Shown here: positions 1 to 45,260 of the stretch, in pieces
Numbering within the stretch: position 1 is the stretch's first letter
How the letters are laid out: each line of letters begins with the position of its first letter
Assembly (NCBI GenBank): GCA_000720995.1
Contig: JOEL01000054.1
Coordinates: 1-45,260 of the forward strand
From: Streptomyces celluloflavus
GTDB taxonomy: Bacteria; Actinomycetota; Actinomycetes; Streptomycetales; Streptomycetaceae
Length of the DNA: 45,260 nucleotides
Reading direction: 5' to 3'
Notes under the pieces: generated by a model
Seen by the model: only the letters and a program-made list of their open reading frames with translations
What the model was told of the DNA's origin: nothing
The model's database searches: none
Position numbers and translations under genes: made by a program

Positions 1-198
1 CATAATCGAGTCCCGGTCCGAATTCCGGCATGCCGAAATTGTTCCCGGTGAGGGACCGTGCAGTAGTGGTGTGCCGCTGAAGCGGCGGGATGGCTGCCGG
101 GGGCCTGTCGGCTCCGCGGCAACTCGGAGAACACTACACGAGGGGGTCAGGTGCATCAAACCCGTGCCGGGCGGGCGTTGGCGGGGTACGTTGAGGCC

Positions 199-240
199 AT
201 GACTACGCATGCGCTCGTACAGCAGTGGTGGCCCGCCTGA
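199..240 (+). CDS. Trp-rich leader peptide of trpS attenuator (13 aa)
   Basis: A short reading frame encodes MTTHALVQQWWPA and stops with TGA at 238-240. It has two consecutive TGG Trp codons at 226-231, although Trp is normally rare. A GAGG lies just before the ATG at 193-196, which is close spacing. It ends 123 bases before the trpS start and is followed at once by alternative inverted repeats, so its job is inferred to be sensing charged tRNA-Trp: a ribosome stalled on the Trp codons changes leader RNA folding. The codons and pairings are seen directly. The mechanism is the classical trp-leader model, and I recall that an auxiliary, indolmycin-resistant TrpRS gene of S. coelicolor is reported to be controlled this way. 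Confidence 0.85.
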   Translation: MTTHALVQQWWPA

Positions 241-292
241 CGGCGGCCGACCACCAGCGCATGCAGACCACGGCCGCCGCTTCGGCGGCCGT
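207..292 (+). promoter_or_regulatory. Transcription attenuator of trpS
   Basis: Three pairings can be read. (1:2) 207-214 plus the Trp codons 226-231 pair with 251-264: GCATGCGC with GCGCATGC, and TGGTGG with CCACCA. (2:3, antiterminator) CGGCGGCCG at 241-249 pairs perfectly with CGGCCGCCG at 271-279. (3:4, terminator) ACGGCCGCCG at 270-279 pairs perfectly with CGGCGGCCGT at 283-292 around a 3-base loop. The 2:3 and 3:4 pairings are mutually exclusive. A ribosome stalled at 226-231 would break 1:2 and free 241-249 to form 2:3. A ribosome finishing at 240 would cover 241-249 and allow 3:4. No U-run follows the terminator, which is common in Streptomyces. Confidence 0.8.
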
Positions 293-363
293 TCGCGTAT
301 CTCCATCTCGTAGCCGGCCGGCGAGGGCGACGGTCCCGACAGCGGTACGGGAGAGATGGATTC

Positions 364-1374
364 ATGGACGACATGGCGAAAACGCGCATCTTCAGTGGCG
401 TAAAGCCGACGGGACACCTGACGCTCGGGAATTACCTCGGGGCGATGCGACGCTGGGCCGACGAGGACCAGCACCGTGCGGATGCCTTGTTCTGTGTGGT
501 GGATCTGCACGCGCTGACCGTGGAGCACGATCCGGCGCGGGTGCGGCGGCTGAGCCGGCAGGCCGCGACGCTGCTGCTGGCCATGGGGCTGGATCCGGAG
601 CGGTGCACGGTGTTCGTGCAGAGCCAGGTGGTCGAGCATGCGCGGCTGTCGTATCTGATGGAGTGCACGGCCACGGACGGCGAGATGCGGCGCATGATCC
701 AGTACAAGGAGAAGGCCGCGGGTGAGCGGGCGCGGGGCGGGAGTGTGCGGCTGTCGCTGCTGACGTATCCGGCGCTGATGGCGGCGGACATCCTGGCGTA
801 CGGGACGCACGAGGTGCCGGTCGGCGAGGACCAGGCACAGCATCTGGAGCTGACCCGGGATCTGGCGGTGCGGTTCAACCAGCGGTACGGGCCGACGTTC
901 GTGGTGCCGAAGGCAACGCATCCGCAGGTGGCGGCGCGGGTGATGGACCTGACGGAGCCCACCTCGAAGATGGGGAAGTCGAACGGTACGACCGCGGGGA
1001 TCGTCTATCTGCTGGACGAGGCGGACGTGGTGCGCAAGAAGGTGATGCGCGCCGTGACGGATGCGGGCCGGGACGTCGTCTACGACAGGGCGGAGCGGCC
1101 GGGAGTCGCGAATCTGCTGGATGTGCTGGCGGCCTGTACGGGTGGTGAGCCGGCGGAGCTGGCCGGGGCGTACACCTCGTACGGGGCGTTGAAGAAGGAC
1201 ACGGCGGAAGCGGTGGTGGAGCTGTTGCGGCCGGTGCGGGAGCGGCATGCGGAGCTGGCCGCGGACGGCGGGTACGTCGATTCCGTGCTGCGGGCCGGGG
1301 CGGACCGGGCGCGGGAGATGGCGCGGCCGCGGGTGGATGCGGCGTACCGGGCGGTGGGGCTGCTGCCCGGGTGA
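364..1374 (+). CDS. trpS: Tryptophanyl-tRNA synthetase
   Basis: Class Ic aminoacyl-tRNA synthetase that charges tRNA-Trp in the cytoplasm. The 336-residue length is normal for the family. The HIGH-type signature is TGHLTLGN at residues 16-23, and the KMSKS-type loop is KMGKS beginning at residue 202. ATG 364 has a GGGAGAG ribosome-binding site about 8 bases upstream; ATG 373 (MAKTRIF) is a second in-frame start but lies too far from it. An attenuator with a Trp-Trp leader peptide precedes the gene, so expression should rise when charged tRNA-Trp falls. By gene order next to proC it resembles the auxiliary, indolmycin-resistant TrpRS of S. coelicolor rather than a constitutive housekeeping copy; that equivalence is inference. 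Confidence 0.97.
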   Translation: MDDMAKTRIFSGVKPTGHLTLGNYLGAMRRWADEDQHRADALFCVVDLHALTVEHDPARVRRLSRQAATLLLAMGLDPERCTVFVQSQVVEHARLSYLMECTATDGEMRRMIQYKEKAAGERARGGSVRLSLLTYPALMAADILAYGTHEVPVGEDQAQHLELTRDLAVRFNQRYGPTFVVPKATHPQVAARVMDLTEPTSKMGKSNGTTAGIVYLLDEADVVRKKVMRAVTDAGRDVVYDRAERPGVANLLDVLAACTGGEPAELAGAYTSYGALKKDTAEAVVELLRPVRERHAELAADGGYVDSVLRAGADRAREMARPRVDAAYRAVGLLPG

Positions 1375-1383
1375 AGCGCGGCG

Positions 1384-1418
1384 GGGCGGCCGTCCCTGTG
1401 CAGTCGGGGCGGCCGCCC
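1384..1418. terminator. Bidirectional terminator between trpS and proC
   Basis: GGGCGGCCG at 1384-1392 pairs perfectly with CGGCCGCCC at 1410-1418. It sits in the 68-base gap between two convergent genes and has no U-run. Confidence 0.65.
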
Positions 1419-1442
1419 GGTGGTGGGTGTGCGGGGTGTGGG

Positions 1443-2252
1443 TCAGCTGTTGCCGGAGGCGAGTTCGCGGCTGCGGTCGCGGGCCGCCTCCAGGGCGGCG
1501 AGCATGGCGGCGCGTACGCCGTGGTTCTCCAGTTCGCGGATGGCGTTGATGGTGGTGCCGGCCGGGGATGTGACGTTCTCGCGGAGCTTGACCGGGTGTT
1601 CGCCGCTGTCGCGGAGCATCACGGCGGCGCCGATGGCGGCCTGCACGATCAGGTCGTGGGCCTTGTCGCGGGGCAGTCCGAGGAGGATGCCGGCGTCGGT
1701 CATCGCCTCGACGAGGAAGAAGAAGTACGCCGGACCGGAGCCGGAGAGCGCGGTGGCGGCGTCCTGCTGGGACTCCGGGACGCGCAGGGTCTTGCCGACG
1801 CCGGAGAAGATCTCCTCGGCGCGGGTGAGGTGGGCTCCGGTGGCGTGGGTGCCGGCGGAGATGACGGACATCGCCTCGTCCACCAGGGCGGGGGTGTTCG
1901 TCATGACGCGGACGACGGGGGTACCGGCGGCCAGCCGCTCCTCGACGAAGGCGGTGGGGATGCCGGCCGCGCCGCTGATGACCAGCCGGTCGGCGGGGAC
2001 GTGCGGGGCCAGTTCGTCCAGGAGGGTGCCCATGTCCTGGGGTTTGACGGTGAGGATGAGGGTGTCGGCGGACTTGGCGGCCTCGGCGTTGCTGACCGCT
2101 TCGACGCCGTAACGGGCGCGCAGCTGTTCCGCGCGTTCGGGGCGGCGGGCGGTGACCAGCAGGTCAGCGGGCGCCCAGCCGCCTCGGATCATGCCGCTGA
2201 GCAGGGCTTCGCCGATTTTTCCGGTGCCGAGTACGGCGACCTTCTGGGTCAT
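1443..2252 (-). CDS. proC: Pyrroline-5-carboxylate reductase
   Basis: Catalyses the last step of proline synthesis, NAD(P)H-dependent reduction of 1-pyrroline-5-carboxylate. The protein starts MTQKVAVLGTGKIGEALLSG with the N-terminal Rossmann motif GTGKIGEA. The C-terminal dimerisation half holds the family signature region around LSGSGPAYFFFLVEAM, followed by VTSPAGTTI. The length of 269 residues is normal. I prefer ATG 2252, which has GAGG about 11 bases upstream; a GTG four codons earlier at 2264 lies directly against that GAGG. It is convergent with trpS and shares its terminator. Confidence 0.96.
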   Translation of the reverse strand: MTQKVAVLGTGKIGEALLSGMIRGGWAPADLLVTARRPERAEQLRARYGVEAVSNAEAAKSADTLILTVKPQDMGTLLDELAPHVPADRLVISGAAGIPTAFVEERLAAGTPVVRVMTNTPALVDEAMSVISAGTHATGAHLTRAEEIFSGVGKTLRVPESQQDAATALSGSGPAYFFFLVEAMTDAGILLGLPRDKAHDLIVQAAIGAAVMLRDSGEHPVKLRENVTSPAGTTINAIRELENHGVRAAMLAALEAARDRSRELASGNS

Positions 2253-3083
2253 GCTGCGGTTCACCTCGCCGGTGGTGCCTGATCGGTTACGCCGTCATCC
2301 TCGCACCCGGGGGCGCGCGGTGCGGGGGCGTTCCGCGGGCCGGGACGCCGTGGTGCGCCCAGGACGCCGGGGTGCAGACGGTAGGCCGTACGGCCGGGCA
2401 TCGGTCTCGGTCGTCGGGCCGTACGGCGGCGGGCGGCGCCGCGGGGCAGTGCGGGGAGGACGCAGTCGGTGACGACGGCGGGGGGGACCCTTCGGCTGCG
2501 TCGGCCGCCGGAAAGCGCGTCGGGGTGAGGCCGATGTCCTCGATGGCGCGGGGAGCGGCTCTCGCGGTGCTCGGGGCGGGTGGCCCGGCCGGGGTGCGGG
2601 GTGCGTGCGGGGCGCACAGCGCGGGCACACGGGCGGCATACGGACGACTCACGTACGACCGGCGAACGGCCACGTACGCCCGCACCCGGCCCCACCCACG
2701 AGCCGGGCCACGATCGGCCACGGCCCGGACCAGAAGTCGTTCACGCGTAGTCCAGAAGCAGCACAGAAGCGATCCAAGAGCCGCCCAGCAGCAGCCCGGT
2801 AGCAGCCCAGAAGTAATCCACACATGGTCAGCGCCCGGTCGAAGGTGGGCATATCGCGAGCCGTCCCACGGGACACATCACGGGACGCCTCACGAACGCG
2901 GGAGAGACAGCGAGACATATAGCGGAGCGCAATGCCAGCTAATGACCGATAACGCCTCACATGACCACAATCCCCCATCCAACCGGAAGTGACCGGCGTT
3001 GAGCCGGAAATGACCGTAGGGTCGGGGAAATCGCGAACGACGAACTCGTGAACCACGAACTCGTGAACGAATTGAGGAGTCCT
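2253..3083. other. Intergenic region without a convincing gene
   Basis: About 830 bases lie between proC and the M1 peptidase gene. Overlapping Arg/Pro/Ala-rich open frames exist on both strands but none shows a recognisable motif or a credible start. The stretch 2730-2830 is rich in short CAGCAG and AGAAGC-like words. At 2983-3016 CCGGAARTGACCG occurs twice. At 3040-3068 a 14-base word is repeated in tandem. Codon-like periodicity on the minus strand around 2450-2560 could be a decayed gene, but I cannot support it. Confidence 0.5.
3040..3068. repeat. Tandem 15-bp repeat before the M1 peptidase gene
   Basis: ACGAACTCGTGAAC occurs at 3040-3053 and again at 3055-3068, one base apart. The pair lies 15 bases upstream of the GTG start at 3084, within the probable 5' untranslated region. 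The embedded ACGAACTCGT is partly palindromic. It could be a protein- or RNA-binding site; nothing more can be said. Confidence 0.7.
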
Positions 3084-4490
3084 GTGAACCGCCGGCCTCT
3101 CCGCTCCTGCGGTGCGACTGCTGCCCTGTCCGTCGCCCTGCTGCTGTCCTCCTGCACCAACGGGGCCGTGGGCGGCGGCGCGGCGGGCGCGGGCGGGGTC
3201 GGCGATCCGCTCTTCCCGGCGCTCGGCAACGGCGGCTACCGGGTCAGCCACTACGGGCTCGATCTCGACTACGACGTGCCGACGAAGCGGCTGGCCGCGA
3301 CCGCCGAGATCACCGCCGATGCCAAGCAGGACCTGCGCTCCTTCCAGCTCGACCTCCAGGGGCTGACGGTGTCCGGCGTCCGGGTCGACGGCAAGGACGC
3401 CTCCTTCACCCGCAAGGGGCACAAACTGACGGTCCGGCCGCCCGACGGGCTCAAGAAGGGCGCGAAGTTCCGCACCACCGTCACATACGGCGGGATACCG
3501 CAGGAGATGACGGACGCGGACGGCGCCACGGAAGGCTGGGTCAAGACCGCCGACGGCGCGTTCGTGGCCGGTGAGCCCGCCGGGTCCATGACGTGGTTCC
3601 CCGGCAACAACCACCCCAGCGACAAGGCCGCGTACGACTTCCGGATCACCGTGCCGCAGGGCTACACCGCCGTCGCCAACGGCGAGCTGCGCTCGAAGAA
3701 GACCGCCCGGAGCAAGACGACGTACGTATGGCACAACGGCGAGCCGATGGCCAGTTACCTCGCCACCGCCACGATCGGCCAGTTCGAGGTCCACGAGTCG
3801 CGCACGCCGGACGGGCTGCCGCTGTACGTCGCGGTGGAACCGTCGCTGGCCGCGGAGAGCGCGAAGCCGCTGGCGCGGCTGCCGGAGATCCTCAAGTGGG
3901 CGAGCGGCCAGTTCGGCGCGTACCCCTTCTCCTCCGCCGGGGCGATCGTCGACCGCACGCCGAAGCGGGTCGACTGGGGCGCCCTGGAGACCCAGACCAA
4001 ACCGATCTACGCGGGCGCGCCGTCGACCAAGACGGTGGTGCACGAGACGGCTCACCAGTGGTTCGGGGATTCGGTGACGCCGAAGACCTGGCAGGACACC
4101 TGGCTCAACGAGGGCTTCGCCACCTACGCCGAATGGCTGTGGGAGGAGCGCGAGGGCGGCGAGAGCCCGCAGGAGCAGTTCGACGCGCTCTACGACACGG
4201 ACGAGGACGACAAGGTCTGGCACTTCCCGCCGGGCGACCCGGGCAAGCCGGAGAACGTGACGGGCACGCCCGTCTACGAGCGCGGCGCGATGGTGCTCCA
4301 GCAGCTGCGGAACGCCGTCGGCGACAAGACGTTCTTCTCGATCCTGAAGGAGTGGCCGGCCAAGTACCGCCACGCCAACGCGGACTCGGAGGACTTCATC
4401 GCCTTCTGCCAGGAGCGCACCGACGAGGACCTGACCGACCTCTTCGACGACTGGCTGTACGGGGAGGGCAAACCGGACTGGGAGTACTGA
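3084..4490 (+). CDS. M1-family zinc aminopeptidase-like lipoprotein
   Basis: Gluzincin of the M1 (aminopeptidase N) family, predicted to be tethered outside the membrane. The N-terminus is a lipoprotein signal: a basic stretch, a hydrophobic core and the lipobox LSSC with Cys24. The zinc site is HETAH (His320, Glu321, His324) with Glu343 in NEGF, an exact HEXXH-X18-E spacing. GALETQT replaces the usual GAMEN exopeptidase motif. At 468 residues it has the N-terminal beta domain and catalytic domain but lacks the long C-terminal helical domain of full-length aminopeptidase N. GTG 3084 is chosen because GAGGAG lies at 3074-3079; an ATG 12 codons earlier has no such site and would spoil the signal peptide. 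The substrate is unknown. Confidence 0.93.
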   Translation: MNRRPLRSCGATAALSVALLLSSCTNGAVGGGAAGAGGVGDPLFPALGNGGYRVSHYGLDLDYDVPTKRLAATAEITADAKQDLRSFQLDLQGLTVSGVRVDGKDASFTRKGHKLTVRPPDGLKKGAKFRTTVTYGGIPQEMTDADGATEGWVKTADGAFVAGEPAGSMTWFPGNNHPSDKAAYDFRITVPQGYTAVANGELRSKKTARSKTTYVWHNGEPMASYLATATIGQFEVHESRTPDGLPLYVAVEPSLAAESAKPLARLPEILKWASGQFGAYPFSSAGAIVDRTPKRVDWGALETQTKPIYAGAPSTKTVVHETAHQWFGDSVTPKTWQDTWLNEGFATYAEWLWEEREGGESPQEQFDALYDTDEDDKVWHFPPGDPGKPENVTGTPVYERGAMVLQQLRNAVGDKTFFSILKEWPAKYRHANADSEDFIAFCQERTDEDLTDLFDDWLYGEGKPDWEY

Positions 4491-4499
4491 CAACCGGTC

Positions 4500-4572
4500 C
4501 ACAGGCTTGCGGGCCTACGGGACGGCGGGACTGCCGGCTTATGGGACAGCGGGACTGCGGGCTTACGGGTTC
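4500..4572. repeat. 24-bp tandem repeat after the M1 peptidase gene
   Basis: Units of about 24 bases at 4525-4548 and 4549-4572 share GCGGGACTGC followed by GGCTTAYGGG; a partial, more diverged copy precedes them from about 4503. The repeat starts directly after the peptidase stop codon. Function is unknown; it resembles slippage-type repeats at other gene ends in this window. Confidence 0.6.
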
Positions 4573-4711
4573 GCGTCCCCTCTCCCCCGGGTCGGGGCGG
4601 CCGGCCGGAGGGTGACGGTCAGTTCGAGCGCGTACGCCTCCGCCACGATGCCGTCGGGGAAGACCTCCAGCAGCGCGGCACGTTCGGCTGCCAGGACGGG
4701 AGCAGTCGATG
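4563..4711 (-). pseudogene. Possible 3' remnant of an unidentified gene
   Basis: On the minus strand an open frame ending at TAA 4563-4565 reads ...LAAERAALLEVFPDG followed by IVAEAYALELTVTL and a short tail. It has Streptomyces-like codon use and looks like a genuine protein C-terminus. No start codon with a ribosome-binding site precedes it: upstream the frame runs into the 3' end of the membrane protein gene, which uses another frame. It may be the relic left by a deletion, or the tail of a programmed or mutational frameshift of the neighbouring gene. I cannot name the family. Confidence 0.35.
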
Positions 4712-4735
4712 AGGGCGGCCCCGCCGCCCGGCCGG

Positions 4736-5281
4736 TCAGCGGTGCTTTTTCCCCTTCGGGCGGGTCTTCCGGGCCGCCGGGTTGCCGGTGCGGGCGCCGC
4801 GGCGGCGCTCGAAGCGCTCGCGGGCCGTTTCGTACTCGGTGCGGCGCAGTTTCTCGCCGGGGGCCTCGACGATGCTGCGGCAGAAGTAGGCGAGCAGCGA
4901 TCCGATGAAACCGATGAGCATCAGGCTCTGCCCTGACTTGTCGGCCGCGCTCCGGGCGGCCGGGTCGGGGCGGCGGACGAAGCCGTCCCAGGTGCGCCGG
5001 AAGGCGAGCGCGCTGCAGATGGCGAAGGCCGCCACGACGAGGAGGCCGACGAACGCGCCGACGTCGGCGACCTCCAGCCCCTGGAAGGCGAAGCGCAGCA
5101 CCAGCGCGCCGGCCACGGCGAGCACGAGCGAGCCGGCCGCGACACCGGCGCGGCGCAGGCCGTAGCCGCCGTCGTGGTGAACCCAGGTGGTGCCGAAGAA
5201 CCGGATCTCCTCCGGCTCGGGGCCGCCCTGCTCGGGACCGTCCCGCTCGGGGCCGCCGGGCGTCGTCTGCGCATCGCTCAT
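4736..5281 (-). CDS. Conserved membrane protein, function unknown
   Basis: A 181-residue protein I do not recognise at family level. After a hydrophilic, Gly/Pro/Glu-rich N-terminus comes FFGTTWVHHDGGYGLRRAG, then two adjacent hydrophobic segments (about residues 49-70 and 76-94), a loop with FRRTWDGFVRRP, a third hydrophobic stretch (SLMLIGFIGSLLAYFC), and a highly basic C-terminus ending in KGKKHR. This suggests a small inner-membrane protein with a positively charged cytoplasmic tail. ATG 5281 (MSDAQTTPG) is preferred over an in-frame ATG 19 codons upstream that lies in a terminator-like hairpin. Confidence 0.75.
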   Translation of the reverse strand: MSDAQTTPGGPERDGPEQGGPEPEEIRFFGTTWVHHDGGYGLRRAGVAAGSLVLAVAGALVLRFAFQGLEVADVGAFVGLLVVAAFAICSALAFRRTWDGFVRRPDPAARSAADKSGQSLMLIGFIGSLLAYFCRSIVEAPGEKLRRTEYETARERFERRRGARTGNPAARKTRPKGKKHR

Positions 5282-5292
5282 GGCATCGATTA

Positions 5293-5310
5293 TCCCCGGG
5301 CGGCCGGGGA
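5293..5310 (-). terminator. Small hairpin after the SH3-like gene
   Basis: TCCCCGG (5293-5299) pairs perfectly with CCGGGGA (5304-5310) around a GCGG loop, just downstream of the SH3-like gene stop and upstream of the next minus-strand gene. Confidence 0.45.
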
Positions 5311-5334
5311 CGGCGGCGTGGCCGGCCGGGCGGT

Positions 5335-5697
5335 TCAACCGGTGCAGCGCGGCGCCACCATGCCGCTACTGCCCGTGTAGACGTAGGTGTCGGAGATGTA
5401 CTGGCCGGGCGCGATGTTGTCCCAGATGTCCGAGGTGCCGTACGGGCCGCTGACCGACTGGCCGCGCCGCTGGCAGCGGACCGCGACCCGCGCGTCGTAC
5501 GCCAGCTGCCGCACGATCGGGGTGTCGGTGCCCGGCCCCTTGCGGACGTTGACGCGGTAGCCGGGGGCGATGGGGAAGGAGAGGGTGGCGGCGGCCGCCA
5601 GGAGGGTCGGCTCCGCCGTGTCCCCGGCCGGTCCGGCCTCGGGTCCGGCGGTCGCTTCCGCGGCGTCCGGGTAGCCCTGATCGGGCGCTGTGCTCAT
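5335..5697 (-). CDS. SH3-like domain protein
   Basis: A 120-residue protein. After about 40 acidic, Ala/Pro-rich residues comes a bacterial SH3 (SH3b) repeat: YRVNVRKGPGTDTPIVRQL, the classic VNVRxGPGT signature, then RVAVRCQRRGQSVSGPYG and DIWDNIAPGQYISDTYVYTG. Such domains bind peptidoglycan or proline-rich peptides. No signal peptide is visible, so the protein is either cytoplasmic or exported by another route. Two cysteines, one in VRCQ and one in the C-terminal RCTG, could form a disulfide if exported. ATG 5697 is preceded by a GGGGGG ribosome-binding site. The gene diverges from the receptor kinase gene. Confidence 0.85.
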   Translation of the reverse strand: MSTAPDQGYPDAAEATAGPEAGPAGDTAEPTLLAAAATLSFPIAPGYRVNVRKGPGTDTPIVRQLAYDARVAVRCQRRGQSVSGPYGTSDIWDNIAPGQYISDTYVYTGSSGMVAPRCTG

Positions 5698-5836
5698 ATC
5701 GTGTTCCCCCCATTGGCTGGTGCCCGCCGCGGGGTGCCGTCGGCGGCGCCGCGCCGGGCCGCGCCCCGTAACCGGGCGCTTAGGTCCTGCGACGCGCACG
5801 CTAGCAAGCTTCAGCCGTTTCGTACGCGCTATCGAC

Positions 5837-5842
5837 TAGGCT
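5837..5842 (+). promoter_or_regulatory. Candidate -10 box for the kinase gene
   Basis: TAGGCT matches the TANNNT -10 pattern of the main sigma factor. It would place the transcript start near 5849, ahead of the repeated leader at 5869-5926. No clear -35 hexamer is visible at the proper spacing. Confidence 0.3.
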
Positions 5843-5868
5843 CCGCGCGTCGCAGCCGCGACCGAAAT

Positions 5869-5926
5869 ACGCGGGAAACCACGCGAGAACCACGCGGGGA
5901 CAACGCGAGCAACAACGCGGGGAACA
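5869..5926. repeat. Imperfect 11-12 bp tandem repeats in the kinase leader
   Basis: Five consecutive units begin with ACGCG: ACGCGGGAAACC (5869), ACGCGAGAACC (5881), ACGCGGGGACA (5892), ACGCGAGCAACA (5903) and ACGCGGGGAACA (5915); a weaker sixth follows. They fill most of the predicted untranslated leader, up to the ribosome-binding site of the kinase gene. Confidence 0.75.
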
Positions 5927-5942
5927 TCACGGGGGTGGAAGG

Positions 5943-8477
5943 ATGCCGTCGCTGCGTGATTCCGGGGCCGGCCCGGAAGCGGAGCATCCGGAATACGCCG
6001 GGCAGTACCGGCTGGAAGCACGGCTGGGCGCCGGCGGAATGGGCGTGGTCCATCTGGCGCGCTCGTCCTCCGGACTGCTGCTCGCGGTCAAGGTCATTCA
6101 CGCCGAATTCGCCCAGGACCCGGAGTTCCGGGGGCGGTTCCGGCAGGAGGTGGCGGCCGCGCGGCGGGTCAGCGGGGCCTTCACCGCGCCCGTCGTGGAC
6201 GCCGATCCGGACGCCGGCCGGCCCTGGATGGCGACCCTCCACATCCCCGGCCCGACCCTCTCCGACCATGTGAAGCGGAACGGCCCGCTGCCGCCCGCCG
6301 CGGTGCTGCGGCTGGCGTCGGGACTGGCGGAGGCGCTGCGCGACATCCACCGGGCGGGGGTGGTGCACCGCGACCTCAAGCCGGGGAATGTGCTGTTGGC
6401 CACCGACGGTCCGAAAGTCATCGATTTCGGCATCTCGCGCCCCTCCGACAGCGAAATGCGCACCGAGACCGGCAAGCTGATCGGGACACCGCCGTTCATG
6501 GCGCCCGAGCAGTTCCAGCGGCCGCGCGAGGTGGGCCCGGCGGCGGATGTCTTCGCGCTGGGTTCCGTCCTGGTGCACGCCGCCACCGGGCGCGGGCCGT
6601 TCGACTCGCACAGTCCGTACCTGGTGGCGTATCAGGTCGTGCACGACGAGGCGGATCTGACGGGTGTGCCGCACGAGCTGGTGCCGCTCGTCGAGAGCTG
6701 CCTGGCGAAGGACCCGGCGGACCGGCCCACACCGGACGCCCTGATGGCGCTGCTGCGCACCGACGTCCCCACACATCCGCAGATCGCGCCGGTGCACGAG
6801 CTGCTCGCCTGGACGCGGGGCGGACCGGCGGAGGACGGGCCGGCTGAGGACGGACCGGCGGAAGGCGGTCGGGTCGGGGACGGTCCGGGCCGGGACGGTC
6901 CGCCGGACAGCCGTGGTGCCGCGGACCGTACGGGTGCCACGGGCGGCGCGGGTGCCACGGACGGCGCCGCCGGAAGTCCGCAACCGCGGGTACCGGGCCA
7001 GCGGCAGCCGGTGCGCGACCGGTTCACGTCCGCGCGGGCCGAGGACACCCACGTCCGCGCCCGTACGCCGGAGCGGTCACGGGCCCTCGCGCCGCCCGCC
7101 GCCACACCTCCCGCCGCGGCCCGTACCACCGCAGCCCGTACCACCGCGGCGGACGCCCCGGACCCGGCCGCCCCCGGCTCCCCCCTGCCCGCCGGTAGAG
7201 CCGCCGGCCGCCGCACCCGGCCGCGCCGCCGCTGGCCGGTCTGGGTCGCGGTGGGTCTGGCCGTCGCCGGGGCGGGGACGTTCGCGGGCGTCCGGGCGGT
7301 GTCCGGCGGAATCCCGGACCACGATCCGGCGCTGGAGACGCATCCGCCGCGCACCGGCCCCGCCGACTTCCGCCCCTGGCGGACCCCGCTCCTCCAGCGC
7401 CCCGTGGGCTACGCCGCGGAGATGCCGTTCTGCACCACGGGTACCGGCGGTGACGCCCCCTCGGCCCGTCCCGCCCCCGCCGTCTTCTGCGTCCAGTCCG
7501 GAGTGCAGGCCGCCCGGCTCGACCCGGACACCGGCCGCGTGGTCTGGCGGCGTACCGGCGGCCCCGCGGGCAAGGCCGACGCCCCGCCGAGTGCGCCGGT
7601 GCTGTCCGGCGGCCTGCTGTACGTCTTCTCGCCCGACGGCACCCGGCTGACGGCGCTCGACCCCTCGGCGGACGGGCAGGGCGCGACCCGCTGGACCCAG
7701 GACCTCACCGGCTACCCGGGCGGCGCCGCCGTCATCGGGGACCGGGTACTGCTGGCCGCCGGGGACGGCACCGTCACCGCGCTCGACAGCGCGACGCACC
7801 GGCAGCGGTGGCGCAAGCGCTTCCCCGGGCACGCGCCGGCGGTGTTCACCACGTTCGACGCCGGACGCACCGCGTACGCCGCCACGCCCGCCGCCGACGG
7901 CACCGGCACACGGGTCACCGCCATCGATCCGCGGGACGGCACGGTCCACTGGGCGCGGCGGCTGGCCGGTTCGCTCACCCCGGTGGGCACCGGCGCCGGC
8001 GGCGCGCTCTATCTCACCGCCGCCGACCCGAGGCTGGACTTCCGTACCTCCGCCGTCGTCCGCCACGACCCGCGGACCGGGCGCACCGAGCGGCTCCCGC
8101 TGACCGCGCCGCTCGACGGGGTGGCCGCCGTGGTGCGCGGCGAGACGGTGTACCTGCTGGCCGAGGGCGGTGCGCTGCAGGCCGTCGGGGAGCGGACCTG
8201 GGATCTGGAGACCTCGGTCAGCCGGGGCTCGGCGCCGGTGGCGGCCGCGGACGGCCGGCTGTACTTCACCGCCGCGGACGGCCGGCTGCTGGCCGTCGAC
8301 GCCGCGAAGGGGGCGCTGCTCGGGCAGACCCGGCCGCGGCTGGCGGCCGACCGCCACCACGGCTACCTGGAGTCGCTGCCCGCCCCGCTGGTGGACGCGG
8401 CGCGTGGCCGGATCTACGCGGCGGCGCCCGACGGCACGGTCTTCGGCACGGCGACCGAGGACCCGGCCCGGTGGTGA
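5943..8477 (+). CDS. Transmembrane Ser/Thr protein kinase with PQQ-type beta-propeller sensor
   Basis: Hanks-type (PknB-like) kinase of 844 residues. The cytoplasmic kinase domain shows the glycine loop GAGGMG (29-34), catalytic Lys50 in VKV, HRDLKPGN (142-149) and DFG starting at Asp161, then the activation-loop end GTPPFMAPEQ. A Gly/Pro/Ala-rich linker (about 295-425, with PAEDG repeats and RTTAARTTAAD) leads to one transmembrane helix at about 432-450. The outer half contains several PQQ/pyrrolo-quinoline-type propeller blades (GRVVWRR, GLLYVFSPDG, GDGTVTALDSATHRQRWR, DGTVHWARRL, DGRLYFTAADGRLLAVDAAKG). Such kinases sense extracellular ligands, unknown here. ATG 5943 follows GGGGGTGGAAGG. 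Its leader carries tandem repeats. Confidence 0.95.
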   Translation: MPSLRDSGAGPEAEHPEYAGQYRLEARLGAGGMGVVHLARSSSGLLLAVKVIHAEFAQDPEFRGRFRQEVAAARRVSGAFTAPVVDADPDAGRPWMATLHIPGPTLSDHVKRNGPLPPAAVLRLASGLAEALRDIHRAGVVHRDLKPGNVLLATDGPKVIDFGISRPSDSEMRTETGKLIGTPPFMAPEQFQRPREVGPAADVFALGSVLVHAATGRGPFDSHSPYLVAYQVVHDEADLTGVPHELVPLVESCLAKDPADRPTPDALMALLRTDVPTHPQIAPVHELLAWTRGGPAEDGPAEDGPAEGGRVGDGPGRDGPPDSRGAADRTGATGGAGATDGAAGSPQPRVPGQRQPVRDRFTSARAEDTHVRARTPERSRALAPPAATPPAAARTTAARTTAADAPDPAAPGSPLPAGRAAGRRTRPRRRWPVWVAVGLAVAGAGTFAGVRAVSGGIPDHDPALETHPPRTGPADFRPWRTPLLQRPVGYAAEMPFCTTGTGGDAPSARPAPAVFCVQSGVQAARLDPDTGRVVWRRTGGPAGKADAPPSAPVLSGGLLYVFSPDGTRLTALDPSADGQGATRWTQDLTGYPGGAAVIGDRVLLAAGDGTVTALDSATHRQRWRKRFPGHAPAVFTTFDAGRTAYAATPAADGTGTRVTAIDPRDGTVHWARRLAGSLTPVGTGAGGALYLTAADPRLDFRTSAVVRHDPRTGRTERLPLTAPLDGVAAVVRGETVYLLAEGGALQAVGERTWDLETSVSRGSAPVAAADGRLYFTAADGRLLAVDAAKGALLGQTRPRLAADRHHGYLESLPAPLVDAARGRIYAAAPDGTVFGTATEDPARW

Positions 8478-8545
8478 CGGCGGCCCCGTAAAACCCGGCC
8501 GCCGGCCTTCAAGTGCCGCGCCGTACCGGGTCGGACCACACACGC

Positions 8546-8579
8546 GGGCCCCGTCCGCCGGGAGCAGCGGACGGGGCCC
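8546..8579. terminator. Strong bidirectional terminator between kinase gene and ilvD
   Basis: GGGCCCCGTCCGC at 8546-8558 pairs perfectly over 13 bases with 8567-8579; the loop is CGGGAGCA. It lies between two convergent genes. Confidence 0.85.
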
Positions 8580-8604
8580 GTGTCCCGTACGGGGGGGCCG
8601 GCGG

Positions 8605-10512
8605 TCAGCCCAGCTTGCTCACATCGCGCACCGCGCCCTTGTCCGCGCTGGTCGCCATGGCCGCGTAGGCGCGCAGCGCCGCGGAGACCTTGCGCTCGCG
8701 CGTCTTCGGCGCGTACACCCCGCCCAGGGCCTCCCGGCGGGCCGCCAGCTCCGCGGCGGGGACGACGAGTTCGATGGTGCGGTTCGGGATGTCGATCCGG
8801 ATCCGGTCGCCGTCCTCGACGAGCGCGATGGTGCCGCCGGACGCCGCCTCGGGCGAGGCGTGGCCGATGGACAGACCGGACGTGCCGCCGGAGAAGCGGC
8901 CGTCGGTGACCAGTGCGCATGCCTTGCCCAGGCCGCGGCCCTTGAGGAAGGACGTCGGGTAGAGCATCTCCTGCATACCGGGGCCGCCCTTGGGACCCTC
9001 GTAGCGGATGACGACCACGTCGCCTTCCTTGACCCGCTTGCCGAGGATCTTCTCGACGGCCTCTTCCTGCGATTCGCAGACCACGGCCGGGCCCTCGAAG
9101 GTCCAGATGGACTCGTCGACGCCCGCCGTCTTCACGACGCAGCCGTCCTCGGCGAGGTTGCCCTTGAGGACCGCCAGACCGCCGTCCGCGGAGTACGCGT
9201 GCGCCAGGTCGCGGATGCAGCCGCCGGCCGCGTCGACGTCCAGGGTGTCCCAGCGCTCGGACTGCGAGAAGGCGGTGGCGGAGCGCTTGCAGCCGGGGGC
9301 CGCGTGCCACAGCTCGACGGCCTCGGCGGACGGCGAGCCGCCGCGCACGTCCCGCCCGCCCGTCTCCCGGCCACCACCCCCCGATGACGCGGCTTTGCCG
9401 CGGATGTCCCATTTTTCAAGCCAGTCGGCGAGCGAGGCGCTGTGCACCGTGTGGACTTCCTCGTTCAGCAGTCCGGCGCGGTAGAGCTCACCGAGGATGG
9501 CGGGGATGCCGCCGGCCCGGTGCACGTCCTCCATGTAGTACGTACCGCCCGGTGCGACGTTCGGTGCGACCTTGGCCAGGCAGGGCACCCGGCGCGAGAC
9601 CTCGTTGATGTCGTCCAGGTCGAAGTCGAGACCGGCTTCCTGGGCCGCGGCGAGCAGGTGCAGGATCGTGTTGGTCGAGCCGCCCATCGCGATGTCCAGG
9701 GCCATCGCGTTCTCGAAGGCGGCGCGGGTGCCGACGTTGCGCGGCAGGACGGTGTGGTCGTCCTGGTCGTAGTAGCGCTTGGTGATCTCCACGACCGTCC
9801 GGCCGGCGTTCTCGTACAGCGCCCGGCGGGCGGTGTGGGTGGCCAGCACCGAGCCGTTGCCGGGCAGGGAGAGGCCGATCGCCTCGGTCAGGCAGTTCAT
9901 CGAGTTGGCGGTGAACATGCCGGAACAGGAGCCGCAGGTCGGGCAGGCGTTCTCCTCGATGCGGAGGATGTCCTCGTCCGAGACGTTCTCGTCGACCGCG
10001 TCCGAGATGGCGTTGATCAGGTCCAGCTTGCGGACCGTGCCGTCGACGAGGGTGGCCCGGCCGGCCTCCATCGGGCCGCCGGAGACGAAGACCGTCGGGA
10101 TGTTGAGGCGCATCGCGGCCATCAGCATGCCGGGCGTGATCTTGTCGCAGTTGGAGATACAGATCAGCGCGTCCGCGCAGTGCGCCTCGGCCATGTACTC
10201 GACGGAGTCGGCGATCAGATCGCGGGAGGGCAGGCTGTAGAGCATGCCGCCGTGGCCCATGGCGATGCCGTCGTCGACCGCGATGGTGTTGAACTCGCGC
10301 GCGATACCGCCCGCCGCGTGGATCGCCTCGGAGACGATCCGGCCGACCGGCTGGAGGTGGGTGTGGCCCGGTACGAACTCGGTGAAGCTGTTGGCCACGG
10401 CGATGATCGGCTTGCCGAAGTCCTCGCGCGCTACGCCCGACGCCTGCATAAGGGCGCGGGCGCCGGCCATGTTGCGGCCATGGGTAACGGTGCGGGACCT
10501 CAGATCGGGCAC
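8605..10512 (-). CDS. ilvD: Dihydroxy-acid dehydratase
   Basis: Fe-S dehydratase of branched-chain amino acid and pantothenate synthesis. It converts 2,3-dihydroxy-isovalerate and 2,3-dihydroxy-3-methylvalerate to the 2-keto acids. Cluster cysteines sit in [11 protein letters not shown] and [34 protein letters not shown] is the family N-terminus. At 635 residues it is slightly longer than usual because of a Gly/Arg-rich insertion ([20 protein letters not shown]) before [15 protein letters not shown] 10512 is chosen from GAGGG about 10 bases upstream and from homologous N-termini; an upstream ATG would add an implausible Arg-rich leader. Its ketoisovalerate product is also the precursor used upstream of panC, which lies at the far end of the window. 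Confidence 0.96.
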
Positions 10513-10737
10513 GATGGTCACTCCCTCGGGGTTCGTACGAAGCCGTCCACGACACCGGGCGGGCCACACGGGGGAGCCACTGCTCCGCGGCGGGTATCCG
10601 CGCCATGTACCGGCCAGGTATCAGCTGACGCCGAGGTTACGCCCCCGATCCAAGATCCGGACAGCGACTCCGGAATATGAGACGGCTGACCGGACTGCGG
10701 ACACCGGGCGGGCGGCGCTCCGGAGGGGCGCGGTACG

Positions 10738-10766
10738 GGGACGGGGGCCGGTGCCCGGCCCCGTCC
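10738..10766 (-). terminator. Terminator after the TIM-barrel isomerase gene
   Basis: GGACGGGGGCCGG and CCGGCCCCGTCC form a near-perfect hairpin with one bulged G. It directly abuts the stop codon of the gene read on the minus strand. Confidence 0.6.
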
Positions 10767-11591
10767 TTACGAGCCCGGCACCCGGGTGGGCGACGCCAGA
10801 TGCAGCCTGGTGAAGGCCAGCGCCTCGGCGAGGTCCGTCTCGCGTTCCGCGGCGGACATCGCCCGGCGGGTGTTGACCTCGACCACCACATGGCCGTCGA
10901 AGCCCGCGACGGCCAGCCGCTCCAGCAGTTCGGCGCACGGCTGGCTGCCGCGCCCCGGCACCAGGTGCTCGTCCTTGGCGGAGCCGTTGCCGTCGGCGAG
11001 GTGGACGTGGGCCAGCCGGTCGCCCATCCGGTCCACCATCTCCAGCGCGTCACTGCGCGCGGTCGCGGTGTGCGAGAGGTCGACGGTGAAGTGCCGGTAG
11101 TCGTCGGTGGTCGGGTCCCAGTCCGGGGCGTACGCCAGCATCTCGCGGTCCCGGTAGCGCCACGGGTACATGTTCTCGACGGCGAACCGGACGTCCGTCT
11201 CGTGCTCCATCCGCCACACACCGCGCACGAACTCCCGCGCGTAGCTGCGCTGCCAGCGGAACGGCGGGTGGACGACGACCGTCGTGGCGCCCAGCTTCTC
11301 CGCGGCGTTGCGGGCGCGCTGCAGCTTGACCCACGGGTCGGTGGACCACACCCGCTGGGTGATCAGCAGACACGGCGCGTGCACGGCCAGCACCGGCACC
11401 CCGTGGTAGTCCGACAGCCGGCGCAGCGCCTCGATGTCCTGGCTGACCGGATCGGTCCACACCATGACCTCGACGCCGTCGTAGCCCAGGCGCGCGGCGA
11501 TCTCGAAGGCCGTCGCCGTCGACTCCGGATAGACCGAGGCCGTGGACAGGGCGACCTTCGCATCGGGGATGCGCACCACTGGCTCTGTCAC
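10767..11591 (-). CDS. Sugar phosphate isomerase/epimerase family TIM-barrel protein
   Basis: Member of the AP-endonuclease-2/xylose-isomerase-like TIM-barrel superfamily, 274 residues. Barrel strands carrying metal ligands are recognisable: [67 protein letters not shown] and [11 protein letters not shown], with conserved Glu, His and Asp residues for a divalent metal. The substrate is unknown. It lies downstream of the Ppx/GppA gene on the same strand (118-base gap). I recall the same pairing in M. tuberculosis (Rv0496-Rv0498 near proC Rv0500), so the gene set is an old actinobacterial neighbourhood. The start is GTG 11591. Confidence 0.85.
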
Positions 11592-11709
11592 GAGGGACAG
11601 CGTACGGGCCGCGGCCGCGCGCCGGGCAGGAGGTACGGACGGCCGGGCACCGCCACCGGGGCGGCGGTGACGCGTGCCACACGAGGCCGGGGAGCGGCGG
11701 CCGGTCCGG

Positions 11710-12642
11710 TCACGGCGCCGGAAGATGGTCCAGCCGGCGCAGGATGACGCCCTCGCGCAGCGCCCACGGGCAGATGTCCAGGGTCTCCACCCCGAACAGG
11801 TCCATCGCGGCCTCGGCGACCAGTGCCCCGGCGAGCAGCTGGCGGGAGCGGCCCTCGGACACGCCGGGCAGCGCGGCCCGGTCCCGCCCGGACATCCCGG
11901 CCAGCCGCGGCACCCACTCCTCCAGCGTCTTGCGGGACAGTTCCCGCTGGATGTACAGGCCGTCGGCCGACCGTGCCGCGCCCGCGATCCTGGCCAGCTG
12001 CTTGAAGGTCTTGGAGGTCCCGACGACGTGGTCGGGGCTGCCGTACCGGGTGAAGTAGCTCACCTCCCGGGCGATCTCGGCCCGTACCCGGCGGCGCAGC
12101 GCCCGTACGTCGTCGGCGTCCGGCGGGTCGCCCCGCAGCGCGGTGGCGGTCAGCCGGCCGGCGCCGAGCGGCAGCGAGGCCGCCGCGTCCGGCTCCTCGT
12201 CCAGGCCGTAGGCGATCTCCAGGGAGCCGCCGCCGATGTCCAGCACCAGCAGCCGGCCCGCGGACCAGCCGAGCCACCGGCGGGCGGCGAGGAAGGTGAG
12301 CCGCGCCTCGTCCTCGCCGGACAGCACCGCCAGTTTCACGCCGGTCTCCTGGGCGACCCGGCGCAGCACCTCCTCGGCGTTGGCCGCCTCGCGGACCGCG
12401 GAGGTGGCGAACGGCAGCACGTCCTCGACGCCCTTGTCCTCGGCGACCTGCATCGCCTCCCGGACGGTCGTCTCCAGCCGCGCCACCCCGGCCTCGCTTA
12501 TGGCGCCGTCCGCGTCGAGGAGTTCCGCCAGGCGCAGCTCCGCCTTGTGGGAGTAGGCAGGCAGCGGGCGCGCGCCGGGGTGCGCGTCCACCACCAGGAG
12601 GTGGACCGTGTTCGAACCCACATCGAGGACACCGAGTCTCAT
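11710..12642 (-). CDS. Ppx/GppA-family exopolyphosphatase
   Basis: Phosphatase of the ASKHA fold that removes terminal phosphate from polyphosphate and/or pppGpp. Phosphate-loop motifs are clear: [13 protein letters not shown] near the N-terminus, [16 protein letters not shown], then [13 protein letters not shown]. At 310 residues it is the short actinobacterial form, without the C-terminal HD-like domain of E. coli Ppx. Short homologues such as mycobacterial Ppx1 act on short-chain polyphosphate; which substrate is used here cannot be read from sequence. Start ATG 12642. It diverges from the cysteine-cluster gene at 12698 and precedes the TIM-barrel gene. Confidence 0.92.
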
Positions 12643-12689
12643 ACGGGAAACCTAACCGGCGGCGGCGGGGAACCGGTGACGGCCGCCTT

Positions 12690-12695
12690 AGTCTG
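12690..12695 (+). promoter_or_regulatory. Candidate -10 box for a leaderless transcript
   Basis: TAGTCT fits the TANNNT pattern and would start transcription near 12701-12702, at the second of two GTG codons (12698, 12701). No separate ribosome-binding site fits, so a leaderless mRNA is plausible. Confidence 0.35.
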
Positions 12696-12697
12696 GA

Positions 12698-13537
12698 GTG
12701 GTGGCAAAGACGAAAAAGGCGAAGCAGGAAAAGGCCCTGAAGAAGGCGGAAAAGCGGCGCGCCCAGGCAACGGCGGAAGCGCGGCGTCCGTCCGACGAGG
12801 TCGGCCTCGACTTCGCCCGCGCCTGGGTCACCTTCCCCGACCCGGCGGACGACGAGCAGCTCTTCCGCTGCGACCTGACCTGGCTGACGTCCCGCTGGAC
12901 GTGCATCTTCGGCAGCGGCTGCCAGGGCATCGAGGCCGGCCGCGCGGACGACGGCTGCTGCACGCTCGGCGCGCACTTCTCGGACGAGGAGGACGAGGAG
13001 CGGGTGGCCGGGCACGTGGCCCGGCTGACGCCCGACCTGTGGCAGTTCCACGATGTCGGCACGGACAGCGGCTGGATCCAGGAGGACGAGGACGGCGACC
13101 GGCAGACCCGGCGCTGGCAGGGCTCGTGCATCTTCCAGAACCGCCCCGGTTTCGCGGCCGGCGCCGGCTGCTCGCTGCACATCCTCGCGCTGCGCGAGGG
13201 CCGCGAACCGCTGGAGACCAAGCCGGACGTCTGCTGGCAGCTGCCGGTCCGGCGCACCTACGACTGGATCGACCGGCCGGACGACACCCGCGTCCTCCAG
13301 GTGACCATCGGTGAGTACGACCGGCGCGGCTGGGGTTCCGGCGGCCATGACCTGCACTGGTGGTGCACCTCCGCGACCTCCGCGCACGGTGCGGGCGATC
13401 CGGTGTACGTCTCGTACGCGCCCGAACTGACCGAGCTGATGGGCAAGGAGGCATACGCCACGCTCGTCCAGCTCTGCGAGGAGCGGCTGGCGGCGGCGCT
13501 GCCGATGGCGCCGCACCCCGCGGACCCGCGCCCGTAG
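12698..13537 (+). CDS. Cysteine-cluster protein, DUF3109-like
   Basis: 279 residues. A Lys/Ala-rich, coiled-coil-like N-terminus ([20 protein letters not shown]) precedes a cysteine-rich core: [50 protein letters not shown] and [14 protein letters not shown], then WWCTSA. The last motifs resemble the GCAIH...KPxSCxLxPI pattern of DUF3109/YkgJ-type proteins, thought to bind iron or zinc; this assignment is from memory of the pattern. I recall that M. tuberculosis Rv0495c occupies the equivalent place next to ppx1. The start could be GTG 12698 or 12701, probably leaderless. It is divergent from the Ppx/GppA gene, and its enzymatic role is unknown. Confidence 0.8.
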
Positions 13538-13555
13538 CGCGGGCGACAGGCACCC

Positions 13556-13595
13556 CGCCGGGGGCCGCCGGGCACCCGCCCGGCGGCCCCCGGCG
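13556..13595. terminator. Strong bidirectional terminator
   Basis: CGCCGGGGGCCGCCGGGC at 13556-13573 pairs perfectly over 18 bases with 13578-13595 around an ACCC loop. It lies between convergent genes and is one of the longest perfect stems in the window. Confidence 0.9.
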
Positions 13596-13598
13596 CGT

Positions 13599-15434
13599 TC
13601 AGCGGACGGGGCCGGCCGGGAACGGCCGCCACCCCGGCCCCGCCGGGGCGAAGGCCGCCGCCGGACCGGTCGCGGTGGGGGCGGGCACCGGGGCCGGCGG
13701 CGTGTGCGGGCGCACCGGTACGGGCGCCGGGGCCGCGGGGCCTGACGGGGCCGGGGCCGGGCCGCGGCCCTCCATCAGGACGGCGCCGCCGCCGGGGCCG
13801 ATGGCGATCCGGGACCGCCAGGGCCCCGCGGGCTCCCGGTCGCGGTCGACCTGGACCCGGACGTCCGAGGACTCACCGGGCCGCAGCTTCCCGGCCGTGT
13901 GGCTCAGCCGCAGCCAGACCGCGTCGGCCGACGCCGTCCAGCGCACCGGCGCCCCGCCGGAGGCGCTGAGCGTGATGACCGTCGCCGGGCCGCTCGGCTG
14001 CGCCGCGACGGTCAGCCGGCCCGGCCCCCGCCGCGCCCGGCCCGCCGCGAGCGACCGCACCGGGGTTCCGGCCGCGCCGCTCACCCGGGCCGGGGCGGCG
14101 GGCGTCCCCGCGGTGTCCGGCGGACCGGGCGCCGGTGGCCGGGCCGGGATCGGGGTCGGAGTCGGAGTCGGAGTCGGAGTCGGCCGCAGGCTGCCCGCGT
14201 TCTCGTACGGGCGGCGGCCCGCCCGGTCCCCGGCGTCCGGTCCGCCGGCCGCCGTCGCGGGGGAGCCGCCGGCCTCGTCGGCCGCCGGGGCGCCGCGGTA
14301 CGCCACCCACAGGACCGGCACCGCCGCCGCCAGCACCGTCGCCACGACGGTCGTGGTCAGCGCCCGGCCGCGCAGCCGGGCACGGCGGGCGGCCCGGCCG
14401 CCGCGGCCGAGCGGGAATCCGCTGCGGTCATAGCGTGGAGAACCGTTTGTCCTACTCATTCGGCTCATCCGGCTCATCGGGACAGCACGGCCCGAACCCG
14501 GCGCGCCCGCGCCCGCCACCCCCTCGGCGCGCCCCGACCGGGACCGCCGGGCCGCCGCCAGCGCCCCGAACACGGCCTCCCGCGGGGCCGGGACCAGCGG
14601 CAGCGTGCCGTGCGCGGCCGGTGCGGTGCCCGGCCACGGTCCGGCGGCGGTGGCCCGCTCGGCCGTCCGGCGGCACTCCGCGCAGTCGTCCACATGGCGC
14701 ACCAGCACACGGCGGAGCACGGCGCCCAGCAGCATCGGGGCCTCGTCCGCGAGCCGCGCGACATCGGGACAGCGGCCGTACTCGACGACGGCCAGCGCGG
14801 CGCGGGTCCGCTCGACCTCGCAGGACGCGGCGGCCAGCAGCGTGCGCAGGGCGGCCGGTTCCGCGCCGAGCACCGCGGCGACCTGGCCCGCCGGGAGGCG
14901 GTGGCGCACCGACAGCTCCAGCGCCTCGCGCTGCTCGGGGGTGGTGCCGACCGCCTCCGGCCAGGCGAGCGCCGACAGCTCCAGCCGTCGCCGCCGGCTC
15001 GCCGGGCGGGCCGGTCCGGCGGCCGGACCGGGCCGCTCGGCGAGCCGGCGCAGACAGGCCCAGCGGGCCAGGGCGTAGAGCCAGGGGCGGTAGAGGCCCG
15101 GGGCGGCGGGGCCGCGGCCGCGGTGCCGCTCGGCGAGCGCGAGCACCTCGCCGAGGACCGCACTCGCCGCGTCGTGGTCGCCCAGGACGGACAGGCAGTA
15201 CGTGAACAGCCCGTCCAGATAGAGGTGGTAGCGGTCCGGACAGTCCTCGCGGTCGAGCCGACCGCGGTGGTCGGGGTGGTCGGGGCCGTCGTGCGGGTCG
15301 GGGCGGTCCGGCCGCCGGTGCCGCGCGGCCCGGCCGGCGGGCTGCGGCTGCGGCCGGCTCCGGTGCGGGGCGCCGCTGCGCGACCGGTGTGCGCCGGTGC
15401 CGTGCGTGGGGTGCTCGGGCCTGCTGCTCATCAC
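13599..15434 (-). CDS. ECF-sigma-like/zinc-finger anti-sigma/TM/BACON fusion protein
   Basis: 611 residues with an unusual order of domains. Residues 66-130 resemble ECF sigma region 2 (YHLYLDGLFTYCLSVLGDHD, PWLYALARWACLRRLAER). Residues 165-215 resemble region 4 (TPEQREALELSVRHRLPAGQ, VAAVLGAEPAALRTLLAAA). A zinc-anti-sigma motif follows: Cys222, His247, Cys251 and Cys254 (C-x24-H-x3-C-x2-C). A basic stretch leads to one transmembrane helix at about 359-377, a TP-repeat linker (419-428), and an extracellular BACON-like domain at about 473-555 (ITLSASGGAPVRWTASADA, WLRLSHTAGKLRPGESSDV). A Pro-rich tail ends it. The sigma halves are degenerate, so activity as a sigma factor is uncertain. The start is GTG 15434 or ATG 15431. 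Confidence 0.85.
   Translation of the reverse strand: MMSSRPEHPTHGTGAHRSRSGAPHRSRPQPQPAGRAARHRRPDRPDPHDGPDHPDHRGRLDREDCPDRYHLYLDGLFTYCLSVLGDHDAASAVLGEVLALAERHRGRGPAAPGLYRPWLYALARWACLRRLAERPGPAAGPARPASRRRRLELSALAWPEAVGTTPEQREALELSVRHRLPAGQVAAVLGAEPAALRTLLAAASCEVERTRAALAVVEYGRCPDVARLADEAPMLLGAVLRRVLVRHVDDCAECRRTAERATAAGPWPGTAPAAHGTLPLVPAPREAVFGALAAARRSRSGRAEGVAGAGAPGSGRAVPMSRMSRMSRTNGSPRYDRSGFPLGRGGRAARRARLRGRALTTTVVATVLAAAVPVLWVAYRGAPAADEAGGSPATAAGGPDAGDRAGRRPYENAGSLRPTPTPTPTPTPIPARPPAPGPPDTAGTPAAPARVSGAAGTPVRSLAAGRARRGPGRLTVAAQPSGPATVITLSASGGAPVRWTASADAVWLRLSHTAGKLRPGESSDVRVQVDRDREPAGPWRSRIAIGPGGGAVLMEGRGPAPAPSGPAAPAPVPVRPHTPPAPVPAPTATGPAAAFAPAGPGWRPFPAGPVR
14153..14185. repeat. GGAGTC hexamer repeat encoding Thr-Pro
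   Basis: A run of about five GGAGTC/GGGGTC hexamers inside the fusion gene encodes the (TP)n linker at residues 419-428 on the minus strand. It is a slippage-prone spacer just outside the membrane. Confidence 0.75.
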
Positions 15435-15661
15435 CCGGCGACGGTAGGCGGATGGTGCAGCCGCTCTCGGCCGCCCGGAACACTTTTAACCCTTACGGGT
15501 GACGATCTCCCTCAAAAGGGGACACGAGGCGCCCCGCACCCGCCGTATCCGCCGCGCCCGTACCCACCCACACCCACCCATCCCCTACTCGCCGGTGCGT
15601 CCGATCGGCGCAACGGGCGGCACCGTCATCCGTTGTCGTACCCCGCCGATACGGTGACCTC

Positions 15662-17074
15662 ATGGCAACCCGTAAAACGTCGGCCAAGGAGCGCCCCTCC
15701 TATCGCTGCACCGAGTGCGGCTGGACCACCGCGAAGTGGCTCGGCCGCTGCCCCGAGTGCCAGGCGTGGGGCACGGTCGAGGAGTTCGGCGGCGCCCCCG
15801 CGGTGCGGACGACCGCGCCCGGCCGGGTCACCACCGCCGCGGTGCCCATCGGCCAGGTCGACGGCCGGCAGGCCACCGCCCGCTCCACCGGGGTGCCGGA
15901 GCTGGACCGGGTGCTGGGCGGCGGGCTGGTCCCCGGCGCGGTCGTGCTGCTCGCGGGCGAGCCGGGCGTCGGCAAGTCCACCCTCCTGCTGGATGTCGCC
16001 GCCAAGGCCGCCTCGGACAACCACCGCACCCTCTACGTCACCGGCGAGGAGTCCGCCAGCCAGGTGCGGCTGCGCGCCGACCGCATCGGCGCCATCGACG
16101 ACCACCTCTATCTGGCGGCCGAGACCGACCTCTCCGCCGTGCTGGGCCATCTGGACAGCGTCAAACCGTCCCTCCTGATCATGGACTCCGTGCAGACCGT
16201 CGCCTCACCCGAGATCGACGGTGCGCCGGGCGGGATGGCGCAGGTCCGCGAGGTGGCCGGGGCGCTGATCCGGGCGTCCAAGGAGCGCGCGATGTCCACC
16301 CTCCTGGTCGGCCATGTCACCAAGGACGGCGCCATCGCCGGCCCCCGGCTGCTGGAGCATCTCGTCGATGTCGTGCTCAGCTTCGAGGGCGACCGGCACG
16401 CCCGGCTGCGCCTGGTGCGCGGCGTCAAGAACCGCTACGGCACCACCGACGAGGTCGGCTGCTTCGAGCTGCACGACGAGGGCATCACCGGCCTCGCCGA
16501 CCCCTCGGGCCTCTTCCTGACCCGCCGCGCCGAGCCGGTGCCCGGCACCTGTCTGACGGTCACCCTGGAGGGCCGCCGTCCGCTGGTCGCCGAGGTGCAG
16601 GCGCTGACCGTCGACTCCCAGATCCCCTCCCCGCGGCGCACGACCTCCGGTCTGGAGACCTCCCGGGTCTCGATGATGCTCGCCGTCCTGGAGCAGCGCG
16701 GCCGGATCAGCGCCCTGGGCAAGCGGGACATCTACAGCGCGACGGTCGGCGGGGTGAAGCTGACCGAGCCCGCCGCCGACCTGGCCGTGGCGCTCGCGCT
16801 GGCCAGTGCGGCGAGCGACACCCCGCTGCCGAAGAACCTGGTGGCGATCGGCGAAGTCGGGCTGGCGGGCGAGGTCCGGCGGGTCACCGGTGTGCAGCGC
16901 AGGCTGTCCGAGGCGGCCCGGCTCGGTTTCACGCACGCACTCGTACCGTCCGACCCGGGCAGGATCCCCGACGGGATGCGGGTGCTGGAGGTCGCCGATG
17001 TCGGCGCGGCGCTGAGCGTGCTGCCCAAGCGGGTGCGGCGGGAGGCTCCGCAGGAGGAGGAGCGGCGCCGGTAG
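15662..17074 (+). CDS. radA: DNA repair protein RadA
   Basis: RecA-like branch-migration ATPase of recombinational repair. The N-terminal zinc finger uses Cys16, Cys19, Cys30 and Cys33 (CTECG and CPECQ). Walker A is GEPGVGKST at 99-107, and Walker B lies in LLIMDSVQTV. The RadA-specific motif appears as KNRYG at 256-260, Tyr replacing the usual Phe of KNRFG. The C-terminal Lon-protease-like domain (KLTEPAADLAVALALASAAS, IGEVGLAGEVRRV) lacks the proteolytic Ser/Lys pair, as in other RadA proteins. The length of 470 residues is normal. It is followed by disA after 120 bases, an order conserved in Actinobacteria and Firmicutes. Confidence 0.97.
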   Translation: MATRKTSAKERPSYRCTECGWTTAKWLGRCPECQAWGTVEEFGGAPAVRTTAPGRVTTAAVPIGQVDGRQATARSTGVPELDRVLGGGLVPGAVVLLAGEPGVGKSTLLLDVAAKAASDNHRTLYVTGEESASQVRLRADRIGAIDDHLYLAAETDLSAVLGHLDSVKPSLLIMDSVQTVASPEIDGAPGGMAQVREVAGALIRASKERAMSTLLVGHVTKDGAIAGPRLLEHLVDVVLSFEGDRHARLRLVRGVKNRYGTTDEVGCFELHDEGITGLADPSGLFLTRRAEPVPGTCLTVTLEGRRPLVAEVQALTVDSQIPSPRRTTSGLETSRVSMMLAVLEQRGRISALGKRDIYSATVGGVKLTEPAADLAVALALASAASDTPLPKNLVAIGEVGLAGEVRRVTGVQRRLSEAARLGFTHALVPSDPGRIPDGMRVLEVADVGAALSVLPKRVRREAPQEEERRR

Positions 17075-17194
17075 ACTTTGCCCTGGTCTCGCCCGTCACC
17101 GCAGTACTGCCCCGGCACACGCACCTCCGCCGGCGCGTCCCACGACGAGGGCCGGGCGGCCCGCGGACCGACAGACTTGCGACGGAGGAGTGCA

Positions 17195-18319
17195 GTGGCA
17201 GCCAACGACCGGGCATCGTCTCCCGGCAGGTCCGGCGGGAGCCCCGGCACCGAGGGCCTGATGCGCGCCTCGCTGAGCGCCGTCGCGCCCGGTACGGCGC
17301 TGCGCGACGGTCTGGAGCGCATCCTCCGCGGCAATACGGGCGGACTGATCGTGCTCGGCTTCGACAAGACCGTCGAGTCGATGTGCACCGGCGGTTTCGT
17401 GCTGGACGTGGAGTTCACCGCGACGCGGCTGCGCGAACTGTGCAAGCTGGACGGCGCGCTGGTGCTCGACAAGGACATCACCAAGATCCTGCGGGCCGGT
17501 GTGCAGCTGGTCCCGGACGCCTCCATCCCGACGGAGGAGACCGGCACCCGCCACCGCACCGCCCAGCGCGTCTCGATCCAGGCCGGTTTCCCGGTCGTCT
17601 CGGTCAGCCAGTCCATGCGGCTGATCGCGCTGTACGTCGACGGTGAGCGCCGCGTCCTGGAGGAGTCGGCCGCGATCCTCTCCCGCGCCAACCAGGCGCT
17701 GGCGACGCTGGAGCGCTACAAGCTCCGGCTGGACGAGGTCGCCGGCACCCTCTCCGCCCTGGAGATCGAGGACCTGGTGACGGTCCGCGATGTCACCGCG
17801 GTCGCCCAGCGTCTGGAGATGGTCCGCCGGATCGCCACCGAGATCGCCGAGTACGTCGTCGAACTGGGCACGGACGGCCGGCTGCTCACCCTCCAGCTGG
17901 ACGAGCTGATCGCCGGTGTGGAGCCCGAACGCGAGCTGGTCGTCCGCGACTACGTCCCCGAGCCGACCGCCAAGCGCTCCCGTACGGTCCCCGAGGCGCT
18001 CGCCGAGCTGGACGCGCTCACCCACACCGAGCTGCTCGAACTCCCCATCGTGGCCCGCGCGTTGGGCTACAGCGGCTCGCCCGAGACGCTGGACTCCGCG
18101 GTCTCGCCACGCGGTTTCCGGCTGCTGGCGAAGGTCCCCCGGCTGCCGGGCGCGGTCATCGACCGCCTGGTCGACCACTTCGGCGGCCTCCAGAAGCTGC
18201 TCGCCGCGAGCGTGGACGACCTGCAGGCGGTGGACGGTGTGGGCGAGGCCCGCGCCCGCTCGGTCCGCGAGGGCCTGTCCCGGCTCGCCGAGTCCTCGAT
18301 CCTCGAACGGTACGTCTGA
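17195..18319 (+). CDS. disA: DNA integrity scanning diadenylate cyclase DisA
   Basis: Makes cyclic di-AMP from two ATP and couples this to DNA scanning. The N-terminal DAC domain shows DGA at 86-88 and RHR at 119-121 (GTRHRTAQR), both catalytic hallmarks. A helical linker follows, and the C-terminus is a RuvA-like helix-hairpin-helix region ([38 protein letters not shown]) that binds branched DNA. The protein is 374 residues. GTG 17195 is chosen because GGAGGAG lies at 17184-17190; longer in-frame starts extend into the radA-disA spacer. c-di-AMP in Streptomyces controls potassium transport and cell-wall hydrolases through riboswitches. RadA is a reported DisA inhibitor in Bacillus; here the pairing is context only. 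Confidence 0.97.
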
Positions 18320-18343
18320 CCGGCGGCCTCCTCCTGGCGTTCC

Positions 18344-18373
18344 CGGCCCGCGCGGCGCACCCCGCGCGGGCCG
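18344..18373 (+). terminator. Terminator after disA
   Basis: CGGCCCGCGCGG (18344-18355) pairs perfectly over 12 bases with CCGCGCGGGCCG (18362-18373) around a 6-base loop, 24 bases past the disA stop. Confidence 0.8.
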
Positions 18374-18417
18374 TATGCGTTCCGCCCGTACGCATTTCGC
18401 CCGTACACGTTCCGCCC
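18373..18417. repeat. Three 15-bp tandem repeats after disA
   Basis: GTATGCGTTCCGCCC, GTACGCATTTCGCCC and GTACACGTTCCGCCC follow one another at 18373, 18388 and 18403. They fill most of the space between the disA terminator and the stop of the convergent epimerase gene. Function is unknown. Confidence 0.75.
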
Positions 18418-18429
18418 CGGGCCGGAGCC

Positions 18430-19425
18430 TCAACCGCCCAGTACCGCCGCCTCCTTCTCCGGGGGCAGGCCGACGGCCGGGCGGTCGGGGCGCTGCGGGG
18501 CCACCCCGCCGATGGAGCGCAGCCAGGACCAGGTGTCGGCCACCGTCTCGCCGACGGGGCGGCAGCGCAGGCCGGTGGCGACGGCCCTGGACACATCGCC
18601 GGCGTGCAGCGTGTCGTGCAGTTCCCCCGGCGGCAGCCAGACGGGCAGTTCGGACCAGGGCTCGATACCGGCCGCGAGCACGTCCGCCGGGTCGGTCCAG
18701 CGCAGTTCGGCGGCCGCGCCGGTGACCCGTACACAGCTCTCCAGCAGTTCGCCCATGGTGCTGTGTCCCTGCGGGCTCACCACGTTGTACGCGCCGCCGA
18801 GCCCGTCGCGCACCGCGTCCAGCGTCCATTCCGCGAGATCGCGGGCGTCGATGTACTGGAGGGGCAGTTCGCGCGGTCCGGGCGCGAGCACCGGGCCGCC
18901 GCGGGCGATCCGGGTCAGCCACCACGGCAGCCGGCCGATGTTCTCGCGGGGGCCGAGGATCAGCCCCGGGCGGACCAGCAGCGCCCGGTCCCCGAAGGCG
19001 CCGACCGCGGCCAGTTCACCGCCGCGCTTGGCCGCGGCGTAGTCGTCCGCGTCCGTGGCGTCGGGGGAGCCGGTCACCAGTGGGCCCTGTTCGTCGAGAC
19101 CGGCCGCCGACGGGAAGGTGTGGACGGACCGGCTGGAGACATAGACGTACGTTTCGGCCCGCCCGGCCAGCAGCCGCGCCGCGTCCCGCACCGCCGACGG
19201 TGCACCGCTCCAGGTGTCGACGACGGCGTCCCACTCCCCCGTCGCCAGGTCCGCGAGCCCCGCTGTTTCCTCCGAGCCGCCGCGGTCGCCGTGGCGGACC
19301 GTCACCCCCGGCGGCGGCGCGTGGTGCCCGCGGTGGAACACCGTCACCTGCCAGCCCCGGGCCAGCGCCGCCTCGGCGACCGCCCAACCCACGAACTCCG
19401 TACCACCCAGTATCAGAAGCCTCAT
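18430..19425 (-). CDS. NAD-dependent epimerase/reductase family protein
   Basis: Extended short-chain dehydrogenase-like protein of 331 residues. The N-terminal nucleotide-binding loop is LILGGTEFVGWAV (GGTxFxG form). A YAAAK segment in DDYAAAKRGGELA supplies the Tyr-x3-Lys pair, and YVYVSSRSVH holds the conserved serines. LVRPGLILGPREN and GPRELPLQYIDARDLAEW are typical of the atypical SDR epimerase/reductase subgroup that includes chloroplast CSP41-like and isoflavone-reductase-like enzymes. The substrate cannot be deduced. ATG 19425 opens with MRLLILGGTEF. It is convergent with disA and stands alone. Confidence 0.88.
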   Translation of the reverse strand: MRLLILGGTEFVGWAVAEAALARGWQVTVFHRGHHAPPPGVTVRHGDRGGSEETAGLADLATGEWDAVVDTWSGAPSAVRDAARLLAGRAETYVYVSSRSVHTFPSAAGLDEQGPLVTGSPDATDADDYAAAKRGGELAAVGAFGDRALLVRPGLILGPRENIGRLPWWLTRIARGGPVLAPGPRELPLQYIDARDLAEWTLDAVRDGLGGAYNVVSPQGHSTMGELLESCVRVTGAAAELRWTDPADVLAAGIEPWSELPVWLPPGELHDTLHAGDVSRAVATGLRCRPVGETVADTWSWLRSIGGVAPQRPDRPAVGLPPEKEAAVLGG

Positions 19426-19499
19426 ACGGGCGACTGTGCCCCACGCGCACCGCGCCGACCAGTACGGTGCGGCACGCTCTCAGCGGAATCCCGCCCCGC

Positions 19500-20312
19500 T
19501 CAGTCCTTGGTGAGGACGAAGGACGTCCGGGCCGCGGACAGGCCCGGCACCTTGGCCTCGATGAGGTACGTACCGGCCGGCACCGCGGCCGCGCTCGGCG
19601 TCGCGCAGTGCGGGGCGCTCGCCTTGCGGTCCCACTCGACGGTGCGCTTCATGGCGCCCTTCGCCGGCACCTGGAGCAGCGCGGGGCCGGTGGCCGACGG
19701 GCAGTCGTCGGAGGCCCACACCCGGTCGTCGCCCGCGGTGTCGGTGATGGTGAGCACCGCGGACTTCCGGCCGAGGTCCACCTTGCAGGCGGCGTCCGCG
19801 GAGTTCTTGACGGTCAGCTCGAACTTGGGCTTCGTGTCCGGGCCGTAGGAGTTCTTGACGCTGTGCAGCGCCAACTCGGTGGTGTCCGTGGCGCAGTTCG
19901 CGACGGCGGCACCGGCCGCCAGTGCGTCCTTGCCCGAGCCCTCGCCGATCGGGACGCCGGCCCCGGCGCCGCCGCCGGAGCCCGTACCGCCGCCGGAACC
20001 TCCGCCGCCGCCCGGCTCGGAGCCGCCGCCCGCCGAACCGGAACCGGAGCCGCCGCCGCCCGACTCATCGCGTCCGCCCGGCTTTTGGCTGATCGCCGGG
20101 CCGTCGGAGGACGGTCCCGGCGTGATGGACGTCGCGGGCCCCGACCCCTTCGATCCCTTGCTCTCGTCGGCGGTCTTCGCGCCGGTGCCGCCCAAGTTGA
20201 CGGCCCACACCACCAGGAGGGCGAGTACGGCGACGATGGCCAGCGCAACGGCCCTCCGCCGCCAGTAGATGGAGGAGGGGAGCGGCCCGATCGGATTGCG
20301 CAGTGATCCCAC
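19500..20312 (-). CDS. Membrane-anchored protein with Gly-rich linker, unknown function
   Basis: 270 residues. A short cytoplasmic N-terminus is followed by a single transmembrane helix (about residues 21-41, AVALAIVAVLALLVVWAVN). Next comes a long low-complexity linker with poly-Gly/Ser and Glu-Pro, then a C-terminal beta-rich domain of about 120 residues. Its cysteines (NCATDTTELAL, ADAACKVDLG, DDCPSATGP, APHCATPSA) suggest disulfides outside the cell. The end, VPAGTYLIEAKVPGLSAARTSF, looks like an Ig-like or DUF4232-type fold, a tentative impression only. Start GTG 20312. A surface-exposed protein of unknown partner. Confidence 0.8.
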   Translation of the reverse strand: MGSLRNPIGPLPSSIYWRRRAVALAIVAVLALLVVWAVNLGGTGAKTADESKGSKGSGPATSITPGPSSDGPAISQKPGGRDESGGGGSGSGSAGGGSEPGGGGGSGGGTGSGGGAGAGVPIGEGSGKDALAAGAAVANCATDTTELALHSVKNSYGPDTKPKFELTVKNSADAACKVDLGRKSAVLTITDTAGDDRVWASDDCPSATGPALLQVPAKGAMKRTVEWDRKASAPHCATPSAAAVPAGTYLIEAKVPGLSAARTSFVLTKD

Positions 20313-20569
20313 GCGGAAACTCTACGAGAGAACGGCGCCCGCACCGTCCAGTACCCGCCGTACGAAGCTGCAACTTTTCTCATCATCGGCCCGGAAGCGG
20401 TCCGGAGACGAACCGCCCGCCCCAATTTCCGCCCATTTCGCATGAATCGGACGGTAACGGACCGTTTCGGACTGCTTACGATCGACTACGCAATCCGACT
20501 TTCGTCAGATGTACCTCCGGCCGATCGCCGGATGCGAGAAGGGGTTCACCTTCCGTACCGTCAACGTCC

Positions 20570-21154
20570 ATGAACAGCACCGATCTCTATCGCGACATCA
20601 CCGACCTCGCGCATGACTCTCCCGACTGGATACGCACCTTGGCCGACCTGGGCACCTCGGGCGGGCTGCTGCTCTTGATGGCGGTGGCGGTGCTGGGCTG
20701 GTGGCGGTCGCGGCGCGGCGAGGCGCGCGCGGTCGCGCTCGCGGTGCTGGTGCCGGTGGCGACCATCGCGGCGTATGCCCTGAGCGAGATCGTCAAGAGC
20801 CTGGTGAACGAGGAACGGCCGTGCCGGGCCGTGGCGGGGGCCGCCGCCTCGATCGTGCCGTGCCCGCCCGAGGGCGACTGGTCCTTCCCGAGCAACCACT
20901 CCACGCTCGCGGCGGCGCTGGCCGTGGGCATCGTCTTCGCCTGGCGGGCCGCCCTCTGGCTCGCGCTCCCGGTCGCGCTGCTGACCGGCTTCTCCCGGGT
21001 GTTCGTCGGCGTCCACTACCCGCACGACGTACTGGTCGGCCTCGGCCTGGGCACCCTGGTGGCGGCACTCTGCGTGGCGCTGCTCACGGGCACGGTGACC
21101 AACCTGGTGCTGCGGATGCGGTCGGGCCGCTGGCGGATCCTGGTCTCCGCGTAG
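20570..21154 (+). CDS. PAP2-family membrane phosphatase
   Basis: Type 2 phosphatidic acid phosphatase fold, 194 residues with about five or six hydrophobic segments. All three catalytic motifs are present: KSLVNEERP (K-x6-RP), PSNHS (PSGH position, with Asn in place of Gly) and SRVFVGVHYPHD (SR-x5-H-x3-D). Relatives dephosphorylate undecaprenyl pyrophosphate or lipid phosphates on the outer face of the membrane; undecaprenyl-pyrophosphate recycling is a reasonable guess given the envelope genes nearby. ATG 20570 gives MNSTDLYRDITDLAHDS; the ribosome-binding site is weak. Longer in-frame starts lead through a non-protein-like region. Confidence 0.9.
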   Translation: MNSTDLYRDITDLAHDSPDWIRTLADLGTSGGLLLLMAVAVLGWWRSRRGEARAVALAVLVPVATIAAYALSEIVKSLVNEERPCRAVAGAAASIVPCPPEGDWSFPSNHSTLAAALAVGIVFAWRAALWLALPVALLTGFSRVFVGVHYPHDVLVGLGLGTLVAALCVALLTGTVTNLVLRMRSGRWRILVSA

Positions 21155-21170
21155 CCGACCGCCCGGCGCG

Positions 21171-21222
21171 GGCCGGCCGGTCAGGGGGCACGGCCGTCCG
21201 CCGCCGGACGGTCCGGCCGGCC
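21171..21222. terminator. Terminator between convergent PAP2 and oxidase-fold genes
   Basis: GGCCGGCCGG (21171-21180) pairs with CCGGCCGGCC (21213-21222), and a smaller hairpin (GTCCG/CGGAC) lies inside the loop. It occupies most of the 82-base gap. Confidence 0.6.
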
Positions 21223-21236
21223 GACCCCCCGCCGGA

Positions 21237-21737
21237 CTACGGGCCCGCCGGGGCCCGCCACTCCTCCTTGTGCCCGAAACCCCGCCCGTTGTCGATCAGC
21301 CGCAGCCAGTCGGGGCGCAGCTCCCACAGCGCGGTCCGCTCCAGCGCCGCGCGCAGCCGCTCGCTCTCCCCGACGAACGGGAACCGCTCGGTATAGACGC
21401 GCCAGCCCGCCGCCCGCTCGGCCCCGGCCAGCGGGCGGCACCGCCCCCGGCCCTGGAGCCCGGTCAGCCCGCTCCACTCCTGGCCGTCCCGCTGCGCCGT
21501 GAACGCGACCCGCGCCCCGGACTCCCCGAACGCCCGGCCGTGCCGCGTGGTGAGCGCCGTGACGAAGTACAGCACCGGCCCCCGCCCGCCCCCGCCCACC
21601 GCGTACAGCACCGCACACGCCTGCGGCCCGTCCTCGTCCACATACGCCAGCGTCATCGTCGAATGCGCACCCAGCGCCTGCCGGATCCCGTCGGGGCAGT
21701 CCACGGCGGCCACCTGCGCGCCCTCTGTATCTCCCAT
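21237..21737 (-). CDS. Pyridoxamine 5'-phosphate oxidase-fold protein (YhbP-like)
   Basis: 166 residues with a split-barrel flavin-binding fold. AHSTMTLAYVDEDGPQACAVLYA, VLYFVTALTTRHGRAFGES and VAFTAQRDGQEWSGLTGLQ follow the strand order of pyridoxamine-oxidase-like and YhbP proteins; RLIDNGRGFGHKEEW at the C-terminus is typical of that group. Members bind FMN, F420 or heme; ligand and reaction are unknown here. The start is ATG 21737 (MGDTEGAQVAAVD) with GAGG eight bases upstream; an in-frame ATG at 21881 would run through a terminator hairpin. Confidence 0.82.
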   Translation of the reverse strand: MGDTEGAQVAAVDCPDGIRQALGAHSTMTLAYVDEDGPQACAVLYAVGGGGRGPVLYFVTALTTRHGRAFGESGARVAFTAQRDGQEWSGLTGLQGRGRCRPLAGAERAAGWRVYTERFPFVGESERLRAALERTALWELRPDWLRLIDNGRGFGHKEEWRAPAGP

Positions 21738-21801
21738 ACCTGCATCCTCACCCGCCCCGCCTGCCGTCCCCGCACGCGGCCCGTCCCGTACGTCGCGGTA
21801 A

Positions 21802-21837
21802 CCGCCCCCGGCCGGCTCGCGACCGGCACGGGGGCGG
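21802..21837 (-). terminator. Terminator after the DUF7848 gene
   Basis: CCGCCCCCG (21802-21810) pairs with CGGGGGCGG (21829-21837), with a coaxial inner stem GCCGG/CCGGC. It immediately follows the stop of the small minus-strand gene at 21841. Confidence 0.7.
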
Positions 21838-21840
21838 CGG

Positions 21841-22077
21841 TCACTCGGCGCGGCCCACCTCGGCGTAGTCCACGAAGGCACGCCGGAACCGGCCGTGCCC
21901 GGTGTCGGCGCGGTGCGCCCGCATCCACACCTCGACCGGATGCGGGGTCAGCCACTGCCCGGACTCTTCGCCGCAGTCCTCGACGTCGCCGGACACGCAG
22001 ACCGCCTCATACGTCGGCGCAGCGGTCACGTCCTGCGCGGTCTTGTACGGCACGAACCTCATCACCGAGCGGGTCAT
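21841..22077 (-). CDS. DUF7848-type small protein
   Basis: 78 residues, MTRSVMRFVPYKTAQDVTAAP followed by TYEAVCVSGDVEDCGEESG, then PHPVEVWMRAHRADTGHGRF and a final FRRAFVDYAEV. This pattern (a Cys pair in the middle, W-x-hydrophobic-H near the C-terminus) is that of DUF7848 proteins, common in Streptomyces near GntR/XRE-type regulators; the family name is from memory. Its ATG overlaps the upstream stop as TGATG at 22075-22079, so the two small genes are translationally coupled. Function is unknown. Confidence 0.8.
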   Translation of the reverse strand: MTRSVMRFVPYKTAQDVTAAPTYEAVCVSGDVEDCGEESGQWLTPHPVEVWMRAHRADTGHGRFRRAFVDYAEVGRAE

Positions 22078-22283
22078 CAGCGCCCCTCGTGAGGGTGCCG
22101 CCGGATCTCGATGTTGAGATCGGACACCCGCGACATGTCATGGGCCCTACGAGCCGAACTCCGCTGTTCGGCCAGCGCACCGCAGACATCGCAGTGCGGT
22201 ACGGGCTCCGGATCCGTCATGGGCGGCGTCACCAGCGGCTCCGGTGCCATCGTCCCCTTCGGTTTCCCGTAGTTCAGGTGCAT
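22077..22283 (-). CDS. Small Cys-motif protein coupled to DUF7848
   Basis: 68 residues, with HCDVCGALAEQRSSARRAHD (C-x2-C) and MSRVSDLNIEIRRHPHEGR. It belongs to a Streptomyces family of tiny proteins typically found beside GntR regulators and DUF7848 genes; no activity is known to me. ATG 22283 (MHLNYGKPKG) has AAGGGCG about 7 bases upstream. Later in-frame ATGs, such as one opening MAPEPL, are possible starts. It is divergent from the GntR gene, and the shared intergenic region carries four CTAG boxes. Confidence 0.75.
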   Translation of the reverse strand: MHLNYGKPKGTMAPEPLVTPPMTDPEPVPHCDVCGALAEQRSSARRAHDMSRVSDLNIEIRRHPHEGR

Positions 22284-22336
22284 ATCCCACGCCCTTACGC
22301 TCGCGCACAGCCAATGACGGCCACCCAGAATGAGCA

Positions 22337-22413
22337 ACCTAGGTCACTGTATCCATGAACTAGGTTTCCTTCCTGGGGATCGAGCAAACTAGTACGCTCA
22401 AGAGTGAACTAGA
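22337..22413. promoter_or_regulatory. Four CTAG boxes between the small genes and gntR
   Basis: ACCTAGG (22337-22343), AACTAGG (22358-22364), AACTAGT (22387-22393) and AACTAGA (22407-22413) recur at intervals of 21, 29 and 20 bases, close to two or three helical turns. CTAG is normally rare in Streptomyces DNA, so four in 77 bases of a divergent promoter region suggest operator half-sites or operators, most likely for the adjacent GntR-type protein. Confidence 0.6.
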
Positions 22414-22438
22414 TCGCCGATCGCATGGAGTCACGGAC

Positions 22439-23170
22439 ATGCCCGACAGCGGCACACCCAAGACATTCGCCCGGATCGCCCATCACTACCGCGAGAAGAT
22501 CCTTTCCGGCGGCCTCGAACCGGGCGCCAAGCTGCCGACCAACAAGGAGATGGCCGCCAGCTGGGGCGTGGCCGTCGCCACGGTCGGCCGGGCGCTGCAA
22601 CAGCTCCAGGTCGAAGGGATCATCCGGACCAGCCCGCGGGGGACGTTCGTCGCCGACGACCCCATGGCGGGAGTGTCGGCCCGCGACCGGCTGGCCCGCG
22701 TCCAGCGGGTGCGGTCCCTTCTCATGGAGGGCGAGACCAGCGCGGTCAGCTCCGCTTCGCTGGTCGTCCCGCCGCTGTACATCGCCGAAATCTTCGACCT
22801 CGACCACGGGGATCAGGTGGTGCGGCGGCAGTACACGACCGGCCGGGGCGGTACGCGACTCACCTTCGGCGTGAACTGGTACCCGGCGCACTTCGCGGCC
22901 ATGGTGCCCGACCTGCTCAGCACCGGCCGGAAGAAGAACGACGACCTGACGGCGCGGGTCCTGGAAGCGACCGGCCGCCGGATCACCTACGCCCGCGACG
23001 ATATGCACGGGCGCGCGGCGGACGAACGGGAAGCCTCGCATCTCGGCCTACCGGTCGGTACGCCCATCCTCGCCGGAGCACATCGGTGGGCCGACGACGA
23101 CGGTGTGATCGAGTACGGGGAATGGTGCCTGCCGCCCCGGATGACGATCGGGTACGAGTACCTGCCCTGA
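22439..23170 (+). CDS. GntR-family (HutC-type) transcriptional regulator
   Basis: 243 residues. An N-terminal winged helix (FARIAHHYREKILSGGLEPG, AKLPTNKEMAASWGVAVATV, GRALQQLQVEGIIRTSPRG) is joined to a C-terminal UTRA ligand-binding domain (about 85-240), ending ADDDGVIEYGEWCLPPRMTI. HutC-type members include repressors of Streptomyces mobile elements such as KorSA, as well as metabolic regulators. ATG 22439 has GGAG about 8 bases upstream. It is divergent from the two small genes, and probably autoregulated through the CTAG boxes; this is inference. Confidence 0.92.
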   Translation: MPDSGTPKTFARIAHHYREKILSGGLEPGAKLPTNKEMAASWGVAVATVGRALQQLQVEGIIRTSPRGTFVADDPMAGVSARDRLARVQRVRSLLMEGETSAVSSASLVVPPLYIAEIFDLDHGDQVVRRQYTTGRGGTRLTFGVNWYPAHFAAMVPDLLSTGRKKNDDLTARVLEATGRRITYARDDMHGRAADEREASHLGLPVGTPILAGAHRWADDDGVIEYGEWCLPPRMTIGYEYLP

Positions 23171-23492
23171 CCGGCCTCGGAGCCGCGGCCGGGCCCTGGG
23201 CCCCGCCGGCAGCAGCGGCACCGGCGGCGCCCGCCGGGCCGCCCGGCCGCCCGTCACCGGGACAACCGCCCGTCGCCGCCCGTCCCACCGGACGGCGACG
23301 TCGGCGACGCGAGCTCCACAAGGCGGCCCCGGCGCACCGGTGCCCAAGGCCGGGGGGCCGCCGCCCGCCGCCGCGTACCCCCGGTAGCGGCCACCCGTAC
23401 GCACTCGGCCGTCCGGCATGCGGGTGGGCGTGCGCTGCCGCGGCCCGGTGCGTTTCCCGGGTGACCGTGCTCGTGTCAGGATCTGCGGTGCC
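23171..23492. other. Intergenic region between gntR and mutY
   Basis: About 320 GC-rich bases with runs of CCGCCG and GGCGAC. A minus-strand open frame crosses it but continues through mutY and gntR in shadow and has no recognisable domain. I see no RNA structure beyond ordinary GC-rich hairpins. Confidence 0.4.
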
Positions 23493-24452
23493 ATGACTTC
23501 GACGCCTGCCACCCCCACTGCCACGACCGCCGCCGCCGAGACCGTCTCCGCCGCCTTCCCGGCCGCGGAGTCCGCCGACGGGACCGGCCTGCACGGCCCC
23601 GTCACCGACTGGTTCGACGAGCACGCCCGCGATCTGCCCTGGCGCCGCCCCGAGGCGGGCGCCTGGGGCGTGATGGTCAGCGAGTTCATGCTCCAGCAGA
23701 CGCCGGTCAGCAGAGTGCTGCCGGTGTACGAGCAGTGGCTGGCCCGCTGGCCGCGCCCCGCCGACCTGGCCACCGAGGCGCCGGGCGAGGCGGTCCGCGC
23801 CTGGGGCCGGCTCGGCTATCCGCGCCGCGCGCTGCGCCTGCACGCCGCCGCCTCCGCCATACAGGAGCGGCACGGCGGTGACGTACCGCGCGAGCACGCG
23901 CAGCTGCTGGCGCTGCCCGGCGTCGGCGAGTACACGGCGGCGGCCGTCGCCTCCTTCGCGTACGGGCAGCGGCACGCGGTGCTGGACACCAATGTGCGCC
24001 GGGTGTTCGCCCGCGCGGTGGCCGGCCGCCAGTACCCGCCGAACGCCACCACCGCCGCGGAGCGCAAGCTCGCCCGCGCCCTGCTGCCCGCGGACGAGGA
24101 CCTCGCGGCGCGCTGGGCGGCGGCCACGATGGAGCTGGGCGCGCTGGTCTGCACGGCGCGCGGCCCGGAGTGCGTGCGCTGCCCGATCGCCGCGCAGTGC
24201 GCCTGGCGGCTGGCCGGTTCCCCGGCGCACGAGGGCCCGGCGCGGCGCACCCAGACGTACGCGGGTACCGACCGGCAGGTGCGCGGCAAGCTGCTGGCCG
24301 TACTGCGCGAGGCCGTCACGCCGGTGCCGCAGACCGTGCTGGACGCGGTGTGGCACGAGCCGGTGCAGCGGGCCCGCGCGCTGGACGGGCTGGTGGCGGA
24401 CGGCCTGGTGGAACCGCTGGCGGGCGGCCGCTACCGGCTGCCCCTCACCTAG
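23493..24452 (+). CDS. mutY: A/G-specific adenine glycosylase
   Basis: Removes adenine mispaired with 8-oxoguanine. Helix-hairpin-helix LPGVGEYTAAAVASFAYGQ (141-159), catalytic Glu64 in SEFMLQQT and Asp165 in LDTNVRR are in place. The 4Fe-4S cysteines are Cys220, Cys227, Cys230 and Cys236 (C-x6-C-x2-C-x5-C). The protein is 319 residues: the C-terminus (VRGKLLAVLREAVTPVPQTV) looks like a short winged helix rather than the NUDIX-like 8-oxoG-recognition domain of E. coli MutY. ATG 23493 (MTSTPATPT) is chosen over an upstream in-frame ATG for its protein-like start. It stands alone, ending in a strong hairpin before sigE. Confidence 0.95.
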   Translation: MTSTPATPTATTAAAETVSAAFPAAESADGTGLHGPVTDWFDEHARDLPWRRPEAGAWGVMVSEFMLQQTPVSRVLPVYEQWLARWPRPADLATEAPGEAVRAWGRLGYPRRALRLHAAASAIQERHGGDVPREHAQLLALPGVGEYTAAAVASFAYGQRHAVLDTNVRRVFARAVAGRQYPPNATTAAERKLARALLPADEDLAARWAAATMELGALVCTARGPECVRCPIAAQCAWRLAGSPAHEGPARRTQTYAGTDRQVRGKLLAVLREAVTPVPQTVLDAVWHEPVQRARALDGLVADGLVEPLAGGRYRLPLT

Positions 24453-24476
24453 GGCGTCCACCCGGACGAGAGGGTG

Positions 24477-24504
24477 CGCGGCGGCCGCCGGAGCGGCCGC
24501 CGCG
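24477..24504 (+). terminator. Terminator after mutY
   Basis: A perfect 12-bp stem, with outer CGCGGCGGCC (24477-24486) pairing GGCCGCCGCG (24495-24504) and inner GC/GC, closes a CGGA tetraloop 24 bases beyond the stop. It isolates mutY from the sigE operon. Confidence 0.88.
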
Positions 24505-24767
24505 GGCGTTTGCGGGCCCGTCCGGTGGCGGCGGTGCCCCTCCGGTGACGACGGACGCGTCCCTGTCGTGTTTCGCGCCGGATGACCGGAAATCGCCTCT
24601 GTACGGCCTGATTCCGCCTGTACCAGGGGCAGTCGGCCTTCCGGCGGGGGCAGTCGTCCCCCAGGAGTATGAGCCGCCGCTACCTCTCGTCCATCCACGG
24701 GATGACCCCCGGCCCGCTGTTACACAACCGAGGGTTTTCCGTGCACTCCCTGTGGGGCCCACGCACA

Positions 24768-24795
24768 TTGCGCCGCAACACCCCCTCCGTAGCGT
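24768..24795 (+). promoter_or_regulatory. Candidate sigE promoter
   Basis: TTGCGC (24768-24773) and TAGCGT (24790-24795) are separated by 16 bases and fit a main-sigma promoter, giving a leader of about 60 bases before sigE. In S. coelicolor the sigE promoter is activated by CseB, so a CseB site should lie just upstream (about 24700-24765); I cannot define it. The rest of 24505-24864 holds no gene I can support. Confidence 0.45.
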
Positions 24796-24864
24796 CTTCC
24801 TCGTGCTGGAGATGACCACCGGCACGGTCAACGTGGGGAACGCAAGCGGATCGGAGGCGTCGGG

Positions 24865-25416
24865 ATGGCGACCAGCGGCGGCAAGGTACTGGACTTCGAA
24901 GAGTACGTACGGACGCGGCAGGAGGCCCTGCTGCGCAGCGCGCGGCGCCTGGTGCCCGACCCGGTCGACGCCCAGGACCTGCTCCAGACGGCCCTGGTCC
25001 GCACCTACGGGCGCTGGGACGGCATCGCGGACAAGTCCCTGGCCGACGCCTACCTCCGCCGCGTCATGATCAACACGCGGACCGAGTGGTGGCGGGCGCG
25101 CAAGCTGGAGGAGGTGCCCACCGAGCAGCTCCCCGACGCCAGCGTCGACGACGGCACCGAGCAGCGCGCCGACCGCGCCCTGCTGATGGACATCCTCGGG
25201 GTGCTGGCGCCCAAGCAGCGCAGCGTCGTGGTCCTGCGGCACTGGGAGCAGATGAGCACGGAGGAGACCGCGGCGGCGCTGGGCATGTCCACGGGGACGG
25301 TCAAGAGCACCCTGCACCGCGCACTGGCCCGGCTCCGCCAGGAGCTGGAGAACCGTGACATCGACGCCCGGATCCTGGAGCGCGGTGAGCAGGAGCGGGA
25401 GCGGTGCGCGGCCTGA
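24865..25416 (+). CDS. sigE: ECF sigma factor SigE
   Basis: 183-residue extracytoplasmic-function sigma factor of the cell-envelope stress response. Region 2 spans about residues 12-80 (FEEYVRTRQEALLRSARRLV, DAQDLLQTALVRTYGRWDGI). Region 4 spans about 107-160 (MDILGVLAPKQRSVVVLRHW, STEETAAALGMSTGTVKSTL). Followed by cseA, cseB and cseC on the same strand, the exact S. coelicolor order. There SigE has no anti-sigma factor: its level is set by CseB-dependent transcription when CseC senses wall damage. Start ATG 24865 follows GGAGGCGTCGGG. The C-terminal tail is Arg/Glu-rich. Confidence 0.95.
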   Translation: MATSGGKVLDFEEYVRTRQEALLRSARRLVPDPVDAQDLLQTALVRTYGRWDGIADKSLADAYLRRVMINTRTEWWRARKLEEVPTEQLPDASVDDGTEQRADRALLMDILGVLAPKQRSVVVLRHWEQMSTEETAAALGMSTGTVKSTLHRALARLRQELENRDIDARILERGEQERERCAA

Positions 25417-25522
25417 CGGGCGGCGCGGGGCCCCGGGCGACCGCCGCGGCACGGCGCACAGCCGGACGCGCGACAATCGCCGCAGGAACGGCAGCGGGAG
25501 CGGTGGCTGTGCGAGCAGCGCG

Positions 25523-26206
25523 GTGAGCGGGAGCGGTTTGACCAGGTACAGGTTGACCAGGAACGGGTTGACCACAGGAGGCGCGGCCACCGCGGGGGTG
25601 GCCGCGCTGGGCCTTTTGCTGGCCGGCTGTCACACCGGGGGCGAGGGCGTCCGCGCCGAGGGGACGGCGAGCCACACCCCGGCGCCCCCCAAGGGCGCGC
25701 TGAGCGCCTCGCCCGCGCCGAAGCCGAGCGCCGCGTACCAGAAGGTCGACGCGGTGGCGCTGCTGAAGGGCGATGCGAAGGTCGGCGACGATGTGAAGAA
25801 GTCCCTCGCCAAACCGTGCGCCGCAGACGAGTACCCCCTCGACGTGACGTATGCCTCACTGACCGGCAGCAAGACCCCCGATGTCATCGTCAATGTCATG
25901 ACCTGCGCGGACTCCGTCGGCATCGGCTCGTACGTCTACCGGAAGCGGAGCGGTGCGCACACCGGGTATGACAACGTGTTCACAAATGAACAGCCGACCG
26001 TCTACGCCGGGGTCAACAAGGGTGAGCTGGAGATTTCCAAGCAGACCTATGCCGCGGGGGACAAGGTGTGCTGTCCTTCCGGTGAGGACGTACTGACCTA
26101 CCGTTGGGCGGACGGTCACTTCACCGAGTACGACCGCTATCACACCGACTACAGCAAGACCGACGCCGACGAACCCCAGCCGGCGGACACGGGATCGGAG
26201 GGTTAG
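25523..26206 (+). CDS. cseA: CseA lipoprotein, negative regulator of SigE signalling
   Basis: Predicted lipoprotein: basic start, hydrophobic core (TAGVAALGLLLAGC) with lipobox LAGC, then an exported domain of about 190 residues with cysteines in KPCAADEYPL, VMTCADSVG and DKVCCPSGED. In S. coelicolor CseA sits outside the membrane and damps CseC activity. The start is uncertain: GTG 25523 gives a good signal peptide; TTG 25538 and TTG 25553 are also possible. The frame is open back into sigE, but that part is Arg/Ser-rich and not protein-like. The N-terminal coding region contains a threefold GGTTTGACC/GGTTGACC repeat. It ends 8 bases before cseB. Confidence 0.85.
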   Translation: MSGSGLTRYRLTRNGLTTGGAATAGVAALGLLLAGCHTGGEGVRAEGTASHTPAPPKGALSASPAPKPSAAYQKVDAVALLKGDAKVGDDVKKSLAKPCAADEYPLDVTYASLTGSKTPDVIVNVMTCADSVGIGSYVYRKRSGAHTGYDNVFTNEQPTVYAGVNKGELEISKQTYAAGDKVCCPSGEDVLTYRWADGHFTEYDRYHTDYSKTDADEPQPADTGSEG

Positions 26207-26214
26207 ACAGCCGC

Positions 26215-26925
<711 letters not shown>

Positions 26926-26933
26926 CACCTGCG

Positions 26934-28235
26934 GTGGTCAGGCTGGCCCTGCGGACGGGCCTGAGATGGAAGCTCAGTGCCGCGATCGCGCTCGTCGGAG
27001 CGCTGGTCGCCGTCGCACTGAGCCTTGTCGTGCACAACGCCGCCCGCGGTTCGATGCTCGACAACAGCCGGGATGTGCAGATCGAGCGGCTCAACTTCAC
27101 GCAGAAGATCTTCGAGTCCACCGGCCGGCTCCAGTTCGGCGCCAAGATCGACGACCCGGCGCTGCCGAAGGCGCTGCGCGCGGCGGTCGCCAAGAACAAG
27201 CGCGCGACCTTCCTCCAGGACACCGGGCAGACCGCCCCCGAGGTATGGGCCGCCGCCCCGGCCGGCAGCGGCCGGGTGCTCTCCCTCCACGACCGGTTCC
27301 CCGACCGGTTCGCCGTCCTGGACGATCTGGACCAGGCGCTGCTGATCGGCTCCACCGCGGTCGTGGTCGGCGGCTGCGCGCTGGGCGTCCTGGTCGGCGG
27401 CCGGCTCTCCAAGCGGCTGCGCAAGGCCGCGGCCGCCGCGGGCCGGCTCGCCGACGGCGACACCTCCGTCCGTATCCGTGACGAGGTCGGCGGCCGGGTC
27501 AGGGACGAGACCGACGATCTGGCCTGGGCGGTGGACGCCATGTCGGACGCCCTCCAGCAGCGCATCGAGGCGGAGCGCCGGGTCACCGCCGATATCGCGC
27601 ACGAGCTGCGCACCCCGGTCACCGGTCTGCTGACCGCCGCCGAGCTGCTGCCGCCCGGCCGCCCCTCCGAGCTGGTCCGCGACCGCGCGCAGGCGATGCG
27701 CACGCTCGTCGAGGACGTCCTCGAAGTGGCCCGCCTCGACGGCTACGCGGAACGCGCCGAACTCCAGGACGTCGCGCTCGGCGAATTCGTCACCCGCCGG
27801 GTACGGGCCCTCAACCCCGACATCAGCATCGACGTCGTACGGGACGCGGAGGTCACCACCGACCCGCGGCGGCTGGAGCGCATCCTCGGCAATCTCATCG
27901 CCAACGCCGCCCGGCACGGCAAACCGCCCATCGAGGTCACCGTCGAGGGCCGGGTGCTGCGGGTCCGCGACCACGGCACGGGCTTTCCCGAGGCGCTGCT
28001 GCGCGAGGGCCCCAGCCGCTTCCGCACCGGCAGCAGCGACCGGGCGGGCCGCGGCCACGGCCTGGGCCTGACCATCGCGGCGGGGCAGGCCCGGGTGCTG
28101 GGCGCGCGGCTGACGTTCCGCAACGCCGAGGAGCTCACCGACGGTTCGACCGGCGCCGTCTCCGTCCTGTGGCTGCCGGAGAACGCGCCCACGGACACCG
28201 GCAGCTTCCCGGTCATCCACCTTCCCGACCGCTGA
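26934..28235 (+). CDS. cseC: Sensor histidine kinase CseC
   Basis: 433-residue membrane kinase. The first helix (about 13-34, LSAAIALVGALVAVALSLVV) and second (about 138-158, LLIGSTAVVVGGCALGVLVG) flank an extracellular loop of about 100 residues that senses envelope stress. HAMP linker, then the H-box with phospho-acceptor His223 (AHELRTP). ATPase boxes: N (NLIANAARHG), G1 (DHGTGFP) and G2 (GRGHGLGLTIA). GTG 26934 is chosen because it follows cseB by 8 bases; a longer frame would overlap cseB. The stop codon falls inside the first of two heptamer repeat tracts. Confidence 0.95.
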   Translation: MVRLALRTGLRWKLSAAIALVGALVAVALSLVVHNAARGSMLDNSRDVQIERLNFTQKIFESTGRLQFGAKIDDPALPKALRAAVAKNKRATFLQDTGQTAPEVWAAAPAGSGRVLSLHDRFPDRFAVLDDLDQALLIGSTAVVVGGCALGVLVGGRLSKRLRKAAAAAGRLADGDTSVRIRDEVGGRVRDETDDLAWAVDAMSDALQQRIEAERRVTADIAHELRTPVTGLLTAAELLPPGRPSELVRDRAQAMRTLVEDVLEVARLDGYAERAELQDVALGEFVTRRVRALNPDISIDVVRDAEVTTDPRRLERILGNLIANAARHGKPPIEVTVEGRVLRVRDHGTGFPEALLREGPSRFRTGSSDRAGRGHGLGLTIAAGQARVLGARLTFRNAEELTDGSTGAVSVLWLPENAPTDTGSFPVIHLPDR

Positions 28236-28310
28236 CCGCTGACCGCTGACCCCTGATCGCTGGCTGCCAGCTGCCGGCTGCCGGCTGCCGGCTGCCGGCT
28301 GCCGGCTGCT
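28227..28310. repeat. Two heptamer tandem repeats at the cseC 3' end
   Basis: CCGCTGA is repeated three times at about 28229-28249, and the cseC TGA stop (28233-28235) lies in the first unit. After a short spacer, GCTGCCG-type heptamers occur about six times at about 28264-28310. A 7-base period is incompatible with coding, so this is a non-coding slippage tract between cseC and its terminator. Confidence 0.8.
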
Positions 28311-28417
28311 GATCTTTGCCGTCGGCGGCGGGAGCGGCCGTGACCCGCGGTCCGGCCGGGGCCGGACCGCCGCTCGCCGGGCCGCCATCCGGCAGCGGTG
28401 GTTTTCCCCGAACGCGG

Positions 28418-28451
28418 AGCGGGCCCCCGGCACATGCGCCGGGGGCCCGCT
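28418..28451. terminator. Bidirectional terminator between cseC and MFS gene
   Basis: AGCGGGCCCCCGGC (28418-28431) pairs perfectly over 14 bases with 28438-28451; the loop is ACATGC. It separates convergent transcripts. Confidence 0.88.
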
Positions 28452-28472
28452 CAGGCCGGGTGACGGACCAGG

Positions 28473-30083
28473 TCAGATGACCTCGGCCACCGCCGGGCGG
28501 TCCGCCGGGGCGTCCCCGCCCTCAGTCTTGCCACTCGTTGCGGAGGGGCCGCCGCGCAGCGGGACCTCCTTGAGGAACCAGGCCGCGGCGAAACCGATGA
28601 CGCTGATCACCGCGCCCCACAGGAAGACATTGTGGGTGCCGGTGGCCACCGCGTGCAGATAGGCGTCCTTGATCATCGGCGGGAGCTTGGCCAGGCCCTT
28701 GGGGTCCAGCTGGGCGGTGCCGGAGGGCAGCGCCCCGCCGGCCTTGCCGAGCCGCTCGGCCATCGTGCTCTGCACCCGGTTGGTGAAGACCGCGCCGAGG
28801 ATCGCGACGCCGAAGGAGCCGCCGATCGTCCGGAAGAGGGTGGCGGAGGACGAGCCGACGCCCATGTCCTTCATCTCGACGCTGTTCTGCGCGATCAGCA
28901 TCGTGGTCTGCATCAGGAAGCCCATACCGGCGCCGAGCACCGCCATGAAGGCACCCGAGGTGAAGCGGGTGGTGTCGGTGTCCATCAGGGACAGCAGCGC
29001 CAGCCCGACCGTGATCAGTGCGCCGCCGACCACGACGAAGATCTTGTACTTGCCGGTCGTGGTCGTGACCCGGCCCGCGAACAGCGAGACCACCATCATG
29101 CCCAGCAGCATCGGCAGCAGCAGCAGCCCGGAGTTGGTGGCCGAGGCGCCCTGCACGGTCTGCTGGAACAGCGGCAGGAACGTCATCGACCCGAACATCA
29201 CGAAGCCGACCAGGAAGCCGATGAGCGTGACGAGCGCGAAGTTGCCGTTGCGGAAGATGTGCAGCGGCAGGATCGGCTCCTTGACCTTCCGCTCCACCAG
29301 GACGAAGGCGGCCAGCGAGACGACGCCGAGGATGCCGAGCCCGATGATCTGGCCCGAGCCCCAGTCGTACTCCGTACCGCCCCAGGTGGTGATCAGTACG
29401 AGCGAGACGATGCCGATGGTGAGCAGCGCGGCGCCGACGTAGTCGATCCGGGCCTGGGAACGCTTCTTCGGCAGATGCAGCACCGCGGTCACCATGACCA
29501 GGGCTATCGCGCCGAGCGGCAGGTTGATGTAGAAGCTCCAGCGCCAGCCGAGGTGGTCGGTGATGGCACCGCCGACCAGCGGTCCGCCGATCATCGCGAC
29601 GGCCATCACACCGGCCATCATGCCCTGGTACTTGCCGCGCTCCCGCGGCGGAATCAGATCGCCGATGATCGCCATGACGCCGACCATCAGACCGCCCGCG
29701 CCCAGACCCTGGACCGCGCGGAAGCCGATCAGCTGTCCCATGTCCTGGGCCATACCGGACAGCGCGGAGCCGATCAGGAAGAGGACGATGGATGCCAGGA
29801 AGACACCCTTGCGTCCATACATGTCGCCGAGCTTGCCCCAGATCGGGGTCGAGGCCGCGGTGGCGAGTGTGTACGCCGTCACGACCCAGGACAGATGCTC
29901 CAGCCCACCCAGCTCACCGACGATGGTCGGCATCGCGGTGCCGACGATCATGTTGTCCAGCATCGCGAGCAGCATCGCGATCATCAGCGCGAAGAGCACC
30001 ATTCGCACACTGGCCGGCTGCCTGCCCCCGGCCTTCGCCGGTTTTTCTGTTGTTTCCCCCGTTGGGGTCGCTGTCTGCGACAT
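28473..30083 (-). CDS. MFS drug exporter, DHA2 (EmrB/QacA) family
   Basis: 536 residues with about 14 hydrophobic helices, the DHA2 proton-antiporter layout. LDNMIVGTAMPTIVGELGG in helix 1 is the DHA2 signature, and motif A is GKLGDMYGRKGVFL after helix 2. FRAVQGLGAGGLMVGVMAII corresponds to helix 4. Such pumps export cationic dyes, antiseptics or antibiotics; the substrate is unknown. ATG 30083 (MSQTATPTGE) is preceded by GGAGG; the upstream extension runs into the operator region. A TetR gene is divergent, 130 bases away, and is the likely repressor. Confidence 0.94.
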   Translation of the reverse strand: MSQTATPTGETTEKPAKAGGRQPASVRMVLFALMIAMLLAMLDNMIVGTAMPTIVGELGGLEHLSWVVTAYTLATAASTPIWGKLGDMYGRKGVFLASIVLFLIGSALSGMAQDMGQLIGFRAVQGLGAGGLMVGVMAIIGDLIPPRERGKYQGMMAGVMAVAMIGGPLVGGAITDHLGWRWSFYINLPLGAIALVMVTAVLHLPKKRSQARIDYVGAALLTIGIVSLVLITTWGGTEYDWGSGQIIGLGILGVVSLAAFVLVERKVKEPILPLHIFRNGNFALVTLIGFLVGFVMFGSMTFLPLFQQTVQGASATNSGLLLLPMLLGMMVVSLFAGRVTTTTGKYKIFVVVGGALITVGLALLSLMDTDTTRFTSGAFMAVLGAGMGFLMQTTMLIAQNSVEMKDMGVGSSSATLFRTIGGSFGVAILGAVFTNRVQSTMAERLGKAGGALPSGTAQLDPKGLAKLPPMIKDAYLHAVATGTHNVFLWGAVISVIGFAAAWFLKEVPLRGGPSATSGKTEGGDAPADRPAVAEVI

Positions 30084-30094
30084 CCCCGTCCTCC

Positions 30095-30166
30095 ACTTAC
30101 TTGCCGCCCGGCTAGTTTCAGTACAGTGTTGAAGGTAAAGCGCTACTTGCCGGTCGTCAAGTAAGT
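30095..30166. promoter_or_regulatory. Inverted-repeat operators between MFS and tetR
   Basis: ACTTACTTGCCGCCCGGC at 30095-30112 recurs in inverse orientation at 30149-30166 with two mismatches (18 bases each). The right copy also pairs with a local half-site, CTACTTG (30143-30149) against CAAGTAA (30158-30164), forming a dyad of TetR-operator size. Both lie between the divergent starts and are likely TetR binding sites; the precise promoter elements are unclear. Confidence 0.65.
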
Positions 30167-30213
30167 TAATCGGGGCGGCCCGGGGGCCTGATCGACAACG
30201 CAGGAGAAGCACC

Positions 30214-30828
30214 ATGAGCACACCGCAGGCGCGCAGAGGGAACACGCGGCAGCGCATCCAGGACGTCGCTCTGGAGCTCTTCGCGGAACACGGCTACGAG
30301 AAGACCTCGCTCCGCGAGATCGCCGAGCGGCTCGATGTGACCAAGGCCGCGCTCTACTACCACTTCAAGACCAAGGAAGACATCGTCATCAGCCTGTTCC
30401 AGGACCTGGTCAGGCCGATCGACGAGCTGATCACCTGGGCCCAGGAACAGCCGCGCACGCTGGAGACCAAGCGCGAGGTGATGCGCCGCTACAGCGAGTC
30501 GCTGCACGGTTGCGCCCCGCTCTTCCGCTTCATGCAGGAGAACCAGGCCACCGTACGCGATCTCAGCATCGGCGAGACCTTCAAGCGGCGGATGTACGAC
30601 CTCTTCGAACTGCTCAACGAGCCCGATGCGGAGCTGCGCGATCAGGTGCGCTGCATCACGGCGCTGTTCTCGATGCACGCGGGCATGTTCATCCTCCAGA
30701 AACTCCACGGCGACCCCGAGGACAAGCGCAAGGCTGTCCTGGAGGTCGCCACGGAACTGGTTACGGCGGCCAACCCGCCGAGCCGCCGGCCAGCCCGGCC
30801 GGACTCAGCTCAGACAGCGGCGCCGTGA
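30214..30828 (+). CDS. TetR-family repressor
   Basis: 204 residues. The N-terminal helix-turn-helix covers about residues 10-57 (RQRIQDVALELFAEHGYEKT, SLREIAERLDVTKAALYYHF), the strong TetR signature. The all-helical C-terminal half would bind the inducer, perhaps a substrate of the divergent exporter. ATG 30214 has GGAG about 8 bases upstream. The last 19 bases overlap the end of the convergent M23 peptidase gene, so the Pro/Arg-rich C-terminus is read from the opposite strand of that gene's tail. Confidence 0.94.
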   Translation: MSTPQARRGNTRQRIQDVALELFAEHGYEKTSLREIAERLDVTKAALYYHFKTKEDIVISLFQDLVRPIDELITWAQEQPRTLETKREVMRRYSESLHGCAPLFRFMQENQATVRDLSIGETFKRRMYDLFELLNEPDAELRDQVRCITALFSMHAGMFILQKLHGDPEDKRKAVLEVATELVTAANPPSRRPARPDSAQTAAP

Positions 30829-31457
30829 GCCCGCAGGAATCCGGTCGGCTCGATGCCCGACCCGTAGTTGGGACCGGTGCGGACCTCGAAGTGCAGGTGC
30901 GGGCCGGTGGAGTTACCGGTGCTGCCGGAGAGGCCGATCTGCTGGCCGGCACCGACCTTCTCGCCAACCTTGACCTGTATCGACGACAGGTGCGCGTACT
31001 GGGTGTACACACCGTCGGAGTGCTTGATCACGATGGCGTTGCCGTACGCGGGGCCGTCGCCGCCACCGTTGGGGCCGGCCTTGACGACGGTGCCGGCGTG
31101 CGCGGCCTTGACCGGGGTGCCGGTCGGCACGACGAAGTCCTGACCACTGTGGTTGTGCGACCAGTGGGTGCCGGCCAGACCGAAGGTCGAGCCCAGCGTG
31201 TAGTTGTCGACCGGCTTGACCCAGGCGTCGGCCTTCTTCGCCACGTCCTGCTTGGCGGTGGCGGCCTTGGTCTGCGCGTCGGCCTGCGCCGTGAGGGTCG
31301 AGCCGACGGCCGACGTGATGTTCGTCAGGCCCGAGTCGGCCGCCACCGCGACACCGGCGCCCAGGGCGGCGGTGGCGCCGAGACCGGCGACGAGAATGGC
31401 GGCGCGGGTGCGCAGCGCGGACTTCTTCGGGCGACGGATCTTGGTGAACTTGGACAT
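30810..31457 (-). CDS. Secreted M23-family peptidase (LytM domain)
   Basis: 215 residues. A basic N-terminus (MSKFTKIRRPKKSALRTRAA) precedes a signal-peptide core that probably ends at VAVA. A short Ala/Lys-rich spacer leads to the M23 lasso: HNHSGQDF supplies the His-x3-Asp zinc ligands and GPHLHFEVR the HxH motif. These enzymes cut peptidoglycan cross-bridges. At this size it is a single LytM domain without extra binding modules. ATG 31457 has GGAGG about 9 bases upstream; its leader contains a hairpin next to that site. It converges on tetR with a 19-base overlap. Confidence 0.93.
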   Translation of the reverse strand: MSKFTKIRRPKKSALRTRAAILVAGLGATAALGAGVAVAADSGLTNITSAVGSTLTAQADAQTKAATAKQDVAKKADAWVKPVDNYTLGSTFGLAGTHWSHNHSGQDFVVPTGTPVKAAHAGTVVKAGPNGGGDGPAYGNAIVIKHSDGVYTQYAHLSSIQVKVGEKVGAGQQIGLSGSTGNSTGPHLHFEVRTGPNYGSGIEPTGFLRAHGAAV

Positions 31458-31475
31458 GCGGGTTTGACCTCCAGA

Positions 31476-31517
31476 AAGGAATGAGCCCCGGCTGCGGACC
31501 GGGATCGCCATTCCTTG
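31476..31517 (-). promoter_or_regulatory. Leader hairpin of the M23 peptidase mRNA
   Basis: In the transcript, AAGGAATG and CATTCCTT pair over 8 bases and enclose a second stem, CCCGG/CCGGG. The ribosome-binding GGAGG follows immediately after the hairpin. It is positioned to affect translation or RNA stability. A c-di-AMP (ydaO) riboswitch was considered because such switches control Streptomyces wall hydrolases, but its conserved core is not evident. Confidence 0.5.
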
Positions 31518-32364
31518 GTAACCCGCCTTCGCCGCCCCGCCAAGACCCCTTTCTACTAACCCGCCCCGTATCGGACGCCGAGGGAATTAAAGCCCTTCCG
31601 GTACCCCGGCCGTACGGGATCAAACGCCCGGCAGAGATCGACCAGGCGTCGGACAGTCTCTCCTCACACCCGCTTCGACCTGCGCATTTCCCCCTGCGCA
31701 CCGCCACCGGCCGACGCCCCGCCGCACCCCGTCCGCACTGCCCCCGCCGCAATGGCGCGCGTCCCCCACATCACCGCCGGGTATCCCCCCTATTTCCTCT
31801 AGTAGGGTCCGAATCGCCTGTGCGCCATGTCACCGCAGAATAAGATCCAATGCATTTCCGCGGGCCTTCCGCCCGTCCGTTTCGGGACCAAAGCCCTTTG
31901 TGGCGGGGGTCACTCAAAACCCGCCGGATAACGGAATTACCCGCTCTCCGGGTCCCTTCATCCGCACCGTCCGGCGGGGGCCCGGCGTACCGCCGTCGCC
32001 TGCCACCGACGGCCTCCGTCGGCCGGGATCAGCCGGGATCGGCCACAGTCACCAACGATCCGCCCCGCCTCACCGGTCCCGCCCCGAGCCGCTTGTCCCG
32101 CCCCTGGCCCGCTCCCCTGGCCTCACGCACCCGCCCCGCGTGCACGCACCGCCCTCGACGGCCTCCGGCCCCGTACCGCCCGCCCAGCCACCGAGCCCCG
32201 CACGCACCCGGCCGGCCCCCGTCAGCCGAGCCAGGCCGTCGACCGTGCGGCCCGCACCGCCCCCACCCACCCCCCACAGCCACACCGACCCGGCCCGTCG
32301 GCCGAGGGCCCCCGTACGCCCCACCTGCCCCGCACAGCGCACAGCAGCGCCCCACACACACAGA
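31518..32364. other. Long intergenic region between M23 gene and clpC
   Basis: About 850 bases with no supportable gene. The part near the M23 gene (31518-31650) is probably its promoter and leader, with a possible -10 TAGTAG around 31553-31558 on the minus strand. The region 31700-31930 is less GC-rich (TATTTCCTCTAGTAGG, GAATAAGATCCAATGC). From 31930 on it is Pro/Arg-type GC-rich DNA. A plus-strand open frame from 31850 is not protein-like and runs into clpC. Confidence 0.4.
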
Positions 32365-32400
32365 ACCGCCCCGGAACCGTAGGAACGGTTCCGGGGCGGT
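32365..32400 (-). terminator. Terminator after clpC
   Basis: ACCGCCCCGGAACCG (32365-32379) pairs perfectly over 15 bases with 32386-32400 around TAGGAA, 45 bases beyond the clpC stop. Confidence 0.9.
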
Positions 32401-32444
32401 ACCCGTGTGCGGGGCGCGAGACGCGGGGTCCAGCGCCCTCGCGG

Positions 32445-34970
32445 TTACGCTTCCTTGCTCAGGTTCGGTCCTGCGCCACCGGCGGTGGACTCGACCGGCG
32501 GGGCGTCCGGCAGGGCCGACTTCTCCTCGCCGCGGAAGGTGAACTTGGCCTTCTCCCCCTCGCCCTCGACATCGACGACCACGATGTGGCCCGGCCGCAG
32601 CTCGCTGAAGAGAATCTTCTCCGAGAGTGCGTCCTCGATCTCGCGCTGGATCGTGCGGCGCAGCGGACGGGCGCCGAGCACCGGGTCGTACCCGCGCTTG
32701 GCCAGCAGCGACTTGGCCTCGCTGCTGAGCTCGATGCCCATATCGCGGTCCTTGAGCCGCTCGTCCACCTTGGCGATCATCAGGTCGACGATCTGGATGA
32801 TGTCTTCCTCGGTGAGCTGGTGGAAGACCACGGTGTCATCGACACGGTTGAGGAACTCGGGGCGGAAGTGCTGCTTGAGCTCTTCGTTGACCTTGTTCTT
32901 CATCCGCTCGTAGCTGGACTTGACGTCGCCCTGGGCCGCGAAGCCGAGGTTGAAGCCCTTGGAGATGTCCCGGGTGCCGAGGTTGGTCGTCATGATGATG
33001 ACGGTGTTCTTGAAGTCCACGACCCGGCCCTGGGAGTCGGTCAGCCGACCGTCCTCCAGGATCTGCAGCAGCGAGTTGAAGATGTCCGGGTGGGCCTTCT
33101 CGACCTCGTCGAAGAGCACGACGGAGAACGGCTTGCGGCGCACCTTCTCGGTGAGCTGGCCGCCCTCTTCGTAGCCGACGTAGCCGGGAGGCGAACCGAA
33201 CAGCCGCGAGACCGTGTGCTTCTCGCTGAACTCCGACATGTCGAGGGAGATCAGCGCGTCCTCGTCGCCGAAGAGGAACTCCGCCAGCGTCTTGGACAGC
33301 TCGGTCTTACCGACACCGGACGGGCCGGCGAAGATGAACGAGCCACCGGGGCGCTTGGGGTCCTTCAGACCGGCACGGGTACGGCGGATGGCCTGGGAGA
33401 GCGCCTTGATGGCGTCCTTCTGGCCGATGACGCGCTTGTGCAGCTCGTCTTCCATCCGCAGCAGCCGCGAGGACTCCTCCTCGGTGAGCTTGAAGACCGG
33501 GATGCCGGTGGCGGTCGCCAGGACCTCGGCGATCAGGTCCTCGTCCACCTCGGCGACGACGTCCATGTCGCCGGCCTTCCACTCCTTCTCCCGCTTCGTC
33601 TTCGCGGTCAGGAGCTGCTTCTCCTTGTCGCGCAGACCCGCGGCCATCTCGAAGTCCTGCGAGTCGATCGCGGACTCCTTCTCCCGGCGCACGTCGGCGA
33701 TCTTCTCGTCGAACTCGCGGAGGTCCGGCGGCGCGGTCATCCGGCGGATGCGCATCCGGGAGCCGGCCTCGTCGATCAGGTCGATCGCCTTGTCCGGCAG
33801 GAAGCGGTCGGAGATGTAGCGGTCGGCGAGGGTGGCCGCCGCGACCAGGGCGGAATCCGTGATGGAGACGCGGTGGTGCGCCTCGTAGCGGTCCCGCAGG
33901 CCCTTGAGGATCTCGATGGTGTGCGGCAGCGACGGCTCCGCGACCTGGATCGGCTGGAAGCGGCGCTCCAGGGCCGCGTCCTTCTCCAGGTGCTTGCGGT
34001 ACTCGTCGAGCGTGGTGGCACCGATGGTCTGGAGCTCGCCTCGCGCCAGCATGGGCTTGAGGATGCTCGCCGCGTCGATCGCGCCCTCGGCGGCGCCCGC
34101 ACCCACCAGGGTGTGGAGCTCGTCGATGAACAGGATGATGTCGCCGCGGGTGCGGATCTCCTTGAGGACCTTCTTCAGGCGCTCCTCGAAGTCACCGCGG
34201 TAGCGGGAGCCGGCGACCAGGGCGCCGAGGTCGAGGGTGTAGAGGTGCTTGTCCTTGAGGGTCTCGGGCACCTCGCCCTTGACGATGGCCTGCGCCAGGC
34301 CCTCGACGACCGCCGTCTTGCCGACGCCGGGCTCGCCGATGAGGACCGGGTTGTTCTTGGTGCGGCGGGACAGCACCTGCATGACCCGCTCGATTTCCTT
34401 CTCGCGCCCGATGACCGGGTCGAGCTTGGTCTCCCGGGCGGCCTGGGTGAGATTGCGGCCGAACTGGTCCAGGACGAGCGAGGTCGAGGGCGTGCCCTCG
34501 GCCGGGCCGCCGGCGGTGGCCGCTTCCTTGCCCTGGTAGCCGGAGAGCAGCTGGATGACCTGCTGCCGCACCCGGTTGAGATCGGCGCCCAGCTTCACGA
34601 GGACCTGGGCGGCGACGCCCTCGCCCTCGCGGATCAGGCCGAGCAGGATGTGCTCGGTGCCGATGTAGTTGTGGCCGAGCTGAAGGGCCTCGCGGAGCGA
34701 CAGCTCCAGCACCTTCTTGGCACGCGGGGTGAAGGGGATGTGCCCGGACGGAGCCTGCTGGCCCTGCCCGATGATCTCCTCCACCTGCTGGCGGACCGCC
34801 TCGAGCGAAATCCCGAGGCTCTCCAGGGCCTTAGCGGCGACACCCTCACCCTCATGGATCAGGCCCAGGAGGATGTGCTCGGTGCCGATGTAGTTGTGGT
34901 TGAGCATCCGGGCTTCTTCCTGAGCCAGGACGACAACCCGCCGCGCACGGTCGGTGAACCTCTCGAACAT
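32445..34970 (-). CDS. clpC: ATP-dependent Clp protease ATPase subunit ClpC
   Basis: 841-residue Hsp100 unfoldase that feeds substrates to ClpP. Two N-terminal repeats (each with [12 protein letters not shown]) span about residues 1-145. AAA+ domain 1 has Walker A GEPGVGKT and Walker [15 protein letters not shown]. The UVR-containing middle segment is [23 protein letters not shown]+ domain 2 has Walker A GPSGVGKT and [18 protein letters not shown]. The tail is variable and acidic/Gly-rich. Start ATG 34970 follows GAGGAG. A ClgR-type box and promoter lie about 200 bases upstream. Single-copy and probably essential, as in mycobacteria. Confidence 0.97.
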
Positions 34971-35031
34971 CGTTAATCGCTCCTCAGAGCGGTCGGGCAG
35001 TTAGGGGTCGGTCCCCTCCCTGTCCTTCCGC

Positions 35032-35054
35032 ATGCTAGTCCCGCAGGACGGGAC
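35032..35054 (-). promoter_or_regulatory. Dyad overlapping a possible proximal clpC promoter
   Basis: GTCCCG (35038-35043) and CGGGAC (35049-35054) form a perfect dyad around CAGGA. On the minus strand it sits immediately upstream of TAGCAT (35032-35037), a TANNNT -10 candidate, in a place typical for a repressor operator. The -35 is weak. Confidence 0.4.
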
Positions 35055-35175
35055 AGCTCATTCCGACTGCCGACATCCGTCCGGATCACCCCCCGCGACG
35101 GAGGGGAAATCTGCTGCCGAACAGCCGACATCTGCTCCAACCCGATGGTGCGAGACGATGTTCCCGCAGGCCAGG

Positions 35176-35210
35176 CATATACGCCGACCACCACTACGCC
35201 CGTGGCGAAC
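35176..35210 (-). promoter_or_regulatory. ClgR-type box and promoter of clpC
   Basis: On the minus strand 35197-35210 reads GTTCGCCACGGGCG, matching the published ClgR consensus as I remember it (GTTCGCY-N5-GCG). Fifteen bases later comes TATATG (35176-35181) as the -10. The box would cover the -35 region of a start near 35168, the usual arrangement for an activator. Confidence 0.6.
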
Positions 35211-35471
35211 GCGGGCCTCACCGGCCCCGCTCCCCCACCGCCGCGCCGTCGGCGCGGGCCGGGCGCATTGCGCGCCGTCACACCGTCTTTTCCCACTGGG
35301 AATGTCTTACCCGCTGCCACTGACACTCCATGCGGCGCGGCCCCCTGCCATCCGCTACGGGCGAACAGCCGCCCGCCACCGAATGCACCCCGCACCCCCT
35401 CCCGGAGACACCCCGCGTATCCGTACGGCAACCCAGCGTAACTTCCCGGGTTCACCGGAGTTTCACCGGGC

Positions 35472-36224
35472 ATGCCCCGCGCGCTTCCGCGACCCCGCCC
35501 CCCTCTCGCCGCCGTGCGGTGGTACGAGGAGGAGATGGGCTGGCCGACCACCGGCGCGGAACCGGCGGAGCTGGTCACGGGCGTGTGCTTCGACGTCCTG
35601 GAGATGCCGGCGGACGCCGGAGGCGCTGTGCTGCGGCGACTGCCGCGCACCGGGCCGGTGGCGCTCCTCGGGCCCTCGTACGGCGCGCGGGGCCCGTACG
35701 GCCCGCACAGTCCCCGCGCGGGGGAGCGTGGCGGCGCGTGCGCCGGGGCCGGCCGGAGCGGGGATCGCCCGGTCGGCCGGCCGACCTTGCTGCTGCTGAT
35801 CGCGGCCGGCGGTGCGGCCGAACTCCCCGGAATCCTGGAATGGCTGGAGTGGGGCGCTCTCGCACCGGATCTCACGGCGCGTGGCCCCGGCGGCCGGATG
35901 CCCGCGCCGTCGTTCACCGCCGCCGGGCCGTCGCCGGGCGGATTCGGCTCACGGGAGGCCGCCCGTTGGGTGCGGCCTCCCGTGTCTGTGCACGAGGTCC
36001 GGAATTCCCTGCCCACCACGGGGTTCGGGACAGGAATCAGGGACGGTGAAGGCGCCCCCGACCTCGTACGGCTGGTGAGCGCGGCGGCGTCCGAATGCCA
36101 CCGGGCCCGGTTGTTGCGTGCCGGTAATGACCAATCGGATCGCCCGAACGGCGATCAGCCGTTGGCCTTCTCGAATGCCTCGCGAATGTCGGCGGGGACG
36201 CGGCCACGGTCATTGACGTTGTAG
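35472..36224 (+). CDS. SCO3374-family protein
   Basis: 250 residues, resembling the S. coelicolor protein SCO3374 between clpC and lsr2; I recall that family being linked with the N-terminal part of bifunctional primase/polymerases, but the match is from memory. Recognisable parts: PLAAVRWYEEEMGWPTTGAE, FDVLEMPADAGGAVLRRLPR, TGPVALLGP, ELPGILEWLEWGALAPDLTA, WVRPPV and APDLVRLVSAAASECHRARL. The C-terminal 42 residues go beyond the family end and overlap the 3' end of lsr2 on the opposite strand. A terminator-like hairpin lies inside the frame at 35950-35984. ATG 35472 has GGAG about 11 bases upstream. Function is unknown. Confidence 0.75.
   Translation: MPRALPRPRPPLAAVRWYEEEMGWPTTGAEPAELVTGVCFDVLEMPADAGGAVLRRLPRTGPVALLGPSYGARGPYGPHSPRAGERGGACAGAGRSGDRPVGRPTLLLLIAAGGAAELPGILEWLEWGALAPDLTARGPGGRMPAPSFTAAGPSPGGFGSREAARWVRPPVSVHEVRNSLPTTGFGTGIRDGEGAPDLVRLVSAAASECHRARLLRAGNDQSDRPNGDQPLAFSNASRMSAGTRPRSLTL
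35950..35984. terminator. Terminator-like hairpin inside the SCO3374-family frame
   Basis: CACGGGAGGCCGC (35950-35962) pairs perfectly over 13 bases with GCGGCCTCCCGTG (35972-35984) around a 9-base loop. Such stems usually mark gene ends, yet family-like protein sequence continues past it. It might end transcription of lsr2 read-through on the other strand. Confidence 0.5.
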
Positions 36225-36490
36225 CCGTTCTCCTTCGCCCAGGCACGCACCTTCGCGGTGTCCTGGTTGCCGGCGGAAGCGGCACGCACCTTGCCACGGC
36301 CCGTGGCGGCACGGCCACCGGTACGGCGGCCCGCCTTCACGAAGTCGGCGAGCGAGTCACGCAGCTTGCCGGCGTTGGCGGTGGTGAGGTCGATCTCGTA
36401 GGACTTGCCATCGAGAGAGAACGTCACGGTCTCGTCGGCCTCGCCGCCGTCGAGGTCGTCGACAAGAAGAACCTGAACCTTCTGTGCCAC
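36155..36490 (-). CDS. lsr2: Nucleoid-associated protein Lsr2
   Basis: 111 residues, an H-NS-like protein that bridges AT-rich DNA and silences xenogeneic genes. The N-terminal dimerisation part (VQVLLVDDLDGGEADETVTF, SLDGKSYEIDLTTANAGKLR) and C-terminal DNA-binding domain are intact; the AT-hook-like RGR lies in NDRGRVPADIREAF. The start is GTG 36490 with AAAGGGA upstream. The 3' end overlaps the convergent SCO3374-family gene by 70 bases. I recall that S. coelicolor has a second copy (LsrL) elsewhere. This is the lsr2 copy in the clpC-lsr2-panC synteny block shared with mycobacteria. Confidence 0.97.
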   Translation of the reverse strand: MAQKVQVLLVDDLDGGEADETVTFSLDGKSYEIDLTTANAGKLRDSLADFVKAGRRTGGRAATGRGKVRAASAGNQDTAKVRAWAKENGYNVNDRGRVPADIREAFEKANG

Positions 36491-36647
36491 CGGGTTTCCC
36501 TTTCATCGAATGTGGATTACGACGGAAAGCAAACCGCTTTTCCGGGGAAAACACAAACCCTTGGGTAGGCTTCAGTTGCCCACCGGCCAGTGAAGACCGG
36601 GTTCCACAGCCATGAGATAGGGGAGCGATTCGGACATAGAACACTGA

Positions 36648-37166
36648 TCACAGGTGCAGAAGCATGCGACTGTTACCCAGGGTGTTGGGCTTCACTCGTT
36701 CGAGACCGAGGAACTCGGCAACGCCCTCGTCATAGGAACGCAGCAGCTCGCTGTACACATCACCGTCTACGGGAGTCTCACCGATCTCCACGAAGCCGTG
36801 CTTGGCGAAGAAGTCGACTTCGAAGGTGAGACAGAAAATGCGCCGCACTCCGAGCCAGCCCGCGGTGCGCAGCAGCTTGTCGAGGACCTGGTGTCCGACA
36901 CCCGAGCCCTTCAGCTGCGGATCCACGGCCAGAGTGCGCACCTCCGCGAGGTCTTCCCACATGACGTGCAGCGCTCCGCAGCCGACGACCTCGGCGTCTT
37001 CGTCGCGCTCGGCGACCCAGAACTCCTGGATGTCCTCGTAAAGCGTGACGGTGGCTTTGTCGAGCAGGATGCCGTCACGGGAGTAGGAGTCGATGAGGCG
37101 GCGAACGGCCGGTACATCACCTGTCCTGGCACGGCGGACGGTGAGCCCTTTTGAATGCGGAGGCAT
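36648..37166 (-). CDS. GNAT acetyltransferase, likely amino-acid N-acetyltransferase
   Basis: 172-residue GNAT protein. The acetyl-CoA-binding motif is PQLKGSGVGHQVLDKLLRTA, preceded by LAEVRTLAVD and followed by LGVRRIFCLTFEVDFFAKHG. This matches the short, stand-alone N-acetylglutamate synthases (M. tuberculosis Rv2747 ArgA type) of the arginine pathway, whose C-terminus runs FFAKHGFVEIGE; that equivalence is by resemblance. ATG 37166 lies 9 bases after the stop of the BlaI-type gene, so the two are probably co-transcribed. In its absence from an arg operon, regulation by the BlaI-like protein is possible. Confidence 0.85.
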   Translation of the reverse strand: MPPHSKGLTVRRARTGDVPAVRRLIDSYSRDGILLDKATVTLYEDIQEFWVAERDEDAEVVGCGALHVMWEDLAEVRTLAVDPQLKGSGVGHQVLDKLLRTAGWLGVRRIFCLTFEVDFFAKHGFVEIGETPVDGDVYSELLRSYDEGVAEFLGLERVKPNTLGNSRMLLHL

Positions 37167-37175
37167 GCGGGGACG

Positions 37176-37754
37176 CTATCGCCCCTTGTCGGCCGGGTTC
37201 GCCCCGGGTTCGCCCCCGGCCCCTTCCGCCGCTTCTCCCCCGCGCTCTTCCGCGGTCTCTTCCGCGGTCTCTTCCGGGATCTCTTCGCGAGTCCCTTCGC
37301 TAGTCCCTTCGCGAGTCCCTTCGGGGGGTGCCGGTTCTTCCGCCCGTCCGGCGCCTTCCGCGGGTGCGGCCGGTGCGGCGGGTTCCCGCGGCAGATCGCT
37401 CTGCACCATCCGTACGGCGTCCCACAGGGCCTGCCGTTGTTCCGGCGACATCATGCCGAAGAAGGCGACAAGAGCGGCCGCGGGGTTGTCACTGGCGGAC
37501 CACGCTTCGTTCATCAGTGCGGCCGAGTAGGCGGCGCGAGTGGAGACCGCCTCATATCGATAGGCGCGGCCTTCTGCTTCGCGGCGCACCCAGCCCTTCT
37601 GATGAAGGTTGTCCAATACGGTCATGACCGTCGTGTAGGCGATCGACCGTTCCTTCTGGAGGTCTTCCAGGACTTCTCGAACGGTGACCGGGCGGTTCCA
37701 CTCCCAGACCCGCGTCATGACCGCGTCTTCCAGATCACCCAAGGCTCTCGGCAC
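37176..37754 (-). CDS. BlaI/MecI/CopY-family transcriptional regulator
   Basis: 192 residues. The winged helix is LGDLEDAVMTRVWEWNRPVT, VREVLEDLQKERSIAYTTVM and TVLDNLHQKGWVRREAEGRA, typical of BlaI repressors. The C-terminal 60 residues are an unusual Glu/Thr/Gly tail (EGTREGTSEGTREEIPEETA) encoded by seven 12-base repeats. GTG 37754 is supported by a -10 TATTGT (minus strand, 37761-37766) six bases ahead of it, which would start the mRNA at the GTG itself: a leaderless message. Upstream in-frame starts pass through the neighbouring terminator. No BlaR-like membrane protease is adjacent. Confidence 0.9.
   Translation of the reverse strand: MPRALGDLEDAVMTRVWEWNRPVTVREVLEDLQKERSIAYTTVMTVLDNLHQKGWVRREAEGRAYRYEAVSTRAAYSAALMNEAWSASDNPAAALVAFFGMMSPEQRQALWDAVRMVQSDLPREPAAPAAPAEGAGRAEEPAPPEGTREGTSEGTREEIPEETAEETAEERGGEAAEGAGGEPGANPADKGR
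37247..37330. repeat. Seven 12-bp repeats encoding the BlaI-like tail
   Basis: Imperfect 12-base units at 37247, 37259, 37271, 37283, 37295, 37307 and 37319 (TCTTCCGCGGTC, CCTTCGCGAGTC and relatives) encode repeating ETAE/GTRE tetrapeptides on the minus strand. Length polymorphism between strains is likely. Confidence 0.85.
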
Positions 37755-37821
37755 ACCAGAACAATAGTGGGAGATGTCGCGAATGCCGGTTGATCTCGTT
37801 GCGTTTGCACCGGAAAAAGGT

Positions 37822-37854
37822 GTACGGCCCGGGAGGAACAATCCCGGGCCGTAC
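37822..37854 (-). terminator. Intrinsic terminator of the small membrane protein gene
   Basis: GTACGGCCCGGGA (37822-37834) and TCCCGGGCCGTAC (37842-37854) pair perfectly over 13 bases. On the minus strand the hairpin is followed by CCTTTTTCC, one of the few U-rich terminators in the window. Confidence 0.92.
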
Positions 37855-37890
37855 GGTGCGTGCGGGCCGCCGAATTCGACGGCGGGTGGA

Positions 37891-38070
37891 TCAGGCGCCG
37901 TGCGCCTTGGGCTCCTGGTGGGCGGCGTCGGTCCGGCCGAGAACGGCGTCGACGGCGGCGTCCTCCTTGGACTTGTTCTGGCCGCCCTGGCTCTTCACTA
38001 TCGTCACGATCAGCGCGATGAAGGCCACGGCCATCACTACCGGCGGAACGAGCGCTGCGACGTAATCCAT
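37891..38070 (-). CDS. Small single-pass membrane protein (59 aa)
   Basis: Encodes MDYVAALVPPVVMAVAFIAL then IVTIVKSQGGQNKSKEDAAV and a short His/Ala tail. One transmembrane helix (about 5-25) is followed by a charged, probably cytoplasmic, C-terminus. Homologues of this size and sequence occur widely in Streptomyces, as I recall, without a known function. ATG 38070 has a perfect AAGGAGG eight bases upstream; an overlapping ATG at 38075 is in another frame. A strong terminator lies 36 bases downstream, so it is a monocistronic, probably well-translated gene. Confidence 0.85.
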   Translation of the reverse strand: MDYVAALVPPVVMAVAFIALIVTIVKSQGGQNKSKEDAAVDAVLGRTDAAHQEPKAHGA

Positions 38071-38117
38071 GGCATGGACCTCCTTGACGGCCTGAGTTTT
38101 CCCAGAGTACGCAGCCG

Positions 38118-38756
38118 TCAGGCGGTGCGGCCCGCGGGGGGCTGTACCGGCTTGCGGCGCGGCGGGAAGACCTCGCCCGGCGTGGGGACGGGGCGGTCCG
38201 GCCGGGGGGACGGGGGCCGCGGCTGCTGCGGCGCGGGCCGCGGTTCAGGTTCCGGTTTCCGTTCCGGTTCCGGTTCCGGGCCGGCGGCCGTCCGGCCGCC
38301 GGGCAGGGCGCGCAGCCGGGCGCGTACGGAGTGCTCGGCCAGCCGCTCGCAGTGGCGCAGCAGGGCGGTGCGGCGGTCCCGCTCGGCCGGGGCGGTGCGG
38401 TGCGCGTTCAGCGTCCGCAGGGCGGCGAGATCGTCGGGGCCGGGGACGTAGCCGGCCGCCAGCGCTTCCCGGAGCCGGTCGAGGTAGCCGGCGGCCGAGC
38501 CGGGCAGGGTTTCGCGGTAGCGGGCGAGGTCGGCGAGGAGGAAGGCGCGCAGCCGGCCGCCTTCGCGGACCGCCTCGTCCACCGCCGCGGCCAGCCGGAG
38601 GTATTCCTGGATGTCCTCCGTCAGCTCCGCGCCGAGGGCGCCGAGCGAGGCGGAGAGGGACGTCGTCTGGAGGGCATGGGCGAGGGCGCGACGGAGCACA
38701 CGCAACTCATCGGCGCTGAACGCCATGCCGCCGCGGGATCCGTATGGCATAGGCAT
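38118..38756 (-). CDS. Conserved hypothetical protein with helical core and Pro/Glu-rich tail
   Basis: 212 residues. Helix-forming sequence fills residues 12-150 (MAFSADELRVLRRALAHALQ, ELTEDIQEYLRLAAAVDEAV and a segment with LRAFLLADLARYRE). The tail after about residue 155 is low-complexity, PEPEPERKPEPEPRPAPQQP, and ends in a basic Pro-rich stretch. No signal peptide, transmembrane helix or known motif is seen. The start is ATG 38756 or ATG 38726 (MAFSADELRV); neither has a strong ribosome-binding site, and TAAAGT at 38763-38768 (minus strand) hints at a leaderless start. Confidence 0.72.
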   Translation of the reverse strand: MPMPYGSRGGMAFSADELRVLRRALAHALQTTSLSASLGALGAELTEDIQEYLRLAAAVDEAVREGGRLRAFLLADLARYRETLPGSAAGYLDRLREALAAGYVPGPDDLAALRTLNAHRTAPAERDRRTALLRHCERLAEHSVRARLRALPGGRTAAGPEPEPERKPEPEPRPAPQQPRPPSPRPDRPVPTPGEVFPPRRKPVQPPAGRTA

Positions 38757-38825
38757 GCGGTGACTTTACGACCGTTTCGGACAAAAGCCGCTTAACCGCT
38801 GTGCTGTGGCGCGGTCGTGACCGGC

Positions 38826-38863
38826 CCGCCCGTGGGGCGCCCCGACGGGTGCCCCACGGGCGG
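38826..38863 (-). terminator. Terminator after coaX
   Basis: CCGCCCGTGGGGC (38826-38838) and GCCCCACGGGCGG (38851-38863) pair perfectly over 13 bases with a 12-base loop, 18 bases beyond the coaX stop. It ends the five-gene operon. Confidence 0.88.
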
Positions 38864-38881
38864 CGTTCAAGAACGGGCGGT

Positions 38882-39679
38882 TCAGGAACGAGCGACGTTC
38901 CGCTCGTAGACCAGCCGCAGGCCGATGAGGGTGAGCCAGGGCTCGTGCTCGTCGATCACCGAGGACTCGCCGAGCACCATCGGTGCCAGCCCGCCGGTGG
39001 CGATGACGGTCACCTCTTCCGGGTCCTCGGCCAGTTCCCGGGCCATCCGCTTCACCACGCCGTCGACCTGGCCGGCGAAACCGTAGAGGATGCCGGACTG
39101 CATCGCCTCGACGGTGTTCTTGCCGATGACGCTGCGCGGCCGGGCCAGTTCGATCTTGCGGAGCTGGGCGCCCTTGACGCCCAGGGCCTCCACCGAGATC
39201 TCGATGCCCGGCGCGATCACGCCGCCGACGTACTCGCCGCGCGCGCTGACCGCGTCGAAGGTGGTGGCCGTACCGAAGTCGACGACGACCGCGGGCCCGC
39301 CGTACAGCTCGACGGCCGCCAGCGCGTTGATGATCCGGTCGGCGCCGACCTCCTTCGGGTTGTCCATCAGGATCGGCACGCCCGTCTTGACGCCCGGCTC
39401 CACCAGGATGGCGGGGACGTCCCCGTAGTAGCGGCGGGTGACCTCGCGCAGTTCGTGCAGGACGGAGGGGACGGTGGAGCAGATGGAGATGCCCTCGATG
39501 CCGTCGCCCAGTTCGTCGCCGAGCAGCGGGTGCGTCCCCATCAGGCCCTGGAGGAGCACGGCGAGTTCGTCGGCGGTGCGGCGGGCGTCGGTGGAGATCC
39601 GCCAGTGCTCGACGATCTCCTCGCCGTCGAAGAGGCCGAGGACGGTGTGGGTGTTGCCCACGTCAATGGTCAGCAGCAT
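38882..39679 (-). CDS. coaX: Type III pantothenate kinase
   Basis: First committed step of CoA synthesis: phosphorylates pantothenate. The 265-residue ASKHA-fold protein has the phosphate loop DVGNTHTVLGLFD (Asp6), pantothenate-binding GADRIINALAA and VVVDFGTATTFDAVSARGEY, and the C-terminal ATGGLAPMVLGES. The type III enzyme is not inhibited by CoA and needs a monovalent cation. Start ATG 39679 lies 5 bases after the nadC stop, so it is the last gene of the DUF2520-panC-nadB-nadC-coaX operon, making the pathway substrate of PanC its own substrate. Confidence 0.96.
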   Translation of the reverse strand: MLLTIDVGNTHTVLGLFDGEEIVEHWRISTDARRTADELAVLLQGLMGTHPLLGDELGDGIEGISICSTVPSVLHELREVTRRYYGDVPAILVEPGVKTGVPILMDNPKEVGADRIINALAAVELYGGPAVVVDFGTATTFDAVSARGEYVGGVIAPGIEISVEALGVKGAQLRKIELARPRSVIGKNTVEAMQSGILYGFAGQVDGVVKRMARELAEDPEEVTVIATGGLAPMVLGESSVIDEHEPWLTLIGLRLVYERNVARS

Positions 39680-39684
39680 GGCGG

Positions 39685-40749
39685 TCAGCGGTCCTCGCGC
39701 GGGTCGTCGTCCTCAAGGCTGCCGTCGCTCTCGCGCAGGTCGAGGCCGATGTCGAGGATCGGGGAGGAGTGCGTGAGCGCGCCCACGGCCAGGTAGTCGA
39801 CGCCGGCCCCGGCGTACGCGCGGGCGGTGTCCAGGCTCAGCCGGCCGGACGACTCCAGCACCGCGCGCCCGGCGACCAGTTCGACGGCCTCCTTGGTCTG
39901 CTCCGGCGTGAAGTTGTCCAGCAGGATCAGGTCGGCGCCCTCGGCGAGGATCGGCGGGATCTGGTCGAGCCGGTCCACCTCCACCTCGATCGGCACACCG
40001 GGGAACTCGGACCGTACGGCGGTGAACGCCTCGGCGACACCGCCCGCCGCGATGACGTGGTTGTCCTTGATCAGCGCCGCGTCCGACAGCGACATGCGGT
40101 GGTTGACGCCGCCGCCGCAGCGCACCGCGAACTTCTCCAGGGCGCGCATGCCCGGGGTGGTCTTACGGGTGTCCCGGACCTTGGCCTCGGTCCCGTCGAG
40201 AACATCGGCCCAGGCGCGGGTGGCGGTGGCGATACCGGACAGCCGGCACAGCAGGTTGAGCGCGCTGCGCTCGGCGGTGAGCAGGTCGCGGGTGCGGGTG
40301 GTGACGCTCAGCAGCCGGGTGCCGGCCGCGACCCGGTCGCCGTCCTCGACGTGCCGCTCGACGGCGAACGCGTCGGTGCAGACGAGGGAGAGCACCGCCT
40401 CGGCGATTCGCAGCCCGGCGACCGTACCGGCCTCGCGGGCGGTGAAGTCGCCGGTGGCCACCGCGTCTTCGGGGACGGTCGCCACGGTGGTGACGTCCAC
40501 GCCCTGGTCGAGGTCCTCCTCGATGGCGAGGTGCGCGATGTCCTCCACCTGGACGGGGTCGAGACCGGCGGCGGTCAGGAGCGCGGCCAGGTCGGGGTCC
40601 AGACCGCAGCTGAGCGGGTCGAGGCCGTACGCGTCGTCCTCGTCCCCACCGCCGCAGCCGCAGGCGTCGCCGCAGCCGCCGCCGGTGGGGGGCCCGGCCT
40701 GGAGCCCGCCGATCTGGAGGAGGGGGAGGTCGTCGGAGGTGCTGCTCAC
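39685..40749 (-). CDS. nadC: Quinolinate phosphoribosyltransferase (nicotinate-nucleotide pyrophosphorylase)
   Basis: Converts quinolinate and PRPP to nicotinate mononucleotide in de novo NAD synthesis. Family blocks: EDLDQGVDVTTVATVPEDAV, TARTRDLLTAERSALNLLCR-like region (LLTAERSALNLLCRLSGIAT), VRDTRKTTPGMRALEKFAVR, CGGGVNHRMSLSDAALIKDN, and EVEVDRLDQ. The 354 residues include about 60 extra N-terminal residues with a cysteine cluster (Cys26, Cys30, Cys32, Cys48). GTG 40749 overlaps the nadB TGA as GTGA, so translation is coupled. An apparent longer frame continues out of phase through nadB and is not real. Confidence 0.94.
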   Translation of the reverse strand: MSSTSDDLPLLQIGGLQAGPPTGGGCGDACGCGGGDEDDAYGLDPLSCGLDPDLAALLTAAGLDPVQVEDIAHLAIEEDLDQGVDVTTVATVPEDAVATGDFTAREAGTVAGLRIAEAVLSLVCTDAFAVERHVEDGDRVAAGTRLLSVTTRTRDLLTAERSALNLLCRLSGIATATRAWADVLDGTEAKVRDTRKTTPGMRALEKFAVRCGGGVNHRMSLSDAALIKDNHVIAAGGVAEAFTAVRSEFPGVPIEVEVDRLDQIPPILAEGADLILLDNFTPEQTKEAVELVAGRAVLESSGRLSLDTARAYAGAGVDYLAVGALTHSSPILDIGLDLRESDGSLEDDDPREDR

Positions 40750-42716
40750 GGGGTGCGCTCCGTATCCGGGGAGGGGGTGGGGGTGGAGGTGGGGTTGTGC
40801 TCGTGGTGGTGTGTGGGGGCGGTGTGGTCCGGCCCGGTGATGGTGGCCGGGAAGGCGTCGGTCCCGGTCGTGCCGACGCGCAGCGTGCGGTCCGCGTCGA
40901 GGGTGATGCGGAAGTGGCGGCGCCAGGAGGCGTCGTCCCGGTCGGGGTGGTCCTCGCGCCAGTGGCAGCCGCGGGTCTCCTCGCGGCGCCGCGCCGCGGC
41001 GACCAGCACCCGGGCGACGCACAGGAGGTTGGTCGCCTCCCATGCCTCCACACCGGGCTCGGGGGTCTTGCCGTCGGGGGCGGCCTCGGTGGTACCGGTG
41101 TCGCCGGCGGTCCCGGTGTCGCTCACGGTCCCGGTGTCCGGTTCGGCGGGGGTCCCGGGCCCGGCCGCGTCGCGGTGGAGGCGGTCGAGTGCGGCGGCGG
41201 CCCGGTCGAGGCTTTCGGCGCTGCGCAGCACGCCGGCGCCGGCGGTCATGATCCGCTGCACGGCGCCACGGGTCTCGGGCGCGACGAGGCGCAGAGGGGT
41301 GGACGCCGGGGCGGGGACCGGGGCGGGGACCGGCGAGCTGCCGTGGCGCGTACCGGGGCCGTCCGCATCGCCGTCGTCCGTACCGCCGTCGTCGTCGCCG
41401 TACGCCGGGTTCGGGGCGCTCCCCGAGACGATGTCCGCGGCGATCCGTTCCGCGAAGACCAGGCCCTCCAGGAGGGAGTTGGAGGCGAGCCGGTTGGCGC
41501 CGTGGACACCGGTGCAGGCGACCTCGCCGCAGGCGTAGAGGCCCGGCACGGTCGTCCGCCCGTACAGGTCGGTGCGTACGCCGCCGGAGGCGTAGTGGGC
41601 GGCGGGGGCGACCGGGATGGGCTCGGTGACCGGGTCGATGCCGTGGTCGCGGCAGGCGGCGAGGATGGTCGGGAAGCGGTTGCGCCACATCTCGGCGCCG
41701 AAGTGGCGGGCGTCCAAGTACATGTGGTCGACGCCCTGTTCGTGCGCCCGGCGCATGATCGCCTTGGCGACGATGTCGCGCGGGGCGAGCTCGGCGAGCT
41801 CGTGCCGGCCGGCCATGAAGCGGACGCCGTCGGCGTCGACGAGATGGGCGCCCTCACCGCGTACCGCCTCGGAGATCAGCGGCTGCTGGCCCTCGGCGTC
41901 CGGCCCCAGGTAGAGGACGGTGGGGTGGAACTGGACGAATTCGAGGTCGGACACCTCGGCACCGGCGCGCAGCGCCAGGGCCACCCCGTCGCCGGTGGAG
42001 ACGGCCGGGTTGGTGGTGGCGGAGAAGACCTGGCCCATCCCGCCGGTGGCCAGGATGACGGCCGGAGCGTGCACGGCCCCGACGCCGTCGTGCTGGCCCT
42101 CGCCCATGACGTGCAGGGTGACACCGGCGGTGCGGCCCGCGGCGTCGGTGAGCAGGTCGAGGACGAGCGCGTTCTCGACGGTGCGCAGCGCGGCGGTGCG
42201 GACGGCCTCGACGAGGGCGCGGGAGATCTCCGCCCCGGTGGCGTCGCCGCCGGCGTGCGCGATACGGCGGCGGTGGTGGCCGCCCTCGCGGGTGAGGGCT
42301 ATCTCGTCGGTGCCGGGCGCGGTGTCGAAGCGCGCGCCGCTGCCGATCAGCCGGTGGACGGCGGCCGGCCCTTCGGTGACCAGGGTCCGTACGGCCGCCT
42401 CGTCGCACAGGCCGGCGCCGGCGACGAGGGTGTCGGTCAGATGCTGTTCGGGGGTGTCGTCCGTGCCGAGCGCCGCGGCGATACCGCCCTGGGCCCAGCG
42501 GGTGGAGCCGTCGTCGAGGCGGGCCTTGGTGACGACGACGGTCCGGCGGCCCGCGGCGGCGCAGCGCAGCGCGGCGGTCAGCCCGGCCACGCCGGATCCC
42601 ACGACGACGACATCCGCGTCGATGGACCAGCCGGGGGCGGGGGCGGTCAGGCGTATGCCGGGGGTGGTGGCTCCGGTACCCGTGCAGGTGCCGGAGCCGG
42701 TGCCAGTGGCGGTCAT
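40746..42716 (-). CDS. nadB: L-aspartate oxidase
   Basis: FAD enzyme that oxidises L-aspartate to iminoaspartate, the substrate of NadA. FAD motif [11 protein letters not shown] at 40-50; substrate-site [14 protein letters not shown]; active-site [15 protein letters not shown]-type segment; the [20 protein letters not shown] and [15 protein letters not shown] blocks. At 656 residues it is over 100 longer than usual, owing to a Gly-Thr-rich N-terminus and two low-complexity insertions (about 440-485 and 515-555) before the C-terminal helical domain. ATG 42716 overlaps the panC stop by 4 bases (ATGA). nadA is not in the window. Confidence 0.95.
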
Positions 42717-43933
42717 CGGGTCGCTCCGAGGGGGCCTTGGGGGGCGGTGGGCGTGGTGGGGGCGGTGGTGTGGCCGGTATCCGTGCCTGTGCCCGTGACC
42801 GGATCCGTGTCCGTGTGCCGCTCCGTGTCGGCGTCTGCCGGGCTGTTGGGGGGCGTGGCGCCGAAGGTGAGGCGGATGTTGTCGATGAGACGGGTGGTGC
42901 CGACCTTGGCGGCGACGGCGAGGATCGCCTCCCCCTCGTACCCGTCCGGGATCTCGGTGAAGCCGGACGGGTCGACCAGCGCCAGATAGTCGAGGACGAG
43001 CGGCGGGTCGAGGAGGGCGGCGTCCGCGAGGACCGCGCGGGCCGCGGCGCGGGCGACGGCCGGACCGTGCGGCGGGCCGGCCGCGTACGCCACGGCGTGC
43101 GCATCGGCGGCGGCCCGGTCCTCGCCGAGGGCGGCGAGTGCCGCGGAACGGTGGTGTGCCCGGTGGCCGGTGGTGGTGGCGCGGGCGCGCAGCGCCTCTT
43201 CGGCCGCGAGCCGGTCGCGGGCCGCGAAGAGCGCCGCGGAGAGCGCGAGGGCGGTGTGCCGCTCCGGGCGGGAGAGGTAGCGGTTGCGGCTGGAGAGGGC
43301 GAGGCCGTCGTCCTCGCGGACGGTGGGGACGCCGACGATCTCGACGGGGAAGTTGAGGTCGGTGGCCATCCGTGTGATGACGGCGAGCTGCTGGGCGTCC
43401 TTCTGCCCGTAGAGCGCGATATCGGGTGCGCAGAGGTGCAGCAGCTTGGCGACGACGGTCAGGACGCCGTCGAAGTGCCCGGGGCGGCTGGCGCCTTCCA
43501 GGAGGGTGCCCATGGGGCCCGCGGAGATCCGGATCTGCGGTGCGCCGCCCGGGTAGACCTCGTCGGCGGACGGCGCGAAGACGGCGTCCGCGCCGGCCGC
43601 CGCGGCGAGTGCGACGTCCGCGTCCAGGGTGCGCGGGTAGCGGTCGAGATCCTCGCCCGCGCCGAACTGGAGCGGGTTGACGAAGACCGTCACCACGACC
43701 TGCCCCCGCGGCCCGACCCGGCCGCGGGCGGCGCGGATCAGCGTGGCGTGGCCCTCGTGCAGGGCGCCCATGGTCATGACGACGGCGCGCGGGCCGCTGC
43801 CGCGCGGGAGCGCGCGCAACTCGGCGGCGGTGTGGACGAGTTCCGTACGGGAGGTGGGGGTGGGGGTGGCGGTAGCGGTGGGCAGCGGGTCCGCGGCGGA
43901 ATGCGGGTGGGGGGACGGGTGCGGGGTGGTCAT
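42713..43933 (-). CDS. panC: Pantoate-beta-alanine ligase (pantothenate synthetase)
   Basis: Condenses pantoate and beta-alanine with ATP to pantothenate. HIGH-like motif TMGALHEGH (54-62), then [37 protein letters not shown], and the KMSKS-like SSRNRYLS. The protein is 406 residues, against about 300 for most PanC: Pro/Thr/His-rich N-terminal extension (about 28 residues) and Thr/Gly/Asp-rich C-terminal tail (about 45). ATG 43933 has GGGAGG six bases upstream and overlaps the preceding stop (ATGA). A long upstream open frame on this strand is a shadow of the DUF2520 gene. Confidence 0.95.
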
Positions 43934-44946
43934 CGGCGGCCTCCCGTGGGGCCGTCGCCGGAGGCGTCCGGGCCGTCCGGGTCCGGGCCGGGGACGGGGC
44001 CGTTCGGGTCGGGGGTGGCCGGGCCGCCGGGGGGCCGGCCGGGGGACGCCTCGGCGAGCACGCCGAGCAGGTCCTCGGCCAGCTCCGGCTTGAGGAGGCC
44101 GTGGGCCAGCGCCCGGTCCGCGGTCATCCGGGCCATCGCGAGATACCCGGCGACACTCTGCGGCGCATGCTGGCGCAGCTCGGCGACGTGGGCGGCGACG
44201 GTGCCCGCGTCGCCGCGCGCGACCGGGCCGGTCAGCGCGTCGTCGCCGGAGCGCAGCGCGTTGTCCAGGGCCGCGCCGAGCAGCGGGCCGAGCATCCGGC
44301 CGGGGGCCTCGACCCCGGCCGTGCGCAGCAGTTCCATCGACTGGGCGACGAGCGTGACCAGGTGGTTCGCCCCGATGGCGAGGGCCGCGTGGTAGAGCGG
44401 ACGGGCGGATTCGGCGATCCACACGGGCTCGCCGCCCATCTCGATGACCAGCGCCTCGGCGGCCATCCGCAGTTCGTCGGGCGCGGTCACCCCGAACGAG
44501 CAGCCGACCAGCCGCTGGACGTCCACGGAGGTGCCGGTGAAGGTCATGGCGGGGTGCAGGGCGAGCGGCAGGGCGCCGGCCCGGGTCGCCGGGTCCAGTA
44601 CGGACGTTCCATAGCGCCCGGAGGTGTGCACGAGCAGTTGTCCCGGGCGGACGGCGCCGGTCTCCGCGAGGCCGCTGACCAGGTCGGCGAGGGCGTCGTC
44701 GGGGACGGTCAGCAGGACGAGGTCGGCGCGCGCGAGGACCTCGGCGGCGGGCACCAGGGGCACCTCGGGCAGCAGCTCCGCGGCGCGTCGCACGGAGGCG
44801 TCGGAGACTCCGGACACGGCCACCGGGCGGTGTCCGGCGAGGTGCAGTGACGCGGCGAGGGCGGGCCCGACGCGACCCGCGCCGACGACTCCGACGGTGA
44901 GCCGGGCGGGGCGGTCCTGGGCCTCGGTGGGTGGGATTGCATTCAC
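43930..44946 (-). CDS. Rossmann-fold DUF2520 oxidoreductase-like protein
   Basis: 338 residues. N-terminal NAD(P)-binding domain ([20 protein letters not shown], motif GAGRVG at 22-27) resembling ketopantoate- or F420-dependent reductases; C-terminal DUF2520 helical domain with [17 protein letters not shown], and [21 protein letters not shown] Pro/Gly/Asp-rich tail ends it. The equivalent gene precedes panC in mycobacteria (Rv3603c, from memory). Its place at the head of a pantothenate/NAD operon makes ketopantoate reduction a reasonable hypothesis, but no substrate residue proves it. GTG 44946 has GGAAGG about 10 bases upstream. The stop overlaps the panC ATG. Confidence 0.9.
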
Positions 44947-45067
44947 GCGGCGATGGCCTTCCGTTCCAGTCCGCGGGGGGTACCGGACGATTCATCGCCA
45001 TGCTACGCGAGTGTTTCCGGCGGGCTTCAGGGCTGCGCGAGGGTGAGACGAGGGACTCATCGACGCG

Positions 45068-45089
45068 TTGTCCACAGAAGTTTTCCACA
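45068..45089. promoter_or_regulatory. Two tandem DnaA boxes
   Basis: TTGTCCACA (45068-45076) is an exact Streptomyces DnaA box; TTTTCCACA (45081-45089) differs by one base and is in the same orientation, 13 bases on. They lie about 125 bases upstream of the DUF2520 start, probably in or near the operon promoter. DnaA could repress or modulate the operon. Confidence 0.7.
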
Positions 45090-45170
45090 GGGGTCGCGGG
45101 CCGTGCGGGGGTGCGTCATGATCCAAGCGACGGCGCGAACGGCGGGTGTACGGAAGGGCAGGTGGGGGCC

Positions 45171-45260
45171 GTGGACGAGGGCGGGCTGGACCGGGAGCGG
45201 GGTCTGAACGGGCGGCCGGGATCGGGTGGGTCGGATGATCGGGGCGGGGCGGTAGGGACC
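45171..45260 (+). CDS. Start of a gene running off the window (partial)
   Basis: From GTG 45171, preceded by a GGTGGGGG ribosome-binding-like stretch, a frame stays open for 30 codons to the edge (VDEGGLDRERGLNGRPGSGG then SDDRGGAVGT). The start of a hydrophilic N-terminus is plausible, and a divergent gene is expected here, but the fragment is too short for identification. Confidence 0.4.
   Translation, partial: MDEGGLDRERGLNGRPGSGGSDDRGGAVGT

Follow-up and report, generated by a model that had tools for sequence, protein, structure and literature searches.

A very probable ribosome-mediated transcription attenuator ahead of the auxiliary tryptophanyl-tRNA synthetase gene of Streptomyces celluloflavus, and its occurrence among relatives

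The trpS locus and its leader

The window, i.e. the whole stretch of 45,260 nt analysed here, is the start of contig C54 in an 8.68-Mb genome of Streptomyces celluloflavus. It carries trpS, whose product scores 310.1 bits against the TIGR00233 trpS model (cut-off 176.75) and matches PF00579. Three PF00579 proteins occur in the genome, namely the TrpRS of the window and, judged by eye, a second TrpRS and a TyrRS. The leader and the genes next to it are as follows.

187..192, + strand: putative −10 box TACGTT, 6 nt upstream of the leader start codon
199..240, + strand: leader peptide ORF, 13 codons, ATG at 199 and TGA at 238–240, probably leaderless
226..231, + strand: two Trp codons (codons 10–11 of the leader), proposed stall site
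364..1374, + strand: trpS, auxiliary tryptophan--tRNA ligase (P0001, 336 aa; TIGR00233, PF00579), alternative start ATG at 373
1443–2264, − strand: proC (TIGR00112), opposite to trpS

A sequence-only reading of this DNA had proposed a 13-residue leader with Trp-Trp at 226–231, and both the coordinates and the peptide, MTTHALVQQWWPA, were verified. Relatives were taken from a scan of public genomes; the window and the best 80 of 556 relatives, all of them Streptomyces and thus close kin, form the 81 loci whose alignment (A1) was used for pairing counts. The leader ORF and the hairpins are present upstream of the same gene in 81/81 loci, the ORF having 13 codons in 80 and 15 codons in one. The reading had named a lack of conserved Trp codons as evidence against itself, and we found at least one Trp in 81/81 leaders and two in 77/81, codon 10 being Trp throughout and codon 11 being Trp in 77 loci and Arg in four. 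The Trp-Arg leaders, with TGGCGG in place of the two Trp codons, are those of L026, L053, L058 and L066.

A wider set contained 186 loci with a TrpRS match, 181 of which were parsed automatically; the Trp leader and hairpins of the other five (L125, L156, L157, L160 and L189) are present by eye. L139 was mis-parsed and excluded from the −10 and 3:4 counts, which refer to 180 loci, and is still within the 35 representatives used for the ribosome-binding site below. Some loci are the same place twice (e.g. L117/L136 and L118/L146), and loci should not be read as independent genomes.

From the end of a TANNNT motif to the leader start, the spacing is 6 nt in 43 loci and 7 nt in 127, i.e. in 170/180 loci altogether, and the motif lies 6–7 nt ahead of the leader start in 57 of 66 divergence representatives. 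For S. lividans, the −10 motif TAnnnT is reported to lie on average 6.3 nt from the start (PMC8079986). Median pairing with the 16S tail is −4.8 kcal/mol before the leader start versus −9.4 kcal/mol before trpS, and the window value is −6.9 kcal/mol. With TANNNT only 6–7 nt before the start codon, the leader mRNA of the window looks leaderless, and judged from these motifs the A of the leader start codon is probably its first base. A scan of 1–2300 for E. coli-type promoters returned none. In many loci a TCAAA motif (155–161 in the window, often TGTCAAA or TGTCAAC) was seen by eye about 26–27 nt upstream of the −10 box, a spacing too large for a usual −35 box.

Further upstream, an opposite-strand rRNA operon was seen in five of six loci with a long upstream stretch (L012, L018, L019, L029 and L078; none in L071), in four of which the 5′ end of 16S is some 670 nt away from the leader, while L018 has a 23S/5S end there. 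An rRNA operon at this position probably explains why the contig ends just upstream of trpS, in the window and in many other genomes.

Alternative helices and their conservation

The leader codons overlap a set of complementary segments.

207..214, + strand: 5′ arm of the outer helix, pairs with 257–264
231..237, + strand: segment 1 of the inner helix, leader codons pairing with 242–248, one mismatch in this species
241..249, + strand: segment 2, partner of segment 1 or, in the antiterminator, of segment 3
257..264, + strand: 3′ arm of the outer helix, pairs with 207–214
270..279, + strand: segment 3, 271–279 pairing with 241–249 and 270–279 with 283–292
283..292, + strand: segment 4, forming with segment 3 a terminator-like hairpin without a U-run

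Perfect complements are 207–214/257–264, 241–249/271–279 and 270–279/283–292, the second of which bears out the antiterminator 2:3 as proposed. The best fold of 199–300 has −55.3 kcal/mol (z = −3.47; 1/200 shuffles as stable) and consists of 207–215/256–264, 225–233/245–254 with one bulge, 235–237/242–244 and 270–279/283–292, so that leader codons form the partner of segment 2 (242–248) in the 1:2 state. In most relatives the inner helix is GGCCGCC:GGCGGCC flanking the stop codon; in this species the mismatch of segment 1 is replaced by an extended pairing. The exclusive 1:2 helix is 231–237 with 242–248, or the extended 225–237 with 242–254 in S. celluloflavus. Since segment 2 is paired to the leader codons in the 1:2 state, 1:2, 2:3 and 3:4 are mutually exclusive in the textbook style. 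The exclusion of 2:3 and 3:4 in the sequence-only reading was likewise confirmed, as both use segment 3, and the exclusive helices overlap the leader ORF. The 1:2 pairing claimed there was retained in part: 207–214 with 257–264 is perfect and covaries, but 226–231 with 251–256 is neither in the best fold nor conserved. This helix over the Trp codons is complementary, but it is formed in 44% of countable cells over the 81 loci, shows no covariation beyond controls, and was rejected.

Chance complementarity in GC-rich DNA had to be weighed here, as GC-rich repeats such as CGGCGGCC are presumably common in such genomes. However, only 1/5000 dinucleotide shuffles contained a segment/complement/segment triple with 9 perfect bases (triples of 6 in 80/5000), and frames of 100 nt along both strands of the window held no triple of 8 other than this one. 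The shuffles, together with conservation in 81/81 loci and covariation, refute this explanation, to which we assign a practically negligible probability.

Over the 81 loci, the seven main pairs of the outer helix are standard pairs in 98.4% and the eighth in 90.0%, and five of the eight pairs have changed on both sides (40 cells). The covariation score of this helix was reached by 0/500 shuffles and the number of such pairs by 15/500, in controls that leave the relatedness of the loci in place. The inner helix 231–237:242–248 is paired in 98.8% of cells with almost no variation, 2:3 is paired in 99.0% with 0 cells changed on both sides, and 3:4 is paired in 99.4% and nearly invariant. Because segments 2, 3 and 4 are near-invariant, 2:3 and 3:4 give almost no covariation signal within Streptomyces; the covariation among orthologues for which the earlier reading had asked was thus found in the outer helix, while 2:3 and 3:4 hardly vary. 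In the 180 wider loci, which were chosen by motif so that paired counts are inflated, the end pairs of 3:4 are the only pairs of that helix to vary on both sides (A-T 162, T-A 7; G-C 152, C-G 5). Helix 2:3 was counted in 170/180 of these loci, the other ten having no segment 2 by the pattern used.

A structured leader in front of an aminoacyl-tRNA synthetase gene would also suit a tRNA-binding T-box or another riboswitch. Against this, Rfam gave 0 families at gathering score in the whole window and, for 1–3000, two unrelated sub-threshold matches only, and the helices share their sequence with a leader ORF whose Trp codons are conserved. We therefore regard such an element as extremely improbable.

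Ribosome position, termination and translation of trpS

Folding with and without ribosome constraints, a check suggested with the original proposal, was carried out by blocking the ribosome footprint, with footprint lengths that are assumptions. A stall at codon 10 gave a 2:3 probability of 0.97–0.99 at transcript ends 279–288, a stall at codon 11 gave only 0.66, and a ribosome at the stop codon gave 0; with no ribosome, the probability of 1:2 was 1.0. At equilibrium 3:4 (−20.2 kcal/mol) is more stable than 2:3 (−17.7 kcal/mol), and as soon as the transcript includes base 292, 3:4 prevails under all conditions modelled (probability 0.90 or more, and 0.93 even with a stall), hence the switch must depend on the order of folding. 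Other attenuators likewise depend on folding order.

We consider it very likely that the element controls the auxiliary tryptophanyl-tRNA synthetase gene by ribosome-mediated transcription attenuation. Sensing of Trp-tRNA by the leader ribosome, as originally claimed, is the best reading, with the Trp codons kept and the outer helix covarying. From the computed leader, helices, exclusion, conservation and outer-helix covariation, we infer stalling, termination, antitermination and the inducer as follows. Transcription would begin with the first base of the leader start codon. If the Trp codons are translated through, the ribosome would halt at TGA 238–240 and cover segment 2, whereupon 3:4 would pair and RNA polymerase would stop. 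If charged Trp-tRNA is short, or a TrpRS inhibitor prevents charging, a ribosome stalled at codon 10 or 11 would free segment 2 from segment 1; segment 2 could then capture segment 3 while segment 4 has yet to be transcribed, and trpS would be expressed as RNA. Without translation, the whole 207–264 domain would fold, segment 2 would be hidden and the 3:4 hairpin would form.

The terminator claimed for 3:4 stands as a perfect complement; the hairpin, however, has no U-run, being followed directly by GTTCGCGTAT, and a scan of 1–2300 returned 0 terminators. Without a U-run after 3:4, intrinsic termination is not evident from the sequence. This, and the two hairpins with no uridine-enriched sequence reported in the available part of the S. 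lividans text (PMC8079986), would fit control by Rho or RNA polymerase pausing instead of an intrinsic terminator; in the Rho version, the factor would load on a leader with no ribosomes close behind, and ribosome stalling or formation of 2:3 would be protective. On the other hand, 3:4 is nearly invariant, and its overlap with the partner of segment 2 is exact, which is what one would expect of an intrinsic terminator/antiterminator pair. Moreover, Streptomyces terminators without U-runs exist. We judge mediation by Rho or pausing to be improbable and keep transcription attenuation with 3:4 as the terminating hairpin.

Downstream of this hairpin, two further stretches may pair.

302..309, + strand: candidate anti-Shine–Dalgarno arm, pairs with 353–360, suggestive only
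353..360, + strand: ribosome-binding-site (RBS) arm of the same candidate hairpin, upstream of trpS, pairs with 302–309

The candidate arm is CU-rich and lies just 3′ of the attenuator hairpin; it might hide the RBS and so control translation of trpS, alone or besides attenuation. Among 35 divergent representatives, the RBS zone pairs with the arm at a mean probability of 0.44 versus 0.157 in shuffles, with 25/35 above their own shuffle mean (Wilcoxon p 1e-5), and in a first swap test of 15 representatives 13/20000 permutations were as good as native. However, total exposure of the RBS zone barely differs (0.337 versus 0.387 in shuffles), 949/20000 permutations were as good in a wider swap test, composition-shuffled arms gave z from 0.68 to −2.76 so that the observed −1.70 is not special, and for short arms composition nulls were as extreme in 7/100, 16/100, 18/150 and 20/150. 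By its composition, a CU-rich tail fits a purine-rich binding site; tests for specific co-evolution fail under composition control. RBS pairing is also alike in both attenuator states (unpaired 0.29 versus 0.33), and RBS exposure rose by >0.2 upon antitermination in only 9/114 loci. Translational control by this arm is thus doubtful, and in these folding models the hairpin is suggestive as a second layer.

A two-layer switch, in which the leaderless Trp attenuator sets trpS transcription and the 3′ flank of the hairpin folds onto the RBS so that leaked transcripts are poorly translated, is a tentative proposal that we hold unlikely. The trp leader of B. subtilis has a translation-level layer involving a binding protein; the two-layer switch would work in a similar manner, but without a binding protein. 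No mention of an RBS hairpin before trpS was found in the available parts of the S. lividans and S. avermitilis accounts, and with the S. coelicolor account of 2010 outside the scope of this study we claim no novelty for it.

Known systems and distribution with the auxiliary TrpRS

Vecchione and Sello reportedly described in 2010 an auxiliary, indolmycin-resistant TrpRS gene of S. coelicolor under ribosome-mediated transcriptional attenuation. The window would share the type of gene and the named mechanism with that system. In S. lividans TK24, trpL2 (SLIV_21112) lies upstream of trpS (SLIV_21110) and encodes MMTRTCTQLWRAA, with a leaderless start by RNA-seq, two hairpins and no uridine-rich stretch, according to the available part of that report (PMC8079986). 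The window has the same pattern, namely a 13-residue Trp leader (MMTRTCTQLWRAA versus MTTHALVQQWWPA) before trpS and two hairpins with no U-rich stretch, whereas trpL2 has a single Trp codon (W-R) where the window has W-W; 4/81 loci also have W-R. For S. avermitilis trpS2, a candidate classical attenuator was predicted in 2005 by Seliverstov et al. (PMC1262725, available part), which is alike in standing before a Streptomyces trpS. According to the same source, attenuators found before trp operons in Streptomyces and Corynebacterium share the runs of Trp codons and the complementary triples gGCC-rGCy-GGCC, but have poly-U tracts after their terminators, unlike the window hairpin (PMC1262725). 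With the same element described in S. lividans, predicted in S. avermitilis and named in the 2010 S. coelicolor title, the window element is an orthologue of a described system and is already known. The sequence-only reading was right that the principle had been reported, the same leader being printed for S. lividans in the part of that text available (PMC8079986).

In this genome, the attenuator of the window is the sole match of RNA model R1. Among 199 Streptomyces genomes, counted by hand from listings, R1 matches 134 (130 strong, 62 bits or more, and 4 weak) and a TrpRS of the window's type (74% identity or more) is found in 133. Attenuator and auxiliary TrpRS occur together in 129/133 genomes with this TrpRS type; in the remaining four the upstream stretch is wholly or partly unread, and one of them shows half of the hairpin. 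In one genome, which is 78% complete, a strong attenuator is accompanied by no more than an enzyme fragment within the 3 kb read. Weak R1 matches (27–34 bits), here and beyond the genus, were inspected in part; L197, L198 and L199 are weak matches with decayed-looking remnants of the attenuator or hairpin, in genomes without this TrpRS type. Apparent TrpRS fusions in four genomes (open frames >1100 codons) were artefacts of unread stretches.

Beyond the genus, R1 matches 65/150 genomes of the family (9/17 genera, Streptomyces included) and 45/296 of the class (12/114 genera). Twelve distant loci were opened (L120–L131), of which ten adjoin a TrpRS gene of 37–57% identity and two adjoin trpD. 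The latter are L120 (1501–1602) and L122 (1501–1604), from two other actinobacterial families, where the R1 match is upstream of trpD and the leaders are MIKRVDGWWPAS and, by eye, MIAYSFLWWPAS; in these matches the same layout serves biosynthesis genes. Leaders such as VKSLVLVWWLPS stand before TrpRS genes 37–38% identical to the window's in L125–L131, L186–L188 and L191, and a GCTCTC...GAGAGC hairpin over the RBS was seen by eye in L126–L131.

No Rfam family matched the attenuator, and the quality of the alignment suffices to build an RNA family model. Across the sampled Streptomyces genomes, this known control of the auxiliary TrpRS gene is near-universal wherever the gene occurs. As this gene type is reported to be indolmycin-resistant (PMC9437257), a switch of this kind would make self-protection inducible.
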